Source: Demequina sediminis (GTDB lineage Bacteria; Actinomycetota; Actinomycetes; Actinomycetales; Demequinaceae). Taken from it: 64,000 nucleotides of DNA. A model generated the notes under the pieces. The model saw only the letters and a list, made by a program, of their open reading frames with translations, was not told the DNA's origin and did no database searches. This document shows, piece after piece, positions 1 to 64,000 of this stretch; position 1 is the stretch's first letter; the number at the start of each line of letters is the position of its first letter. The stretch is taken from positions 62,001 through 126,000 of the forward strand of contig NZ_AP027736.1 of NCBI RefSeq assembly GCF_030296675.1. The letters are read 5' to 3'. Both the position numbers and the translations under genes were made by a program.

Positions 1-1
1 G

Positions 2-559
2 GCAGGCGTCGCCGGCTCGAATGCCGTGGCGCAGGCCGTCGCGATGGGCGCCGAGGTCACCGCCGTCGACCTCGCCGTGGGGCGGCTGAGGGCGCTCGAC
101 GACAGGTACGCGGGTCGCGTCCGCACCGTGGTGTCGACGCCCCACGAGGTCGAGGAGGAGGTGCTCGGCTCGGACCTCGTGATCGGCGCGGTCCTCGTGC
201 CCGGTCGCCCGGCCCCGAAGGTCGTGACTCACGCGATGGTGAGGGACATGCGGCGCGGCAGCGTGCTGGTCGACATCGCGATCGATCAGGGTGGGTGCTT
301 CGAGGACTCGCGCCCCACCACGCACGACAACCCCGTCCTCGAGGTCGAGGGGTCGCTGCTCTACTGCGTCGCGAACATGCCCGCCGCGGTGGGGGCGACC
401 GCGACGCGCGCGCTCACCAACGTCACGTTGCCCTACGTGGTGAGGCTCGCGGGCGGGGTGGACGATGCCGTCGCGTCGGATCCCGCCCTGGCGCGCGGGA
501 TCAACGTGCGCGCCGGCAGTGTGGTGCATCCCGCGGTCGCCCAGGCGCTCGGCAGATAG
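2..559 (+). CDS. ald: Alanine dehydrogenase, C-terminal part (truncated by window edge)
   Basis: This is the C-terminal half of alanine dehydrogenase, which interconverts L-alanine and pyruvate plus ammonia with NAD. The reading frame is open from base 2. It begins inside the nucleotide-binding domain, where GVAGSNAVAQAVAMGA matches the Rossmann glycine loop of the family. DLVIGAVLVPGRPAPKVV and the stretch from DIAIDQGGCFE to YCVANMPAAV are also family hallmarks, and the end (NVRAGSVVHPAVAQAL) is typical. The gene ends with TAG at 557-559, two bases before the convergent patatin gene. The N-terminus lies outside the window, so start and regulation cannot be judged. Confidence 0.93.
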   Translation, partial: AGVAGSNAVAQAVAMGAEVTAVDLAVGRLRALDDRYAGRVRTVVSTPHEVEEEVLGSDLVIGAVLVPGRPAPKVVTHAMVRDMRRGSVLVDIAIDQGGCFEDSRPTTHDNPVLEVEGSLLYCVANMPAAVGATATRALTNVTLPYVVRLAGGVDDAVASDPALARGINVRAGSVVHPAVAQALGR

Positions 560-560
560 G

Positions 561-1398
561 TCACTCCGAGCGCGGCTCGAGCAGGTCGCGCAGCGGCTCC
601 GGGAGCCGCGCGGGCGTGGGCACCTCGACCTCGGGAAGCGTTTCGGGTCGCGGCGCCACGACCGGATACGCGTCGAGTGCCTGCTCCGCGGCCGCGCGCC
701 CGAGCGCGATCAGGCCGGGCATGTCCTCGCGGACCCACTGCGAGCGGCCGCCCAGCTGGGGGAGATGAGGGTGACGTCCGCGCGGATCTCGAGGGCGTGG
801 ACCTTGAGCGTGGTCTCGAAGCCCGGAGCCTCCCACTCGGGCGCGAGACGCACCCCGATGACGTGGCGTGCGCCCAGCTCGAACGTCGCCTCGAGCGGCA
901 GGTTCTCGAGCAGGCCGCCGTCCGCGAGGAGGTGACCGTCGAGCCTCAGCGGCCGGAATAGCCCCGGCACCGAGATCGACGCCCTCATGGCATCCGCGAG
1001 GCTGCCGTGATCGAGCAGGACCACGCGGCGCGTGGTGAGGTCCGTGGCGACGGCCGCGTAGCGCACAGGCAGGTCCTCGATGCGCGGATCCCCGCCGGAG
1101 ATCGCCTCGATCGTGGCACGCAGCCCCGCCGTGTCGAGGATGCCCAGGCCCGGGCGGAACGTGAGCGATCCGAAGTGTCCCCACTCCGCGCGCAGCACCA
1201 TGGCCTCGATCGTGTACGGGTCCATGCCGGAGGCATACGCGCCTCCGATCAGCGATCCCGCCGACGTCCCCACGACGAGCGAGGGCGTGATCCCGCGCTC
1301 CGCGAGCACCTGGAGGACGCCCACGTGGGCCGCACCGAGCGCGCCGCCTCCCCCAGGGCCAGTCCCAGGTGAGGCTCGTACCGAAGGTCGGTGGTCAC
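561..1398 (-). CDS. Patatin-like phospholipase (two apparent frameshifts)
   Basis: This is a patatin-family serine lipase or acyl hydrolase, expected to be cytoplasmic or membrane-associated. The oxyanion glycine loop (GGGGALGAAHVG), the nucleophile elbow GTSAG and the catalytic DGG (LLADGGLLENLP) are all visible. The intact protein would be about 279 residues, from the GTG at 1398 (VTTDLRYEPHLGLAL). Two single-base deletions break the frame: a run of five at 1350-1354 just before the glycine loop and a run of five at 758-762 in the C-terminal third. Restoring one base in each gives a continuous patatin. I read both as sequence errors. Substrate is unknown. Confidence 0.8.
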
Positions 1399-1426
1399 CC
1401 GTTCAGAGTAGGCGGGGCGGCGCGAA

Positions 1427-1432
1427 TAGGCT
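1427..1432 (+). promoter_or_regulatory. Leaderless -10 element TAGGCT
   Basis: TAGGCT lies seven bases before the ATG at 1440, so transcription would begin at or next to the start codon. This fits the actinobacterial leaderless pattern TAnnnT-N6/7-ATG and supports the chosen start. No convincing -35 is seen. Confidence 0.5.
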
Positions 1433-1439
1433 GGATGTC

Positions 1440-1943
1440 ATGTCCGACACCCCTGCCGAACCGCGTCGCACCTGGTTTCCCCTTGCCGCGGCCGCCGCGG
1501 TCGCGGTCCTGGTGATCGTGGGGGCGGTGGTGGCGACGTGGCTGACGTCGCGCATGAGCCCGGCCCACGCCGATGCGGTGAGGGCATGTGAGGCCGCGTA
1601 CGCCGAGGCGGGCGACGGCGCCCCCGAAATCGTCGCGGGCGACGTCTACGGCAGCGCCGACTGGCGCGACCTGCGGTCGTTCCTCGAGGCGCAGGGCGTC
1701 CTCGACTCCGCCGGCACGGACGTCGCTGCTGCGATCGCGCCGTCCGTCGACGCCTCGGCTGCGGCGCTCGCGGAGGCGGGGCGCGACCGCGTCACGGTGG
1801 TGTGGTGGCTCGAGTCCGAGGAGCACCTGGCGTGCACGGTCGACGTCGAGGACGGGCGTGCGCTTGACTCCTCGGCGACGCTGGGAAGCCTCGGCGACTT
1901 CGCGACCGGTGCCGTGACCGGCGCCGTGCCCGTCGCGGACTGA
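1440..1943 (+). CDS. Hypothetical membrane-anchored protein
   Basis: A 167-residue protein of unknown function. Residues about 13-35 form one hydrophobic segment (FPLAAAAAVAVLVIVGAVVA) after a short charged N-terminus, so it is probably anchored with its C-terminal domain outside. That domain is Ala- and Asp-rich and contains two cysteines (RACEAAY and LACTVDV) that could form an extracytoplasmic disulfide. The ATG at 1440 is chosen because a leaderless -10 precedes it; a longer in-frame extension upstream overlaps the divergent patatin gene. I do not recognise the family. Confidence 0.6.
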   Translation: MSDTPAEPRRTWFPLAAAAAVAVLVIVGAVVATWLTSRMSPAHADAVRACEAAYAEAGDGAPEIVAGDVYGSADWRDLRSFLEAQGVLDSAGTDVAAAIAPSVDASAAALAEAGRDRVTVVWWLESEEHLACTVDVEDGRALDSSATLGSLGDFATGAVTGAVPVAD

Positions 1944-1948
1944 CCGCC

Positions 1949-2617
1949 CTACTCCCGCCCCTCCTCGAGAGGGATGAGCATGGTCCGGAAGTCTCCGGGT
2001 CCGCGGTGGAGGTCCCAGATGCGGTCCGCGACCTCCTCAAGCGTGTAGCGGAGCTTGGGGATCGCGCCGGGAATCACGAGTTGGGCGACGTGGACCCCCT
2101 CGCCCGCGAGGGCATCGTGCAGCATCTCGCCGTAGGCGCTCTCGGCGGGGAAGGCGACGGACGTTCCCGAGAATCCCGCGCGGGCCTTCACGGACGTGCC
2201 GCCGTTGATGAGGACGATGCTTCCTTCTCCCGCCGCGCGCATCGCGGGCAGCACGGCACGGGCCGCGTGAATGAGGCCCAGCGCGGAGAACCGCAGGGCC
2301 TCGAGGGCCAGCTCGGGCGTGAGGTCGAGCACCGGCTCGAGGTAGGCCCGCGAGGGGAGTGGGCTGTACTGCAGCGCGGTGACGGGGCCCAGGCGTGCGG
2401 AGGCGTCGGCGAGCGCCGCCTCGAGCGAGGCGCCGTCGCGGACGTCGGCCGCGAAGCCCGCCGCGGTGACCCCGTCCTGCGCGAGCTCGCCCGCGAGCGC
2501 ATCGAGCTTCGACTGGTCGCGGGAGACGAGGGCGATCGAGAATCCCTCGCGCCCGAACCGGCGCGCGACCGCCGCTCCGAGGCCGGGTCCTGCGCCGATG
2601 ATCGCGAGCGTTGGCAT
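1949..2617 (-). CDS. Short-chain dehydrogenase/reductase-like protein lacking the YxxxK motif
   Basis: A 222-residue Rossmann-fold protein of the SDR superfamily. The N-terminus shows the cofactor loop GAGPGLGAAVARRFG, followed by ADVRDGASLE and INGGTSV, where classical SDRs have NNAG and the catalytic Ser region. At the expected catalytic site the sequence reads SAYGEMLHDAL: the Tyr is followed by Met rather than by Lys four residues on. Catalysis may be altered, or the protein may bind NAD(P) without classical dehydrogenase activity. It is convergent with the membrane protein gene and followed upstream by tRNA-Arg. Substrate is unknown. Confidence 0.75.
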   Translation of the reverse strand: MPTLAIIGAGPGLGAAVARRFGREGFSIALVSRDQSKLDALAGELAQDGVTAAGFAADVRDGASLEAALADASARLGPVTALQYSPLPSRAYLEPVLDLTPELALEALRFSALGLIHAARAVLPAMRAAGEGSIVLINGGTSVKARAGFSGTSVAFPAESAYGEMLHDALAGEGVHVAQLVIPGAIPKLRYTLEEVADRIWDLHRGPGDFRTMLIPLEEGRE

Positions 2618-2671
2618 GCGTGGCTCCTTCGTCGGTGGGGTCTGTCTCGACCCTAGCGCCGGGGAACCACA

Positions 2672-2695
2672 AAGGCCCCTCCGAGGAGGGGCCTT
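2672..2695 (-). terminator. Hairpin terminator downstream of tRNA-Arg
   Basis: Eleven-base perfect arms (AAGGCCCCTCC and GGAGGGGCCTT) separated by two bases. On the minus strand the hairpin is followed by TTTGTGG, which suits termination of the tRNA transcript. Confidence 0.65.
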
Positions 2696-2709
2696 GCGTG
2701 TGCGGATCG

Positions 2710-2782
2710 TGCCCCCGACAGGAGTCGAACCTGCGACCTACGGTACCGGAAACCGGCGCTCTATCCGCTGAGCTACGGGGGC
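2710..2782 (-). tRNA. tRNA-Arg (anticodon CCG)
   Basis: A 73-base tRNA on the minus strand, reading GCCCCCG TA GCTC ... to CGGGGGC with discriminator A; CCA is not encoded. The acceptor stem is seven perfect pairs, the D stem is GCTC/GAGC, the T arm carries TTCGA, and the anticodon loop is TTCCGGT, giving CCG at plus-strand 2747-2749. The base pair at the top of the anticodon stem is a C-U mismatch (CCGGT against ACCGT). The rest folds normally. Confidence 0.95.
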
Positions 2783-2867
2783 ATGCCCGGACGGACCGGG
2801 CCGAATGAGGATATCAGCAGGCAGGGCTCTCCCGTGCTGCGCTCTCCCGCCCGTGCGATGCTGAGAC

Positions 2868-3239
2868 ATGCGCACGCAGACGTCGCAGTTCCTCGCGGCC
2901 CTCATCCTTGCCAGCGGCCTGGCCACCGGCGTCGCGGCGTGCGGGGACGCCGGAGGGGACCCGCGCGACGCGCGCGAGCCCGATGCGGTGGGCACGGTCG
3001 TGAGCGTGGAGACCCTGGGCGACGCGATCACGGTGGTGTTCGCGCCAGATCCCGGCTACGAGTACTTCGAGGGCACCACGTTCGCGTTCGCGGAGGGTGG
3101 TGCGCTCGAACGGCCGGACGGCGAGCCTGCCGCGGCGTCCGACGTCGCGGTGGGCGAGCGCCTCGAGGTGTGGGTCGACGCGTGCGCCGAGTCCTTCCCC
3201 GTCCAGTGCGCGGACCCGTACGGACGCCTCCTTCCCTAG
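2868..3239 (+). CDS. Putative lipoprotein of unknown function
   Basis: A 123-residue protein with a lipoprotein signal peptide: MRTQTSQF, a hydrophobic core, then the lipobox-like GVAAC with Cys at residue 25. The mature part is small and acidic (VGTVVSVETLGDAITVVFAP...) and has two further cysteines near the C-terminus (VDACAESFPVQCADP), probably a disulfide. It is likely attached to the outer face of the membrane. Family not recognised. It lies between tRNA-Arg on the other strand and an MBL-fold gene, with 32 bases between stop and the next ATG. Confidence 0.6.
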   Translation: MRTQTSQFLAALILASGLATGVAACGDAGGDPRDAREPDAVGTVVSVETLGDAITVVFAPDPGYEYFEGTTFAFAEGGALERPDGEPAAASDVAVGERLEVWVDACAESFPVQCADPYGRLLP

Positions 3240-3271
3240 CGCGCGCGTGCGCCGAGCGCGACACTGGACCC

Positions 3272-4072
3272 ATGAGCGACGCGGACCTCAGCCCAGTCGA
3301 GATCTCTCTGGTGGGCGGGCCCACGGTGGTGCTGGGCTACGCAGGTCTCACGATCGTCACGGATCCGACGTTCGACCCACCGGGCACGTACGGCACCCTC
3401 ACCAAGCTCGCCGGACCCGCCTTCGAGCCCGCCTTCATCGGCCACGTGCACCTGGTCCTGCTGTCTCACGACCAGCACGAGGACAACCTCGACACCGCGG
3501 GACGCGAGCTGCTCGCACATGCCGGCCACGTGGTGTCGACCCCTGGCGCGGCCTCGCGCGTCCCCGGTGTCGTGGGCCTCAAGCCGTGGCACAGCGTCAC
3601 GCTGTACGGCGCGCACGCTCCGGTGTGCGTCACGGCGGTTCCCGCGCTGCACGGTCCTCCCGGGGTGGCCGACGCCCTGGGCGAGGTTGCGGGATTCGTC
3701 CTGCGGGCGGCGGGCTGGCCCACCGTGTACTTCTCGGGAGACAACTCGGAACTCGACGCCGCCGCGGCGGTCGCACACCGCTTCCCCGACGTCGGGGTCG
3801 CGCTCGTGTGCGCGGGCGCCGCGCGAGTGGATCGGCTGGGCGACGCGCTGCTGACCGCCGACGCCGCGCGGGTCTGTGCGGTCGCCGACCTCTGGCCCGA
3901 CGCGACGGTGGTGCCCGTCCACATCGACGACTGGGCGCACTTCTCCCAGCCCCGTCCGGCCCTGCGCGCGGCGCTCGCGGACGACCCCGCCCGCCCCCGC
4001 ATCGTCCTCCTGGACAAGGGAGCCGCGGTGCGACTCGGGGGCCGCGCGGCGGCTGTCGGAGGGCGCGTCTAG
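3272..4072 (+). CDS. MBL-fold metallo-hydrolase (UlaG-like)
   Basis: A 266-residue protein of the metallo-beta-lactamase fold superfamily. SHDQHEDNLD (residues about 68-77) is the metal-binding HxxHxD-type motif in the variant found in UlaG/YtnP-like hydrolases. TVYFSGDNS supplies the later metal-binding Asp, and the pattern ITDPTFDPPGTYG is typical of the N-terminal strands. The ATG at 3272 gives the best family-like start and is preceded by GACACT-N6, a weak leaderless -10. Substrate cannot be inferred; UlaG relatives act on lactones or phosphoesters. Cytoplasmic, no signal peptide. Confidence 0.8.
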   Translation: MSDADLSPVEISLVGGPTVVLGYAGLTIVTDPTFDPPGTYGTLTKLAGPAFEPAFIGHVHLVLLSHDQHEDNLDTAGRELLAHAGHVVSTPGAASRVPGVVGLKPWHSVTLYGAHAPVCVTAVPALHGPPGVADALGEVAGFVLRAAGWPTVYFSGDNSELDAAAAVAHRFPDVGVALVCAGAARVDRLGDALLTADAARVCAVADLWPDATVVPVHIDDWAHFSQPRPALRAALADDPARPRIVLLDKGAAVRLGGRAAAVGGRV

Positions 4073-4075
4073 GGT
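4070..4075 (+). promoter_or_regulatory. Leaderless -10 element TAGGGT
   Basis: TAGGGT overlaps the stop codon of the MBL-fold gene and lies six bases before the ATG at 4082, in the leaderless arrangement seen repeatedly in this window. Confidence 0.5.
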
Positions 4076-4081
4076 CGTGGC

Positions 4082-4498
4082 ATGGAGACGATGCAGGACG
4101 GCCTCGCGCCGGTGGAGGAGTGGATCGCGGCGGTGATCGCCGGTCTTCCCGGCGCGCACGTGGTGCCCTACCCCGACTGGGGCTCGCAGACCTTCCAGGT
4201 GGGAGGCAAGCACTTCGGCAGGGTGGGCGGGTCGCCTGAGGGGAGGCGCATCGTCACCGTGAAGGGCGATCCGGAGGTCAACGCGACGCTCGTCGCGCGG
4301 TACGAGGACGTCTCGCCCGGCTACTACGCGGACAAGCGGCTGTGGATCTCGCTCGCCGTAGATGACGACGCCTCCGTGCCGCGCGACGTCGTGGTCGAGG
4401 CCATCGAGGCCGGCTACGAGGTGGTGCGTGCGAAGCTGCCGCGCCGCGTGCGCGACACCCTGGAAGCCGACGCGACCCCTGGAGGCCCACCCGCGTGA
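4082..4498 (+). CDS. MmcQ/YjbR family protein
   Basis: A 138-residue cytoplasmic protein of the MmcQ/YjbR family, which has a double-wing DNA-binding-like fold and no firmly known role. Recognisable parts are FQVGGKHFGRVGG, IVTVKGDPEVNATL and DVSPGYYADKRLWISLAVDDDASVP, the last being the family's SPGYHMNKKHW-like block. Length fits the family (about 115-140 residues). A leaderless -10 sits directly before the start. The C-terminus ends 32 bases before argS, which has its own promoter-like element. Confidence 0.8.
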   Translation: METMQDGLAPVEEWIAAVIAGLPGAHVVPYPDWGSQTFQVGGKHFGRVGGSPEGRRIVTVKGDPEVNATLVARYEDVSPGYYADKRLWISLAVDDDASVPRDVVVEAIEAGYEVVRAKLPRRVRDTLEADATPGGPPA

Positions 4499-4518
4499 GC
4501 GACACACGCGCGCACGGA

Positions 4519-4524
4519 TAGACT
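4519..4524 (+). promoter_or_regulatory. Leaderless -10 element TAGACT for argS
   Basis: TAGACT lies six bases before the GTG at 4531 and supports a leaderless argS transcript with GTG start. Confidence 0.5.
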
Positions 4525-4530
4525 CGATGG

Positions 4531-6204
4531 GTGACCCCTGAAGAGCTCTCCGCGACCATCCGCGCCGCCATCCTCGCCGGAATCGACGACAGCGACTTCC
4601 AGCTGTCGCCCTTCGATGTTCCGGAGGTGCGCGTCGAACGCCCCCGCCAGCGCGAGCACGGCGACTGGTCGACCAACGTCGCGATGCAGCTCGCCAAGCA
4701 GGCGGGCACCAATCCTCGCGAGTTCGCGCAGACCCTGGTCGAGCGCCTCGTGCAGGAGGACGGAATCGACGCGGCCGAGGTCGCGGGTCCCGGCTTCATC
4801 AACATTCGCCTCGCGGCGGACGCGGCGGGCCTGCTCGCCAAGGGAATCGTCGACTACGGCGACGACTACGGACGCGGCGAGTCGCTCACGGGTAAGACGG
4901 TCAACATCGAGTTCGTGTCGGCCAACCCGACCGGACCCGTGCACATCGGCGGCACGCGCTGGGCCGCGGTGGGTGACTCGCTCGCGCGCCTGCTCGAGTT
5001 CCACGGCGCGAAGGTCATCCGCGAGTACTACTTCAACGACCACGGCGCGCAGATCGACCGCTTCGCCGCGTCGCTGCTCGCGGTCGTCACGGGCGAGGAC
5101 GCCCCCGAGGACGGCTACGGCGGCGAGTACATCCAGGACATTGCCAACGAGGTCATGATGCAGGCCGCAGCCGGCGGCTACCGCGACCCGCTCGAGCTCC
5201 CGCGCGAGGAGCAGCTCGAGTTCTTCCGCGAGCACGGCGTGGCCCTCATGTTCGACTCGATCAAGCGTCAGCTGCACGACTTCGGAGTCGACTTCGACGT
5301 CTACTTCCACGAGGACTCGCTGCACCACTCCGGCGCGGTCGACGAGGCCGTCGAGCAGCTGAAGAAGACGGGCGCGCTGTACGAGAAGGACGGCGCCTGG
5401 TGGCTGCGGTCGACCGACTACGGCGACGACAAGGACCGCGTGGTCATCAAGTCGGACGGCAAGCCGGCGTACATCGCGGGCGACCTCGCCTACTTCAAGG
5501 ACAAGCGCCACCGCGGCGCGGACCTGTGCATCTACCTTCTGGGCGCGGACCACCACGGCTACATCGCCCGTCTCAAGGCCGCCGCCGCGGCCTTCGGCGA
5601 CGATGCCGACACGGTCGAGGTGAAGATCGGCCAGCTGGTCAACCTGGTCAAGGACGGCCAGCCGGTGCGGATGTCGAAGCGCGCGGGCAACGTCGTCACG
5701 ATCGAGGACCTGGTCGAGGCCGTGGGCGTCGATGCCGCGCGCTACGCGCTCGCGCGCTCGAGTGCGGACTCAACGATCGACATCGACCTCGACCTGCTCG
5801 CGTCGCAGTCCAACGCGAACCCGGTGTTCTACGTGCAGTACGCCCACGCGCGTTCGGCGGGCGTGGCGCGCAACGCGGCCGAGTACGGCATCCGCCGCGA
5901 GGACGGCTTCGACCCGTCGTTGCTGACTCACGAGTCGGAGTCCAAGCTGCTCGGCATCCTGGGCGAGTTCCCGCGCGTGGTCGCTCAGGCCGTCGAGTTC
6001 CGCGAGCAGCACCGCGTGGCCCGCTACCTCGAGGACGTCGCCGCGGCCTTCAACCAGTGGTACGACCGCACCCGCGTCACCCCGCAGGGCGACGAGGAGG
6101 TCTCGGACGTGCACCGCACGCGCCTGTGGGTGAACGATGCCGCGGGACAGGTCCTGCGCAACGGCCTGCGCCTCCTGGGTGTCTCGGCCCCCGAAAGGAT
6201 GTAG
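4531..6204 (+). CDS. argS: Arginyl-tRNA synthetase
   Basis: Class I aminoacyl-tRNA synthetase that charges tRNA-Arg. The 557-residue length is normal. The N-terminal Add-1 domain ([19 protein letters not shown]) is followed by the catalytic Rossmann domain with the HIGH-type motif as HIGG at about residue 138 ([12 protein letters not shown]) and the KMSKS-type motif as MSKRAG at about 381. The C-terminal DALR anticodon-binding domain ends the protein. It stands first in the argS-lysA pair; lysA starts two bases after its stop, so they are probably co-transcribed. Confidence 0.97.
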
Positions 6205-6206
6205 CG

Positions 6207-7549
6207 ATGGCGGTGAGCGCAGTCTTCTCCCGCACCGTGGTGCGTCAGGACGACGGCGCGCTTGCCGTGGGCGGCGCGGACGTGCGCGCGCTCGCGGGCC
6301 AGTACGGCACGCCGCTGTACGTGATCGACGAGCACGACATGCGGGGCCGAGCGCGTGCCTTCCGCGACGAGTTCGCGGCGGCCTTCGGCGCCCACGGCGC
6401 GGAGGTCGACGTGTTCTACGCGTCGAAGGCCTTCCTGTCCTCGAAAGTCGCCAAGTGGATGCATGAGGACGGCCTGTTCATGGACGTCGCTTCGGGCGGC
6501 GAGCTCGAGATCGCGCTGCGCGGGGGATGCCCGCCGCACGGATCGGCCTCCACGGCAACAACAAGTCCGACGACGAGCTGCGCCGCGCCCTCGAGGCCGG
6601 CGTGGGGAGGATCGTCGTCGACTCGTTCACGGAGATCGAGACGCTCGACCAGATCGCGCGCGGGCTCGGGACGCGCGCGCCGGTGCTCGTGCGCGTGACC
6701 ACGGGTGTGCACGCCGGCGGCCACGAGTACATCGCGACGTCTCACGAGGATCAGAAGTTTGGGCTGTCGCTCGCCTCGGGCGCGGCCTTCGATGCGCTGG
6801 TCGCGTGCCAGGACGCCGAGGGCATCGACCTGCGCGGCATCCACACGCACATCGGCAGCCAGATCCTCTCTCTCGAGGCGTTCCAAGAGAGCGCCGAGCG
6901 CATGCTGGGCCTGCGCGCCGCGTTCCGCGCGGAGATCGGCGTCGACCTCCCCGAGGTCGACCTTGGGGGCGGCTACGCGATCCAGTACACCCCCGCGGGA
7001 GAGGCCCTGAGCCCGCACGATGCCGCGGCAGGGATGGCGGAGGCCGTCGCCGCCGCGATGTCGCGCGTGGGCGGCACGTGGCCGCGCCTCAGCATCGAGC
7101 CCGGTCGTGCGATTGCCGGTCCCGCTGGCCTCACGCTGTACCGCGTGGGCGTGGTCAAGCACGTGGGTCTCGAGGACGGCGGCCAGCGCCAGTACGTCGC
7201 GGTCGACGGCGGCATGAGCGACAACATGCGCACCATCACGTACGGCGCGGAGTACACAGCGACCATTGCGTCGCGGCTGTCCGAGTCCGAGCCCGCGCTC
7301 AGCCGCGTGGTGGGCAAGCACTGCGAGAGCGGGGACATCGTCGTGCGCGACGTCGACCTGCCGAGCGACATCGCGCGGGGCGACCTGCTCGCGGTGCCCG
7401 CGACGGGTGCATACGGCAGGGTCATGGCGAACAACTACAACGCGGTGCTGCGGCCCGCGGTGGTCTCGGTCGCGGACGGCGCCTCGACGGTGCATGTGCG
7501 CCGCGACACGCTCGAGGACCTGTTCTCGTGGGACGTCGCACCGGACTGA
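6207..7549 (+). CDS. lysA: Diaminopimelate decarboxylase (one apparent frameshift)
   Basis: PLP-dependent decarboxylase that converts meso-diaminopimelate to L-lysine, the last step of lysine synthesis. The PLP-binding lysine lies in FYASKAFLS (about residue 74). Further family blocks are GLHGNNKS, HTHIGSQ, the glycine loop DLGGGYAI, EPGRAI, the substrate-site KHCESGD, and VPATGAYGRVMANNYN. The frame breaks at 6522-6526, where five G should be six; with one base restored the product is 447 residues, normal for LysA. It follows argS by two bases. The defect is best explained as a sequence error because an intact family protein reappears at once. Confidence 0.93.
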
Positions 7550-7608
7550 GACGTTCACGTAGTGGGGCGGTCGCCCGGCCGTCCTCGAATGGAAACGAGG
7601 AGGCGGAC

Positions 7609-7842
7609 ATGTCCGACACCGACGACCAGAGCATGGACGAAGGCACGGCTGCGTTGCAGCATCTCGCCGACGAGGTCGAGCAGGAGCGCGAGCAGGGTCG
7701 CAGCGAGTTCGACCTGCCCGACCCACACGAGGACGAGGTCGATCCCGAGGCGCCGGCGGACGGCCCGGTCGAGCCTCTCGAGGCCGAGGGCACCGACGAC
7801 GCTCCCGTCACGGGGATCGCGGCACCCAAGCCCTTCCTCTAG
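7609..7842 (+). CDS. Small acidic hypothetical protein
   Basis: A 77-residue, very acidic protein (many Asp and Glu) with no transmembrane segment or signal peptide. A good ribosome binding site (GAGGAGG) sits seven bases before the ATG. The sequence ends PVTGIAAPKPFL. It lies between lysA and a strong hairpin terminator, so it could be the last gene of the argS-lysA transcript. I do not recognise a family; acidic low-complexity composition leaves open a protein-binding or disordered role. Confidence 0.55.
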   Translation: MSDTDDQSMDEGTAALQHLADEVEQEREQGRSEFDLPDPHEDEVDPEAPADGPVEPLEAEGTDDAPVTGIAAPKPFL

Positions 7843-7860
7843 CGAGACGTCGTGAGCGAC

Positions 7861-7890
7861 GCGCGGCCGGGGTGTCCACCCCGGCCGCGC
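7861..7890. terminator. Bidirectional hairpin terminator
   Basis: Fourteen-base perfect arms (GCGCGGCCGGGGTG and its complement) with a two-base centre, between the convergent small acidic gene and the quinone oxidoreductase gene. No U-tract follows, as is common in actinobacteria. Confidence 0.65.
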
Positions 7891-7934
7891 GCGACGGTCG
7901 ATCGTGAGGCGGTGCCTCGCGCAGAGCCGCGCCC

Positions 7935-8792
7935 TTAGTGCGACTGAGCCGCCGCGACGGCCTCGGCGAGCGAGGTCGCGGGACGTCCGATGAGGCGCTC
8001 GAGGGCGTCGCTGTCGGTGTCCAGTTCACCCTTGGCGATCGACGCGTCGACCGCGGCCCAGAAGCCTGCGGTGCCCGCGTCCATGCCGACCTCCTGGAAC
8101 GTGGCGGTGAGCTGCTCGACGCTCACGTCGGAGTGGGCGACGGGCGTGCCCGTCGCGGCCGCGACGGCCGCGGCAAGGTCGTCGAGGGTGAAGCGCGTGC
8201 CGGCCAGCTCGTACGTGCCTCCTGCGTCCTCGGCGAGCGCGGCCGCGGCGGCGGCCTCGGCGTAGTCCGCGCGGGAGGCGGCGGCGATGGTCGCCCCGGC
8301 GGTCGCGCCCAGCACCGTGCCGGTCGCGGCGTACGTCGGGATCTGGCCCGTGTAGTTCTCGAGGTACCAGGAATTGCGCAGGACCGTCGCGGGGATGGGG
8401 GAGGCGGCGAGGGCCTGCTCGGTCGCGGCGTGCTCGGGCGCGAGCGGGTTGGACGTGGCGTCGGCGCGCAGCAGGGATGTGTAGACGATGCGTCCGACGC
8501 CCGCGCGCTCGGCGGCGGCGATGACGGCGGCGTGCTGGGCGACGCGCTTACCCACCTCGGACGCGGACACGAGCACCAGGCGGTCCACGCCGGCGAGGGC
8601 GGCGTCGAGCGTGTCGGGCTGGTCGTAGTCGCCGTGGCGCACGTCGACTCCGCGCTCGGCGAGGTCGGCGGCCTTGGCGGTGGTGCGTGCGATCGCGACG
8701 ATGCTCGACGGGGCGACCCCGCGCGCGATGAGCGAGTCGACCACGAGGTGGCCGAGCTGACCGCTGGCTCCGGTGACGGCGATGGTAGTCAT
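7935..8792 (-). CDS. qorB: NAD(P)H:quinone oxidoreductase, type 2 (NmrA-like SDR)
   Basis: A 285-residue atypical SDR of the NmrA/QOR2 type, expected to reduce quinones with NAD(P)H in the cytoplasm. The N-terminus has the cofactor loop VTGASGQLGHLVV, then HGDYDQPDTLDAAL, YTSLLRAD and RNSWYLENY, all characteristic of the YtfG/QorB group. The ATG at 8792 is chosen because GGAAGGAA precedes it and the Rossmann strand begins there; a longer frame upstream would run into the operator. It is divergent from an HxlR regulator, the same arrangement as ytfG-ytfH in Enterobacteria, so regulation by that neighbour is likely. Confidence 0.82.
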   Translation of the reverse strand: MTTIAVTGASGQLGHLVVDSLIARGVAPSSIVAIARTTAKAADLAERGVDVRHGDYDQPDTLDAALAGVDRLVLVSASEVGKRVAQHAAVIAAAERAGVGRIVYTSLLRADATSNPLAPEHAATEQALAASPIPATVLRNSWYLENYTGQIPTYAATGTVLGATAGATIAAASRADYAEAAAAAALAEDAGGTYELAGTRFTLDDLAAAVAAATGTPVAHSDVSVEQLTATFQEVGMDAGTAGFWAAVDASIAKGELDTDSDALERLIGRPATSLAEAVAAAQSH

Positions 8793-8845
8793 GGCTGTTC
8801 CTTCCGAGAGGGTGACGCGGCGCACTGCGCACCGTTCGCCATGCA

Positions 8846-8860
8846 CTAACTCTGAGTTAG
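8846..8860. promoter_or_regulatory. Palindromic operator between qorB and the HxlR gene
   Basis: CTAACTCTGAGTTAG is a perfect palindrome of seven-base arms around one base; the flanks GCa...cGC extend the symmetry with one mismatch. It sits in the 107-base divergent promoter region, the expected binding place of the HxlR-family dimer. Confidence 0.7.
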
Positions 8861-8887
8861 CGCTGTGTATTCCCGAGCGAGGAGGCG

Positions 8888-8893
8888 TATCCT
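8888..8893 (+). promoter_or_regulatory. Leaderless -10 element TATCCT
   Basis: TATCCT is six bases before the ATG at 8900 and about 28 bases after the palindrome, so a protein bound at the palindrome would cover the -35 area. Confidence 0.5.
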
Positions 8894-8899
8894 CGAGTC

Positions 8900-9325
8900 A
8901 TGTCCTCCGCCGCCCCGCGACTCGAGCCGCCGGCCGGCCACGGCTCCGAGCCGGGTCCGTCGCCCGAGCTCGTCACGAGCGTCTTCGCGGCCGCGTGCAC
9001 GTCGCGGGCAGTCTTCGAGGACGTCACGAGCAAGTGGGCGTCGCTGGTGCTGCTCGCGCTCGGCGAGAGCCCGCACCGGTTCGGCGAACTCCGTCGCCGC
9101 GTCGAGGGGGTGAGCGAGAAGATGCTCTCCCAGACGCTGCAGTCCCTCGAGCGTGACGGGCTGCTCGTGCGCGAGGTGCGCAGCGCGATTCCCCCGCACG
9201 TCGACTACTCGCTCACGGAGCTCGGCGCCGAGGCGGCCGCGCGGCTCCGCGCCCTCGCCGACCTCTTCGAGGGCTCGACCGCGCAGGTCGAACGCGCCCG
9301 GGCGTCCTATCGCCGCGTTCCCTGA
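8900..9325 (+). CDS. HxlR-family transcriptional regulator
   Basis: A 141-residue winged-helix regulator of the HxlR family. The core runs from VFEDVTSKWASLVLLAL through HRFGELRRRVEGVSEKMLSQ and TLQSLERDGLLVREV to VDYSLTELG, all near-consensus for the family. It is a cytoplasmic dimeric DNA-binding protein. The N-terminal 30 residues are a Pro-rich extension that is not part of the fold. It is divergent from qorB, and the perfect palindrome between them is the probable operator, so self-regulation together with qorB is likely. The inducer is unknown; relatives sense quinones, aldehydes or oxidants. Confidence 0.88.
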   Translation: MSSAAPRLEPPAGHGSEPGPSPELVTSVFAAACTSRAVFEDVTSKWASLVLLALGESPHRFGELRRRVEGVSEKMLSQTLQSLERDGLLVREVRSAIPPHVDYSLTELGAEAAARLRALADLFEGSTAQVERARASYRRVP

Positions 9326-9355
9326 GCCCCCGCATCGTCCCCTCCCCGCCGCCGC

Positions 9356-9361
9356 TAGAGT
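9356..9361 (+). promoter_or_regulatory. Leaderless -10 element TAGAGT for hom
   Basis: TAGAGT lies seven bases before the GTG at 9369 and fixes the hom start there rather than at the longer open frame that overlaps the HxlR gene. Confidence 0.5.
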
Positions 9362-9368
9362 GGGTGCC

Positions 9369-10655
9369 GTGTCAGACCCCGCGAAGCCCGTGAGAATCGC
9401 CATCCTCGGCCCAGGAACCGTCGGCTCGGAGGTCGTGCGTCTCCTCTCCGAGCAGGGGCCCGACCTCGCCGCGCGCGTGGGCGCGCCGCTCGAGCTCGCC
9501 GGAGTGTACGTGCGCGACACGTCGAAGGACCGCGGGCCGCACCTGCCCGCCACGGTGCTGACGTCGGATGCGTCGGCGCTCGTGGCCGGGGCCGACGTCG
9601 TGGTCGAGCTCATGGGCGGCATCGAGCCCGCGCGCACGCTGATCCTCGAGGCGATCGCTGGCGGAGCCTCGGTCGTGACCGCGAACAAGGCGCTGCTCGC
9701 CGCGCACGGGCCCGAGCTCTACGAGGCGGCCGACGCGGCGAACGTCGACCTCTATTTCGAGGCCGCCGTCGCGGGTGCGATTCCGCTGGTGCGACCCGTG
9801 CGCGAGTCGCTCGCGGGCGACCACATCACGCGCATCCTCGGGATCGTCAACGGCACCACGAACTACATCCTCGACGAGATGACGCGGCGCGGGCTGTCGT
9901 ACGACGTCGCGCTCAAGCAGGCGCAGGAGCTGGGCTACGCGGAGGCGGATCCCACCGCGGACGTCGAGGGGCACGATGCCGCGGCCAAGGCCGCGATCCT
10001 CGCCTCTCTCGCGTTCCACCAGCGGGTGGCGCTCGAGGACGTCTACTGCGAGGGCATCTCCGCGATCACCGCGGAGGACGTCATCGCGGCGCGCGAGACC
10101 GACCAGGTCATCAAGCTGCTCGCCATCGCCGAGCGGACGCCCGAGGGAGTGGCCGTGCGCGTGCACCCCGCGCTGGTGCCGTCCGACCACCCGCTCGCGG
10201 GGGTCCACGGCGCATTCAACGCCGTCTTCATCGAGGCCGAGTCCGCGGGCGGCCTCATGTTCTACGGACAGGGAGCGGGAGGGACGCCCACGGCATCGGC
10301 CGTCCTGGGCGACCTGGTCTCCGTGGCGCGCCACCGCGCGAACGGGGGCAAGGGTCCGCGCGAGTCCCACTACGCGGTGCACGACGTCCTGCCGATCGAG
10401 GCGGCCCTCACGCGGTACTGCGTGCGCATGGCGGTCGAGGACCGCCCCGGCGTGCTCTCCGCGGTGGCCGAGGTGTTCGCGCAGCACGGCGTGGGCATCG
10501 AGATCGTGAGGCAGGTGCCGGGCCAGACGCATGCCGGGCTGATCCTGTCGACCTACGCGGCGCCCGAGCGCGACCTGCGGGCGACGGTCGAGGGGCTGCG
10601 CCGCAGCGACGCGGTGGCCGCGGTGAAGTCCGTCCTGAGGATCGAGGGGGAGTAG
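9369..10655 (+). CDS. hom: Homoserine dehydrogenase
   Basis: NAD(P)-dependent reduction of aspartate semialdehyde to homoserine, the branch point toward threonine and methionine. The 428-residue product has the N-terminal Rossmann loop ([16 protein letters not shown]), the catalytic domain ([48 protein letters not shown]) and a C-terminal ACT domain from about residue 345 ([26 protein letters not shown]), which usually carries threonine feedback control. thrC follows after two bases and thrB nine bases after thrC, so the three form one operon. Confidence 0.97.
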
Positions 10656-10657
10656 CG

Positions 10658-11713
10658 GTGGCACACGTGTGGCGCGGGATCATCAACGAGTACCTGGACC
10701 GGCTGCCGTTCACGGCCGAGGACAGGATCGTCACGCTCGGCGAGGGCGGCACGCCGCTGGTGCACGCGCCGTCGATCTCCGCCGAGGTCGGGGCCGAGGT
10801 CTTCGTCAAGGTCGAGGGCATGAACCCGACCGGGTCCTTCAAGGATCGTGGCATGACCTCCGCGATCACGCAGGTGGTGAAGGACGGCGACCACACCGTG
10901 GTGTGCGCCTCGACGGGCAACACGTCCGCCTCCGCGGCCGCGTACGCCGCTCACGCGGGGCTGCGCTGCGTCGTGATGATCCCCCAGGGCAAGATCGCGG
11001 CGGGCAAGATGGCGCAGGCGATCGTGCACGGCGCCGAACTGGTGCAGGTCGACGGCAACTTCGACGAGTGCCTCGAGATCGTGCGCTCACTGTCCGAGGA
11101 CTACCCGATCGCGCTGGTCAACTCGGTCAACCCGTACCGCCTGCAGGGCCAGAAGACCGCGGCCTTCGAGATCGTCGACCAGCTGGGTGACGCCCCCGAC
11201 ATCCACATGCTCCCCGTGGGCAACGCGGGCAACATCTCCGCGTACTGGATGGGCTTCCGCGAGGCGCTCTCGCACGGCGCGACGCGCACCCCTCGCGTGT
11301 GGGGCGTACAGGCCGCCGGCGCGGCGCCGTTCGTGGCCGGCCACCCCATCAAGGACCCCGAGACCGTGGCGACCGCGATCCGCATCGGCAAGCCGGCGTC
11401 GTGGGACCTCGCGGTCGCGGCGCGCGACGAGTCGGGCGGCTGGATCCGCGCCGTCTCGGACGCGCAGATCCTTCACGCTCAGGCTCGACTGGCTGACGAG
11501 GTCGGCGTGTTCGTCGAGCCCGCCTCCGCCGCGCCCATCGCGGGCCTACTCGCGGCCGCCGCGTTGGGAGAGGTCCCGCGCGGCGCGACCATCACGTGCA
11601 CCGTGACCGGCAACGGACTCAAGGACACCGCGACCGCGCTCGCGGGCCGCGAGGTCGAGCCCACCGTCATCCCCGTTGACGTCGAGGCCGCCGCGGCGGC
11701 GCTCGGGCTGTAG
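10658..11713 (+). CDS. thrC: Threonine synthase
   Basis: PLP enzyme converting O-phosphohomoserine to threonine. The 351-residue product is of the short bacterial class. The PLP lysine lies in [11 protein letters not shown] (Lys about 62). The phosphate-binding loop is [12 protein letters not shown], and the block [16 protein letters not shown] precedes it. The GTG at 10658 starts the protein two bases after the hom stop, with GGGGGAG as ribosome binding site inside the hom 3' end. It is the middle gene of hom-thrC-thrB. Confidence 0.97.
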
Positions 11714-11722
11714 GCCGGCGCC

Positions 11723-12655
11723 ATGGCCATGAGGCTCGCCGCCGACCACGTCAAGGTCTCCGTTCCCGCGACCGCGGGCAACCTGGGGCCGGGCTTCGAC
11801 GCGCTCGGCATGGCGCTGGGTGTCGCGGACGAGGTCGAGGTGCGTGCGCTCGCGTCCTCCGAGGTGACCATCGAGATCGAGGGCGAGGGCGAGTCGACGC
11901 TCGCGCGCGACGAGTCCCACCTCGTGGTGCAGGCGCTGCGCGCGGCGCTCGACCACGTCGGCGCGTCCCAGACCGGCCTCCACATGAGGGCGATCAACCG
12001 CATTCCCCATGGCCGTGGCCTCGGTTCCTCGGCGGCGGCCGTCGTCGCGGGCATCGTCGCCGCGCGCGCCCTCATCGCTGAACCCGACGCCCTGTCTCTC
12101 GAGGAGACCCTGGTGCTCGCCAACGCGTTCGAGGGTCACCCCGACAACGCGGCGCCGGCTATCTACGGCGGCGCGACCGTCGCATGGAAGGACGCGGAGG
12201 GCGTGCACGCGCGCCCGCTGCAGCTCGCCGACGAGATCGAGACTGCGGTGCTCATCCCGTCCTCGGTGTTGCCGACCAAGGAGGCGCGCGCGGTGCTGCC
12301 CGCGAAGGTTCCTCACGTGGATGCCGCGTTCAACGTGGCCCGTGCCGCGCTGCTGGTCAACGCGCTCGCGGGGCGTCCCGAGGACCTGCTCGCCGCGACT
12401 GACGACCGACTCCACCAGGGTTACCGCGCGGACGTGCTGGGACCGGCCACGTCGATGCTGCGCGCGCTGCGCGACCGCGGCCTCGCCGCCGTGGTGTCGG
12501 GTGCGGGGCCGTCGGTGCTGGTGCTGGGCGCGGACCTGGCGGCCGCCGGCCTCGAGTCGGGCGTTCCCGCCTGGGCCGAGGGCGTGGGCGGCGAGTCGTG
12601 GCGCTGTGTCCACACGATCGAGCGGGTGCCCGGCGCGATGGGCGTGCGGCTGTAG
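11723..12655 (+). CDS. thrB: Homoserine kinase
   Basis: GHMP-family kinase that phosphorylates homoserine with ATP, feeding ThrC. The 310-residue product shows the GHMP motif 1 (VPATAGNLGPGFDALG), the ATP loop (IPHGRGLGSSAAA, about residues 94-106) and motif 3 (VVSGAGPSVLVLG). Two ATG codons six bases apart (11723 and 11729) could serve as start; the difference is two residues. It is the last gene of the threonine operon. In most actinobacteria rho follows directly; here about 10 kb of accessory genes intervene. Confidence 0.96.
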   Translation: MAMRLAADHVKVSVPATAGNLGPGFDALGMALGVADEVEVRALASSEVTIEIEGEGESTLARDESHLVVQALRAALDHVGASQTGLHMRAINRIPHGRGLGSSAAAVVAGIVAARALIAEPDALSLEETLVLANAFEGHPDNAAPAIYGGATVAWKDAEGVHARPLQLADEIETAVLIPSSVLPTKEARAVLPAKVPHVDAAFNVARAALLVNALAGRPEDLLAATDDRLHQGYRADVLGPATSMLRALRDRGLAAVVSGAGPSVLVLGADLAAAGLESGVPAWAEGVGGESWRCVHTIERVPGAMGVRL

Positions 12656-12789
12656 TTTCGCGGATCCGCGCCGTCACCTCCCGTCCCGCCTCACCCCGCC
12701 TCCCCGTTCCACCCCGCCCCCATTACGGCGCATCCTCCGCCTCACCGCCCCGTTCCGTCCCGCTTCACCTCCCCGCTCCACCTCCGCTT

Positions 12790-12853
12790 GGCGCATAGGA
12801 TCTTGTGAATCTTGGGGCGAAAAGGGCCCACGTGCATCGTCTAGTGCGATCGC
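12790..12853 (+). repeat. Left arm of 64-bp inverted repeat around nuclease-fold gene 1
   Basis: Aligned without gaps to the reverse complement of 13797-13860, 46 of 64 positions agree (72%). Identical blocks include GCGCATAG, ATCTTG, AAAAG, GCATC and TAGTGCGATC. The repeat contains the stop codon of the gene (TAG complement at 12841-12843). Outside it lies a C-rich low-complexity tract from about 12669 to 12789. Confidence 0.8.
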
Positions 12854-13737
12854 GTCCGCAGGACGGCCCTCACCGTGCGCCGGCACCATCCCGGCGTCTC
12901 CATCACGCGGCGGTACGACAGCCGCACCGTGAGGATCCCGATGGTCGCCAGGTCCGCATCGCGTTCGAGGTCCCGCTCACGATCCTCGCCAGCGGCGTGG
13001 AACTCGCCGCCGTCCAGCTCGACCGCGGTCTGGGTAGCGGGGTCGTACATGTCGAGGTGGTACGTGTGCTGGCGCGCCCGCACGCTGTGCTGGCGGATGA
13101 AGTGCGCGAACTCGCGACCCGAGAACGTTGACGTGAGCGCCTCGAACTCCAGGTAACTGTGGGCGCCCGCATCGAAGGCGTCGAGGACCCGGTGCAATCC
13201 CGAGCGATCCCGCACGCGGTACGTGTCCGTGAGCAGCAGCCTGATGGAGTCGGTGGAGACCACGCGGCGGCGCAACGCCTCGATGATGGTGCCCGTGGGG
13301 TGTCCGGGTCGGCCCCGCACCCATTCGTGAAGGGCGGCTCGTGCCGGATCCGTGACCGGAACATCTCCCCAGGTCCCCGCGATGGGCACCTCCGTGACAG
13401 GGGCGAAGGTCATGAGCCACTCGCGGGTGGCGAGGCGATGCCCGCGCGGAAGTGCGATGAGCGCGTGGTCGGGCGGGCGGCGAAGTCCGTTCCATGCGAA
13501 GAGTGCGGCGGCCCCGGTCAGCACGCCCGCGCCCGACGCGGTGGCGGCGTGCGCACGCGTCACCAACGACCACGCGTGCGGAGTCGACGCGAAGCGCCCC
13601 GGCAGGACCGCGACCACCTCCTGCGCGGCGATCGCGGCACGCACGTGGTGAGGGGTGGTCATCGCGACCATTTCCGCCCATGAATAGGTGCGCGGGCTGC
13701 GGTGGAGTTCGGCGGGGAGGTGCGTGCGAGGTGTCAT
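12841..13737 (-). CDS. AbiEi-like/DUF559-like nuclease-fold protein, copy 1
   Basis: A solitary protein of about 298 residues. The N-terminal part (SWAEMVAMTTPHHVRAAIA, then VVAVLPGRFAS) resembles the winged-helix domain of AbiEi-type proteins. The C-terminal part has the Vsr/DUF559 type PD-(D/E)xK signature: TAVELDGGEFHAAG, then ERDLERDADLATIGILTVRLS. No partner toxin or antitoxin gene is next to it. Starts at 13749 or the GTG at 13806 are possible; 13737 is preferred because TATGCA lies seven bases upstream. Both ends of the gene touch a 64-bp inverted repeat. A paralogue is encoded at 24768-25697. Function is unknown; nuclease activity is an inference from the fold. Confidence 0.7.
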   Translation of the reverse strand: MTPRTHLPAELHRSPRTYSWAEMVAMTTPHHVRAAIAAQEVVAVLPGRFASTPHAWSLVTRAHAATASGAGVLTGAAALFAWNGLRRPPDHALIALPRGHRLATREWLMTFAPVTEVPIAGTWGDVPVTDPARAALHEWVRGRPGHPTGTIIEALRRRVVSTDSIRLLLTDTYRVRDRSGLHRVLDAFDAGAHSYLEFEALTSTFSGREFAHFIRQHSVRARQHTYHLDMYDPATQTAVELDGGEFHAAGEDRERDLERDADLATIGILTVRLSYRRVMETPGWCRRTVRAVLRTRSH

Positions 13738-13796
13738 GAGAACTTGCATAGCGCCGAGGCGCTGCCGGTCGCGCCGCCCCGGGCGAATCTGTGGAT

Positions 13797-13860
13797 GAGA
13801 TCGCACTACGTGATGCGCGAGAGCTCTTTTGGGCCGTGAAATCGCAAGATTCTATGCGCG
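13797..13860 (-). repeat. Right arm of 64-bp inverted repeat around nuclease-fold gene 1
   Basis: Reverse-complement partner of 12790-12853 (46/64 identical, no gaps). It includes the GTG at 13804-13806 that is the farthest possible start of the enclosed gene. Immediately outside begins a G-rich tandem repeat, mirroring the C-rich tract outside the left arm. Confidence 0.8.
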
Positions 13861-13865
13861 AGGCG

Positions 13866-13947
13866 GTGGGGGTGGGGAGGGATGCGGTCGTGGGGGTGGG
13901 GAGGGATGCGGTCGTGGGGGTGGGGAGGGACGCGGTCGTGGGGGTGG
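13866..13947 (+). repeat. 24-bp G-rich tandem repeat, three copies plus a partial
   Basis: Three copies of a 24-base unit starting GTGGGGGTGGGGAGGGA, at 13866, 13890 and 13914, then ten bases of a fourth. The third copy differs by one base. Runs of five, four and three G per unit would allow G-quadruplex formation on this strand. It lies downstream of the TRIC channel gene. Confidence 0.85.
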
Positions 13948-13984
13948 TGTGCGGCGGGAGGGGCGCACCACGACCCGCCCTAGG

Positions 13985-14788
13985 TCAGGCGTGACCCGTG
14001 GGGCCCGGCGGCGCGTCGAGGTCCGCGCCCTCTTCCGTCGTGCGGGCTCGCGCTCGCTTGTCGCGCAGACGCATCGCCTTCTCCTCGAGCCGAGCGGCGC
14101 GCAGCGCGGCCTTCGCTGCCCGCTTGGCCTCGGTCTCCATGCGGGCGGCACGGAGGTCATAGGCATGCTTGCGCGGCTGGGGAACCTCGAGGTGGAACAG
14201 CGGCCCGGTGAGCCGCACCACGAACGTCGCGGCCACCGCAAGCGCGGTCGTGACCACGGGCTGCGTTCCGGTGTAGACCAGCGCGTACACGAGAGCGCCC
14301 GCCATCCCCGCGACCGCGTTGGGCGGCCCCGCGTACATGATCGACGACGGCCTGGCCTGGAGCAGATCCGTGAGGATCAGCCCGCCCACGGCCCCGATGG
14401 TCCCGATCACGACCGTCGGGAGCCGCCCCAGCCCCGCGATGAGCGCGGCATTGGCGCCCACGCACGCGAATAGGCCGATGATCAGCGTGTCGAGCCACCA
14501 CAGGAAGCGGCCCAGCTTCTTGAGGTAGTAGAGGAACAGCATGCCCAGTCCCGCGGCCGCTGCGGCGGCGACCAGGTAGAGCGGCTCGCGGAACGCGGCC
14601 GGCGGCAGATTTCCCAGGAGCACGTCGCGGATGATCCCGCCCCCGAATCCCATCGCCGCGGCGAGAGTGAGCACCCCCATGAGGTCCGTGTGGTCGTCCT
14701 CGCCGGCGCGAATGGTGCCGCCGAGCGCGCCAACGAACACCGCGAGCAGGTTGACGAACAGGGGGATTTCGAGGACTTCCGGACGCAC
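13985..14788 (-). CDS. TRIC-type cation channel family protein (UPF0126/YadS-like)
   Basis: A 267-residue integral membrane protein with two tandem UPF0126 repeats, the fold of prokaryotic trimeric intracellular cation channels. Repeat 1 contains TDLMGVLTLAAAMGFGGGIIRDVLLG and repeat 2 GTIGAVGGLILTDLLQARPSSIM; the paired GGGxxRD-like motifs are the family mark. Seven hydrophobic segments cover about residues 7-205. The cytoplasmic C-terminus (about 210-267) is a highly charged Lys/Arg/Glu helix. GTG start at 14788. It is divergent from the GNAT gene, 35 bases apart. Transported ion unknown; some relatives are annotated as glycine transporters. Confidence 0.85.
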   Translation of the reverse strand: MRPEVLEIPLFVNLLAVFVGALGGTIRAGEDDHTDLMGVLTLAAAMGFGGGIIRDVLLGNLPPAAFREPLYLVAAAAAAGLGMLFLYYLKKLGRFLWWLDTLIIGLFACVGANAALIAGLGRLPTVVIGTIGAVGGLILTDLLQARPSSIMYAGPPNAVAGMAGALVYALVYTGTQPVVTTALAVAATFVVRLTGPLFHLEVPQPRKHAYDLRAARMETEAKRAAKAALRAARLEEKAMRLRDKRARARTTEEGADLDAPPGPTGHA

Positions 14789-14811
14789 CTCACCAGCGTA
14801 GGTGACGGTCC

Positions 14812-14817
14812 TACACT
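14812..14817 (+). promoter_or_regulatory. Leaderless -10 element TACACT
   Basis: TACACT is six bases before the ATG at 14824 and lies in the short divergent region with the TRIC channel gene. Confidence 0.5.
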
Positions 14818-14823
14818 CGGCGT

Positions 14824-15429
14824 ATGCCGTCCGTCCCGGCCGAGCCGACCGTCCGCCCCGCGCAGCGGCGGGACCACGGCGCGATCCCGCGCATCTGCCT
14901 GCTCACGGGCGCCCGGGGCGACGACGCCTCGGGCGTCTTTGGCGACGACACTGTGCTCGCTGACGTCTACGCCACGCCCTATCTCCATGGCCCCGGCGGC
15001 TTCGCGCTCGTGTGGGACGTGGGCGGCGGCACCCGAGGCTACGTGCTCGGCACGTCGGACACCGCGGCCTTCCAGGAGTGGTTCGTCCGTTCATGGTGGC
15101 CCGAGCGGGCGGGCGGGCATCCCCGTCGCACCGCGTCCGACGACTGGCTCCTCGCCGCCGCCGCGGACCCCCGACGCATGCTGAGCCCGCTGCTCGCCTC
15201 CTACCCTGCCCACCTCCACATCGACCTGCTACCCGACCAGCAGGGCCGCGGCGCCGGCCGCGCACTCATCGAGGCCGCGTGCGCGCTGCTCGGGTCGCTC
15301 GGAGTGAGCGGCGTGCATCTGGTCGCCGAGCGCGCCAACGCGTGCGCGCAGTCGTTCTACCCCCGCGTGGGATTCGTGCCAGCGAGTGAGGACGATGCCA
15401 CGGTGACGTTCGCGCGCCGCCTCACCTAG
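14824..15429 (+). CDS. GNAT-family N-acetyltransferase
   Basis: A 201-residue acetyltransferase of the GNAT superfamily. The acetyl-CoA binding motif A is LLPDQQGRGAGRALIEAA (about residues 138-155), preceded by the strand AHLHIDL and followed by the motif B region GVHLVAERANACAQSFYPRVGF. The N-terminus (TVRPAQRRDHGAIPRIC) is a typical GNAT beginning. The substrate cannot be inferred. It has its own leaderless promoter-like element and is followed by a 92-base gap before the next gene. Confidence 0.85.
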   Translation: MPSVPAEPTVRPAQRRDHGAIPRICLLTGARGDDASGVFGDDTVLADVYATPYLHGPGGFALVWDVGGGTRGYVLGTSDTAAFQEWFVRSWWPERAGGHPRRTASDDWLLAAAADPRRMLSPLLASYPAHLHIDLLPDQQGRGAGRALIEAACALLGSLGVSGVHLVAERANACAQSFYPRVGFVPASEDDATVTFARRLT

Positions 15430-15521
15430 CGGCGGCGGGTTATCCACAGATTCGGGCGATCGCCCTCGCGTGGTCGCGCCTCGGACTAGCGTCCGGAGGC
15501 AGGTCGACACGAGGGGGAGCC

Positions 15522-17072
15522 ATGGCGGTGACACCGGGATGGTGCGGGGCGGTCGCGGGGACGATGCTGGTGCTCGCCGGGTGCACCGCGGCGGGCGGGG
15601 GCGGGGCAGGGGAGGGCGACGCCTCGGCGAGCGCGACCGCGGGGCCGGGTCGCGGCCCCGCCAAGGTCGCCCAGGAGCGCAGCGAGCGGCCCTACGATCT
15701 CGCGGGCGCGATGCTCGACCGGCTCGAGCCGCTGTGGACCTCGTACGGCGAGTTCGGCGGCCCGGTCGCGATCCACGACGGCACGGTGGTGGCCGTCGAC
15801 CACCTGGGCGATCCGGACGTCCTCAAGGGGATTGACCTGGAGACGGGGGAGGTGCGGTGGAGGCGGGCCTCGAGCAGGGGAGCGCTGGTGGGGGCGCGTG
15901 AGCGAGACCTCACGTCGTTCGAGACCTCCGAGGGGGACACCGTTGTCCTCAACGTGGGTCCCGCGGAACGCGAGTCCGCCGACGGTGGCTCGGGCCACAC
16001 GGGTGCGATCCTCGATCCCGCGACGGGCACGATACTCGCGGAACTGCCCCGCGCCTGGATGAGCCAGTCCTGGGTCTGTCCAGGAGCCGGAGGACTCTGC
16101 TTGGGGGTCTCGACGGACCTCACCCGCACGTGGAGCACCGTGAGGATCGATCCGGCGACGCTCGCCGCCGAGCCCTTCGACGAGTCCGGGATTCATGACG
16201 GCGTGGCCGAGGCGCGAGTCCTCGCGGGTGGGGTTCAGGCCGAGATCGCGGATGATGGCGCGGAGGCGCTTGTGAGGAGGGGCGACGACGGGCGGGTGCT
16301 GTGGCGACTCCCGGTGGATGACCTCGAGCCTGGCGGCTCGGTGCTCGGCTCCCTCGCGGCCGCGACCGTGAGAGAGGATCCCACCGGCGACGTGCTTCAC
16401 CTCAGTACGAGCCTGGGAGTCGACCCCGACGCCACGGAGCGGGTGGAGGTGCGGGACTTCACCGCTCTCAGCCTCGACCTCGCGACGGGCGAGGTGCTCG
16501 CGCGGCGCGACGGCCGGCTGTGGTGTCACGCCGAGGTGTTGTGCTCGGGCGATCTCGCGCTCGTGGCCGAGCGCGGCGGTGAATGGGTCCAGGATCCGGG
16601 CGACCTGGTGATCGCGGGAGCCGGTGCGCGCGCGTCGGACCTCGCGTGGGAGGCGGAGCTGCCCGACGCGGTCCTGCACTCGCGCGAGGGTGGCCACGGG
16701 TACGCCTCGCCACCGGGGACCCTCCTGGCCGAGTCGGCGGGCGTGGTCGGGGCGATCAACCTCGAGACTGGCGCCTTCACGGCCCTGGGCGAGGGCACGG
16801 TCGCGTGTACCCAGGTGCGCTGGAGTGCCGATGCCGAGTACGCGTCGCTGTCGGGGGATCGCGAACCGGTGAGGTCGGGGCTCATGGCGCGGCCCTGCCG
16901 CGGCGCTACGGCGGGCGGCTCCGCGGCGGGGAGCGCCGACGCGGGAGACGCGGTGTGGTCGCGGGCGGCCATCGAGGGTGCCGCGACGGTCGGGGAGGTC
17001 GACGGGCGGCGGATCGGTGTCGTCGTGGAGGAGGGGCAGCTCGCCGCGTACGACTTGACCGAGCACGACTAA
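15522..17072 (+). CDS. Lipoprotein with PQQ-like beta-propeller repeats
   Basis: A 516-residue exported lipoprotein. The signal peptide MAVTPGWCGAVAGTMLVLAGC ends in the lipobox LAGC with Cys at 21, followed by an Ala/Gly/Ser linker. The body contains PQQ-like blade motifs of the form DLETGEVRWRR, DPATGTILAELP, DDGRVLWRLP, DLATGEVLARRD and NLETGAFTALG, so a beta-propeller is likely. Such proteins bind partners at the membrane surface; no cofactor site is evident. ATG at 15522 with GGGGGAG upstream. It stands alone between a GNAT gene and a TetR gene. Function unknown. Confidence 0.72.
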   Translation: MAVTPGWCGAVAGTMLVLAGCTAAGGGGAGEGDASASATAGPGRGPAKVAQERSERPYDLAGAMLDRLEPLWTSYGEFGGPVAIHDGTVVAVDHLGDPDVLKGIDLETGEVRWRRASSRGALVGARERDLTSFETSEGDTVVLNVGPAERESADGGSGHTGAILDPATGTILAELPRAWMSQSWVCPGAGGLCLGVSTDLTRTWSTVRIDPATLAAEPFDESGIHDGVAEARVLAGGVQAEIADDGAEALVRRGDDGRVLWRLPVDDLEPGGSVLGSLAAATVREDPTGDVLHLSTSLGVDPDATERVEVRDFTALSLDLATGEVLARRDGRLWCHAEVLCSGDLALVAERGGEWVQDPGDLVIAGAGARASDLAWEAELPDAVLHSREGGHGYASPPGTLLAESAGVVGAINLETGAFTALGEGTVACTQVRWSADAEYASLSGDREPVRSGLMARPCRGATAGGSAAGSADAGDAVWSRAAIEGAATVGEVDGRRIGVVVEEGQLAAYDLTEHD

Positions 17073-17139
17073 CGACCGCCGCGCGGCCGCGACCCGACCG
17101 GGGGCGGCGCGCCGCGCATCGTCCCCACGCGACTTGCGG

Positions 17140-17163
17140 AGTGAGTCCTCACTCACTTAGCCT
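17140..17163 (+). promoter_or_regulatory. TetR operator palindrome and leaderless -10
   Basis: AGTGAGTCCTCACT (17140-17153) is a perfect palindrome. It is followed by TAGCCT (17158-17163), seven bases before the ATG at 17171. The palindrome occupies the spacer in front of the -10, so binding of the TetR product would block its own promoter and that of the ABC genes behind it. Confidence 0.65.
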
Positions 17164-17170
17164 GATGCGC

Positions 17171-17776
17171 ATGACCACCAAGGCCCGCCGGGCCGCCCCG
17201 ATGTCGCCAGACGACCGCCGCGCGTCGATTCTCGACGCGGCGATTCCGCTCATCCTCGAGCGCGGCGCGGACGTCACGACGCGAGAGATCGCGGACGCGG
17301 CAGGCATCGCCGAGGGCACGGTCTTCCGCGCGTTCCCCGACAAGAACGCGCTCATCGATGGCGCGGTCGAGCGCGTCATGGATCCGGCGGACACCCTCGC
17401 GATGCTGGGTGCGATCGACCCCGCCCAGCCGCTCGAGGTGAAGATCGAGCAGATCGTGATGCTGCTCCACAGCCGCGTGGGGAGCGTCGTGAGATTCATG
17501 ACCGCGCTCGGGCCTCGCGAGCACGCGCGCGCGAAGGCCGCGGATCACCACGGCCACCGTCATCCGCCCCTGGGCGAGGCCACCGACGTGGTCGTGCGCC
17601 TCCTCGAGCCCGACCGCGAGCGGCTGCGCGTGAGCGTCCCCGCCGCGGTCGACTACCTACGCATCCTCGTGTTCGGCACGTCGATGCCATTCCTTGCCAC
17701 CGGTGCAGGCTCGGACCCGTCCGCGCTCGCCGACTTCATCCTGCACGGCGTCGCCCACGACGCCTCCGACGCCTAG
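17171..17776 (+). CDS. TetR-family transcriptional repressor
   Basis: A 201-residue regulator with the N-terminal TetR helix-turn-helix: RRASILDAAIPLILERG, then TTREIADAAGIAEGTVFRAFPDKNALIDGAV. The C-terminal ligand domain is not informative. The ATG at 17171 is preferred over the one six bases earlier because it is seven bases from a -10 element. The ABC exporter genes follow after 12 bases, so the three genes are one operon under the palindrome at 17140-17153. The usual logic is that a toxic ligand releases the repressor and induces the exporter. Ligand unknown. Confidence 0.88.
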   Translation: MTTKARRAAPMSPDDRRASILDAAIPLILERGADVTTREIADAAGIAEGTVFRAFPDKNALIDGAVERVMDPADTLAMLGAIDPAQPLEVKIEQIVMLLHSRVGSVVRFMTALGPREHARAKAADHHGHRHPPLGEATDVVVRLLEPDRERLRVSVPAAVDYLRILVFGTSMPFLATGAGSDPSALADFILHGVAHDASDA

Positions 17777-17788
17777 AAGGGGGCCGCG

Positions 17789-19519
17789 ATGCTCTGGAAG
17801 CTGCTGGTCTCGTCCGTGAGGCCGTACTGGAACCTGCTCCTCGGAGTGGTGGTCTTCCAGTTCGCTCAATCGATGGTCAACCTCTACCTGCCGACCCTGA
17901 ACGCCGACATCATCGACAACGGCGTCGCGGTCGGCGACACGGGTTACATCTGGAGGATCGGCGGTCTCATGCTGATCCTGTCCTTCGTGGGCATCGCGTG
18001 CACCATCGCGGCGGTCTACTTTGGCGCGAAGATCGCGATGCGCGTCGGGCGTGACCTGCGCGGCGACATCTTCGAACGCGTGTCGACCTTCTCGGAGGCC
18101 GAGGTCCAGCGGTTCGGCGCACCCTCGCTCATCACGCGCTCGACCAACGACGTCCAGCAGGTCCAGATGCTCGTGCTCATGACGTCGACGCTGCTGATCT
18201 CCGCGCCGTTCACGGCGATCGGCGGCGTGGTGCTCGCGCTGCAGCAGGACGTGCAGCTGTCGTGGATCATGGCGGTCGCGATCCCGCTGCTGCTGATCAT
18301 CGTGTCGCTCATCGTGTGGCGCATGGTGCCTCACTTCCGGCGCATGCAGACCCGCATCGACGGCATCAACCGCGTCCTGCGCGAGCAGCTCACCGGCATC
18401 CGCGTCGTGAGGGCCTTCGTGCGCGAGGGCGTTGAGCGCGAGCGCTTCGCGGACGCTAACGCGCTCGTCACGGAGTCGGCGATCAAGGCGGGCCGCCTCA
18501 TGGCCTCGATGTTCCCGCTGGTCCTGCTCGTGGTGAACCTCGGCTCTGTCGCGGTGATGTGGTTCGGCGCGGAGCGCATCGCGGCGGGCGAGATGCAGGT
18601 GGGCGCGCTCACCGCGTTCTTCGCGTACCTCATCCAGATCCTGTTCTCGGTGCTCATGGCGACGTTCCTGTTCGTGCTCGTGCCGCGCGCCGCCGTTGCG
18701 GCGGATCGCATCACCGACGTCCTCTCGACGTCGAGCACGGTCGTGGAGGCCGATGCCGGGGTCCAGGTCCCGGGCACGGGCGAGGTGGTCTTCGAGAACG
18801 TGACCTTCACGTACCCCGGCGCCGAGCAGCCGGTCCTCGCGGACATCTCGTTCACCGCGCGGCGGGGCACGACCACGGCAATTATCGGCTCGACCGGCGC
18901 GGGCAAGAGCACGCTCGTGAGCCTCATCCCACGCCTGTACGACGCGTCGTCGGGCACCGTGCGCGTGGGAGGCGTCGACGTGCGCGACGCCGACCTCGAG
19001 TCGTTGTGGGGCCGCGTCGGGCTCGTCCCGCAGCGGCCGTACCTCTTCGCGGGCACCGTCGCCTCGACGTTGAGGTTCGGGCGCGAGGATGCCACGGACC
19101 AGGAGCTCTGGGACGCGCTCGCGATCGCCCAGGGCGAGGACTTCGTGCGCGCGATGCCCGAGGGTCTTGAGTCCGAGGTCGCCCAGGGCGGCACCACCGT
19201 GTCGGGTGGGCAGCGTCAGCGCCTCTCGATCGCCCGGGCGCTCGTGCGCAGGCCGGACATCCTCATCTTCGACGACTCGTTCAGCGCGCTCGACACGGCG
19301 ACCGACGCGCGCCTGCGCGCGGCCCTTGCGCGCGAGGTGACCGACGCGACCCTGATCGTCGTCGCCCAGCGCGTCTCGAGCATCGTCGATGCCGACCAGA
19401 TCCTGGTAATGGAGGACGGGCGCATCGTCGACCGCGGCACCCACGCCGAGCTCCTCGAGACCTCGCCCACGTATCAGGAGATCGTCAGTACCCAGCTTCG
19501 AGCGGAGGAGGCGGTATGA
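17789..19519 (+). CDS. ABC multidrug-type exporter, half-transporter with degenerate site
   Basis: A 576-residue ABC half-transporter: a six-helix exporter membrane domain (about 15-310), then the nucleotide-binding domain with Walker A GSTGAGKST (about 367), signature VSGGQRQRLS (about 471) and Walker B LIFDDSFSALD (about 490). The residue after the Walker B Asp is Asp instead of the catalytic Glu. That is the mark of the degenerate ATP site in heterodimeric exporters. It overlaps the next ABC gene by four bases and follows the TetR gene, so it pairs with that neighbour. Substrate unknown. Confidence 0.92.
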   Translation: MLWKLLVSSVRPYWNLLLGVVVFQFAQSMVNLYLPTLNADIIDNGVAVGDTGYIWRIGGLMLILSFVGIACTIAAVYFGAKIAMRVGRDLRGDIFERVSTFSEAEVQRFGAPSLITRSTNDVQQVQMLVLMTSTLLISAPFTAIGGVVLALQQDVQLSWIMAVAIPLLLIIVSLIVWRMVPHFRRMQTRIDGINRVLREQLTGIRVVRAFVREGVERERFADANALVTESAIKAGRLMASMFPLVLLVVNLGSVAVMWFGAERIAAGEMQVGALTAFFAYLIQILFSVLMATFLFVLVPRAAVAADRITDVLSTSSTVVEADAGVQVPGTGEVVFENVTFTYPGAEQPVLADISFTARRGTTTAIIGSTGAGKSTLVSLIPRLYDASSGTVRVGGVDVRDADLESLWGRVGLVPQRPYLFAGTVASTLRFGREDATDQELWDALAIAQGEDFVRAMPEGLESEVAQGGTTVSGGQRQRLSIARALVRRPDILIFDDSFSALDTATDARLRAALAREVTDATLIVVAQRVSSIVDADQILVMEDGRIVDRGTHAELLETSPTYQEIVSTQLRAEEAV

Positions 19520-21447
19520 GCGCGACCACTCAGGGCCGCGGCGGCGCCACGCCCCGCCCACCCCAGCGGGCCCACGGCCCCATGGGCCCGGGCATCGGCG
19601 CTCCCGTCGAGAAGCCCAGCAACTTCGGTCCATCGGCGGCGCGCCTGGCCCGCCTGCTCGGCCCCGAGCGATGGCTCGTGATCGCCGTCATCGTACTCGG
19701 AGCCGGCTCCGTCGCGCTGTCCGTCGTGGGGCCCAAGATCCTGGGCAACGCCACCACCGTGATCTTCGAGGGCTTCATCTCGGGCACCGGAATCGACTTC
19801 GACAGCCTCCACAGGATCCTGTGGTGGGTGGTCGTGATCTACGTGGCGTCCGCCATCCTGGGGCTCGTTCAGGGGCTCGTGCTCAACGGCGTGACGCAGC
19901 GGACCGTGTACCGGCTGCGCGCGCGCGTCGAGGACAAGATCCACCGGCTCCCGCTCAGCTACTTCGACCGCCATCAGCGCGGCGACCTGCTGAGCCGCGT
20001 CACCAACGACATCGACAACATCTCGCAGACCCTGCAGCAGACGCTCAGTCAGTTGTTCACCTCGGTGCTCACGGTGATCGGCATCGTGGGCATGATGCTG
20101 TGGATCTCGCCGCTGCTCGCAGGGATCGCCATCCTGTCGATCCCGCTCACGCTCGTGATCGTCGCGCAGGTCGCGAAGCGGTCGCAGCCGCGGTTCGTGG
20201 CGCAGTGGCGGCACACGGGAGAGCTCAACTCGATCATCGAGGAGGGCTACACCGGGCACGCGCTCGTCAAGGTGTTCGGGCGCAGGCGGCGCGCGCAGGA
20301 GGAGTTCGCGCGCAAGAACGAGGAGCTCTACGAGGCGAGCTTCGGGGCCCAGTTCATCTCGGGCATCATCATGCCGTCGACGATGTTCGTGGGGAACCTG
20401 GTCTACGTCGCGATCGCGGTCGTAGGCGGGCTGCGGGTCGCGAGCGGCACCATGACGCTCGGCGACGTGCAGGCCTTCATCCAATACTCGCGGCAGTTCC
20501 AGCAGCCGCTCAGCCAGCTCGGCTCGATGGCCAACCTCGTGCAGTCCGGCGTGGCCTCGGCCGAGCGCGTGTTCGAGCTCCTCGACTCCGAGGAGCAGGG
20601 CGCCGATCCCGTGCCGGCGCAGTCTCCCGAGGGCGACCACGGTCGACTGGTCTTCGAGGACGTGTCCTTCCGCTACGTGGCAGACAAGCCGCTCATCGAC
20701 GATCTTTCGCTCACGGTCGAGCCCGGGCGCACGGTCGCGATCGTGGGGCCGACCGGTGCGGGCAAGACCACCCTGGTCAACCTCATCCTGCGCTTCTACG
20801 AGCTCGACGGGGGACGCATCACGCTCGACGGCACGGATATCGCCGCGATGACTCGCGACGACCTCCGCGCGCGGACCGGCATGGTGTTGCAGGACACGTG
20901 GCTGTTCGGCGGGACCATCCGCGACAACATCGCCTACGGGCGCACCGGTGCGACGGAGGAGGAGATCCTCGAGGCGGCCAGGGCCGCATACGTCGATAGG
21001 TTCGTGCACTCGCTGCCCGACGGCTACGACACCGTGCTCGACGACGATGCCACCAATCTCTCCGCGGGAGAGCGTCAGCTGGTGACGATCGCGCGCGCCT
21101 TCGTGGCGAAGCCGCAGGTGCTGATCCTCGACGAGGCGACGAGCTCGGTCGACACGCGCACCGAGCTCTTGGTGCAGCATGCGATGGCGAAGCTGCGCAA
21201 GGACCGCACGGCGTTCGTGATCGCGCATCGGCTGTCCACGATCCGCGATGCGGACCTCATCCTGGTGATGGAGCACGGGGCGATCGTCGAGCAGGGCACG
21301 CACCGCGAGCTGCTCGCGGCGGGCGGCGCCTACGCGCGGCTCTATGAGGCGCAGTTTGCGGCGCCGATCGACGAGGCCGAGCCGCTGGTGGATCCTCAGG
21401 CGGCGGAGGGACCCCGCGAGACCTCGGCGAAGCCGAGCCGGTCGTAG
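19516..21447 (+). CDS. ABC multidrug-type exporter, half-transporter with canonical Walker B
   Basis: A 643-residue ABC half-transporter, partner of the preceding gene (ATGA overlap). An extended Pro/Gly-rich N-terminus of about 45 residues precedes the six-helix membrane domain. The nucleotide-binding domain has Walker A GPTGAGKTT (about 411), signature LSAGERQLVT (about 515, with AGE instead of GGQ) and Walker B VLILDEATSSVD (about 535) with the catalytic Glu. Together the two halves give one active and one degenerate ATP site. The 3' end overlaps a convergent acetyltransferase gene by 52 bases. Confidence 0.92.
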   Translation: MSATTQGRGGATPRPPQRAHGPMGPGIGAPVEKPSNFGPSAARLARLLGPERWLVIAVIVLGAGSVALSVVGPKILGNATTVIFEGFISGTGIDFDSLHRILWWVVVIYVASAILGLVQGLVLNGVTQRTVYRLRARVEDKIHRLPLSYFDRHQRGDLLSRVTNDIDNISQTLQQTLSQLFTSVLTVIGIVGMMLWISPLLAGIAILSIPLTLVIVAQVAKRSQPRFVAQWRHTGELNSIIEEGYTGHALVKVFGRRRRAQEEFARKNEELYEASFGAQFISGIIMPSTMFVGNLVYVAIAVVGGLRVASGTMTLGDVQAFIQYSRQFQQPLSQLGSMANLVQSGVASAERVFELLDSEEQGADPVPAQSPEGDHGRLVFEDVSFRYVADKPLIDDLSLTVEPGRTVAIVGPTGAGKTTLVNLILRFYELDGGRITLDGTDIAAMTRDDLRARTGMVLQDTWLFGGTIRDNIAYGRTGATEEEILEAARAAYVDRFVHSLPDGYDTVLDDDATNLSAGERQLVTIARAFVAKPQVLILDEATSSVDTRTELLVQHAMAKLRKDRTAFVIAHRLSTIRDADLILVMEHGAIVEQGTHRELLAAGGAYARLYEAQFAAPIDEAEPLVDPQAAEGPRETSAKPSRS

Positions 21448-21890
21448 AGTCGCCGCGCGTCGGCGTTGTCCTCGTCGACGGTGAGGCTCACCTGCGTCTC
21501 ACCCACCGCCGCGACGGCGCGCGCCGTCGCGGCGAGCAGGCCGCTCGCGACACCGCGGCCCCGGTGATCCGGCAGCGTGAGGCAGTTCAGCACATACGGG
21601 TGGTCGGGGGCGTCCTCGCGCGCGAGGCGGAGCACCGTGGTGACCCCGCCCAGGATTTCGCCGTCCTCGCTCAGCGCGGCGGGCGAGGCGACCTGCATGT
21701 AGGGACCCCACTCGCCCCTGAAGATCTCCTGCGTGACCGCCACCGTGGCGTCCCAATCGCGGTGCAGCCCGCGGCGGGGGTAGCTCTCGAACGCCGCGTT
21801 CGCGAGCCACGGGATGTCCTCCGACGTGATCGCTCGGATGGTCGGCCACGGCTGCGCGGCGTCCAGGATGTCGCGGACCTTCGCGGTCAT
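21396..21890 (-). CDS. GNAT-family N-acetyltransferase
   Basis: A 164-residue GNAT protein. Motif A is LPDHRGRGVASGLLAATARA (about residues 107-126), preceded by PYVLNCLT. The end VDEDNADARRLYDRLGFAEV is the standard motif B. The last 17 codons lie antisense to the end of the ABC exporter gene, an unusual but credible tail-to-tail overlap, since both C-termini look complete. Substrate unknown. Confidence 0.85.
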   Translation of the reverse strand: MTAKVRDILDAAQPWPTIRAITSEDIPWLANAAFESYPRRGLHRDWDATVAVTQEIFRGEWGPYMQVASPAALSEDGEILGGVTTVLRLAREDAPDHPYVLNCLTLPDHRGRGVASGLLAATARAVAAVGETQVSLTVDEDNADARRLYDRLGFAEVSRGPSAA

Positions 21891-21979
21891 GACGATGCGG
21901 GTGAAGGGGAGTTCTCAGCCATTCTCGGACCGTAGCATCGGGCGCTCACCCGTGGGCGAGCGCCAGCGGCGGGGCGGTG

Positions 21980-22273
21980 TCAGGACAGCAACGTGGCCTT
22001 CGCGGCGGCGAACTCGGCCTCGGTGAGGATTCCGGCGGCGTGCATCTGCGCGAGCTGGGTGAGCTGGGCCATGAGGTCGTCGCCCGCCGGCGCGACCGGC
22101 GCGACCGGGGCCGCCGCCTGAGGTGCCGCCTGCGACTGCTGACCCTGCGCATCGGCCTCCCACCGCGCGTGCTGTCCCCGCGCGACGTTCCCGCTCACCG
22201 CCTGAGCGGTGCCCGAGATGACCGCCGTCCGCGCCATCGTCCCTATCAATCCTGGCCGGCCCGCTCTGCGCAT
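21980..22273 (-). CDS. SHOCT-domain protein
   Basis: A 97-residue protein. A short basic N-terminus and the segment TAVISGTAQAVSGNVARGQ lead into a Gln/Ala/Pro linker. The C-terminal SHOCT domain is LMAQLTQLAQMHAAGILTEAEFAAAKATLLS, near-consensus for this short oligomerisation-type helix pair. SHOCT proteins commonly act near membranes or bind partners. A start at the ATG encoding MARTAVISG (12 residues shorter) is also possible. It lies 17 bases downstream of the next gene in the same direction, so the two are probably one operon. Confidence 0.75.
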   Translation of the reverse strand: MRRAGRPGLIGTMARTAVISGTAQAVSGNVARGQHARWEADAQGQQSQAAPQAAAPVAPVAPAGDDLMAQLTQLAQMHAAGILTEAEFAAAKATLLS

Positions 22274-22290
22274 GATCGCCCCTCCCTCTG

Positions 22291-22518
22291 CTATGCCTCG
22301 GCGCGCACGGCGTCGAGGGCGGTGACCGCGTCGTCGTCGGTGAGCTCCTCAAGTTCCTCGATCTCCACCTCATCGGGACCGTTCCTGCGCACCACGATCG
22401 CGTTCACGATCGAGATGGTGCCGGACTCGACCAACCGTTCCAGCTCCGGGAGGATCGAGCCGTCGAAGCGGCCATGCGCGAATCCGAGGGTGACGATCTC
22501 GATGGGTCTCTGCGTCAT
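22291..22518 (-). CDS. DUF6325-like small protein
   Basis: A 75-residue acidic protein beginning MTQRPIEIVTLGFAHGRFDG and containing LVESGTISIVNAIVVRRNGPD. This resembles the small DUF6325/DUF1269-type proteins often paired with a SHOCT protein in actinobacteria. The ATG at 22518 is preferred because the open frame upstream has rho-leader composition. It is divergent from rho across about 280 bases. Function unknown; the family link is from memory of the pattern and should be held loosely. Confidence 0.6.
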   Translation of the reverse strand: MTQRPIEIVTLGFAHGRFDGSILPELERLVESGTISIVNAIVVRRNGPDEVEIEELEELTDDDAVTALDAVRAEA

Positions 22519-22620
22519 GGTGAGCCTCCGTGGCGGAGCGCGGCGGGCCCTTCTCGGAGGCGAGGCCCGCTGGGCCTCCAGGGCAACAGGAGGGCCCGAC
22601 GCCTCCGGAATCCGGCTCGA

Positions 22621-22649
22621 TTGTGCGGCCTGGCCTGCGGTGATAGCCT
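22621..22649 (+). promoter_or_regulatory. rho promoter
   Basis: TTGTGC (22621-22626), a 17-base spacer and TAGCCT (22644-22649) form a good housekeeping promoter. Transcription would start near 22656, leaving a leader of about 145 bases before rho. Confidence 0.55.
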
Positions 22650-22716
22650 TAACCCGCTTCCTCCGGATGGCACTCACGCCCCGGACGAACGCAATCCACG
22701 TTGCAGGCGTCTGCCG

Positions 22717-22803
22717 ATGATGTCTCCCGTCAGCCGTACCCACGTGGACGATCTCGCACTTCTGGAGCCACAGGGGCTCGTGCGAGGAAAGGAAAGTACG
22801 TGA
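22717..22803 (+). CDS. Possible leader peptide overlapping the rho start
   Basis: An open frame of 28 codons inside the rho leader (MMSPVSRTHVDDLALLEP, ending RGKEST). Its TGA stop overlaps the GTG start of rho in the form GTGA, the arrangement used for translational coupling. Evidence for translation is only positional: no strong ribosome binding site is seen before its ATG codons (22717 and 22720). It could be chance, or part of rho autoregulation. Confidence 0.3.
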   Translation: MMSPVSRTHVDDLALLEPQGLVRGKEST

Positions 22804-24656
22804 CAGACACGACCGTGGCAGTCGATCAGGGCGCCACCCTCTCCGCCATGAAGCTCGCCCAGTTGCAGGCGCTCGCCGCCGAGCTCGGGGTTTCGGGCAC
22901 CGCCCGCATGCGTAAGGCGGACCTCATCGAGGCCATCCGCAACGGCGGCGTGGTCAAGGCCAAGGAGCCTCGCGCCACCAAGAACACGAAGGCTGCAGCG
23001 ACCGAGGCCGAGGCGCCCGCGAAGGCCCCCGCCGAGCGCCCCGCGCGCCGTCAGGGCAGCCGTCGCGCCGAGGCTCCCCAGTCCGCGCCCCAGTCGACCG
23101 CCGAGCACGACTCCGACGAGCGTGCTCGCCGCGCCAAGGAGGCCGTCGCCCTCGCCGGTCAGCCCGTCGAGCCCGCGCGCGACCAGGCCGCCGAGGACCC
23201 CGAGTCCCGCGCCCGCCGCGCCAAGGAGGCGATCGAGCTCGACCTGCCTCGAGGCGACCGCCCGCAGCGCGGAGCGCAGCAGGGCGAGGACGGCGGCGAG
23301 CGCCGCCAGCAGCGCCAGCAGCGCACGCCTCAGCAGGGCGACGCGCAGCAGCAGCGCGCGCCCCAGCAGGGCGACGCGCAGCAGGACCTGGACGATGATG
23401 ACCGCAGCGGGCGCCGTCGCCGCGGCCGTGGGCGCGGTCGCAACCGTGGCCGCGAGCGCGACGTGCTCGACATCCCCCAGCAGTTCGATGAGGACGATGC
23501 CCGTGACGACGAGGAGCTGACCCCCGTCGGCGGCATCGTCGACATCCTCGACAACTACGCCTTCATCCGCACGACCGGCTACCTTCCCGGGAAGTCCGAC
23601 GTGTACGTGTCGATGAACCAGATCAAGAAGTACGGCCTGCGCAAGGGCGACGCGATCACCGGCACCGTGCGCCCGCCCCGACCGGGCGAGCGCGGACAGC
23701 GTCAGAAGTTCAACGCCCTCGCCGGCGTCGACAAGGTGAACGGCATCGCCCCCGAGGAGGCGCGCACCCGCCCGTCGTTCGGCGACCTCACGCCGCTGTA
23801 CCCGCAGCAGCGTCTCCACCTGGAGACCGAGCCGCGCAACATGACCAACCGCGTGATCGACCTGGTCGCACCCATCGGCAAGGGCCAGCGCGGCCTCATC
23901 GTGTCGCCTCCCAAGGCGGGCAAGACGCTCGTGTTGCAGTCGATCGCCAACGCGATCGTCACCAACAACCCCGAGGTTCACCTCATGGTCGTGCTCGTCG
24001 ACGAGCGCCCCGAGGAGGTCACGGACATGCAGCGCACGGTCAAGGGTGAGGTCATCGCCTCGACCTTCGATCGTCCGGCCGACGACCACACCACGGTCGC
24101 CGAGCTCGCGATCGAGCGTGCGAAGCGTCTGGTCGAGATGGGTCACGACGTGGTCGTGCTGCTCGACTCGATCACCCGCCTGGGCCGCGCGTACAACATC
24201 TCCGCGCCGGCCTCGGGCCGCATCCTCTCCGGCGGAGTCGACTCGTCGGCGCTGTACCCGCCCAAGCGCTTCTTCGGCGCCGCGCGCAACATCGAGAACG
24301 GCGGCTCGCTCACGATCCTCGCGACCGCGCTGGTCGAGACCGGCTCGAAGGCGGACGAGGTCATCTTCGAGGAGTTCAAGGGCACGGGCAACATGGAGCT
24401 CAAGCTCTCGCGCACGCTCGCGGACCGCCGCATCTTCCCGGCCGTCGACGTCAACGCGTCGGGCACGCGCCGCGAGGAGATCCTCATGAGCCCCGAGGAG
24501 CTCAAGGTCATGTGGAAGCTGCGTCGCGTGCTCACCGCGCTCGAGCAGCAGCAGGCCATCGAGCTGCTCCTGGGCAAGCTCAAGGAGAACAAGACCAACG
24601 CCGAGTTCCTCATGCAGGTCGCGAAGACCACGCCGGGGACCGACGAGGAGAAGTAG
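22800..24656 (+). CDS. rho: Transcription termination factor Rho with long disordered N-terminal insertion
   Basis: Hexameric RNA helicase that terminates transcription. The 618-residue product begins with the Rho N-terminal helical domain (MKLAQLQALAAELGV...MRKADLIEAIRNGG). A disordered, charged stretch follows (about 60-220), including Gln-rich repeats of QQGDAQQ and an Arg-rich [17 protein letters not shown]. Then come the RNA-binding domain (GGIVDILDNYAFIRTTGYLPG), Walker A (PPKAGKT, about 373-380), Walker B (VVVLLDSITRLGRAYN) and the Q/R-loop region. Such basic insertions are typical of actinobacterial Rho. GTG start with AGGAAAGG upstream. Confidence 0.97.
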   Translation: MTDTTVAVDQGATLSAMKLAQLQALAAELGVSGTARMRKADLIEAIRNGGVVKAKEPRATKNTKAAATEAEAPAKAPAERPARRQGSRRAEAPQSAPQSTAEHDSDERARRAKEAVALAGQPVEPARDQAAEDPESRARRAKEAIELDLPRGDRPQRGAQQGEDGGERRQQRQQRTPQQGDAQQQRAPQQGDAQQDLDDDDRSGRRRRGRGRGRNRGRERDVLDIPQQFDEDDARDDEELTPVGGIVDILDNYAFIRTTGYLPGKSDVYVSMNQIKKYGLRKGDAITGTVRPPRPGERGQRQKFNALAGVDKVNGIAPEEARTRPSFGDLTPLYPQQRLHLETEPRNMTNRVIDLVAPIGKGQRGLIVSPPKAGKTLVLQSIANAIVTNNPEVHLMVVLVDERPEEVTDMQRTVKGEVIASTFDRPADDHTTVAELAIERAKRLVEMGHDVVVLLDSITRLGRAYNISAPASGRILSGGVDSSALYPPKRFFGAARNIENGGSLTILATALVETGSKADEVIFEEFKGTGNMELKLSRTLADRRIFPAVDVNASGTRREEILMSPEELKVMWKLRRVLTALEQQQAIELLLGKLKENKTNAEFLMQVAKTTPGTDEEK

Positions 24657-24683
24657 CGCCGCCGCTGCGCGGACTCCCGCGAT

Positions 24684-24748
24684 GCGCCCCGTGAGGTGCT
24701 CAGTGCCCGATTCGTTCGATTTCGGGCACTGAGCACCTCACGGGGCGC
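24684..24748. repeat. Dispersed hairpin repeat, copy 1 (27-bp perfect arms)
   Basis: Two perfect 27-base arms (24684-24710 and 24722-24748) around an 11-base loop containing TTCGTTCGAT. The core of the arm is GAGGTGCTCAGTGCCCG. It lies 27 bases after the rho stop and 19 bases before the stop of nuclease-fold gene 2. It could terminate both transcripts, and it is one of a pair of hairpins bracketing that gene. Confidence 0.85.
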
Positions 24749-24767
24749 TCTGCTATCCGCGGGCGCC

Positions 24768-25697
24768 TCACGAGCTGCGGATGCCGAGCCGCCCCGCCAC
24801 CGTGGTGAGCACCCGCTCGCGGCACCACTCTGGTCTGAGGGCGATGTCGTTCCACCCGAAACCCAGCACGGCGTACCCGGCGGCCACGAGGTCCGTCCGG
24901 CGTTCCCGATCCGCATCGCGCGCGGCGCGGGTCGAGTGGTAGCGGTCGCCGTCGAGCTCGACCGCGACCTTGGTGCGCCGATGCAGCATGTCGGGTGTGG
25001 CGTTGCGCGTCGGCAGCGCCAGGGTCTGCTGCCACTCGAAGTCGCGGAAGCGCGCGTCGACGAAGGTCTCGTGCTTGGCCCGCACCTCGAGCGGGGTGGT
25101 CGCGCCCTCCGCGAACCAGCCGAGCACCCGCTCGAGATCTCGACGGCCCGCGACACGTGGAGTGCGCTCGAGTTCGCGGGCAAGCTCGCGCCACGTGCAC
25201 ACCCGTTCCCAGAGCGCCTCCCACAGAATTGTCCGACGCGCGGAGGGCGGCGAGTACCGCCACGCGTCGAGCAGCGCCCGAGCTATCGGGACGCTCCTCA
25301 GACCGCCCGCGCGGGTGGTCCACCGCGGGGGACCGGTCTGGTGCAGTCGAGCCCAGGGCGGCGCGTTGAGGCGCTGACCGTGCGGTACGACGAAGTCCAG
25401 GCGATCGGGTTTCGGCAGCGACCGCGCGTACAGATGCAGCGCGCATGCTCCGGTCACCGCGCCGCGCGGCTGCCACAGCGTGAGCGCCTCGGCGCGGACG
25501 GTCGGGTCGCCCGCGTGAGCCGTGCCGCAGTAGACGCCCGCCAAGAGCCGAGTGAGACCTCCCTCGCCGAGGCCCCTGTCGAGCTGGCGGCGCGACCAGT
25601 GACCCACGAGCTCGGCCCGCGTGTACGCGTGGGCGCTCGTGCCCAGGAAGTCGGAGATCGACATCCGGGACGATGCCGGGTCGGGCAAGGGTCGCAT
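24768..25697 (-). CDS. AbiEi-like/DUF559-like nuclease-fold protein, copy 2
   Basis: A solitary protein of about 309 residues (298 if it starts at the ATG at 25664). The N-terminus (YTRAELVGHWSRRQLDRGL, then LTRLLAGVYC) fits an AbiEi-type winged helix. The C-terminus has the Vsr/DUF559 PD-(D/E)xK pattern: KVAVELDGDRYHSTRAARD, then DRERRTDLVAAGYAVLGF. It is a distant paralogue of the protein at 12841-13737 with the same architecture. It splits the normally adjacent rho and rpmE genes and is bracketed by two copies of a large hairpin. No cognate toxin or antitoxin is visible. Function unknown; nuclease activity is an inference. Confidence 0.72.
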   Translation of the reverse strand: MRPLPDPASSRMSISDFLGTSAHAYTRAELVGHWSRRQLDRGLGEGGLTRLLAGVYCGTAHAGDPTVRAEALTLWQPRGAVTGACALHLYARSLPKPDRLDFVVPHGQRLNAPPWARLHQTGPPRWTTRAGGLRSVPIARALLDAWRYSPPSARRTILWEALWERVCTWRELARELERTPRVAGRRDLERVLGWFAEGATTPLEVRAKHETFVDARFRDFEWQQTLALPTRNATPDMLHRRTKVAVELDGDRYHSTRAARDADRERRTDLVAAGYAVLGFGWNDIALRPEWCRERVLTTVAGRLGIRSS

Positions 25698-25768
25698 GCG
25701 GCCAGGCAACCCCGATCTGGGTGAAGACGCAGCCGCCTGTCCGGATCTGTGGAGAACCGCCGCGCCCT

Positions 25769-25819
25769 GCGAGGTGCTGAGTGCCCGAATCGGGTCCGAA
25801 CGGTCACTCAGCACCTCGC
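25769..25819. repeat. Dispersed hairpin repeat, copy 2
   Basis: Arms at 25769-25787 and 25801-25819 with core GAGGTGCTGAGTGCCCG; one mismatch within 19 pairs. Compared with copies 1 and 3, one arm base differs (CTGAG instead of CTCAG), and the complementary arm carries the compensating change. That supports selection for, or copying of, the fold. It is about 70 bases upstream of the start of nuclease-fold gene 2. Confidence 0.82.
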
Positions 25820-26034
25820 GACGCGCGATGGGGGAGTGATGTCCCGGGCGGGTGCGGCGGGGTGGGCACAATGGGGGCGGGCGCGACGGAGCAGAGTCGC
25901 GGAGAGGGAACGATGCCCTGTCCAGGACGCGCGTCGCGTCGCCCTTGACAGCCGTGGCAGAATAGAACGCTGGCCAGCCGGTTCACCGAGCGCGAGGTAC
26001 GCGTGCGGACCCGGCGGCACCTCTAAGGGAGATC
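25820..26034 (+). other. Intergenic region upstream of rpmE
   Basis: No gene is seen. The stretch 25698-25768 before the hairpin also shows nothing. TTGACA at 25945-25950 is a perfect -35 match, but no TAnnnT hexamer is correctly spaced; AGAATAG at 25959-25965 is too near. The promoter for rpmE-prfA probably lies here without a clear -10. AAGGGAG at 26024-26030 is the rpmE ribosome binding site. Confidence 0.4.
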
Positions 26035-26241
26035 ATGAAGAAGGACATCCACCCCGAGTACGTGGCCACCACTGTCACGTGCACCTGCGGCAACACGTTT
26101 GAGACCAAGTCCACCGTGACGTCCGGCGCGATCAGCGTCGAGGTCTGCTCGGCCTGCCACCCGTTCTACACCGGCAAGCAGAAGATCATGGACACCGGTG
26201 GTCGCGTGGCGCGCTTCGAGCGCCGCTACGGCAACAAGTAG
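26035..26241 (+). CDS. rpmE: 50S ribosomal protein L31, zinc-binding type
   Basis: A 68-residue ribosomal protein bL31 of the large subunit. The zinc ligands are present: CTCGNTF contributes two cysteines and [12 protein letters not shown] two more, so this is the C+ paralogue rather than the zinc-independent YkgM type. The start [10 protein letters not shown] and the end [10 protein letters not shown] are canonical. A good ribosome binding site precedes the ATG. prfA follows after 16 bases, so the two are co-transcribed. In other actinobacteria rpmE directly follows rho; here a nuclease-fold gene and hairpins separate them. Confidence 0.97.
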
Positions 26242-26257
26242 TCACCCGCCCGACGAC

Positions 26258-27340
26258 GTGGCCGAGGCCTTCGCCGCCGTCCAGCCGATGCTGGACGAGT
26301 ACACCGACATCGAGCGTCAGCTCGCCGACCCCTCCGTGCATGCGGACGGGGCGCGAGCGCGCACGCTCGGGCGTCGGTTCGCGGAGCTCGGCCGCGTCGT
26401 CGCGGCACATCGTGCCTGGCAGGCCGCGAGCGACGACCTCGACGCGGCCCGCGAGATGGCGGAGGTCGACCCCGAGATGGCGGCCGAGGTGCCTGCCCTC
26501 GAGGAGGCCGTCGAGGCCGAGACCGAGCGGCTGCGCCGCATCCTCATCCCTCGCGATCCCGATGACGCACGCGACGTGATCCTCGAGATCAAGTCCGGCG
26601 AGGGCGGCGAGGAGTCCGCGCTGTTCGCGGGCGACCTGCTCAAGATGTACCTGCGTTTCGCGGAGACGAAGGGCTGGAAGGCCGAGGTCCTCGAGGCGGT
26701 GCACACCGACATGGGCGGATACAAGGACGTCTCCGTCGCGATCAAGTCGCGTGGGGCGGTCGAGCCGGAAAACGGCGTCTGGGCCCAGCTCAAGTACGAG
26801 GGCGGCGTGCACCGCGTGCAGCGCGTGCCCGCGACCGAGTCGCAGGGCAGGATTCACACCTCCGCCGCGGGCGTGCTGGTCTACCCGGAGGTCGAGGAGG
26901 TCTCCGAGGTCGAGATCGACATGAACGACGTCCGCGTGGACGTCTATCGCTCATCCGGCCCTGGCGGCCAGTCGGTCAACACGACAGACTCGGCGGTGCG
27001 CCTCACGCACCTGCCGACCGGAATCGTCGTGAGCTGCCAGAACGAGAAGAGCCAGCTGCAGAACAAGGAGTCGGCGCTGCGCATCCTGCGCGCCCGACTC
27101 CTCGCCGCGCAGAAGGAGGCCGCGGACGCCGAGGCGCAGGACATGCGAAAGTCGCAGATCCGCACCGTCGACCGCTCGGAGCGCATCCGCACCTACAACT
27201 TCCCCGAGAACCGCATCGCGGATCACCGCACGGGGTACAAGTCCTACAACCTCGACCAGGTGCTCGGCGGCGACCTGCAGCCGGTCATTCAGTCTGCGAT
27301 CGACGCGGACGAGGCTGCCCGCCTCGACTCCGCGGAGTAA
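26258..27340 (+). CDS. prfA: Peptide chain release factor 1
   Basis: Class I release factor reading UAG and UAA. The 360-residue product has the N-terminal coiled domain, the codon-recognition domain with the RF1 tripeptide region ([15 protein letters not shown]) and the catalytic GGQ in [18 protein letters not shown] (about residue 235). The C-terminus with [20 protein letters not shown] is standard. The GTG at 26258 fits the family length; a longer frame from 26198 overlaps rpmE. It is followed after 27 bases by prmC, whose enzyme methylates the GGQ glutamine of this factor. Confidence 0.96.
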
Positions 27341-27367
27341 GGCGCCGAGGAGAGCGGGAGACCCATC

Positions 27368-28257
27368 GTGCCCACCGTCGGCGCGCGTCTGCGCGACACC
27401 ACTCGCCGCCTCGAGGAGGCGGGCGTTCCCTCACCCCAGCACGACGCGATCGTGCTCATCGCCCACACACTAGGACTCCAGCCGTCGTACATCCGCACCG
27501 CGGCCGCGCGCGACGACGAATGGCCCCCGGCGCGGACCTCGACCTCCTCGAGGCGCGTGTCACGCGTCGCGTCGAGCGTGAGCCGCTCCAGCACATCACA
27601 GGCAAGGCCTACTTCCGCTCGCTCGAGCTTCAGGTGGGCCCCGGCGTGTTCGTCCCGCGCCCCGAGACCGAGGTCGTGGCGGGCGTGGCGATCGCCGCCG
27701 CGCGCGCTGCGCTCGAGCTACGCGGCGAGGTGCGCGTGACCGACCTGTGCGCCGGCTCGGGGGCGATCGGCATCTCCGTGGCGACCGAGATCCCCGAGGC
27801 CGAGGTCGCGATGGTCGAGGCGAGCGAAGAGGCGCTCGTCTACCTGCGCCTCAACGCCCGCTATCAGCCCACCGACGTCCGCAGGCGACTGCGGACCGTC
27901 TATGGGGACGCCCGCAACTGCCTGCGTCAGTTCGACGCGTGTGCGGATGTGGTGGTGTCGAATCCGCCGTACGTGCCGACCGACGCCGTGCCCCGTGACC
28001 CCGAGGTCGCGCGCCACGACCCGCCGCAGGCCCTCTACGGGCTCGGCGAGGACGGCCTCGACGTCCCGCGCGCGATCCTCGACGAGGCACAGCGGCTGCT
28101 GCGCGTGGGCGGGGTCGTGGTGATGGAGCACGGCGACGACCAGGGCGCCGCGATGCGCGCGTACGCCGAGTCGTCGGAGTGGTGGGGCGACGTCCGCACG
28201 CTCACGGATCTCACCGGTCGCGACCGCATGCTCGTGGCGACCCGCGTCGGGGTCTGA
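27368..28257 (+). CDS. prmC: Release factor glutamine methyltransferase (one apparent frameshift)
   Basis: SAM-dependent N5-methyltransferase acting on the glutamine of the GGQ motif of release factors. The N-terminal helical domain (MPTVGARLRDTTRRLEEAG) and the catalytic domain are in different frames because five C at 27524-27528 should be six. After restoration the product is 296 residues. The catalytic part shows RVEREPLQHITGKAYF, VFVPRPETE, the SAM loop VTDLCAGSGAIGIS and the substrate motif SNPPYVPTD. It lies between prfA and tsaC, the order seen in M. tuberculosis. The defect is probably a sequence error. Confidence 0.92.
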
Positions 28258-28269
28258 CAGACTGGCGCC

Positions 28270-28917
28270 GTGATTCTCGACTGTCGCGACCCCGAAACCT
28301 GGGGCCCGTCGCTCGACGCCGCCGTCGACGCCGTCGCCCGCGGCGCGGTGATCGTGCTTCCCACCGACACCGTGTACGGGGTCGGGGCCGATGCCTTTCA
28401 GCCTCCCGCCGTCGCCGCGCTCCTCGCGGCGAAGGGCCGCGGCAGGCAGATGCCACCGCCCGTGCTGATCCCGAGCGTGAGGACCGTCGACGGGCTCGCG
28501 CGCGACGTTCCCGACGCCGCCCGCACGCTCATGGAATCCTGCTGGCCCGGCGCGCTCACGGTGATCGTGCACGCCCAGCCCTCGCTCGCGTGGGACCTGG
28601 GGGAGACCGGCGGCACCGTGGCGTTGCGCGTGCCCGATCATCCCTCCGCCCTCGCCCTGCTGAGCCGCACGGGGCCGCTCGCCGTCACCAGCGCGAACCG
28701 CACCGGCGAGCCCGCCGCCACGACGGCGCTCGAGGCGCACGAGCAGCTCGGTGACGCCGTCGCGGTGTACCTCGACGCAGGTGACAGCCCACTCGGCGTC
28801 GCCTCGACCATCGTCGATGCCACGGGCCCTCGCCTGCGCATCGTCCGCCAGGGCGGGGTGTCTCGCGAGACCCTGGCGTCCCTCGTGGGGGAAGCCCTCG
28901 AGGGTGCCGACGGGTGA
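28270..28917 (+). CDS. tsaC: Threonylcarbamoyl-AMP synthase (Sua5/YwlC/TsaC family)
   Basis: Makes threonylcarbamoyl-AMP for the t6A37 modification of ANN-decoding tRNAs. The 215-residue product has the family core: AVIVLPTDTVYGVGADA (nucleotide-binding KxR/SxN region), AAKGRGRQMPPPVLI, SCWPGALTVIV, VALRVPDHPSA, LAVTSANRTGEPAAT and STIVDATGPRLRIVRQGG. It lacks the extra Sua5 C-terminal domain. GTG start; CAGACT six bases upstream is a weak leaderless -10. Its stop overlaps the next start (GTGA), so it is coupled to the wecA-like gene. Confidence 0.94.
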   Translation: MILDCRDPETWGPSLDAAVDAVARGAVIVLPTDTVYGVGADAFQPPAVAALLAAKGRGRQMPPPVLIPSVRTVDGLARDVPDAARTLMESCWPGALTVIVHAQPSLAWDLGETGGTVALRVPDHPSALALLSRTGPLAVTSANRTGEPAATTALEAHEQLGDAVAVYLDAGDSPLGVASTIVDATGPRLRIVRQGGVSRETLASLVGEALEGADG

Positions 28918-30124
28918 AGGTCTATCTCACCCTGATGGCGATCGCGGCGCTCGTCGCGTACGTCGCCACTCCCGCGATGCGCCACCTGGCGTTCCGCGTG
29001 GGCGCGATCACGGCGGTGCGCGAGCGCGACGTCCACACCACCCCCATCCCGAGGCTCGGCGGCATCGCGATCTTCCTCGGACTCGCCGTCGCGGGGGTGG
29101 TGGCCTCGGCCGTCCCGTTCCTCGATCCCGTGTTCGCCGCGGGTCGCGAGCCCTGGGCCGTGCTCGGTGCGGCGGCGATCGTGTGTGCGCTGGGCATGGC
29201 CGATGACATCTGGGACCTCGACTGGATGGCCAAGCTCGGAGGCCAGTTCCTCGCGGGGCTCGTGCTCGCGTGGGGAGGCGTGCAGCTGGTCACCGTCCCG
29301 ATCGCCGGAGTGACGATCGGCAGCTCGTATGTCTCGCTCATCGCGACGGTGTTTGTCGTGGTCATCGCGATGAACGCCGTCAACTTCGTCGACGGCCTGG
29401 ACGGACTCGCGGCGGGCATGATCGCGATCGGCGGCCTCGCGTTCTTCACGTACACGTATCTGCTCGCGAGGTCGGCGTCGCCGGGCGACTACTCGTCCCT
29501 CGCGACCATCGTGGTCGCGCTGCTCGTGGGCGCGTGCCTGGGCTTCCTGCCGCACAACGTGCACCCCGCGCGCATCTTCATGGGCGACTCCGGCTCGATG
29601 GTGCTGGGCCTCATGCTCGCGGCGGCGGCGATCATCGTCACGGGTCAGATCGACCCCGCGGTGATCTCGGAGCGAGAGCGCATCCCCGCCTTCATTCCGA
29701 TCATGCTGCCGATCATGGTGCTCGCGGTCCCGCTCATCGACATGACGGCCGCCGTGATCCGTCGCGCGGCGAGGGGGAGTCGCCCTTCTCGCCCGACAAG
29801 CACCACCTCCATCACCTGTTGCTGCGCCGCGGGCACTCGCACCGCTGGGCGGTGACCGTCCTGTACCTGTGGACCGCCGTGCTGTCCTTCGGGACGGTCT
29901 CCGTGGTCTTCCTGCCGCCGTGGCTGTCGGCGGTCGCGATCGTGCTCGGCATCGCGGGAGCCGCGGCCGTGACGCTGTCCCCGCGCTTCGCGCGGTTCTT
30001 CTCGCGCCAGTGGCGGCGTGCCGGTCACGCCGTGTTCGCGCTTCAACGGGCGACCCCCGAGGGCAGGAGCGTCCGTGAGGACGATGCCGTGGGCACCCCG
30101 ACGACGTCCAAGGAGGACGCATGA
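28914..30124 (+). CDS. wecA: WecA/TagO-like undecaprenyl-phosphate sugar-phosphate transferase (one apparent frameshift)
   Basis: Polytopic membrane enzyme that moves a HexNAc-1-phosphate (GlcNAc in the best studied cases) from UDP to undecaprenyl phosphate, starting a cell-wall glycopolymer. About ten hydrophobic helices are seen. Key motifs are PRLGGIAIFLG, the Asp pair in GMADDIWDLDW, NAVNFVDGLDGLAAG and IFMGDSGSMVLG. The frame breaks at 29773-29777, where five G should be six; beyond it PDKHHLHHLLLRRGHSH, the conserved His block, follows in the next frame. The restored product is 403 residues. It corresponds to rfe (Rv1302) upstream of the atp operon in M. tuberculosis. Confidence 0.9.
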
Positions 30125-30528
30125 CCCCCGAGGCAGAGGTTTATCGGCGCGCGATGCGCACCACGGTGATCGCGCTCGTCGCGCTCGCGGCGGTGGCCGC
30201 GGGCGTGGGTTGGCTGGTGGTGGGTAGCGCCGGCCTGATCGCCGGCGTCGCTGGCGCGGCCGTGGCCGCGCTGGGCGCCATCCCCACCCAGGTCGCGATG
30301 CTCGTCTCGCACCGCCAATCGCCCCAGGCGATGGCGGGAATCGTGCTGTTCTCGTGGCTGGGCAAGATGGTGCTCGTGGTGATCGCGCTCGTGGTCCTCG
30401 CGGGCATCGACGGCTTCCACAGGCCCATGTTCGGAATCACCGTGGTGGTGGGCCTGATCCTGTCGCTCGGCATCGACATGATGAGCCTGCGCCGGTCGCG
30501 CGTGCCGTATGTCGATCCGGGTACTTAG
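30121..30528 (+). CDS. AtpI-like ATP synthase-associated membrane protein
   Basis: A 135-residue membrane protein with four hydrophobic segments (about 15-33, 35-57, 70-90, 95-112). It begins MTPEAEVYRRAMRTTVIA and overlaps wecA by four bases (ATGA). Position directly before atpB is that of atpI, whose products assist c-ring assembly or Mg uptake in other bacteria; sequence similarity to AtpI is low, as is usual in actinobacteria. The call rests on position and topology. Confidence 0.6.
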   Translation: MTPEAEVYRRAMRTTVIALVALAAVAAGVGWLVVGSAGLIAGVAGAAVAALGAIPTQVAMLVSHRQSPQAMAGIVLFSWLGKMVLVVIALVVLAGIDGFHRPMFGITVVVGLILSLGIDMMSLRRSRVPYVDPGT

Positions 30529-30551
30529 TCCCGGATTCCATAGGTTAGGCT
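30524..30551 (+). promoter_or_regulatory. Candidate promoter for atpB
   Basis: CTTAGT (30524-30529), a 16-base spacer and TAGGCT (30546-30551), with a leader of about 55 bases to atpB. The hexamers are imperfect. It would allow synthesis of the ATP synthase apart from the upstream wall and translation genes. Confidence 0.35.
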
Positions 30552-30609
30552 GTCCACCAGTCGCGGGGCGGGGCATCGTCCTGCCCCCCAGCAGATCACA
30601 GGAGCTTTC

Positions 30610-31464
30610 GTGACCAACCTACTGGCAGCGGCCGTCGGCGCAGAGGCCGAGGGCTCGGGCGAGTCTCAGAACTTCTTCCAGTGGCTCTTCAGCTCCGACG
30701 GCTTCCACGCGCCGACGATCGGTGAGTTCTTCCCCGAGGCGCTGCTGTGGGAGGGCACCCTCTTCGAGTTCAACCGCATCACGCTGGTTCGCGTGATCGC
30801 CGCGGTCGCGCTCATCGTGGTGTTCTGGGTGGTGGCCGCCCGCGCGCGTGTCGTGCCCGGCCGCTTCCAGTCGTTCATCGAGTACGCCCTTGACTTCGTG
30901 CGCGTGCAGATCGCCGAGGAGGTGATCGGCAAGGACAAGGCTCGCCCCTACGTCGCGTTCCTCACGACGCTGTTCCTCGCGATCGTCTTCTTCAACATCA
31001 CCGGCGTGATCCCGTTCCTCAACATCGCGGGAACGTCCGTGATCGGGCTGCCGATCATCATGGCGCTGTGGGTCTACGTGATGTACCTGGGCGTCGGCAT
31101 CAAGAAGCACGGGCTCGGCGGCTACCTCAAGACGTCGCTGTTCCCCGCGGGCGTGCCGTGGCCGATCTACATCCTGCTCACGCCGATCGAGTTCCTGCAG
31201 GTCTTCTTCCTGCGCCCGTTCACTCTCGCGCTGCGACTCACCGCGAACATGATCGCGGGTCACCTGCTGCTCGTCGTCGCCTTCGCCGGCACCCAGTACC
31301 TCTTCTTCGAGGCCTCGGGCGCGATCAAGGCCGCGGGTGCGCTGACGTTCCTGGGCGGCTTCGCGTTCACGCTGTTCGAGGTCTTCGTCGCGCTGCTGCA
31401 GGCCTACGTCTTCACCATGCTTTCGGCGGTCTATCTCAACATGGCCCTCGAAGAGGAGCACTAA
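30610..31464 (+). CDS. atpB: ATP synthase F0 subunit a
   Basis: Membrane stator subunit that forms the proton half-channels with the c-ring. The 284-residue product has five to six helices. The essential arginine region is FTLALRLTANMIAGHLLL (about residues 205-222), followed by FEVFVALLQAYVFTMLSAVYLNMAL, the conserved final helix. GTG start with GGAGCTTTC upstream. First gene of the atp cluster BEFHAGDC; the genes are closely spaced and all on the plus strand. Confidence 0.97.
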   Translation: MTNLLAAAVGAEAEGSGESQNFFQWLFSSDGFHAPTIGEFFPEALLWEGTLFEFNRITLVRVIAAVALIVVFWVVAARARVVPGRFQSFIEYALDFVRVQIAEEVIGKDKARPYVAFLTTLFLAIVFFNITGVIPFLNIAGTSVIGLPIIMALWVYVMYLGVGIKKHGLGGYLKTSLFPAGVPWPIYILLTPIEFLQVFFLRPFTLALRLTANMIAGHLLLVVAFAGTQYLFFEASGAIKAAGALTFLGGFAFTLFEVFVALLQAYVFTMLSAVYLNMALEEEH

Positions 31465-32298
<834 letters not shown>

Positions 32299-32302
32299 GC
32301 AC

Positions 32303-33115
32303 ATGCGTGGAACGAGCCAGGAGTCGCGTGACGCGGTGCTGCGCGAGTTCGAGCCCGTGGTGACGGCGGGAGGGGACCAGGGTCTGGTCCTCGCCGAGCA
32401 GCTGTTCGCCGCGGTCGAGGCGCTCGACGCCTCCGGCTCGTTGCGCCGTGCGCTCACCGATCCGTCGCGGTCAGGCCACGACAAGGCCGGGCTGGTGCGG
32501 GCCGTGTTCTCGTCCTTCGACCCGAGGGTCCAGGACGTGCTGGCGCGGTTCGTGTCCGCGAGGTGGATCACCGTTGAAGACCTCGCGGAAGCGATCGACG
32601 ACGCGGGCGAGCGCGCGATCTTCGCGTACGCGCAGAGCCAGGGCACGCTCGAGGCGGTGCAGGAGGAGCTGTTCCGCGTGCAGCGTCAGCTGCTCGCGAA
32701 CCGCGACCTGCTCACCGCCATGAGCAACAGGGCGGCCACCAAGGAGACGCGTCTCGCTCTCCTCGAGGGCGTGCTGGGCGGCAAGCTCCTGCCCACGACC
32801 CAGGCGCTCATGGAGCGCGTGGTCGGCACGCCGCGCGGCCGCCGCCTGGTGCCCGCGATCGATGCTCTGCTTGAGTCGGCCGCGGAGCACCGCGACCGCC
32901 TGCTCGCGCACGTCACGGCCGCTGTTGAGCTCAGCGCCGCCCAGCGCACGCGCCTCGCCGGCATCCTGTCGGATGCCTACGGCCGCGAGGTCATGATCAA
33001 CGTCGCCGTGGACCCCCAGGTCCTGGGCGGCATCCGAGTCCAGGTTGGGTCCGAGGTGGTGGACGGCACCGTCCTGTCTCGACTCGACGACGCACGACGA
33101 CGACTCGTCGGCTAG
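32303..33115 (+). CDS. atpH: ATP synthase F1 subunit delta
   Basis: Stator subunit joining the peripheral stalk to the alpha3-beta3 head. The 270-residue length matches actinobacterial delta, which is longer than in E. coli. The N-terminal helical bundle includes [15 protein letters not shown] and the C-terminal part has [27 protein letters not shown] and [26 protein letters not shown], the conserved end. Start ATG at 32303, four bases after atpF. Confidence 0.95.
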
Positions 33116-33161
33116 CGCCGACGCACCAATGCCGCACCGCGGTACTGACAGGAGAGATGGC

Positions 33162-34799
33162 ATGGCAGAGTTGACGATCAGCCCCGACGAGATCCGGGCT
33201 GCACTCGACAGCTACGTGAAGTCCTACGAGCCCACGGGCGCCGTGGTCGACGAGGTGGGTCGCGTGACCCTCGCTGGCGATGGCATCGCGCAGGTCGAGG
33301 GGCTGCCGGGCTGCATGGCGAACGAGCTGCTGCGCTTCGAGGACGGAACGCTGGGCCTCGCGCTCAACCTCGACGTCCGCGAGATCGGCGTCGTGGTGCT
33401 GGGCGAGTTCACGGGTATCGAGGAGGGCCAGCCGGTGCACCGCACGGGCGAAGTTCTCTCGGTCGCCGTCGGTGACGGCTACCTGGGACGCGTCGTGGAC
33501 CCGCTGGGCACGCCGATCGATGGCCTCGGCGAGATCGAGACCACCGGCCGTCGCGCCCTCGAGCTTCAGGCCCCCGGCGTGATGGCGCGCAAGTCCGTGC
33601 ACGAGCCGCTGCAGACGGGCCTCAAGGCCATCGACGCGATGATCCCGATCGGCCGCGGCCAGCGCCAGCTCATCATCGGTGACCGCCAGACCGGCAAGAC
33701 CGCGATCGCGATCGACACGATCATCAATCAGAAGGCGAACTGGGAGACCGGCGACCCCTCGAAGCAGGTGCGCTGCATCTATGTCGCGATCGGTCAGAAG
33801 GGCTCGACCATCGCCGCCGTGCGTGGCGCTCTCGAGGAGGCAGGCGCGCTCGAGTACACGACCATCGTCGCTGCTCCCGCGTCCGACCCCGCCGGCTTCA
33901 AGTACCTCGCGCCCTACACGGGCTCCGCGATCGGTCAGCACTGGATGTACGACGGCAAGCACGTCCTCATCATCTTCGACGACCTGTCGAAGCAGGCCGA
34001 GGCCTACCGTGCGGTGTCGCTGCTGCTGCGTCGCCCGCCGGGCCGCGAGGCGTACCCCGGCGACGTGTTCTACCTGCACAGCCGCCTTCTCGAGCGTTGC
34101 GCGAAGCTGTCGGACGAGATGGGCGCCGGCTCGATGACCGGCCTGCCCGTCATCGAGACGAAGGCCAACGACGTCTCGGCCTACATCCCGACCAACGTCA
34201 TCTCGATCACGGACGGACAGATCTTCCTCCAGTCCGACCTGTTCAACGCCAACCAGCGTCCCGCGATCGACGTCGGCATCTCCGTGTCCCGCGTGGGTGG
34301 CTCGGCGCAGGTCAAGGCCATGAAGAAGGTCTCGGGAACGCTCAAGATCGACCTCGCCCAGTACCGCTCGCTCGAGGCCTTCGCGATGTTCGCGTCCGAC
34401 CTCGACGCGGCGTCCCGCCAGCAGCTCACGCGTGGTGCGCGCCTCATGGAGCTGCTCAAGCAGCCCCAGTACTCGCCGTACCCGGTCGAGGAGCAGGTCG
34501 TGTCCATCTGGGCGGGCACCAAGGGCAAGCTCGACAAGATCGCGCTGGGCGACGTGCTGCGCTTCGAGCGCGAGCTGCTCGACCACCTGCGCCGCAACAC
34601 CTCGATTCTCGATGACATCGCGACCACCGGTCAGCTGTCGGACGAGAACGAGGCCGCGCTGAGCACCCACGTTGACGACTACGTGTCGACGTTCCTCGAG
34701 TCCGAGAACACCGCGCTGACGACTCACTCCACGGTCGACGACGGCGAGTCCGTCGCGGTCGAGCAGGAGCAGATCGTCGCGGAGAAGAAGAAGAAGTAG
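33162..34799 (+). CDS. atpA: ATP synthase F1 subunit alpha
   Basis: Regulatory nucleotide-binding subunit of F1. The 545-residue product starts [15 protein letters not shown], with GGAGAG upstream. Walker A is GDRQTGKT (about 173-180), Walker B is [16 protein letters not shown], and [20 protein letters not shown] is invariant. The C-terminus ends in a Lys run (EKKKK). The ATG at 33162 is preferred to the longer frame that overlaps atpH. atpG follows after three bases. Confidence 0.98.
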
Positions 34800-34802
34800 C
34801 CG

Positions 34803-35699
34803 ATGGCCGGACAGCAACGCGTCTATCGCCAGAGGATCAAGGCGACCCAGTCGCTCAAGAAGATCTTCCGTGCGATGGAACTCATCGCCGCCTCGCGCAT
34901 CGGCAAGGCACGCTCGCGCGTCGAGCACGCCATGCCGTACACGAGGGCCATCACGCGTGCCATCAGCGCGGTCGCGGCGCACTCCAGCGTCGAGCACCCG
35001 CTGACGAGCAAGCGTGACGACACCGGCCGCGTCGCGATCCTTGTCATCAGCGCCGACCGCGGAATGGCGGGCGCCTACTCGGCGAACGTCATCCGCGAGT
35101 CGGAGCGTCTGCGGGGACGTCTCGAGGCGCAGGGCAAGGAGGTCGTGCAGTTTGCGGCCGGCCGCCGTGCGGTCTCGTACTTCGCGTTCCGTCGTCGCGA
35201 GCTCGCCGGCTCGTGGGTGGGAGCGTCCGACGCCCCCACGCGCGAGACGGCACGAGAGATCTCGCGCGCGCTCTTTGATCGCTTCGCCGCGTCCAAGGAG
35301 GATGGCGGTGTCGACGAGATTCAGATCGTCTTCACCCGCTTCACCTCGATGGTGACGCAGGAGGCCCGCGTCATCCGACTGCTCCCCCTCGAGATCGTCG
35401 AGGGCGTGGTCGAGGCCGAGCCGGGCGAGATCGAGCCGCTGTACGACTTCGAGCCGTCCGCGGAGGAGGTGCTCGACGCGCTGCTGCCGCGGTACATCGA
35501 GTCGCGCATCTTCGCGAGCCTGCTGCAGTCCGCGGCCTCCGAGCTCGCGAACCGCCAGCGCGCGATGAACACCGCGACCTCGAACGCCGAGGACATCATC
35601 CGTAACTACACCCGACTCGCCAATCAGGCGCGTCAGGCAGAGATCACCCAGGAAATCAGCGAGATCGTCTCGGGCGCCGATGCGCTCGCGGCCTCGTGA
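34803..35699 (+). CDS. atpG: ATP synthase F1 subunit gamma
   Basis: Central rotor shaft. The 298-residue product has the N-terminal helix [36 protein letters not shown] and the C-terminal helix [51 protein letters not shown], the two halves of the coiled coil that penetrates the alpha-beta ring. The middle Rossmann part has [18 protein letters not shown]. It starts three bases after atpA. Confidence 0.97.
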
Positions 35700-35716
35700 C
35701 CGGAAGCGAGAGAGCC

Positions 35717-37248
<1,532 letters not shown>

Positions 37249-37250
37249 TC

Positions 37251-37538
37251 ATGGCCGGCCCCCTGACTGTCGACGTCGTCGCCCCCGACCAGGTGCTCTG
37301 GTCGGGGACGGCGGAGCGTCTCGTGGCCCCGACCGTCGAGGGCGAGATCGGCCTGCTCACCGGCCACGAGCCCGTGCTCTCCGTGCTGAAGTCCGGCGTG
37401 GTCCGGGTGCGTGGCGGTGCCGATGGCGACGCCGAGTTCCCCATCGAGAGCGGCTTCCTGTCCTTCGACCACGACGTCGTGACCGTCGTCGTCGAGCCCG
37501 TGGAGGACCACCAGGAGACGGCCCCGGCCGAGTCCTGA
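37251..37538 (+). CDS. atpC: ATP synthase F1 subunit epsilon, short form
   Basis: Rotor subunit that couples gamma to the c-ring. The 95-residue product consists of the N-terminal beta-sandwich only ([42 protein letters not shown], a canonical block). The C-terminal two-helix domain that inhibits ATP hydrolysis in E. coli and Bacillus is absent. Short epsilon subunits are known in Micrococcales, so this is probably genuine. Its stop overlaps the nucS start (TGATG). Confidence 0.94.
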
Positions 37539-38233
37539 TGCGGGTGGTGATCGCGCGCTGCGCGGCCCGGTACACCGGGCGGCTGTCGGCGCATCTGCCG
37601 CTCGCCACGCGCGCCATCATGGTCAAGGCGGATGGCTCGGTGCTGCTGCACTCCGACGGCGGCTCCTACAAGCCGCTCAACTGGATGAGCCCGCCGTGCA
37701 CGATGCGCGTGGTGGCCGTCTCCGAGGAGGCCGCCGCGCGCGGGGTCGCCGAGGTGTGGGTGGTCCAGCACGACAAGACCGACGACCGTCTTGAGATCGA
37801 GCTCCACGACGTGCTCGCGGACACCGAGCACGAGCTGGGCGTCGACCCCGGCCTCATCAAGGACGGGGTCGAGGCGCACCTCCAGGAGCTCCTGGCGGAA
37901 CAGATTGCGTTGCTCGGAGACGGCCACACGCTCGTGAGGCGCGAGTACATGACCGCGATCGGCCCCGTCGACATCCTCGCGCGGGATCGCTCGGGCGCGG
38001 CCGTGGCCGTCGAGATCAAGCGCAGGGGCGAGATCGACGGCGTCGAGCAGCTCACGCGCTACCTTGAGCTGCTCAACCGCGACCCGCTGCTGGCCCCCGT
38101 GACGGGCGTGTTCGCGGCGCAGGAGATCAAGCCGCAGGCCAGGGTGCTCGCGGAGGACAGGGGCATCCGCTGCCTGGTGCTCGACTACGAGTCGATGCGC
38201 GGCAATGAGGACCTCAGCTCGCGACTGTTCTGA
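37538..38233 (+). CDS. nucS: Mismatch-specific endonuclease NucS/EndoMS
   Basis: Endonuclease of the MutS-independent mismatch repair pathway of actinobacteria and some archaea. It cuts both strands at certain mismatches and is stimulated by the sliding clamp. The 231-residue product starts [20 protein letters not shown], typical for the family. The catalytic RecB-like motif lies in GPVDILARD (Asp about 145) and [20 protein letters not shown] (Glu159, Lys161). The ATG overlaps the atpC stop, so it is translationally coupled to the atp operon. A large hairpin 42 bases downstream may terminate it. Confidence 0.96.
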
Positions 38234-38275
38234 CTCGCCCCGCGCCCGACTGTGCCCGCGCGCCCTGCGCCTGGG

Positions 38276-38322
38276 GAGGTGCTCAGTGCCCGTTTCGGAC
38301 GATTCCGGGCACTGAGCACCTC
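38276..38322. repeat. Dispersed hairpin repeat, copy 3
   Basis: Perfect 17-base arms (38276-38292 and 38306-38322), GAGGTGCTCAGTGCCCG and its complement, with loop TTTCGGACGATTC. The arm core is identical to copy 1, and the loops share TTCG and CGATT. No nuclease-fold gene accompanies this copy. It lies 43 bases after nucS and may act as its terminator. Confidence 0.83.
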
Positions 38323-38423
38323 ACAGCGCGGTTGAGGGGCGGAGAGGTGCGGGAATCGAGGCGGATCGACGCGCAGCAGCGCGGCCGCCCATCGAGGAGG
38401 CACGCGCCTCGAATCGTTTCGGC

Positions 38424-38429
38424 TAGGCT
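38424..38429 (+). promoter_or_regulatory. Leaderless -10 element TAGGCT
   Basis: TAGGCT lies six bases before the ATG of the GH1 gene at 38436. Confidence 0.5.
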
Positions 38430-38435
38430 CTCGCC

Positions 38436-39887
38436 ATGACTTTTCCCGACTCCTTCCTGTTCGGAGCTGCCACCGCCGCGTACCAGATTGAGGGCGCGGT
38501 GGCCGAGGGCGGCCGCGGCCCATCGATCTGGGACACGTTCACGCACACACCGGGCACGGTCGTGGGCGGCGACAACGGCGATGTCGCATGCGACCACTAT
38601 CACCGGTGGGAGCGGGACATCGACATGATGGTCGACCTGGGTCTGCAGGCGTATCGCTTCTCGATCGCGTGGCCGCGCGTGCAGCCGACCGGGACGGGGG
38701 ACTTCAACCCCGAGGGCATCGCGTTCTACCGCGGAATCGTCGACAGGCTGGTGGAGCGCGGCATTCGCCCGCTCGTGACGCTGTACCACTGGGACCTTCC
38801 GCAGGCGCTCGAGGACAACGGCGGATGGCTGAGCCGCGACACCGTGGACGCGTTCGTGGTCTACGCGACGCGCATGGCGCGCGAGCTAGGCGACGCTGTC
38901 GACGTGTGGGCGACCTTCAACGAGCCGTGGGTGAGCTCGTTCGTGGGCTACGGAGCTGGAGCACACGCGCCGGGCCATGCGAGCGACGAGGAGGGCCTCA
39001 TCGCGGCCCACCACCTGCTGCTCGCCCACGCGCGGGCGTACCGCGCGATCAAGGCGGAACACCCCGACCTGCAGGTCGGGATCGTCAACAACTCGCACAC
39101 GCCGCGCCCGTGGGACCCGTCGAACCCCTCGGATCAGGCCGCGTCCGCGCACATCGACGCGCTGGCCAACACCATGTTCCACGAGCCGTTCATCCACGGC
39201 ACGTACCCCGCGATCCTGCGCCCGAACACCGCGCACCTCACGGACTGGTCCTTCGTGAAGGACGGCGACCTGGAGGAGATGAAGGGCGCCGTCGACTGGT
39301 TCGGGGTCAACTTCTACGCCTCTCACGTAGTGCGTCACAACCCGCGGAAGTCGACCGCGGTGTCCGAGGTCGCGACCCTGGCCGACGGGCACAAGGCCGG
39401 CGCGAACTCCCCGTGGCCGGGGGACGAGGAGATCGAGTTCATGCCCCCGCCGGGGAAGCGCACGGCGATGGGCTGGAACGTCGATCCGGGCGCGCTGCAC
39501 GCTCACCTGGTGAAGATCCAGCGGGAGACGGGCAAGCCGCTCTACGTCACCGAGAACGGCGGCGCGTGGGAGGACGTCCTGGACGGTGAGGGTCGTGTGC
39601 GCGACGACGAGCGGGTGTCCTACTTCCACGACCACCTCGGCGCGGTGCTCGCCGCGATCGAGGAGGGCGTGGACGTGCGCGGGTACATGGCGTGGAGCCT
39701 CATGGACAACTTCGAGTGGGCGCAGGGCTACGCCAAGCGCTTCGGGATCGTGCGGGTCGACTACGACACCCAGGTCCGCACGTGGAAGGACTCCGCGTAC
39801 TGGTACCGCGAGACGCTGCGCCGCCGCTCCCTGCTGCCGCTCGCAGAGCTCGAGTCCGTCACGGAGACGCCGGCCCGCACGTACTGA
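38436..39887 (+). CDS. GH1 beta-glucosidase
   Basis: Cytoplasmic retaining glycosidase of family GH1, most likely acting on cellobiose or aryl-beta-glucosides. The 483-residue length is typical and no signal peptide is present. The start FPDSFLFGAATAAYQIEGA is the family signature. The acid/base Glu163 is in TFNEPWVSSF and the nucleophile Glu373 in LYVTENGGAW. The block YMAWSLMDNFEWAQGYAKRFGIVRVDY is also canonical. It is monocistronic with a leaderless promoter; no LacI regulator is adjacent. Specificity for beta-galactosides or beta-fucosides is also possible in this family. Confidence 0.95.
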   Translation: MTFPDSFLFGAATAAYQIEGAVAEGGRGPSIWDTFTHTPGTVVGGDNGDVACDHYHRWERDIDMMVDLGLQAYRFSIAWPRVQPTGTGDFNPEGIAFYRGIVDRLVERGIRPLVTLYHWDLPQALEDNGGWLSRDTVDAFVVYATRMARELGDAVDVWATFNEPWVSSFVGYGAGAHAPGHASDEEGLIAAHHLLLAHARAYRAIKAEHPDLQVGIVNNSHTPRPWDPSNPSDQAASAHIDALANTMFHEPFIHGTYPAILRPNTAHLTDWSFVKDGDLEEMKGAVDWFGVNFYASHVVRHNPRKSTAVSEVATLADGHKAGANSPWPGDEEIEFMPPPGKRTAMGWNVDPGALHAHLVKIQRETGKPLYVTENGGAWEDVLDGEGRVRDDERVSYFHDHLGAVLAAIEEGVDVRGYMAWSLMDNFEWAQGYAKRFGIVRVDYDTQVRTWKDSAYWYRETLRRRSLLPLAELESVTETPARTY

Positions 39888-39890
39888 CCG

Positions 39891-39917
39891 CGGTCCGCGC
39901 GGCTGCCGCGAGGACCG
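39891..39917 (+). terminator. Hairpin after the GH1 gene
   Basis: CGGTCC (39891-39896) pairs with GGACCG (39912-39917), and CGCGGC with GCCGCG inside, separated by a G-A mismatch. It begins four bases after the stop codon. Confidence 0.45.
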
Positions 39918-39945
39918 GCCCGGTTTCGGCCCCTGCGTCAGTCCG

Positions 39946-39951
39946 TAGACT
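39946..39951 (+). promoter_or_regulatory. Leaderless -10 element TAGACT
   Basis: TAGACT lies six bases before the ATG at 39958. Confidence 0.5.
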
Positions 39952-39957
39952 GGGCGC

Positions 39958-40268
39958 ATGCCGTCCGGACGTCGCTCATCCAAGCGCCCGTACGGTCAGC
40001 CGCACCCGGAGCTCGACGCGGACCGGCTGCGGACCGGCGGCCCGGCACGCGTCGAGCGTGGGCCGCGCGGCGAGGAGTACCTCGTCGCCGTGCCGCGTCC
40101 GAGCGACAAGGCCTACACCTGTCCCGGGTGCTCGCGGGAGATTCCCGGCGACCTGCAGCACGTGGTGGCGTGGCCGTCCGGGGGCTCTTCGGCGAGGAGG
40201 AGGCGGCCTCGCGCCGCAGGCACTGGCACACCGCGTGCTGGGAGACGTTCGGGAGGTCGCGTGGCTGA
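39958..40268 (+). CDS. Small Cys-containing protein, often annotated ATP/GTP-binding (one apparent frameshift)
   Basis: A protein of about 103 residues once one base is restored in the run of five G at 40180-40184. It then ends WPSGGLFGEEEAA, RRRHWHTACWETFGRSRG and stop. The pair YTCPGCSREI and HWHTACW supplies three cysteines and several histidines that could bind zinc, recalling HNH-type or zinc-ribbon proteins. Small actinobacterial proteins of this pattern are commonly labelled ATP/GTP-binding without experimental support. As read, the frame runs on into the next gene and gives a false fusion. Its corrected stop overlaps the GTG of the hydrolase by eight bases, so the two are coupled. Confidence 0.62.
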
Positions 40269-41028
40269 CGAGAGGGACGATGCCGTGGTCGCGGCGGGAG
40301 AGGCTGTCGAGTTGCGCTCGATGACGGTCCTGCGGGCCGACCGCGAGAACATTGAGCTGCGCACCGAGGACGGGCTGACTCTCGTGGGCGAGCTTGCGCT
40401 GCCGCTTGACGGTCCCGTGACCGCGACGCTCATCACGCTGCACCCCCTGCCCACTCACGGGGGCTTCATGGACTCCCACGTGTTCCGCAAGGCTGCCTGG
40501 CGGCTGCCCGCGCTCGCGGGCGTCGCGGTGCTGCGCTTCAACACGCGCGGCACGTCGTCGCCGCGCGGGACGTCCGACGGCGCGTTCGACGAGGGTGTGG
40601 GCGAGGCCGCGGACGTGCGCGCCGCCGTCGATTTCGCGGTCGCGCGCGGGCTCCCGAATCGCTGGCTCGTCGGATGGAGCTTCGGCACGGAGCTCGCGCT
40701 CATGCACGGCAGTGACCTCGACGTCGCGGGAGCGATCCTGCTCTCGCCGCCGCTCCACCGCGCTCGCGAGGAGCACCTGCGGGCCTGGGCGGCTACCGGT
40801 CGCCCCGTCACCGCGCTGGTCCCCGAGTTCGACGACTTCCTGCGCCCCGACGAGGCGCGCGAGCGCTTCGCACCGCTGACCCAACTCGAGCTCGTGGACG
40901 TTCCCGAGGCCAAGCACCTGTGGGTCGGGGAGAGGTTCGTGGCACTCGTCCTCGACCAGATCGTCTCGAGGGTCGCCCCCGACCGCGCGCCGCTCCCGCA
41001 CGCGGTGCCGCCCGACATGGGGGAATGA
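40261..41028 (+). CDS. Alpha/beta hydrolase
   Basis: A 255-residue serine hydrolase of the alpha/beta fold. The oxyanion region is LHPLPTHGGFMDSHVF, the nucleophile elbow is GWSFGTEL (Ser about 140), and the Asp and His fall in ALVPEFDDFLRP and EAKHLWVGE. The pattern resembles the small YtoQ/CPO-21-like hydrolases that begin with an HPxPxxGG motif. GTG at 40261 with GGGAGG upstream. It is coupled to the small protein before it and lies 28 bases before another hydrolase. Substrate unknown. Confidence 0.8.
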   Translation: MADERDDAVVAAGEAVELRSMTVLRADRENIELRTEDGLTLVGELALPLDGPVTATLITLHPLPTHGGFMDSHVFRKAAWRLPALAGVAVLRFNTRGTSSPRGTSDGAFDEGVGEAADVRAAVDFAVARGLPNRWLVGWSFGTELALMHGSDLDVAGAILLSPPLHRAREEHLRAWAATGRPVTALVPEFDDFLRPDEARERFAPLTQLELVDVPEAKHLWVGERFVALVLDQIVSRVAPDRAPLPHAVPPDMGE

Positions 41029-41056
41029 GATCAGCCGCGACGCGAAGGAGTCCTCC

Positions 41057-41821
41057 GTGAGCATCGTTCCCGATGGCACGCCCCTTGTCCTGCTCAACGC
41101 CTTTCCCGTCGACCGCGCCCAGTGGGAGCCGTTGCTCTCCGCGCTACCCGACGCCCCCGGCGACATCATCACGTTCGACGTGCCTGGCATCGGCGACATG
41201 CCACTGCCCGACGAGGAGCCGAGCCTCGACCTCATCGCCGACGCCGCGGTACTCGCGATGCGCGAGGTCACCGGTCACGACAGCGCGGTGTGGGCCGGAT
41301 GCTCGATGGGGGGTTACGTCGCGATGGCGGTCGCCGAGCGCCATCCCGAGGCCGTCGCGGGGCTGGTCCTGCTGGGCACCAAGTCCACCGCTGACACCGA
41401 CGACGCGCGCGAGAAGCGCCTGTCGCTCGCCGCTCAGGTGGAGGGCGCTCCCGGGCACCCCGATCCGCGTGGCGTCGCGGAGACGCTCGTGGGTACCAGG
41501 GGTGACGCACGTGCCGCGCTCGTCGACGCGGTCGCCGCGAATGTCGCGAGACACGCTGGCGAGGGGATCGCGTGGGGCCAGCGCGCCATGGCGTCCCGAC
41601 CCGATCGCACCGAGGTCCTGAGGGGCCTCGACGTGCCGGCCGCGGTCGCGGTGGGAGAGCTCGACGCGATCGTGGGAAGGGACGATGCGGCGGTCATGGC
41701 GGACGCGCTCGGCGTCACGGCCGCGGTGCTTCCCGGCGTGGGGCACCTGTGCGCGATGGAGGCGCCCGAGGCGGTATCCGCGCTCGTGGAGGAGGTCCTC
41801 GCGGTGGCGGCGCGGAGGTAG
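41057..41821 (+). CDS. Alpha/beta hydrolase
   Basis: A 254-residue hydrolase. The nucleophile elbow is GCSMGGYVAMAVAERHPEAVAGLVLLGT (Ser about 84), the acid lies in VGELDAIVGRDD, and the His in LPGVGHLCAMEAPEAVSALV. This is close to the carboxylesterase, enol-lactonase and MhpC-like group. GTG start with AAGGAG upstream. It follows another hydrolase gene after 28 bases, and the two may share a transcript from 39946. A hairpin follows. Substrate unknown. Confidence 0.82.
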   Translation: MSIVPDGTPLVLLNAFPVDRAQWEPLLSALPDAPGDIITFDVPGIGDMPLPDEEPSLDLIADAAVLAMREVTGHDSAVWAGCSMGGYVAMAVAERHPEAVAGLVLLGTKSTADTDDAREKRLSLAAQVEGAPGHPDPRGVAETLVGTRGDARAALVDAVAANVARHAGEGIAWGQRAMASRPDRTEVLRGLDVPAAVAVGELDAIVGRDDAAVMADALGVTAAVLPGVGHLCAMEAPEAVSALVEEVLAVAARR

Positions 41822-41927
41822 CCGCCCGCGCTGACACGCGGTGCTCGATCACGGCGGCGTTACCGGTTTGTGAACTTTTCGGTAGGGCCTGGCCTGCCCG
41901 CTCGACCCGTGTCACGATGGCGTGTGC

Positions 41928-41966
41928 GGGAGGCACCTCACCACGAGGGGGCGTGGGGTGCCTCCC
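41928..41966. terminator. Hairpin between convergent genes
   Basis: Fourteen-base arms GGGAGGCACCTCAC (41928-41941) and GTGGGGTGCCTCCC (41953-41966), all paired with one G-U wobble. It separates the hydrolase gene from the convergent coiled-coil operon. Confidence 0.65.
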
Positions 41967-41992
41967 GTTGCCACGCCCGTGCGGCGGACCGG

Positions 41993-42403
41993 TCAGCGCC
42001 AGTCGGAACCCGCATCGAGGCGCTTACGCAGGGCCTCGACGAGCGGCAGCGACTCGCCGTCGCGTGCTCCCCGGCCGAGCTCGAGCGGCGGGTCGGCGGG
42101 GGACAGGGTCGCTCCTCGCAGGCGCTCACGCAGGCCAACTGGAGTCGACAGCACGTAGAACAGGCCGTCCGTGCCGACCCCGACCGACCGGTCCCGCTTG
42201 AGGTACCACCCCGTCACCTGCGTGCGCACGCGCGACTGCCCGTTGTACGAGCGGGCGGTGAGCACCTCGGCGCGCACTCCCGCGGCCGCCGCGTCGCGCG
42301 CGAACTGCGCGATCAGCACCGCCGCCTCCCGCGACTCCGCCTGGCGGCGGCGCTCAAGCGCATCCGCCATCGCCAGCCTGTCGTCGCGGTCGGGTTCGGT
42401 CAT
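41993..42403 (-). CDS. Hypothetical protein coupled to the coiled-coil gene
   Basis: A 136-residue soluble protein with an Ala/Arg-rich N-terminal helix (DRLAMADALERRRQAESREAAVLIAQFARDAAAAG) followed by a compact domain (RSYNGQSRVRTQVTGWYLKRDRSVGVGTDGLFYVLS). Its ATG overlaps the stop of the large coiled-coil gene upstream (ATGA), which implies translational coupling and a related job. I do not recognise the family. Confidence 0.6.
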   Translation of the reverse strand: MTEPDRDDRLAMADALERRRQAESREAAVLIAQFARDAAAAGVRAEVLTARSYNGQSRVRTQVTGWYLKRDRSVGVGTDGLFYVLSTPVGLRERLRGATLSPADPPLELGRGARDGESLPLVEALRKRLDAGSDWR

Positions 42404-45341
42404 GCCTCCGGCTGTCCCGTCGCCTCGTGCTCCGCCTGGAGGCGGCTCGCGCGAGCGAGGTTGCCGACGGGGTCCGCCGTGAGCAGGCCGCGGAGGTCGT
42501 CGAGGTACGTGGTGATGGACTCGCGCTGGCGGTTGAGCTCGTCGACCTCGCGGGCGGCCATCGTCCGCTCGCGCTCGGCGTCGCTCACGGCCTCCGAGAT
42601 GATCGCCTCGGCGTGCTCGCGCGCGTCCGACACGATCTCGTCCGCGTTGTTGCGCGCGTTCGTGAGCAGCGTCTGCGAGTGCGCCTCGGCCTCGCGGCGT
42701 ACGTTCTCGGCGCGCTCGAGGGTCATGCTGAGGCGCTCCTCCGCCTCCGCGGTACGGCGCTTCGCGTCGTCGACCATGGCCGCGGTCTCCGCCTTCGCCT
42801 CCTCGTGGCGGCGGGTGAGCTCGCGCTCTGACTGGTCGCGCTTGGTGACGATCTCGAGCTCGAGGTCCTCGCGCGTGCGGCGGGCGTCCTCGTGCGCGGC
42901 CTCGGCCTCGGCGGCGGCCTCCTCACGCAGGCGGGTCGACTCGACCGTCGCGGTCTCGAGCAGTCGCTGTGCCTCGGCCTGAGCGTTTGCGATCGCGTCC
43001 TTCGCATCGCGCTCGGAGGTTGCGCGCAGCGCCGAAGCCTGCTGCTGTGCCTTCGCCAGCACCGACTCTGCCTCGCGCGTGAGCCGCGCCACCTCGGCGT
43101 CGGTCGTCGAGCGGAGCTCGGCGATCTCGGCGTTGACTGCGCCGCGCAGGTCCGCGGTCTCGGACTCGGCGGACTGGCGGAGGTGGAGCGCCTCGGTGGT
43201 GGCGGTCGCCTTGAGGGCTCCCGCCTCCTCCTCCGCCGCACGGCGGAGCTCGGCGGCCTGACGGCGCGCCTCCTTGTGATGCGCGTCGGCCTCGGCGCGC
43301 TGGGCCTCGGTCTCGGCCGTCACCTGCGCGCGCAGCGCGGCGAGTTCGGCGGCGACCTCGTCCCTGAGCTGCGTGACCTCTTCGTCGGCCGCGTCGCGCA
43401 CGTGTGCCGCGTAGGAGTCGGCATCGCGGCGCTGCTGTGCGGCGTAGGCGTCCGCGTCGCGGCGCTGCTGCGCGGCGTACGCGTCGGCGGAACGGTGCTG
43501 TTCGGCCGCGTAGACCTCGGCAGCCTGACGCTCGCGGACGGCGTACGAGTCCGCCTCGCGGCGCGTCTCGGCGCCGTAGGAGTCGGCCTCGCGGCGGGTG
43601 TCGGTGTCGTAGGCCTCCGTCGCCTGACGCTGCGCCGCGACCCAGGCCTCCATCGACTGACGCTGCGCGGTCGTGTCCGCCTCGGCGGCCTGGCGCAATG
43701 CGGTCGTCTCCGCCTCGGCGGCCTGGCGCAGAGCTGCCGTCTCCGCCTCGGCGGCCTGGCGCAGTGCTGCCGTCTCCGTCGCTGCCGCCTGCCGCAGCGC
43801 GGCCACCTCGGACTCCGCCTCCTGGCGGTGGTCGGCGGCCCACGCGGTGGCCTCCTGACGCGCCTGCGTGACCCACGCATCGGTCTCCTGACGGAGCTGA
43901 GCGGCCCAGCCTTCTGTCTCCTGGCGGCGCGCCGTGACCTCGGCCTCGACGTCCCGCCGCTCGGTGAAGGCCCAGGTCTCCGTCTCCTGGCGCAGGTGAG
44001 CGACCCATGCCTCGGTCTCCTGGCGCAGCTGTGCGGCGTAGGCCTCGGCGCTCTCGCGCAGCTCAGTCGACTCGGCGTGCGACGCCGCCTTGAGCTGCGT
44101 GGCGTCGCGCTCGGCGGCGGCGCGCAGGTCGGCGATCTCCTGCTCGGCCGCGTGGCGCAGCTGCGCGGTCTCTTCCTCGGCGGCGTGGCGCAGGTCCGCG
44201 GCGTAGGCGTCGGCCTCGCGACGCTGCTGACCCGTCTCGCGATCGGCGAGGGTCCTCATCTGGGCCGCCTCGTCGGCGGCGCGACGCGTGACCTCGGCGG
44301 CGGCGGCGTCCGCGGCCTCGCGCGTCTCCTGCGCCTCTTCGCCGGCAAGCGCGAGAGCGGCGGCGGCGTCGTTGCGCATCGTGGCCGCATCGCTCTCGGC
44401 GGAGATGCGCATGTCGGAGGCCTCCGCCTCGGCGACGGCGCGCGCGTTGGCGGCCTCCTCTCGGCCTCGGCGCGGAGCTGGGCGGCAGCGGACTCGGCCG
44501 CCTTGCGCGTCGCGGCGGCCTCCTCACGCGACTCGGCGACCACGCGCGCGGCGTCGGACTTCAGGCGCTCGGTCTCGATGCGGGTCGCCTCGGCGAGCTC
44601 GTCGGCCTCGGCGTGAGCGGCGGCGAGGAAGCTCGCGGCCTCATCGCGAAGGCGGTTCGACTCCTGGTGCGCGTGCGCGAGCTTCTGCTCGGCGTCGGCG
44701 CGGGCGGCATCGACCAGGTCCGCGGCCTCGCGCTGGCTCGTCACGCGCAGCTCGGTGGTCTCGCGCTCGACTCCCGCGCGCAGGGTGTGGGCCTCGCGCT
44801 CGCCGGTGGCGCGCAGCTCGGCGGCCTCGGCCTCCGCGGCCGACCGCACCCGCTCCGCCTCGCGCTGGGCGCGTTCGAGCGCCTCGCCCGCCTGGCGTTC
44901 GGCGGCCTCGCGCATCCCCGCGGCGGCGTGCTCGGCCTGGGTCTTGATCTCGTCGGCCTCGCGCCTGCTCTGCGCAAGGATCTCGGCCACCTCGTTGTCC
45001 GCGCGTGCGCGGAGCTGCTGCGCGGCCACATTCGCCCGAGCGACGGTGTCTTGAGCGTGCGTCGTGGCCCTCGCGATGACATCGGATGACTGCTCCTCGG
45101 CGGAGCGGAGGAGTTGCTCGACGCGCGCGCCGAGGCCCTTATACGTGGGCTGCTCGGACTCCCGCAGCGCCTTCTGCGCCTCGTCGAGCGACGATCGAGC
45201 CTGCTGTGCCTCTCGCCGCGCCTCCTCAGCCGCGGCGGCCTGCTCGCGCGCCGCGTCCTCGAGCCGGGCGATGTGGGCGGCGACCGCCTCGCGGTCGTAG
45301 CCGCGCATCGCGAGCGGGAACGGCAGGATCTCTTCGGGCAT
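42400..45341 (-). CDS. Giant DivIVA/Scy-like coiled-coil protein (one apparent frameshift)
   Basis: A predicted 980-residue filament-type protein. The N-terminus (ILPFPLAMRGYDREAVAAHIARLE) resembles the DivIVA membrane-binding region. Nearly all the rest is Ala/Glu/Arg/Gln coiled coil, including runs of 11-residue repeats such as EAETAALRQAA, EAETTALRQAA and DADAYAAQQRR. Hendecad repeats of this kind are known in Scy and FilP, the cytoskeletal proteins of Streptomyces. The frame breaks near 44460, where one base is missing within a CTC repeat; the same coiled coil continues in the next frame. A role in polar growth, division or cell shape is an inference. Confidence 0.72.
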
Positions 45342-45486
45342 GGCTCTCCTCGTCGCGACGCCCACGGCCGCGGGTCGTGCGCTCGTCCCCCAGGGTAATG
45401 CTCGTGCGGTGCGTGGAACAAAGTTGGCGTCAGCCGCGTTCGGTGCATGTCTCGTAGAGTGAAAGGCGAGACGATCGGAGAACCAC

Positions 45487-46458
45487 GTGACTTTGCGCAC
45501 CACCGCGCTCATTGCAGGCGCGCTCGGGCTGCTGTTGCTCATCGGCGGTCTCATCGCCGACGCCATGCGCCCCGAAGCCGTCGGCACCCCGCGCGCGAGC
45601 CTGGAGACTGCCGTCCTCGTGATCGGCCCCGACCTCGTGGAGACCGTGGCGGACGGCTCGGTCACGATTGCGGGGACGGATGACATCGCTGCGTACGCGG
45701 GCCGTGCCGAGGACGTCGAGCTCTGGGCAGCGACCCGCGACGTCACCGCCGTGACGGGCATCGTGACCTGGGAGGATCTCACGGTCGAGCCGTTCGTGAC
45801 CGAGGCGCCCGCCGTCGACCCGTCGGCCTCGCCCTCGGCCTCGCCGAGCGTGTCCGCAAGTGCCTCGGCCTCGCCGGAGCCCAGCCCCTCCGCGAGCCCT
45901 TCCGCATCGCCCTCCTCGTCGCCCTCAGCCTCGGCGTCGCCCACGCCCGAGCCCGCACTCGCGGACATCTGGCGCGACTCGTGGACCGGCTCGTCGACCC
46001 TGACGCTCGCCGCGAGCGAGATCCCCGACGGGCTCGTCCTGGTCGTCGAGTCGGTCGACGGCGAACCGCTGGAGAGCGTGGAGTTCAGCATCGAGCGCGT
46101 CGTCAACGACGGCTGGGTGGGCCCGCTCAAGTGGTGGGGCGGGGTGCTCGCCTTCTTCGGACTCGTCGCCCTGGTGTCGCTCGTGATCGACATGCGCACC
46201 GCGGGATCGAAGGTCGAGTCCTCGGTCGCCGCACGCCGCCCGTCGGAGCCCGCCGTACCGGGCGGCCGCCGCGAGCGTCGCGAGGCGGCGACCGCGACCA
46301 ACGGCATTCCCGTGGTTGCCGCGCCCGCCGAGGACTGGACCGGTGAGGTCCCCGTGGTCCCGTCGCCACGGGCGGACGATGCCGCGGCAGACGCCGCGCG
46401 CGCCGCACGTGAGCAGGGCGAGGGTCAAGGCAACGACGACAAGGAGGACCGCGCATGA
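45487..46458 (+). CDS. Two-pass membrane protein with Ser/Ala/Pro linker
   Basis: A 323-residue membrane protein of unknown function. TM1 covers about residues 6-26 (ALIAGALGLLLLIGGLIA) and TM2 about 218-240 (GVLAFFGLVALVSLVI). Between them is an extracytoplasmic part with a long low-complexity stretch of SASPS-type repeats (about 117-158), probably a flexible and glycosylatable spacer. The C-terminal 80 residues are charged, disordered and cytoplasmic. GTG start at 45487 with GGAG upstream. It overlaps the next lipoprotein gene by four bases. The trio with the lipoprotein and the thioredoxin-TPR protein next to glgB recurs in related actinobacteria. Confidence 0.65.
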   Translation: MTLRTTALIAGALGLLLLIGGLIADAMRPEAVGTPRASLETAVLVIGPDLVETVADGSVTIAGTDDIAAYAGRAEDVELWAATRDVTAVTGIVTWEDLTVEPFVTEAPAVDPSASPSASPSVSASASASPEPSPSASPSASPSSSPSASASPTPEPALADIWRDSWTGSSTLTLAASEIPDGLVLVVESVDGEPLESVEFSIERVVNDGWVGPLKWWGGVLAFFGLVALVSLVIDMRTAGSKVESSVAARRPSEPAVPGGRRERREAATATNGIPVVAAPAEDWTGEVPVVPSPRADDAAADAARAAREQGEGQGNDDKEDRA

Positions 46459-47432
46459 GAAGGTCAGCCCTTGCGGCGACCGTGGCGGTCGCGTCGCTCG
46501 CCGTGCTTGGCGGGTGCACCCCACCGGTGCCCGATGTCGTGACTGCCCCTGCCGTGCAGGAGCCCGCCGCCATCACCCAGACCCAGGTGGACCGCATCGT
46601 CCCCGCGACCTTTGCCGAACTCGCGGCCGCGGACGAGGCGCTCGACGCGTCACTGTTGACCGCGAGGGTCGCCGACCCCGCGGCGACCATTCGCGGCGTG
46701 CAGTACGCGCTGAGCGAGGCGGGCGATGAGGGCGCCGTGACCGAGCTGCCCGGGACGATGCAGGCCGTGTACGTGAGCGCGGAGGGCGTGTTCCCGCGCA
46801 TCATGGTCGGCGTCTCCGAGGCCGCCGAGGACTCCACGCCCGTGGTGCTCATGTGGGTGCAGGAGGACATCGACGCGGACTACGCGCTCGTGAACTGGGC
46901 GCACATGATTCCGGGGGCATCGCTGCCCGCGATGCCAGGCACCGCGACGGGATCGAATCAGCTCCCGCTCGACACCGACACCCTTGCGGTCACGCCCGAG
47001 CAGGCGGTCAACGACTACGTGACGCTGCTCACCGAGGGCTCCGGAAGCGATGTCGCCGAGTCCTTCGAGGCCGACACGTACCGCGAGCGGCTCTTCGAGG
47101 CACGCAAGGCGCTCGACGCCGCGGCGAAGAAGGGCGACGGCGGCTTCAAGGACACGATCGAGGCGCGCCTCGACGACACGTTCGCCATGGCCACGGCTGA
47201 CGGCGGCGCGCTGGTGTTCGCGCCGCTGAGCATCACGTCGCGGCTCGCCGTCAAGAACGGCGCCACGGTGTCGATCTCCGCCGCGGACAAGGCCCTGGTG
47301 GAGGGTGACCTCAAGGCGGCCGTGACGCATACCTATAGCGACTTCGTCGTCATTCACATCCCGGCCGATCCCGAGGCTAAGCCCGCCGTGGTGGCCGCCG
47401 ACCACCACCTGGTCCGCGTCCAGGCCAAGTAG
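46455..47432 (+). CDS. Lipoprotein of unknown function
   Basis: A 325-residue exported lipoprotein. The signal peptide ends in the lipobox VLGGC (Cys about 21), then TPPVPDVV. The mature protein is mixed alpha/beta, with a C-terminal stretch (FVVIHIPADPEAKPAVVAADHHLVRVQAK) that recurs in homologous lipoproteins as far as I recall. It starts inside the end of the membrane protein gene (ATGA overlap) and precedes the thioredoxin-TPR gene by 19 bases. A shared envelope role with the preceding protein is suggested by this coupling only. Confidence 0.62.
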   Translation: MRRSALAATVAVASLAVLGGCTPPVPDVVTAPAVQEPAAITQTQVDRIVPATFAELAAADEALDASLLTARVADPAATIRGVQYALSEAGDEGAVTELPGTMQAVYVSAEGVFPRIMVGVSEAAEDSTPVVLMWVQEDIDADYALVNWAHMIPGASLPAMPGTATGSNQLPLDTDTLAVTPEQAVNDYVTLLTEGSGSDVAESFEADTYRERLFEARKALDAAAKKGDGGFKDTIEARLDDTFAMATADGGALVFAPLSITSRLAVKNGATVSISAADKALVEGDLKAAVTHTYSDFVVIHIPADPEAKPAVVAADHHLVRVQAK

Positions 47433-47451
47433 CCCCTGCTCAAGGAGACCC

Positions 47452-48321
47452 ATGACTGACCCCACCGGCCCGCTGCGCGGCGCCGTCGACCTTGCCGCGC
47501 TCGCCGCGCGCTCGCGCCGCGCCGAGTCCGGACTCGCCACGATCGACGAGGCCCAGTTTCAGGACCTCGCGCAGCGTTCACTCGAGACGCCGGTCGTCAT
47601 CGCCTTCATTGCCGCGGCCTCCCCGCAGAGCGAGGAGATCGCGAAGGCGCTGGCGGAGGATGCCGGGCGGGTGGGCGTGACGTTTGCCGCGTGTGACGTC
47701 GACGCCCAGCCGGTGATCGCCCAGGCCCTGCAGGTGAGGTCCGTGCCCGCGGCCGTCGCGCTCATCGGCGGCAGGCCTGCGCCGCTGTTCCAGGGCGCCG
47801 CGACGCGTGAGCAGATCACGGATCTCATCGCGCAGGTGGTGCAGGCGGCGCAGCAGATGGGAGCGGCGGCGGGCGTGAGCGCGCCCGAGCCGCCCGCCGA
47901 GCCGGCGGTGCCTCCGCTCCACCAGGAGGCCTACGACGCGATCGAGCGCGGCGACCTCGAGGGGGCCGAGGCGGTCTACGACCGCGCGCTCCGCGACAAC
48001 CCCAAGGACGGCGAGGCGCGCAGTGGTCGTGCCCAGGTGCGGCTGATGGCCCGGTCGCGGCTCGCGGACCTGGCGGCGGTGCGCGCCGCGGCGGCCGAGC
48101 GACCGGACGACGTCGACGCGCAGCTCGCTGTCGCGGATCTGGACGTGATCGGCGGTCAGCTCGACGACGCCTTCGGTCGACTCATCGACCTGGTGCGGGC
48201 CTCCGCGGGCGACGAACGCGAGCGCGTCAGGGCACGACTGCTCGAGCTGTTCGACGTGGTCGACCCCGCCGACCCTCGCGTGCTCAGGGCGCGCCAGGCG
48301 CTCGCCTCCGCGTTGTACTAG
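47452..48321 (+). CDS. Thioredoxin-TPR protein (YbbN/CnoX-like co-chaperone)
   Basis: A 289-residue cytoplasmic protein with an N-terminal thioredoxin fold (TPVVIAFIAAASPQSEEIAKALAEDA...CDVDAQPVIAQALQVRSVPAAVALIGGRP) and a C-terminal tetratricopeptide region (about 150-289, including AIERGDLEGAEAVYDRALRDNPKDGEARSGRAQVRL). The catalytic CxxC of thioredoxin is missing: the site reads AASPQS. This matches the YbbN class, a holdase that passes oxidised or unfolded proteins to chaperones. It is the last gene before the repeat cluster. Confidence 0.85.
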   Translation: MTDPTGPLRGAVDLAALAARSRRAESGLATIDEAQFQDLAQRSLETPVVIAFIAAASPQSEEIAKALAEDAGRVGVTFAACDVDAQPVIAQALQVRSVPAAVALIGGRPAPLFQGAATREQITDLIAQVVQAAQQMGAAAGVSAPEPPAEPAVPPLHQEAYDAIERGDLEGAEAVYDRALRDNPKDGEARSGRAQVRLMARSRLADLAAVRAAAAERPDDVDAQLAVADLDVIGGQLDDAFGRLIDLVRASAGDERERVRARLLELFDVVDPADPRVLRARQALASALY

Positions 48322-48340
48322 CAGTCTCCACTCGCTCTCC

Positions 48341-48470
48341 TGCGGCTCCGCCACACCGCGCTGTTCTGCGGCTCCGCCACACCGCGCTGTCCTGCGGCTC
48401 CGCCACACCGCGCTGTTCTGCGGCTCCGCCACACCGCGCTGTCCTGCGGCTCCGCCACACCGCGCTGTTC
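48341..48470 (+). repeat. 26-bp tandem repeat, five copies
   Basis: Five perfect-length units starting TGCGGCTCCGCCACAC, at 48341, 48367, 48393, 48419 and 48445, followed by a partial sixth. The units alternate at one position (ending GTTC, GTCC, GTTC, GTCC, GTTC), which points to duplication of a 52-base pair of units. It begins 20 bases after the thioredoxin-TPR gene. Confidence 0.92.
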
Positions 48471-48752
48471 TGCGGCTCCGCCACACAAGCCGCCCCGGCA
48501 TCGGCCCTCAGCAGGTTCCGCGGGCGCGACACGCCGGCGACACGCCGGGACCTGTGTGGCGGAGCCGCGAAAACGTGTGGCGCAGCCGATACGGGCGGTC
48601 AAGGGTTTGCAGTCTGGCCGCCGTGCACTCTTGCGGCTGCGCCACACAACCCACCCCGGCATCGTCCCTCTGCGGCCTTTGCGGGCGCGACTCGCCGGCG
48701 ACACGCCGGGACCTGTGTGGCGGAGCCGCGAAAACGTGTGGCGGAGCCGACA
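48471..48752. repeat. Two direct copies of a 161-bp-spaced element with inverted ends
   Basis: Bases 48471-48591 and 48632-48752 align without gaps at a spacing of 161 bases. Each copy opens with TGCGGCTCCGCCACAC (one mismatch in the second) and closes with the complement GTGTGGCGGAGCCGCG, then AAAAC and a further GTGTGGCGnAGCCGA. So each is an inverted-repeat element of about 120 bases. With the tandem array, this fills the 473 bases between two convergent genes; no gene is supported here. Open frames across it only translate the repeat. Confidence 0.85.
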
Positions 48753-48794
48753 GGACGGGCGCAGCAGCAGTGGTACAGCGCCGTACGGGCCCTC

Positions 48795-50961
48795 TTAACC
48801 CCGGGGACGCCTGAGGATGACCGCGCCGAGCGGGGGCACGCGCAGCTGCGCGACCGCGGGGAAGCCGTGCCGCTCGCGCGCGACGGCCTCGACGCGGCCC
48901 AGATTGCCCACGCCGGAGCCGCCGTAGGCCTCGGCGTCGGTGTTGAACACCTCGTCCCACGCCCCGGGGTGGGGCAGGGGGAGCGTGTAGTTCTCGTGGG
49001 GCACGCCGGCGAAGTTCACCACGACAGCGACCTGTTCGCCCGACTCGTCGCCGCGCAGGAACGCGAGCACATTGTGCTTGGCGTCGTCGGCCTCGATCCA
49101 TCGGAAGCCGCCGGGATCCGAGTCGCGCTCGAACAGCGGGGGAGTGTCGCGGTAGAGGCGGTTGAGATCGCCCACCATCCGTCGCACGCCCTCGTGAAGG
49201 CGGTCCTCGAGGTGCCACCAGTCGAGCGAGCGCCCCTCGGACCACTCCGCATACTGGCCGAACTCGCAGCCCATGAACAGCAGCTGCTTGCCCGGATGCG
49301 TCCACTGGTAGGCGAGCAGCGCGCGCAGGCCGGCCATCTTCTGCCAGTGATCTCCGGGCATCCTGTCGACGAGCGAGCCCTTGCCGTGCACGACCTCGTC
49401 GTGCGACAGCGGCAGCATGAAGTGCTCCGAGAACGCGTACATGAGCGAGAAGGTCACCGTGTGGTGGTGATACGAGCGATGCACGGGCTCCTCGCCCATG
49501 TAGCGCAGCGTGTCGTTCATCCAGCCCATGTTCCACTTGAGCCCGAACCCGAGGCCCCCTGGTTGGTGGCCGCGGTGACGCCGGGCCAGGCCGTGGACTC
49601 CTCGGCGATCATGACGATGCCCGGCGCGTTGCGGTACGCCGTCGCGTTGGTCTCTTGCAGGAAGGCGATCGCATCGAGGTTCTCGCGGCCGCCGTGGACG
49701 TTGGGTCGCCACTGACCCGCCTCGCGCGAGTAGTCGAGGTAGAGCATCGAGGCCACCGCGTCGACCCGGAGACCGTCCGCGTGGAACTCGTGCAGCCAGT
49801 ACACCGCGTTCGCGACCAGGAAGTTGCGCACCTCGGCGCGCCCGAAGTCGAAGATGAACGTGCCCCAGTCGGGCTGCTCGCCCCGGAGCGGGTCGGGGTG
49901 CTCGTACAGCGGCGTGCCGTCGAAGCGCCCGAGCGCCCACTCGTCCTTGGGGAAGTGGCCGGGCACCCAGTCGAGAATCACGCCCACGCCCGCCTGGTGG
50001 AGGGTGTCGATTAGGTAGCGCAACTCATCGGGGGAGCCGAATCGCGACGTCGGGGCGTAGTAGCCCGACACCTGGTAGCCCCACGAGCCGCCGAAGGGGT
50101 GCTCCATCACGGGCAGGAATTCGACGTGCGTGAATCCGAGCTCGGTGACGTAGGCCGTGAGCTGGTCCGCGAGCTCGACGTACCCGAGACCCTGGCGCCA
50201 CGAGCCCAGGTGCACCTCGTACACGCTCATCGCGCTGCGGTGGGGCTGCGTGCCCGCGCGGCTCTCGAGCCACTGAGCGTCGCCCCAGGTGTAGGTCGAC
50301 TCCTCGACCACCGATGCGGTGGCCGGCGGGATCTCGGTGCGCCGGGCCATGGGGTCGGCCTTCTGGCGCCAGTGGCCGTTCTTGTCGAGGATCTCGAACT
50401 TGTATGCGGTGCCCGACTCGATCCCGGGAATGAACAGTTCCCAGATGCCCGAGGACCCGAGCGTGCGCATCGCGTGCGCCGCGCCCTGCCAGTGGTTGAA
50501 CTCGCCCACGACGCGCACGGCGCGCGCGTTCGGTGCCCACACCGCGAAGTCGGTGCCCACGACGTCGCCCAAGACCGAGTCGAGGCGGCGCACGTTCGCG
50601 CCGAGCGCCTCCCACAGTCGCTCGTGACGACCCTCGCGGATGAGGTGGAGGTCCAGCTCGCCCAGCAGCGGCAGGAAGCGGTACGGGTCGTCCGCGACCG
50701 ACGCGACGCCGTCGTAGGTCGCGTGCACCCGGTAGTCGGGCACCTCGGTGCCCGGAAGGTCGGCGACCCAGATCCCCTGGTGCTCGTGCTCGGCGGGGAA
50801 GCGCCCCCGAGCGTCTCGATCTCGACCGACTCGGCGAGAGGCCGCAGCACGCGGATCGTCACGCCATCTGCGTGGGGGTGGGGTCCCAACACGGTGTGTG
50901 GATCGTGGTGCATGCCTCGCGCGATGTCCTCGAGGACCGCCTGATCAAGCCTCTTGGGCAT
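48795..50961 (-). CDS. glgB: 1,4-alpha-glucan branching enzyme (two apparent frameshifts)
   Basis: GH13 enzyme that makes alpha-1,6 branches in glycogen. The restored product is 722 residues. The N1 domain ([28 protein letters not shown]) is followed by a CBM48 domain ([21 protein letters not shown]) and the barrel, with the nucleophile in [16 protein letters not shown], the acid/base in [13 protein letters not shown] and [17 protein letters not shown]. Two runs of five should be six, at 50804-50808 and 49555-49559; the second breaks [17 protein letters not shown] read both as sequence errors. It follows glgE by 38 bases on the same strand, so the two form an operon. Confidence 0.93.
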
Positions 50962-50999
50962 GGGTCACCACCTGTCTGTGGGTCGTAGATGCGTGGACG

Positions 51000-52999
51000 T
51001 CATGTGTGCCTCACCACGGCAACGTGGCTGAGGGAGACCGCGGGATCCAGACGGACAAAGAAGTCCTTGCCCCACGTGTACGTCGCGCCGCCCACGAGGT
51101 CATCGACCGTGAGCCGGGCATCGTCCTCGATCCCCACCGCGGCGAGGTCGAGCGACACGACCCCCGACTGCACGTGATGGGGGTCGAAGCTCACGATGAC
51201 GATCACGGTGTCCGACGTGCCCGTGGGCGACTCGGCGGCGGGCACGTGACGCGTGAAGCACAGCAGCTGGGGATTGGTCGTCGGGTGCACGCGGAGCCCA
51301 CGCAGCCTGCGCAGCGCGACGTGATCGCGGCGCGCCTGGTTGAGCGTGCGCAGCAGCGTCGCGATCCCGTACCGGTCCGCGTCCGCCCAGTCGCGCGGCT
51401 TGAACTCGTACTTCTCGTTGTCGATCTGCTCCTCGACGCCCGGCCGCGGCACGTTCTCGACGAACTCGTAGCCGGTGTAGATGCCGTAGGAGGGCGCGCC
51501 GGTCGCGGCGAGGACCGCGCGCATGCGGAAGATCGCGGGCCCGCCGTGCTGCATGTCGGGGGTGAGGATGTCGTGAGTCGTCGGCCAGAAGTTGGGGCGC
51601 ATGTAGAACGACGCGTCGCCCGACACCTCCTCGAGGTACTCGCCCATCTCCTCGGCGTTCTGGCGCCACGTGAAGTACGTGTAGCTCTGGTGGAAGCCGA
51701 TCTTCGCGAGGGTGTGCATCATCGCCGGCCGCGTGAAGGCCTCGGACAGGAAGATGACCTCCGGGTGGGCCTCCGCGATCTCCCTGAGGAGGCGTTCCCA
51801 GAAGGTCAGCGGCTTGGTGTGCGGATTGTCGACCCGGAACAGGGTGACGCCGGCCTGGATCCACACCTCGAGCATGTCGCGGATCGCGTGATAGATGCCC
51901 TCGGGGTCGTTGTCGAAGTTGAGGGGGTAGATGTCCTGGTACTTCTTCGGGGGATTCTCGGCGTAGGCAATGGTGCCGTCGAGTCGCGTGGTGAACCATT
52001 CGGGGTGCTCGGTGACCCAGGGGTGGTCCGGCGAGCACTGCAGCGCGACGTCCAGCGCAACCTCGAGGCCCACCTCCCTGGCCCGCTTCACGAAGGCCTT
52101 GAACGAGCGCATCGTCCCCAATTCGGGGTGCAGGGCGTCGTGGCCGCCCTCGGCCGCGCCGATCGCATACGGGCTGCCGGGATCGCCTGGCTCGGCCTTG
52201 AGCGAATTGTTGCGGCCCTTGCGGTGCGTCGCCCCGATCGGGTGGATGGGCGTGAGGTAGACGACGTCGAAGCCCATGTCCGCGATCCCGGGGAGTCGCT
52301 TCGCCGCGGTCGCGAAGGTGCCCGAGGTCCACTCGCCGGTGCGCTTGTTCTGCTTCGCGCCCTCCGACCGGGGGAAGATCTCGTACCACGCCGAGACCAG
52401 GGCCTTCTCGCGCTGGATGAGGAGCGGATACTCGCGCGAGGTGGTCACCCAGTCGCGCAGGGGGCGGCGGTGAGGACAGCCTTGAGCTCGGGGGACGATG
52501 CGGGGGCCAGGCGGGCCTCCGGCGCGAGGCGGCCGTCCGTGAGGGCCGCGATGGCCTGCTCGAGCAGCGCCTGCTTGGCCGGCGCGCGGCGCACCTCCGT
52601 GAGTGCGCGCGTGAGAATCGCGACGCCCTCGTCGAGCATGAGCTGGACGTCGACCCCCGCGTGGATCTTGACCTCCGCGGCGTGCAGCCACGTCGCGACG
52701 GGGTCGGACCATGCCTCGACGCGGAAGTGGTGGAGCCCCTCGTGGCGCGGGATGAAGGCCGCGCGGTAGAGGCTGGTGCCCCAGTCGTGCAGGGGCATGG
52801 GGAGCCGCTCGCGTCGCCCGTCGGGCCGGGTGACGACCACGGTCGCGCCCTCGGCATCGTGGCCCTCGCGGAAGATGGTCGCCGTGATGGGGACCGCCTC
52901 TCCCACGACGGCCCGCGCGGGCCATCGTCCCTCCTCAAGCGAAGGCTGGACCCCCACGATGGGGATGCGACCGACAGACGTCTCTGGGGATCGGGCCAT
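51000..52999 (-). CDS. glgE: Alpha-1,4-glucan:maltose-1-phosphate maltosyltransferase (one apparent frameshift)
   Basis: GH13_3 enzyme that adds maltosyl units from maltose-1-phosphate to alpha-glucan, known from Mycobacterium and Streptomyces. The restored product is 666 residues. The N-terminal beta domain includes VGEAVPITATIFREGHDAEGA; then come the helical insert and the barrel. The nucleophile Asp is in TLFRVDNPHTKP and the acid/base Glu in FLSEAFTRPAMM. Five G at 52460-52464 should be six, joining LKAVLTAAP to LRDWVTTSREYPLL. glgB follows. Maltose-1-phosphate supply genes (treS, pep2) are not in this window. Confidence 0.94.
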
Positions 53000-53167
53000 G
53001 GTCCGAACCTACTCGGATTGCACGCGCTTGTGTACCAAGGGGAGCGCGAGGCGCTCGAGGCGGTCGGTTCGTGCCGCGCACACGGCGGTGTCACGCACGC
53101 GAAGGTCACATTTTGCTGACGATGTCGCGTTCCTCAACGGACTCGGGGTACTGTGGTCCGCAGGAGA

Positions 53168-53294
53168 TGTAACCGCTTGCATCCAAAGGGGTTGTGTGCG
53201 GTCACAGTTCTATAACGGAGCGTCACAAAGCGGTAACGGGGTCCTTCTCGATTTGCCGCGGCGTGTTTCTGCGATGTAGAACTGTGAACGGTCC
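53168..53294 (+). promoter_or_regulatory. Regulatory region of the GH42 gene
   Basis: The 359 bases between glgE and the GH42 gene contain no gene. TGTAACCGCTTGCA (53168-53181) is a pseudo-palindrome around CG, like LacI-family operators, and AAAGCGGTAACGG (53227-53239) holds a related inverted half. GCGGTCACAGTTCTA (53198-53212) runs into the -10-like TATAAC (53211-53216). Its inverted counterpart TAGAACTGTGAACGG lies at 53277-53291. The same CCGnTCACAG core recurs before the GH53 gene. Confidence 0.5.
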
Positions 53295-53358
53295 CAGTAG
53301 GGGCGGCCGAAGAGGTCCGCCACAAGGCGGCTGCCCGTGGGTAGCCCAAAGGAGTGTC

Positions 53359-55391
53359 ATGACGGCAGCAGCGAGTTGGCCCCGCATCGAGGGCCTCGCC
53401 TACGGCGGGGACTACAACCCCGAGCAGTGGTCGCGCGCGACGTGGGATGAGGACGTGCTCCTCATGCGCGAGGCTGGCGTCAACCTGGTCTCCGTCGGCA
53501 TCTTCTCCTGGGCGCTCCTCGAGCCCAAGGAGGGCCTCTACGACTTCGCGTGGATGGACGAGCTCCTCGACCTGCTGCACGCCAATGGCATCGCGGTCGA
53601 CCTGGGCACGCCGAGCGTGTCGCCCCCGGCGTGGTTCTTCCACGCGTACCCCGAGTCGCGCGTGGTCACCAAGGACGGCACTGTCATGGGGTTCGGCTCG
53701 CGCGGCATGGCCTCGCACGCCTCGCCCGAGTACCGCGAGGCGATCGCCCGCATGGCGGGCGAGCTCGCTCGCCGGTATGGCAACCACCCCGCCGTCGTGA
53801 TGTGGCACGTCCACAACGAGTACGGCGTGCCGGTGGGCGAGGACTTCTCGCCGCGTGCCGTCGCGTCATGGCGCGGCTGGCTGCAGCGCCGCTACAGCAC
53901 GCTCGAGGCACTCAACTCGGCGTGGGGCACGGCCTTCTGGGGCCAGCACTACGACGACTGGGAGCACGTGGTCGCGCCCGCCGCCACCCCCACCACCGTC
54001 AACCCGGCCATGAAGCTCGACTGGGCACGCTTCACCGACGATCAGCTCCGTGAGTGCTTCGTGATCGAGCGTGACGCGATTCGCGAGCACGCCTCGCAGC
54101 CCGTCACCACCAACTTCATGGCGCACCAGTCGTGGAACGTCGACCTGTGGAAGTGGGCGCAGCTCGTGGACGTGGTGTCGGACGACCACTACCTCTGGGC
54201 GCCAGACCCCGACGCTCACGTGTTGTTGTCGCTCGCCGCGGACCTCACGCGCTCGGTCGCGGGAGGCAAGCCGTGGATCCTCATGGAGCACTCGACCTCG
54301 GCCGTCAACTGGCAGGGGCACAACGTCGCCAAGCGCGCGGGTGAGATGCGTCGCAACTCGCTCACGCACCTCGCGCGCGGTGCGGATGCCGTGATGTTCT
54401 TCCAGTGGCGCGCCTCGCGCTCCGGCGCGGAGAAGTTCCACTCCGCGATGATTCCCCACGCCGGCACGAACTCGCGCCTGTGGCGCGAGGTCGTCGAGCT
54501 CGGCGGCCACCTCAAGGACGCCGCCGAGGTGCGCGGCTCCGTCGTCAGGGCGGACGTCGCGGTCCTCTACGACTGGGAGTCGCTGTGGGCCCAGGACCTC
54601 GAGTGGCGGCCGTCGGACGACGTCCAGTTCCGTGAGCGGATGCGCGCCTACTACGAGGGACTGTGGCGCGACGGCGTGACCGTCGACTTCGCCCACCCCA
54701 CGCACGACCTGTCGCGCTACAAGCTCGTCGTGGCACCCGCCTCGTACCTGCTCACCGCCGAGGCGGCGGCGAACCTCACGGCCTACGTCGCCGGCGGTGG
54801 CACGCTGCTGGTGAACTTCTTCTCCGGGATCGTGGATGAGCACGATGCCGTCCACGCCGGCGGCTTCGGGGCCCCCTCAAGGACGCGCTGGGCGTGACCG
54901 TCGAGGAGTTCCTGCCGATGCGCCCCGGCGACACCGCCGCCGTGCGCTTCACCGACGGCCACGCGCGCGAGGTGCCGGCCGACGTGTGGCAGGAGGACCT
55001 GATCCTCGCCGGAGCCGAGGTGAAGGCCGAGTACGTGTCCGGCCCCGCCGCGGGCAAGCCCGCGATCACGCGTCACACTCACGGCCAGGGCGTGGGGTGG
55101 TACGTGAGCACCCGGCTCGACGTGGCCGGCCTGCGCTCCGTCCTCGAGGCGGTCTACGCCGATGCGGGCGTCTCGCCCGTTGCGCGTCCCGACACGCTCG
55201 AGGTTGTCACGCGCCACGGCGCACACCACGACTTCGTTGTCGCCATCAACCACGGCGACGACGCAGCTCGGTATCCGGTGGCAGGGCTCGACCTGCTCAC
55301 CGGGGACGAGACCAATGGCGAGCTCGAGGTGCAGGGAGGCGGCGTCGCCGTCGTCCGCACCGCGCGCGACACCGGCGGTGACGGGGGCTGA
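53359..55391 (+). CDS. GH42 beta-galactosidase (one apparent frameshift)
   Basis: Cytoplasmic retaining beta-galactosidase of family GH42, suited to beta-1,4-galacto-oligosaccharides. The restored product is 677 residues. The start AYGGDYNPEQWSRATWDEDV is the GH42 signature. The acid/base Glu154 is in WHVHNEYGVP and the nucleophile Glu310 in WILMEHSTSAVNW. The trimerisation domain (about 395 on) and a small C-terminal beta domain follow. Five C at 54872-54876 should be six, joining GGFGAP to LKDALGVTVEEFLPM. No signal peptide. It precedes a sugar importer and an endo-galactanase gene, so it is the GanA-type member of that set. Confidence 0.94.
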
Positions 55392-55554
55392 TCCCAGGGG
55401 AGAAGCCGGGCTGCGCCGGCATCCCTCCCAGCCCCTCCCATTCAACTGAAGACCTGGTCAGCCCGGCAGGGTGACCGAATCGGAAGTAACCTGTCGCAGA
55501 GACGCGATCTCACCAGAGGCGCGCAATGTGGCCCCACTCTGGAAGGAAATTCCC

Positions 55555-56802
55555 ATGCGCAAGAAGATCGGCATGGCCGCCGCTCTGGCGACCTCGGTCG
55601 CACTGCTCGCCGCCTGCTCCTCGGGCGGCACCACCGACCCGACCCCCGAGCCCTCGGCGAGCGAGTCCACCCCGGCAATTGCCGGCGGCGAGCTCACCAT
55701 CTGGGTCGACGAGAACCGCGAGCCCGCGGTCGCCGCGGCGGCCGAGACCTTCGAGGCCGAGACCGGCTCGACCGTCACGCTCGTCCAGAAGAACTTCGAG
55801 GACATCCGCGCTGACTTCCTCGCTCAGGTCCCGACCGGCGAGGGCCCGGACATCACCATTGGTGCCCACGACTGGCTGGGCGCGCTCATCGAGGGCGGTG
55901 TCGTCAACACCGTCGACCTCGGCGCCACCGCCGGCTCGTTCGCCCAGGTGGGCCTCGACGCCATGAGCTACGAGGGCCAGCTGTACGGCATGCCCTACGC
56001 GCTCGAGGCGATCGCTCTCATCCAGAACGTCGACCTCGTGGGCGAGGAGGCCCCGACGTCGTGGGACGACATGATCCAGCGCGGCATCGACTCCGGTGCC
56101 GAGCGTGCATTCTGCATCACCACCAACGGCGAGACCGGTGACGGCTACTTCATGTACCCGTTCCAGACCTCGTTCGGTGCCCCCGTGTTCGTTCAGGACG
56201 GCGGCTCCTACACGTCCGAGGTCGGCATGGGTGGCGACGCCGGTACCGCGTTCGCGACCTGGCTTGCCGAGAACGGCGAGGCCGGCGCTGGCCACATCTC
56301 GACCACGATCGACTACGCGATCAACAACGAGCTCTTCAACTCGGGCGAGTGCGCGTACACCGTCCAGGGTCCGTGGGCGCTCGGCGATTTCCCCGACGTC
56401 AACTTCAAGGTCAACCCGGTCCCGCCGGCCGGTGACCAGGCCGCTGCCCCGTTCGTGGGTGTCCAGGGCTTCTACGTCTCCTCGCAGTCGGCCAACGCGC
56501 TGCTCGCGAACGAGTTCCTGACCAACTACGTCGCGACCCCCGAGGCGATGCAGGCCCTCTACGACGCCGACCCGCGTCTGCCCGCGTTCGAGGGTGTGGA
56601 CACCGCGTCCGCGCCGTTCCCTGACGCGATCGAGGGCTTCCAGGCCTCGGCCGACCAGGGTGTCCCGATGCCCAACATCCCCCAGATGGGTTCGGTGTGG
56701 GACTTCTGGAACGCGGCTCAGTCCGCCATCATCAAGGGCGCCGACCCCGCGGCGACCTGGACCAAGATGGTTGACGACCTGTCGGCTTCGCTCGCCGGCT
56801 AA
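55555..56802 (+). CDS. Sugar ABC transporter, substrate-binding lipoprotein (MalE/GanS-like)
   Basis: A 415-residue binding protein tethered outside the membrane. The signal peptide MRKKIGMAAALATSVALLAAC ends in the lipobox LAAC (Cys about 21). A Ser/Pro linker precedes the family 1 solute-binding fold: GELTIWVDENREPAVAAAAETFEAETG, VPTGEGPDITIGAHDWLGAL, LYGMPYALEAIALIQNVDLV and FVGVQGFYVSSQS. It resembles maltose and galacto-oligosaccharide binding proteins. Context favours galactan oligosaccharides. GGAAGG precedes the ATG. It is the first gene of the importer and is followed by a hairpin. Confidence 0.9.
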   Translation: MRKKIGMAAALATSVALLAACSSGGTTDPTPEPSASESTPAIAGGELTIWVDENREPAVAAAAETFEAETGSTVTLVQKNFEDIRADFLAQVPTGEGPDITIGAHDWLGALIEGGVVNTVDLGATAGSFAQVGLDAMSYEGQLYGMPYALEAIALIQNVDLVGEEAPTSWDDMIQRGIDSGAERAFCITTNGETGDGYFMYPFQTSFGAPVFVQDGGSYTSEVGMGGDAGTAFATWLAENGEAGAGHISTTIDYAINNELFNSGECAYTVQGPWALGDFPDVNFKVNPVPPAGDQAAAPFVGVQGFYVSSQSANALLANEFLTNYVATPEAMQALYDADPRLPAFEGVDTASAPFPDAIEGFQASADQGVPMPNIPQMGSVWDFWNAAQSAIIKGADPAATWTKMVDDLSASLAG

Positions 56803-56812
56803 TTCCTGACCG

Positions 56813-56847
56813 CCGTGGGGCGGGGCACCTCGTGTCTCGCCCCACGG
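56813..56847 (+). promoter_or_regulatory. Intercistronic hairpin after the binding-protein gene
   Basis: Ten-base perfect arms CCGTGGGGCG (56813-56822) and CGCCCCACGG (56838-56847). Such hairpins between a binding-protein gene and its permease genes commonly act as partial terminators or protect the upstream mRNA, giving more binding protein than permease. Confidence 0.55.
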
Positions 56848-56897
56848 CATCGGCGCCTCACGCGCCATTTCGACTGTCGAGACTCTGAGGAGAGACA

Positions 56898-58511
56898 ATG
56901 ACCACCGGTCAGGATGCGTCGCCGGAGACGGTGAAGCCCAAGCCCCCGCGGGAGTCGTACGCCCGCCAGATCCAGGGCATGGGTTGGGGCTTCCTCGTGA
57001 AGCTCCTGCTCATGATGCTCGTCAACGCCCTCGGGCTGTCGGTCATCCTGTCGGCGTGGAACGCCGAGGCCTGGGGAATCCTGACCGCGTCCGTGGTCCT
57101 GCTGATCGCGGCCGACGTCGTGTACTTCTCGAAGCGGATGCTGCCGCTCAAGTACATCTACCCCGGCCTCGTCTTCCTCCTCATCTTCCAGGTGTTCACG
57201 ATGGCCTACACGGCCTACGTCGCGAGCACCAACTACGGCGCGGGCCACAACGTCTCGAAGGAGCAGGCCGTCGAGTCCGCGCTCATTCAGGACGAGCGCC
57301 AGGTGGCCGACTCGCCGATCTACCCGCTCGCCGTGGTTCGCGGCGACGGAGGTCTTGGCTTCGCCGTGGGTGTCGACGGCGAGGTCCAGGTGGGCACCGC
57401 CGAGCAGCCGCTCGAGGTGGTCGACGGCGCCGCCCTCGACGACTCGGGCCGCCCCACCGAGGTTCCCGGCTGGGAGGTTGTGCCTCGCGCCGAGCTCCTC
57501 AGCGACCAGGAGCTCGCTCAGGAGGTCACGTCGCTGCGCGTGCCGGTGTCGGACGATGCCGACGAGGGCTCCCTGCGCACCCGCGAGGGGTCGACCGCGT
57601 CGATCTACCGTTCGTCGCTCGTCTGGGACGAGGGCGCGGGCACGCTGACCAACACCGAGACCGGCGTGGTGTACACCGCCGACGAGTTCGGCACCTTCCG
57701 CGGTGACGACGGCTCGTCGCTGCCGGTGGGCTTCTACGTCAACGTCGGCTTCGACAACTTCGTCAAGGCCGTCACCGACCCCGACTACGCCGGCCCGCTG
57801 CTCAAGGTCACGGCGTGGACGTTCTCCTTCGCCATCCTCACGGTGATCTCGAGCTTCCTGCTCGGCCTCCTGTTCGCGCTGATCTTCAACGACGACCGCA
57901 TCAAGGGCAAGAAGGTCCTGAGGACGCTGTTCATCCTCCCGTACGCCTTCCCGGCCTTCCTCTCCGCGCTGTTGTGGCGAGGCATGCTCAACTCCGAGTT
58001 CGGCATCATCAACGACTGGTTCTTCTTCGGGGCCAACATCAACTGGCTGGGTGACCCGTGGCTCGCCAAGTTCTCGATCCTGTTCGTGAACCTGTGGCTC
58101 AGCTACCCCTACTGGTTCCTGGTCTGCACCGGCGCGCTGCAGTCGATGCCCGGCGAGACCCTCGAGGCCGCCAAGATCGACGGCGCGGGTAGTTGGCGTC
58201 AGTTCCGGTCCATCCAGTTCCCGCTGCTGCTGGTGTCGACCGCGCCCCTCGCGATCGCATCGTTCGCCTTCAACTTCAACAACTTCACCATCATCTACAT
58301 GCTCACCAACGGCGGGCCACGGTTCACCGATACGAGCGTGCCGCTCGGCAGTACCGACATCCTCATCTCCGCGATCTATCAGATCTCCGGTGTCGCGGGC
58401 GGCCGCGCCGACTACGGCCTCGCCGCGGCGCTGTCGATCGTCGTGTTCGTGGTGGTCGGTGCCGTCTCGGCGATCGCCTTCCGTCAGACCAAGAAGCTCG
58501 AGGAGTTCTAA
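56898..58511 (+). CDS. Sugar ABC transporter permease (MalF/GanP-like)
   Basis: A 537-residue inner membrane permease. After a charged N-terminus come three helices (about 30-105), a large extracytoplasmic insert (about 110-295) like the P2 loop of MalF, then the conserved permease core. The EAA loop that contacts the ATPase is EAAKIDGAGSWRQFRSIQFPLL (about 423-444). GGAGAG precedes the ATG. The next permease gene overlaps its stop by one base. No ATPase gene is linked, so a shared MsmX/MsiK-type ATPase encoded elsewhere is expected. Confidence 0.92.
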   Translation: MTTGQDASPETVKPKPPRESYARQIQGMGWGFLVKLLLMMLVNALGLSVILSAWNAEAWGILTASVVLLIAADVVYFSKRMLPLKYIYPGLVFLLIFQVFTMAYTAYVASTNYGAGHNVSKEQAVESALIQDERQVADSPIYPLAVVRGDGGLGFAVGVDGEVQVGTAEQPLEVVDGAALDDSGRPTEVPGWEVVPRAELLSDQELAQEVTSLRVPVSDDADEGSLRTREGSTASIYRSSLVWDEGAGTLTNTETGVVYTADEFGTFRGDDGSSLPVGFYVNVGFDNFVKAVTDPDYAGPLLKVTAWTFSFAILTVISSFLLGLLFALIFNDDRIKGKKVLRTLFILPYAFPAFLSALLWRGMLNSEFGIINDWFFFGANINWLGDPWLAKFSILFVNLWLSYPYWFLVCTGALQSMPGETLEAAKIDGAGSWRQFRSIQFPLLLVSTAPLAIASFAFNFNNFTIIYMLTNGGPRFTDTSVPLGSTDILISAIYQISGVAGGRADYGLAAALSIVVFVVVGAVSAIAFRQTKKLEEF

Positions 58512-59404
58512 TGGCTACGTCAGCAGCTCCCGCCCCCACTCGCCGTCGCCAGCCCACGCGCCGCTCGCGCTGGTGGCTCGAGGTCGGATGGCGCTATCCG
58601 GTCGCCGCGGTCATCATCTTCTACGCCGCGTTCCCGCTGGTCTTCGTGCTGTCCGCCTCGCTTGACGAGCGTGGCAGCCTCGCGGGCACGTCCGCACTCT
58701 TCAGCTCGATCAGCTTCCAGAACTACGCCAACCTCAACGACACGCTGTTCTGGACCTGGGTGGGCAACACCCTGATCATCGGCTCCGCGGCGGCGATCGG
58801 CGCGGTGCTCATGGGCGCCGCGGCTGCGTACGCGTTCTCGCGCTTCCGCTTCAAGGGGCGGCGCTTCTCGCTCACGAGCCTGCTGATCCTGCAGATGTTC
58901 CCGCAGACCGTGGCCTTCGTCGCGGTGTTCCTGCTGCTGCTCGCGCTCGGCAATGTGGTGCCCGCGCTGGGTATCAACTCGAAGCTCGCGCTGATCTGCG
59001 TCTACCTGGGCACCGCACTGGGAGCCAACACGTTCCTCATGTACGGCTTCTTCAACTCGATCCCGCAGGACATGGACGAGGCCGCCAAGATCGACGGCGC
59101 GAGCCACTCGCAGATCTTCTGGAAGCTCATCATGCCGCTCGTGTCGCCCATCCTCGCGGTGGTCGGGCTGCTCGCGTTCATCTCGGCATTCGGCGACTTC
59201 ATCCTCGCGAGAATCGTGTTGGTGTCCTCCGAGAATTGGACGCTCGCGGTAGGCATGTACCAATGGGTGTCGGACCAGTTGTCCGCGCGCTGGGGCATCT
59301 TCTCCGCGGGCACCATCATCGCCGCGGTTCCCGTGCTGATCCTGTTCCTCGCGCTGCAGCGCTACATCGTGGGCGGACTGACGTCGGGATCCGTCAAGGG
59401 CTGA
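58511..59404 (+). CDS. Sugar ABC transporter permease (MalG/GanQ-like)
   Basis: A 297-residue permease with six helices. The EAA loop is EAAKIDGASHSQIFWKLIMPLVSP (about 194-217). The start MATSAAPAPTRRRQPTRRSRWW is a basic cytoplasmic leader. Helix regions such as NTLIIGSAAAIGAVLMGAAAAYAFSRFRFKGRR match the MalG group. The ATG overlaps the preceding stop (TAATG), so the two permeases are coupled and presumably form a heterodimer. A strong terminator follows 15 bases after the stop. Confidence 0.93.
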   Translation: MATSAAPAPTRRRQPTRRSRWWLEVGWRYPVAAVIIFYAAFPLVFVLSASLDERGSLAGTSALFSSISFQNYANLNDTLFWTWVGNTLIIGSAAAIGAVLMGAAAAYAFSRFRFKGRRFSLTSLLILQMFPQTVAFVAVFLLLLALGNVVPALGINSKLALICVYLGTALGANTFLMYGFFNSIPQDMDEAAKIDGASHSQIFWKLIMPLVSPILAVVGLLAFISAFGDFILARIVLVSSENWTLAVGMYQWVSDQLSARWGIFSAGTIIAAVPVLILFLALQRYIVGGLTSGSVKG

Positions 59405-59418
59405 GTCCTCCGCATCGC

Positions 59419-59449
59419 AGGGCCCGGGGCGCGCGCCGCCCCGGGCCCT
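59419..59449 (+). terminator. Strong hairpin terminator of the importer operon
   Basis: Thirteen-base perfect arms AGGGCCCGGGGCG and CGCCCCGGGCCCT with loop CGCGC, 14 bases after the permease stop. No U-tract. Confidence 0.7.
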
Positions 59450-59474
59450 CGCTGTGTGTACACGCGCGCTTTCC

Positions 59475-59575
59475 TGCGGCTCCGCCACACGCCGGGCGGG
59501 GAAGGGGACATCCCTGGTCGGTGTGGTGACGTTGATGCGCGCCATGGGACATCCAGGGTCGAAGGCGTGTGGCGG
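59475..59575. repeat. Inverted-repeat element of the TGCGGCTCCGCCACAC family
   Basis: The left end TGCGGCTCCGCCACACGCC (from 59475) pairs with GGCGTGTGGCGG (59564-59575): twelve perfect pairs about 70 bases apart. Inside, GGGACATCCCTGG and GGGACATCCAGGG form a second, smaller pair of related blocks. The outer motif is the same as in the repeat cluster at 48.3-48.8 kb. No gene is supported here. Confidence 0.75.
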
Positions 59576-59625
59576 ACCGTATCGACTGGGCCGCCGCCAA
59601 GCTGGACTCGCCTCCTCTCAAAAGT

Positions 59626-59710
59626 GGAACCGGTCACAGTACGGTTACAAACCTGGTGCGGGCCTCCACGCGGCCCCGCCGCGCGGGTAATGTTGGGACC
59701 GCTCACAGAG
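59626..59710 (+). promoter_or_regulatory. Regulatory motifs upstream of the GH53 gene
   Basis: GGAACCGGTCACAGTACGG (59626-59644) and GGGACCGCTCACAGAG (59695-59710) share the CCGnTCACAG core with the GH42 upstream region. The first overlaps TACGGT, a possible -10. The rest of the 59576-59920 stretch shows no gene; GGAAGGAAG before 59921 is the ribosome binding site. Confidence 0.5.
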
Positions 59711-59920
59711 TGCGCGAGACGCCACAGTCTCGCGATTCGACGGAGACCTCGGGCGTCAACCCGGCCGGCACCGCTGCCGATCGGACCGCGCTCCTCCGCC
59801 GAGCCCCGTGCGGAGCCGCTCCTGCGGTCCCGCGCACCACCCGGTCGGGAGCAACGACGGCTCCCGGCGCCGCCCGGCCCCCACGGGCGGCAGATCAACG
59901 TCGATCCGAGGGAAGGAAGC

Positions 59921-62900
59921 ATGAGACTCAACCTCAGGACCACGGCCGCCGCGGCGACCGCGGCGCTCTGCAGCATCGTCATGGGTTCCACGGTCGCGAG
60001 CGCGGCCACGGACGAGCCCATCGAGGCCGGTATCACCGTCCCGCAGGTGGAAAACCTGCCCGATGACTTCATGAACGGGGTCGACGCCTCGTCGATCCTG
60101 TCGCTCGAGGAGAGCGGCGTCACGTTCAAGGACTTCGCTGGCAATGAGGCCGACGTCTTCGACGTCATGGCCGATGCCGGCATCAACTACTCGCGCATTC
60201 GCGTGTGGAACGACCCCTTCACCGCCGAGGGCGAGGGCTACGGCGGCGGTAACGTCGACGCCGAGCGCGCCGCGGTGATGGGAAAGCGCGCCACCGACGC
60301 CGGAATGCGCGTGTTCGTGGACTTCCACTATGCGGACTTCTGGGCGCACCCCGGCCAGCAGCCGGTGCCCAAGGCCTGGGTGGGGATGACCGCCGCGGAG
60401 AAGGCCGACGCGCTGTACGACTACACCGCCGAGACCCTTCAGTACATGGTCGACCAGGGTGTCGACGTGGGCATGGTGCAGATCGGCAACGAGACCACCA
60501 ACCTCCAGCTCACGGGTGAGAACTGGCCCGCCTCGGGCGCGCTGTTCAAGGCCGGCGCGGACGCCGTCCGCGACACCCTGGGCGAGGACGCCAAGATCGC
60601 GATCCACTTCACCAACCCCGAGCGCGGCACCTACATGGGCTACGCGGACAAGCTGGCGAAGGGCCCTGACAACGTCCTGGGCACGGGAGACGAGATCGAC
60701 TACGACGTGTTCGCGAGCTCGTACTACGCGTTCTGGCACGGCACGCTCGAGAACCTCACGACCCAGCTGTCGAACGTCGCCACGGCGTACGACAAGGAGG
60801 TCATCGTCGCCGAGACCTCCTGGAACTACACGCTCGAGGACGGTGACGGACACACCAACACCATTCGCTCGACCACCGCAAGCGACAAGTACTCGTCGTC
60901 GGTGCAGGGTCAGGCCCTCGCGGTGCGCGACGTGATCGACGCGACCGTCAACGTGGGCGAGGCCGGAATCGGCGTCTTCTACTGGGAGCCCGCGTGGCTG
61001 CCGGTCGGCCCGCCGGAGGAGCTCGACAACAACAAGCTGCTGTGGGAGGAGTTCGGTTCGGGCTGGGCGTCGTCCTACGCGGGCGAGTACGACCCCGACG
61101 ATGCCGGTGTCTGGTTTGGCGGCTCAGCCTGGGACAACCAGGCGATGTTCGACTTCGAGGGCAACCCGCTCGAGTCGCTGCGCGTGTTCGACTACGCCCG
61201 CACCGGCACGGTTGCTCCGCGTGAGGTCGACGCCATCCAGTCGCCCTCGATCACGGTGGTTGACGGCGAGGCCATCGAGCTTCCCGCCTCCGTCACGGTG
61301 AGCTACACCGACGGCACCTCGGAGGACGAGACCGTCACGTGGGGCGCCAAGGTCGAGTGGATCACGGGGCCTGGCACCTACGAGGTTCCCGGCACCACGT
61401 CCGGCGGCCATGCCACGACGGCCACCGTCACGGTGCTCGCCTCGGCGGGCGAGGGCGCGAACCTCGTCGTCAACGGCGGCTTCGAGGACGGCGCCGCTCC
61501 CTGGACTGGTTCCGGGACGGGCTACACGCTGTCGTCGTCGTCGACGTCCGACGTCTACGAGGGCAGCCGCACCGCCCACTTCTACAGCGGCGCGGACTTC
61601 CAGTTCACGATCCAGCAGGAGATCACCGACGTTCCGGCGGGCACGTACCGCCTGACCGCGGTCGCGCACGGCGAGTCCGGTGACGGCGACACCGCCTACA
61701 TCACGGCGGCCTCCGGCATCGCGTCCGTGAGCGACGACGTCCTGCTCGAGGGCTGGCAGGCGTACCACACCTCCCGCACCGACCTCCTGAGCGTGGTCGA
61801 GGGCGCGACCGTCACGGTGTCCGCGACGTTCGACCTGTCGGGCGGCTCGTGGGGCGCAATCGACGCGTTCGAGTTGGTCGCCGAGACCCCCGTGGTCGAG
61901 GCCGACACGACTGCCCTCGAGGGTCTCCTCGACGACGCCGCCGCGCTCGACCGCGACGCATGGTCCGCCGTGACCCTGCTCGCGGTGGACCGTGCGGTCG
62001 CGCGGGCGGAGTTCATCATGGATGCGTCCGCTCCGAGCCAGGCCTCGGTGGACGCCGCGGCCGACTCTCTCGAGCAGGCGATCGACGCGCTCGCACCGGG
62101 CGACGGCACGATTCCCGACCCCACCGTGGCGCCCGTCGAGCTGACGGTCGTCGAGGGCGACGAGATCACCCTTCCCGGCACGGTCGACGTGGTCGCCTAC
62201 GACGACTCGACCGTCTCGGAGGAGGTCGTGTGGAGCGGCGCTCAGGACTGGATCTCCGGCCCCGGCGTCTACACCGTCACGGGCATCACCGAGGGTGGCT
62301 GGCTCGCCACGGCGACCATCACGGTCACCGCGCGTGGGCTGGTCAACCCCGGCTTCCAGACCGGCGACACCACCGGATGGGACCTCCCCTCCGATCCTCA
62401 TCCCGAGACGTACGGCGTGGTCGCGGACCAGTGGAGCTCGGTGGGCGGCCAGGCGTTCAACGTGTGGGGTCCGACCCCGTACGAGTACGTCCTGAGCCAG
62501 ACCCTCGAGGGCCTCGCGCCCGGCACCTACGCGGTGTCGGCGGGCGGTCACGGCGAGGACACCGCGACCGACGCGGTCGCGCTGACGGGTGAGCTGTTCG
62601 CCACGTCCGGCGACGCGGAGGAGACGGACGCGTTCGCCTTCACCGGCTGGGGCGCATGGGACTACCCGACGGTCTCCGTGACCGTGGGCGACTCGGGCAC
62701 CCTCACCGTGGGCGTCCGCGGCGCCGGCGGCACCGAGGACTACGCGTGGTACGACGAGTTCACGCTCGAGCGGACCGACGCCGTGGCGGCTGACACCGCC
62801 GCGCTCGAGGACGCGCTGGCCGCGGCGAGCGGGGTCGACCGTGACCTCTTCACCGTGCCGTCGCTCGCCGTGCTCGACCTCGCGGTCGAGATCGGCGGGA

Positions 62901-63564
62901 TCGCTTTGAGCGCCGACACCCCCGACCAGGATGCCGTCGACGAGGCCACCGCGATCGTGACAGGGGCGATCGACGCCCTGGTGGCGGTGCCCGACCTCGC
63001 GGACATCACTCCCGACTCGACGGAGTTCTTCACGGAGATCTCGTGGCTCGCTCGCGAGGGCATCACGACGGGCTGGGCCAACGGCGACGGAACGTTCGAC
63101 TTCCGTCCGCTGTCGCCCATCACCCGCGACGCGATGGCGGCGTTCCTCTACCGCTTCGCTGGCGAGCCCGAGGTCGAGCTGCCCGCCGAGTCTCCCTTCG
63201 TGGACGTGACGCCCACGTCGACGGAGTTCTACACGGAGATCGTGTGGATGTACCAGGAGGGACTGTCCACCGGTTGGGAAACCGCCGCGGGTCGCGAGTA
63301 CCGCCCCCTGTCGCACGTCAAGCGCGACGCGATGGCGGCATTCCTCTACCGCTTCGCGGGTAGCCCCGCGTGGGAGGACCCCGCGCAGTCGCCGTTCGTC
63401 GATGTCACCCCCGACAGCACGGAGTTCTTCACGGAGATCACCTGGTTGGCGGACACGGGCATCACGACCGGCTGGGAGACCCCGCTGGCGACGAGTACCG
63501 CGCGCTGGCGCACGTCAAGCGCGACGCGATGGCCGCCTTCCTCTACCGGTTCGCCGGGATGTAG
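59921..63564 (+). CDS. Surface-anchored GH53 endo-beta-1,4-galactanase with SLH-like repeats (one apparent frameshift)
   Basis: A secreted arabinogalactan endo-beta-1,4-galactanase, 1214 residues after correction. Signal peptide 1-28 (cleavage near VASAATDE). The GH53 domain (about 50-430) has acid/base Glu191 in QIGNETTN and nucleophile Glu298 in VIVAETSWNY. Then come a Big_4-type Ig domain (about 440-505), a CBM-like domain (from 515, NLVVNGGFEDG), a helical spacer, a second Ig and CBM-like pair (from 805, LVNPGFQTG), another spacer and three SLH-like repeats (about 1027-1214) of the form DVTPxSTEFFTEIxWL...DAMAAFLYRFAG. Four C at 63480-63483 should be five; the third repeat then ends normally at 63564. 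Confidence 0.92.
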
Positions 63565-63581
63565 GAGGCCTCACGCACGAC

Positions 63582-63616
63582 GGCCGTGGCCCCGGGTTCT
63601 GCCCGGGGCCACGGCC
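63582..63616. terminator. Strong hairpin terminator
   Basis: Fifteen-base perfect arms GGCCGTGGCCCCGGG and its complement around TTCTG, 18 bases after the restored GH53 stop and before the convergent debranching enzyme gene. Confidence 0.75.
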
Positions 63617-63665
63617 TGTGTCGTCTCTGGGGTGCGAGGGGACGATGCCCCCGCGGGGGCGTCGC

Positions 63666-64000
63666 TCAGCCCTGGGGGCGCGTGAGGTACAGCCTGAGCG
63701 ACAGCGCCCCGAGCTGCTGAACCGCTCCGGGTGCGACCTCGACGTCGGGGCGCTCGGCGAGCGAGTCCCACGCGCTGTCCCACGCAAGGTGCCACGGCGC
63801 GCCCTGGTCCTCGGGGATGGTGACCTCGATGTCCCTGTTCGCGCCGTTCACGACCACCAGGGCATCGGCCTCCGTGGGAATCGACAGCGAACGCATGAAC
63901 TGCACCACGCGCGTCTCGGGATCCTCCCACCAGTCCTCGTCCTCGTGCTCGCCGTCGACGCGGAACCAGGCGGAGTCCGCGCGGAACTGCGCGTCGGTGG
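63666..64000 (-). CDS. GlgX-like glycogen debranching enzyme, C-terminal part (truncated by window edge)
   Basis: The C-terminal 111 residues of a GH13 enzyme. The readable part begins TDAQFRADSAWFRVDGEHEDEDWWEDPETRVVQF and continues MRSLSIPTEADALVVVNGANRDIEVTIPED..., ending LSLRLYLTRPQG. The WFRVDGEHEDEDW block corresponds to the WFRPDGxEMxxEDW block of GlgX/isoamylase, and the rest is the C-terminal beta domain. The catalytic barrel lies outside the window, so pullulanase is not excluded. It would remove alpha-1,6 branches, in line with nearby glgE-glgB. Confidence 0.62.
   Translation of the reverse strand, partial: TDAQFRADSAWFRVDGEHEDEDWWEDPETRVVQFMRSLSIPTEADALVVVNGANRDIEVTIPEDQGAPWHLAWDSAWDSLAERPDVEVAPGAVQQLGALSLRLYLTRPQG

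Follow-up and report, generated by a model that had tools for sequence, protein, structure and literature searches.

RAYT transposases are the known dedicated partners of REP-like palindromes. The layouts termed REPtrons and TIRtrons comprise a solitary gene bracketed by palindromes, dispersed palindrome copies, cognate pairs and TIR-flanked relatives, as far as the accessible parts of these reports describe them (PMC2817692, PMC3733652, PMC8266576). According to the available portion of one of them, the large REP class CGTC is apparently without a dedicated transposase (PMC3733652).

Here we examine a locus of Demequina sediminis (one-contig genome of 2.7 Mb, labelled G000 in the comparisons) in which a similar layout surrounds a different protein. 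The window is the whole stretch of 64,000 nucleotides that was analysed, and its features are collected in Table 1. The gene P0001 separates rho from rpmE, as a preliminary description of this DNA had noted, and the two copies of a large hairpin which that description placed around the gene are indeed present. The arms of hairpin 1 (24684-24710 and 24722-24748) are complementary at 27/27 positions with 11 nt between them, and 19 nt separate this hairpin, the first entry among the 60 inverted repeats of the window, from the stop of the gene. On the other side, 63 nt lie between the ATG and hairpin 2 (arms 25761-25787 and 25801-25827). A search of the window for the 17-nt arm, with 3 mismatches allowed, gives 7 occurrences where 0.54 are expected, and 0/100 shuffles reach 7.

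Table 1. Coordinates of the features in the window
Feature	Position	Strand	Remarks
Paralogue 1	12841..13806	-	two-domain layout as in P0001; sister subfamily, 31% identity to P0001
Inverted repeat, downstream side of paralogue 1	12766..12861	+	pairs with 13789-13884
Inverted repeat, upstream side of paralogue 1	13789..13884	-	pairs with 12766-12861
rho	22701..24656	+	context gene, named from reading of the translation
Hairpin 1, downstream palindrome	24684..24748		27-bp perfect arms, core GAGGTGCTCAGTGCCC / GGGCACTGAGCACCTC
P0001	24768..25697	-	AbiEi-like N-terminal half and Vsr/DUF559 nuclease; 309 aa from ATG 25697
Hairpin 2, upstream palindrome	25761..25827		hairpin 1 family; arms 85% complementary
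rpmE	26035..26241	+	context gene, named from reading of the translation
Dispersed solo palindrome	38276..38322		family of hairpins 1/2; between nucS-like and beta-glucosidase-like genes (reading)

The Pfam matches of P0001 are restricted to DUF559 and MTES_1575, with PF04480 above and PF18741 below the cut-off. A Foldseek search returned no match at E ≤0.001, and the fold assignment is based on re-alignment. On this basis the protein belongs to the PD-(D/E)XK-type fold of Vsr/DUF559 nucleases, with their conserved acidic residues, and the acidic and histidine residues of the nuclease half are invariant. DUF559 is a common domain, with matches in 55/59 genomes. By reading of the frames, no methyltransferase or intron adjoins P0001 within the window.

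The association of gene and palindrome extends across the genus. Fifty homologues were sampled, mostly the best of about 100 listed matches. Loci were oriented by tblastn, about 320 nt on each side were scanned for the best 53-57-bp palindrome, and the score was defined over 20-bp arms as pairs minus mismatches. At a score of at least 12, a palindrome of ~55 bp is present on either side in 43/50 homologues, compared with 2/187 control segments from the window (a set that includes the solo hairpin at 38276) and 6/282 from the same loci. DUF559 genes mostly lacking flanking hairpins, the outcome which the preliminary description had named as contrary to its idea, are therefore not what the sample contains. 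This threshold retains 25 upstream and 36 downstream flanks, with both sides in 18/50; at a score of at least 10, palindromes are present on both sides in 30/50.

Furthermore, the two flanks of a gene resemble each other. Across all 50 loci, compared without exclusions, arm mismatch is 0.231 between the two flanks of one gene and 0.462 between loci (0/10,000 permutations), and a gene's own pair of flanks fits best, or ties for best, in only 25/50 loci. With hand-picked sides, the values are 0.067 within and 0.415 between (29 loci), and arm covariation is present in 25/25 pairs. The palindrome core approximates CWTGAGTGCC in most rows, and the adjacent bases vary by lineage. Positions relative to the gene recur as well: in 24/34 the downstream palindrome contains the stop codon, which in 13 of them is a TGA at the identical position, and in 17/41 loci 66-70 nt separate the end of the upstream palindrome from the start-equivalent codon. 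In a Mantel test of palindrome sequence against protein parts, which is shaped by exclusions made by eye, the correlation is 0.52 for the N-terminal part and 0.42 and 0.33 for the others, differences that carry no significance test. Before the palindrome alignment and this test, 21 and 20 locus sides were left out where the best palindrome looked terminator-like or fortuitous; one further row was dropped, leaving 73/74, and the same choices shape the covariance model. The correlation of protein distance with palindrome distance is partly shared descent. From these sequences, the nuclease gene and its two bracketing palindromes appear to form one unit, in which protein lineage and palindrome sequence would change together.

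Most homologues that were placed (20/30) occupy a single locus, rho-rpmE, a pattern more in keeping with vertical inheritance than with frequent relocation. The contents of this site differ between species. Some species have the gene with its palindromes. G027, G028 and G017 have a solo palindrome, which belongs to the species' own family in G027 and G028 and to the G000 family in G017. Other palindromes are present in G006, G007, G059 and, among the matches listed, G036, while another gene is found in G004, G025 and G026 (among the matches listed). Sites free of both gene and such hairpins, which the preliminary description had proposed to look for, do exist: G065 and, among the matches listed, G016 are without a palindrome of this kind. 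By frame reading, a large secreted-metalloprotease-like gene lies between rho and rpmE in G004, G025, G026 and G060 (L204, L205, L206, L215).

Palindromes of this family are also dispersed. The own genome holds about 15 copies, one of them truncated; 12 fit the exact two-arm pattern with a constant total length of 47 bp. One-arm matches with 3 mismatches were left uncounted genome-wide, because a reversed-pattern control (21 and 14, compared with 42 and 45) showed them to be mostly chance. No DUF559 gene stands beside the solo hairpin at 38276, and 13/15 copies are not adjacent to a two-domain DUF559 gene. Approximate frame analysis of 9 additional loci in the own genome put the palindrome between likely genes at 8. 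At L023 (G000 C1:680965-681011) the 3′ end of an EamA-type gene runs into a dispersed palindrome, much as the stop codon of the nuclease gene often lies within a gene-flanking one. Among named public contigs, only those of Demequina matched the two-arm hairpin pattern (8 stretches), and an Rfam search with the hairpins gave only miRNA-type matches, all below their cut-offs.

Two further repeat structures were seen in the own genome. A 497-bp hairpin-bracketed segment exists in two copies (G000 C1:2288943-2289419 and 2311821-2312297; L012, L014), 99.6% identical and 22.9 kb apart, a single case of duplicated hairpin-bracketed DNA. It contains a small membrane-protein-like frame, PLDc_N-like by reading, and the second copy has one of its edges within a hairpin arm. 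Among the repeats listed for the window, several imperfect inverted repeats of 31-37 nt are located at 48347-48744, directly following a thioredoxin-like frame (reading).

A covariance model built from 73 flank palindromes, with both strands counted, has matches in 44/44 genus genomes. Median counts are 36.5 in the 32 genomes that have the P0001 clade, defined by a best match below 1e-88, and 9 in the 12 others (Mann-Whitney p 9e-6), a comparison biased by the training of the model on gene flanks. G006, G017, G036 and G004 have 18-30 model matches without a member of this clade (no match below 1e-88). Among 65 dispersed places inspected, 62 were comparable to gene flanks of their own genome, two poor palindromes included (L177, L249). 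Mean identity is 11.4/14 to the flank of the own genome versus 9.1 to those of other genomes. For 31/62 copies no flank fits better than the own one, with 6/7 in G033, 4/5 in G027 and 3/3 in G005, and with 0/2 in G060, 0/3 in G029, 0/2 in G061, 0/3 in G020 and 0/1 in G012. For the other 31 palindromes the flank of another genome fits better, so that old palindrome families, or several of them, coexist. Hairpin copies with no link to DUF559 genes, the second contrary outcome named in the preliminary description, are likewise not what was found: most own copies stand away from any such gene, but the affinity to own flanks and, within the biased comparison, the higher counts in clade genomes speak for a link.

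The solo hairpin at 38276 allows a comparison of occupied and empty sites. It is absent from 16 other aligned short nucS-bgl spacers of genus genomes; of the 30 loci in the alignment, 7 are incomplete, 6 have long spacers and the remaining 17 are too diverged to fix the insertion boundary. By eye, the nucS-bgl spacers of G006, G025, G030 and G061 (L279, L280, L281, L285) contain unrelated palindromes, as if this spacer were a favoured palindrome site. In addition, inspection by eye shows a short recurrent motif similar to GGGACGATGCGG / GCATCGTCCC in intergenic spacers (L146, L152, L154 and several nucS-bgl) of several Demequina genomes.

The preliminary description treated P0001 as a distant paralogue of another gene with the same layout, and this other gene is paralogue 1. 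It has no flanking hairpins; its flanks form a 96-bp inverted repeat (71% identity, E 2e-15). In its subfamily, a sister to that of P0001, the flanks have a common inverted repeat at E ≤1e-4 in 25/30 loci, compared with 0/90 far-flank and 10/90 cross-locus control pairs; this stricter comparison was used in place of a low-stringency one that was unspecific (8/30 controls). By reading, these repeats often consist of two ~16-bp site copies in direct order on each side. All four two-domain DUF559 genes found in the own genome have flanking repeats, each of its own sequence (hairpins at two, inverted terminal repeats at two), and a fifth DUF559 domain, in another context, is without them.

Outside the genus the pattern recurs in part. 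In other families of the order, 9/23 DUF559 loci have flank repeats in common at E ≤1e-4 (controls 0/21 and 0/69), and 14/23 have none at that threshold. In G074, from another family, identical palindromes stand on both sides of the DUF559 gene, and 7 further paired copies with arms 23 bases apart (by reading) lie elsewhere in this genome and are missing from G000 and G089. At L263, L264 and L275 in other families, DUF559 genes lie between tandem arrays of about 28-30-bp repeats, not single palindromes.

In our view the locus is rather probably a REP/RAYT-like unit that relies on an unrelated enzyme: its AbiEi-like half would bind the palindromes, and its nuclease would maintain and spread them. 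A dimer would bind the two palindrome arms through the AbiEi-like half, a role we infer because the AbiEi palindrome is of similar size and the best correlation is with the N-terminal part. The upstream palindrome would double as an autoregulatory operator. The Vsr-like nuclease might then nick or cut at or near palindromes occupied by the protein, and these could be copied into new intergenic sites when the break is repaired or replicated. Such copying would keep the flanks alike and at the same time seed solo copies. The grounds for this proposal come from comparison of sequences: the bracketing, the covariation of flanks, the dispersed copies that often have the gene's own sequence, the differences between species in presence at single sites, the invariant residues and the recurrence in other families.

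Part of these observations would also be expected if the palindromes served regulation only, with P0001 as an AbiEi-like repressor, the palindromes as its sites, the dispersed sites as regulatory targets or decoys, and the nuclease acting elsewhere. In the accessible text on AbiEi, the protein binds a promoter palindrome of its own gene, with arms of 11 bp and N27, the arms being extendable to 23 bp (PMC3985639), and both the recurrent upstream spacing and the Mantel maximum at the N-terminal part agree with an operator. However, a repressor site explains poorly why a matched palindrome is located at the 3′ end of the gene too, mostly around its stop codon. The dispersed copies have about 30 arm bases in common, which is hard to reach by point mutation, and the neighbours searched are unrelated housekeeping genes. 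Moreover, the nucS-bgl site holds the palindrome in one species and lacks it in the 16 others aligned. Regulation alone is in our judgement an unlikely account.

Lower still stands our confidence in an IS-like transposon, in which a transposase of Vsr fold would move gene and terminal repeats together by cut-and-paste. P0001 has 31-36% identity to its two-domain homologues in the own genome, near-identical copies of the gene are lacking there, and most homologues keep one locus. Searches found no match in 72,556 plasmid records at E ≤1e-8 or in 50,697 phage records at E ≤1e-5. Ordinary bidirectional transcription terminators flanking the gene by chance would account for strong stems that lie mostly in intergenic spacers, but this explanation is very hard to sustain: TTTT occurs within 20 nt outside the palindrome in 1/77, separate GC-rich terminator-like stem-loops exist besides the palindromes at several loci, the arm sequence is common to both flanks of a gene, and copies stand upstream of the gene too. 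We retain, as the most probable, the reading of a nuclease that maintains and spreads its own palindromes.

In a broader form, this reading would mean that REP-type DNA has also arisen independently of HUH enzymes, in a large actinobacterial AbiEi/Vsr family in which each lineage maintains and spreads its own palindrome (hairpin subfamily) or paired direct or inverted sites (TIR subfamily). Our confidence in this extension is evenly balanced. If true, a second unrelated enzyme class has cognate palindromes and such systems have evolved repeatedly; a role would emerge for the nucleases with DUF559, a widespread domain of unknown function, and the specificity of each enzyme could be read from the flanks of its gene.

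How does the locus relate to systems already described? The AbiEi antitoxin of type IV AbiE has a promoter palindrome similar in size to those seen here, as given in the accessible part of its description (PMC3985639). In contrast to that system, the AbiEi-like half is here fused to a nuclease, and the neighbours at the window locus are, by reading, rho and rpmE, with no AbiEii toxin gene beside P0001. Vsr/DUF559 endonucleases and the homing endonuclease I-Bth0305I also differ from P0001, which has an additional AbiEi-like half and cognate palindromes on both sides, and whose gene lies between genes and not inside one. In the open-access literature searched, including the available part of PMC12907096 and with preprints and most subscription journals outside the scope, we found no report that connects DUF559 or AbiEi/Vsr proteins with palindromic repeats.

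The closest likeness is to REP/RAYT, and the parallel drawn in the preliminary description holds for layout, cognate covariation and dispersal. In both, a solitary gene lies between two palindromes of the same family, further copies are scattered outside genes, gene and palindrome form cognate pairs, and relatives flanked by TIRs exist. The proteins differ: P0001 is AbiEi/Vsr (PD-(D/E)XK type) and no Y1 transposase, whereas RAYT is Y1 HUH, and the palindromes measure ~55-65 bp here versus 20-40 bp in REP/RAYT. The RAYT Y1 transposase domain (PF01797) was found at E ≤0.001 in 0/37 genus genomes and in 2/59 relatives overall, both outside the genus. Beside the palindromes, neither a GTAG foot (5/77, 4.0 expected) nor a CGTC foot (19/77, 16.4 expected) is above chance. 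Because of these two results the locus is not a RAYT system, although it may have a RAYT-like working mode. Since it falls outside REP/RAYT and no known system of its protein type was found, we call it a putative new kind of system, on the strength of layout and covariation. The layout with its lineage-specific palindromes suggests a palindrome-spreading system based on a type of protein for which no such role is known, and AbiEi/Vsr enzymes could be candidates for the missing partners of RAYT-less REP families such as the CGTC repeats.
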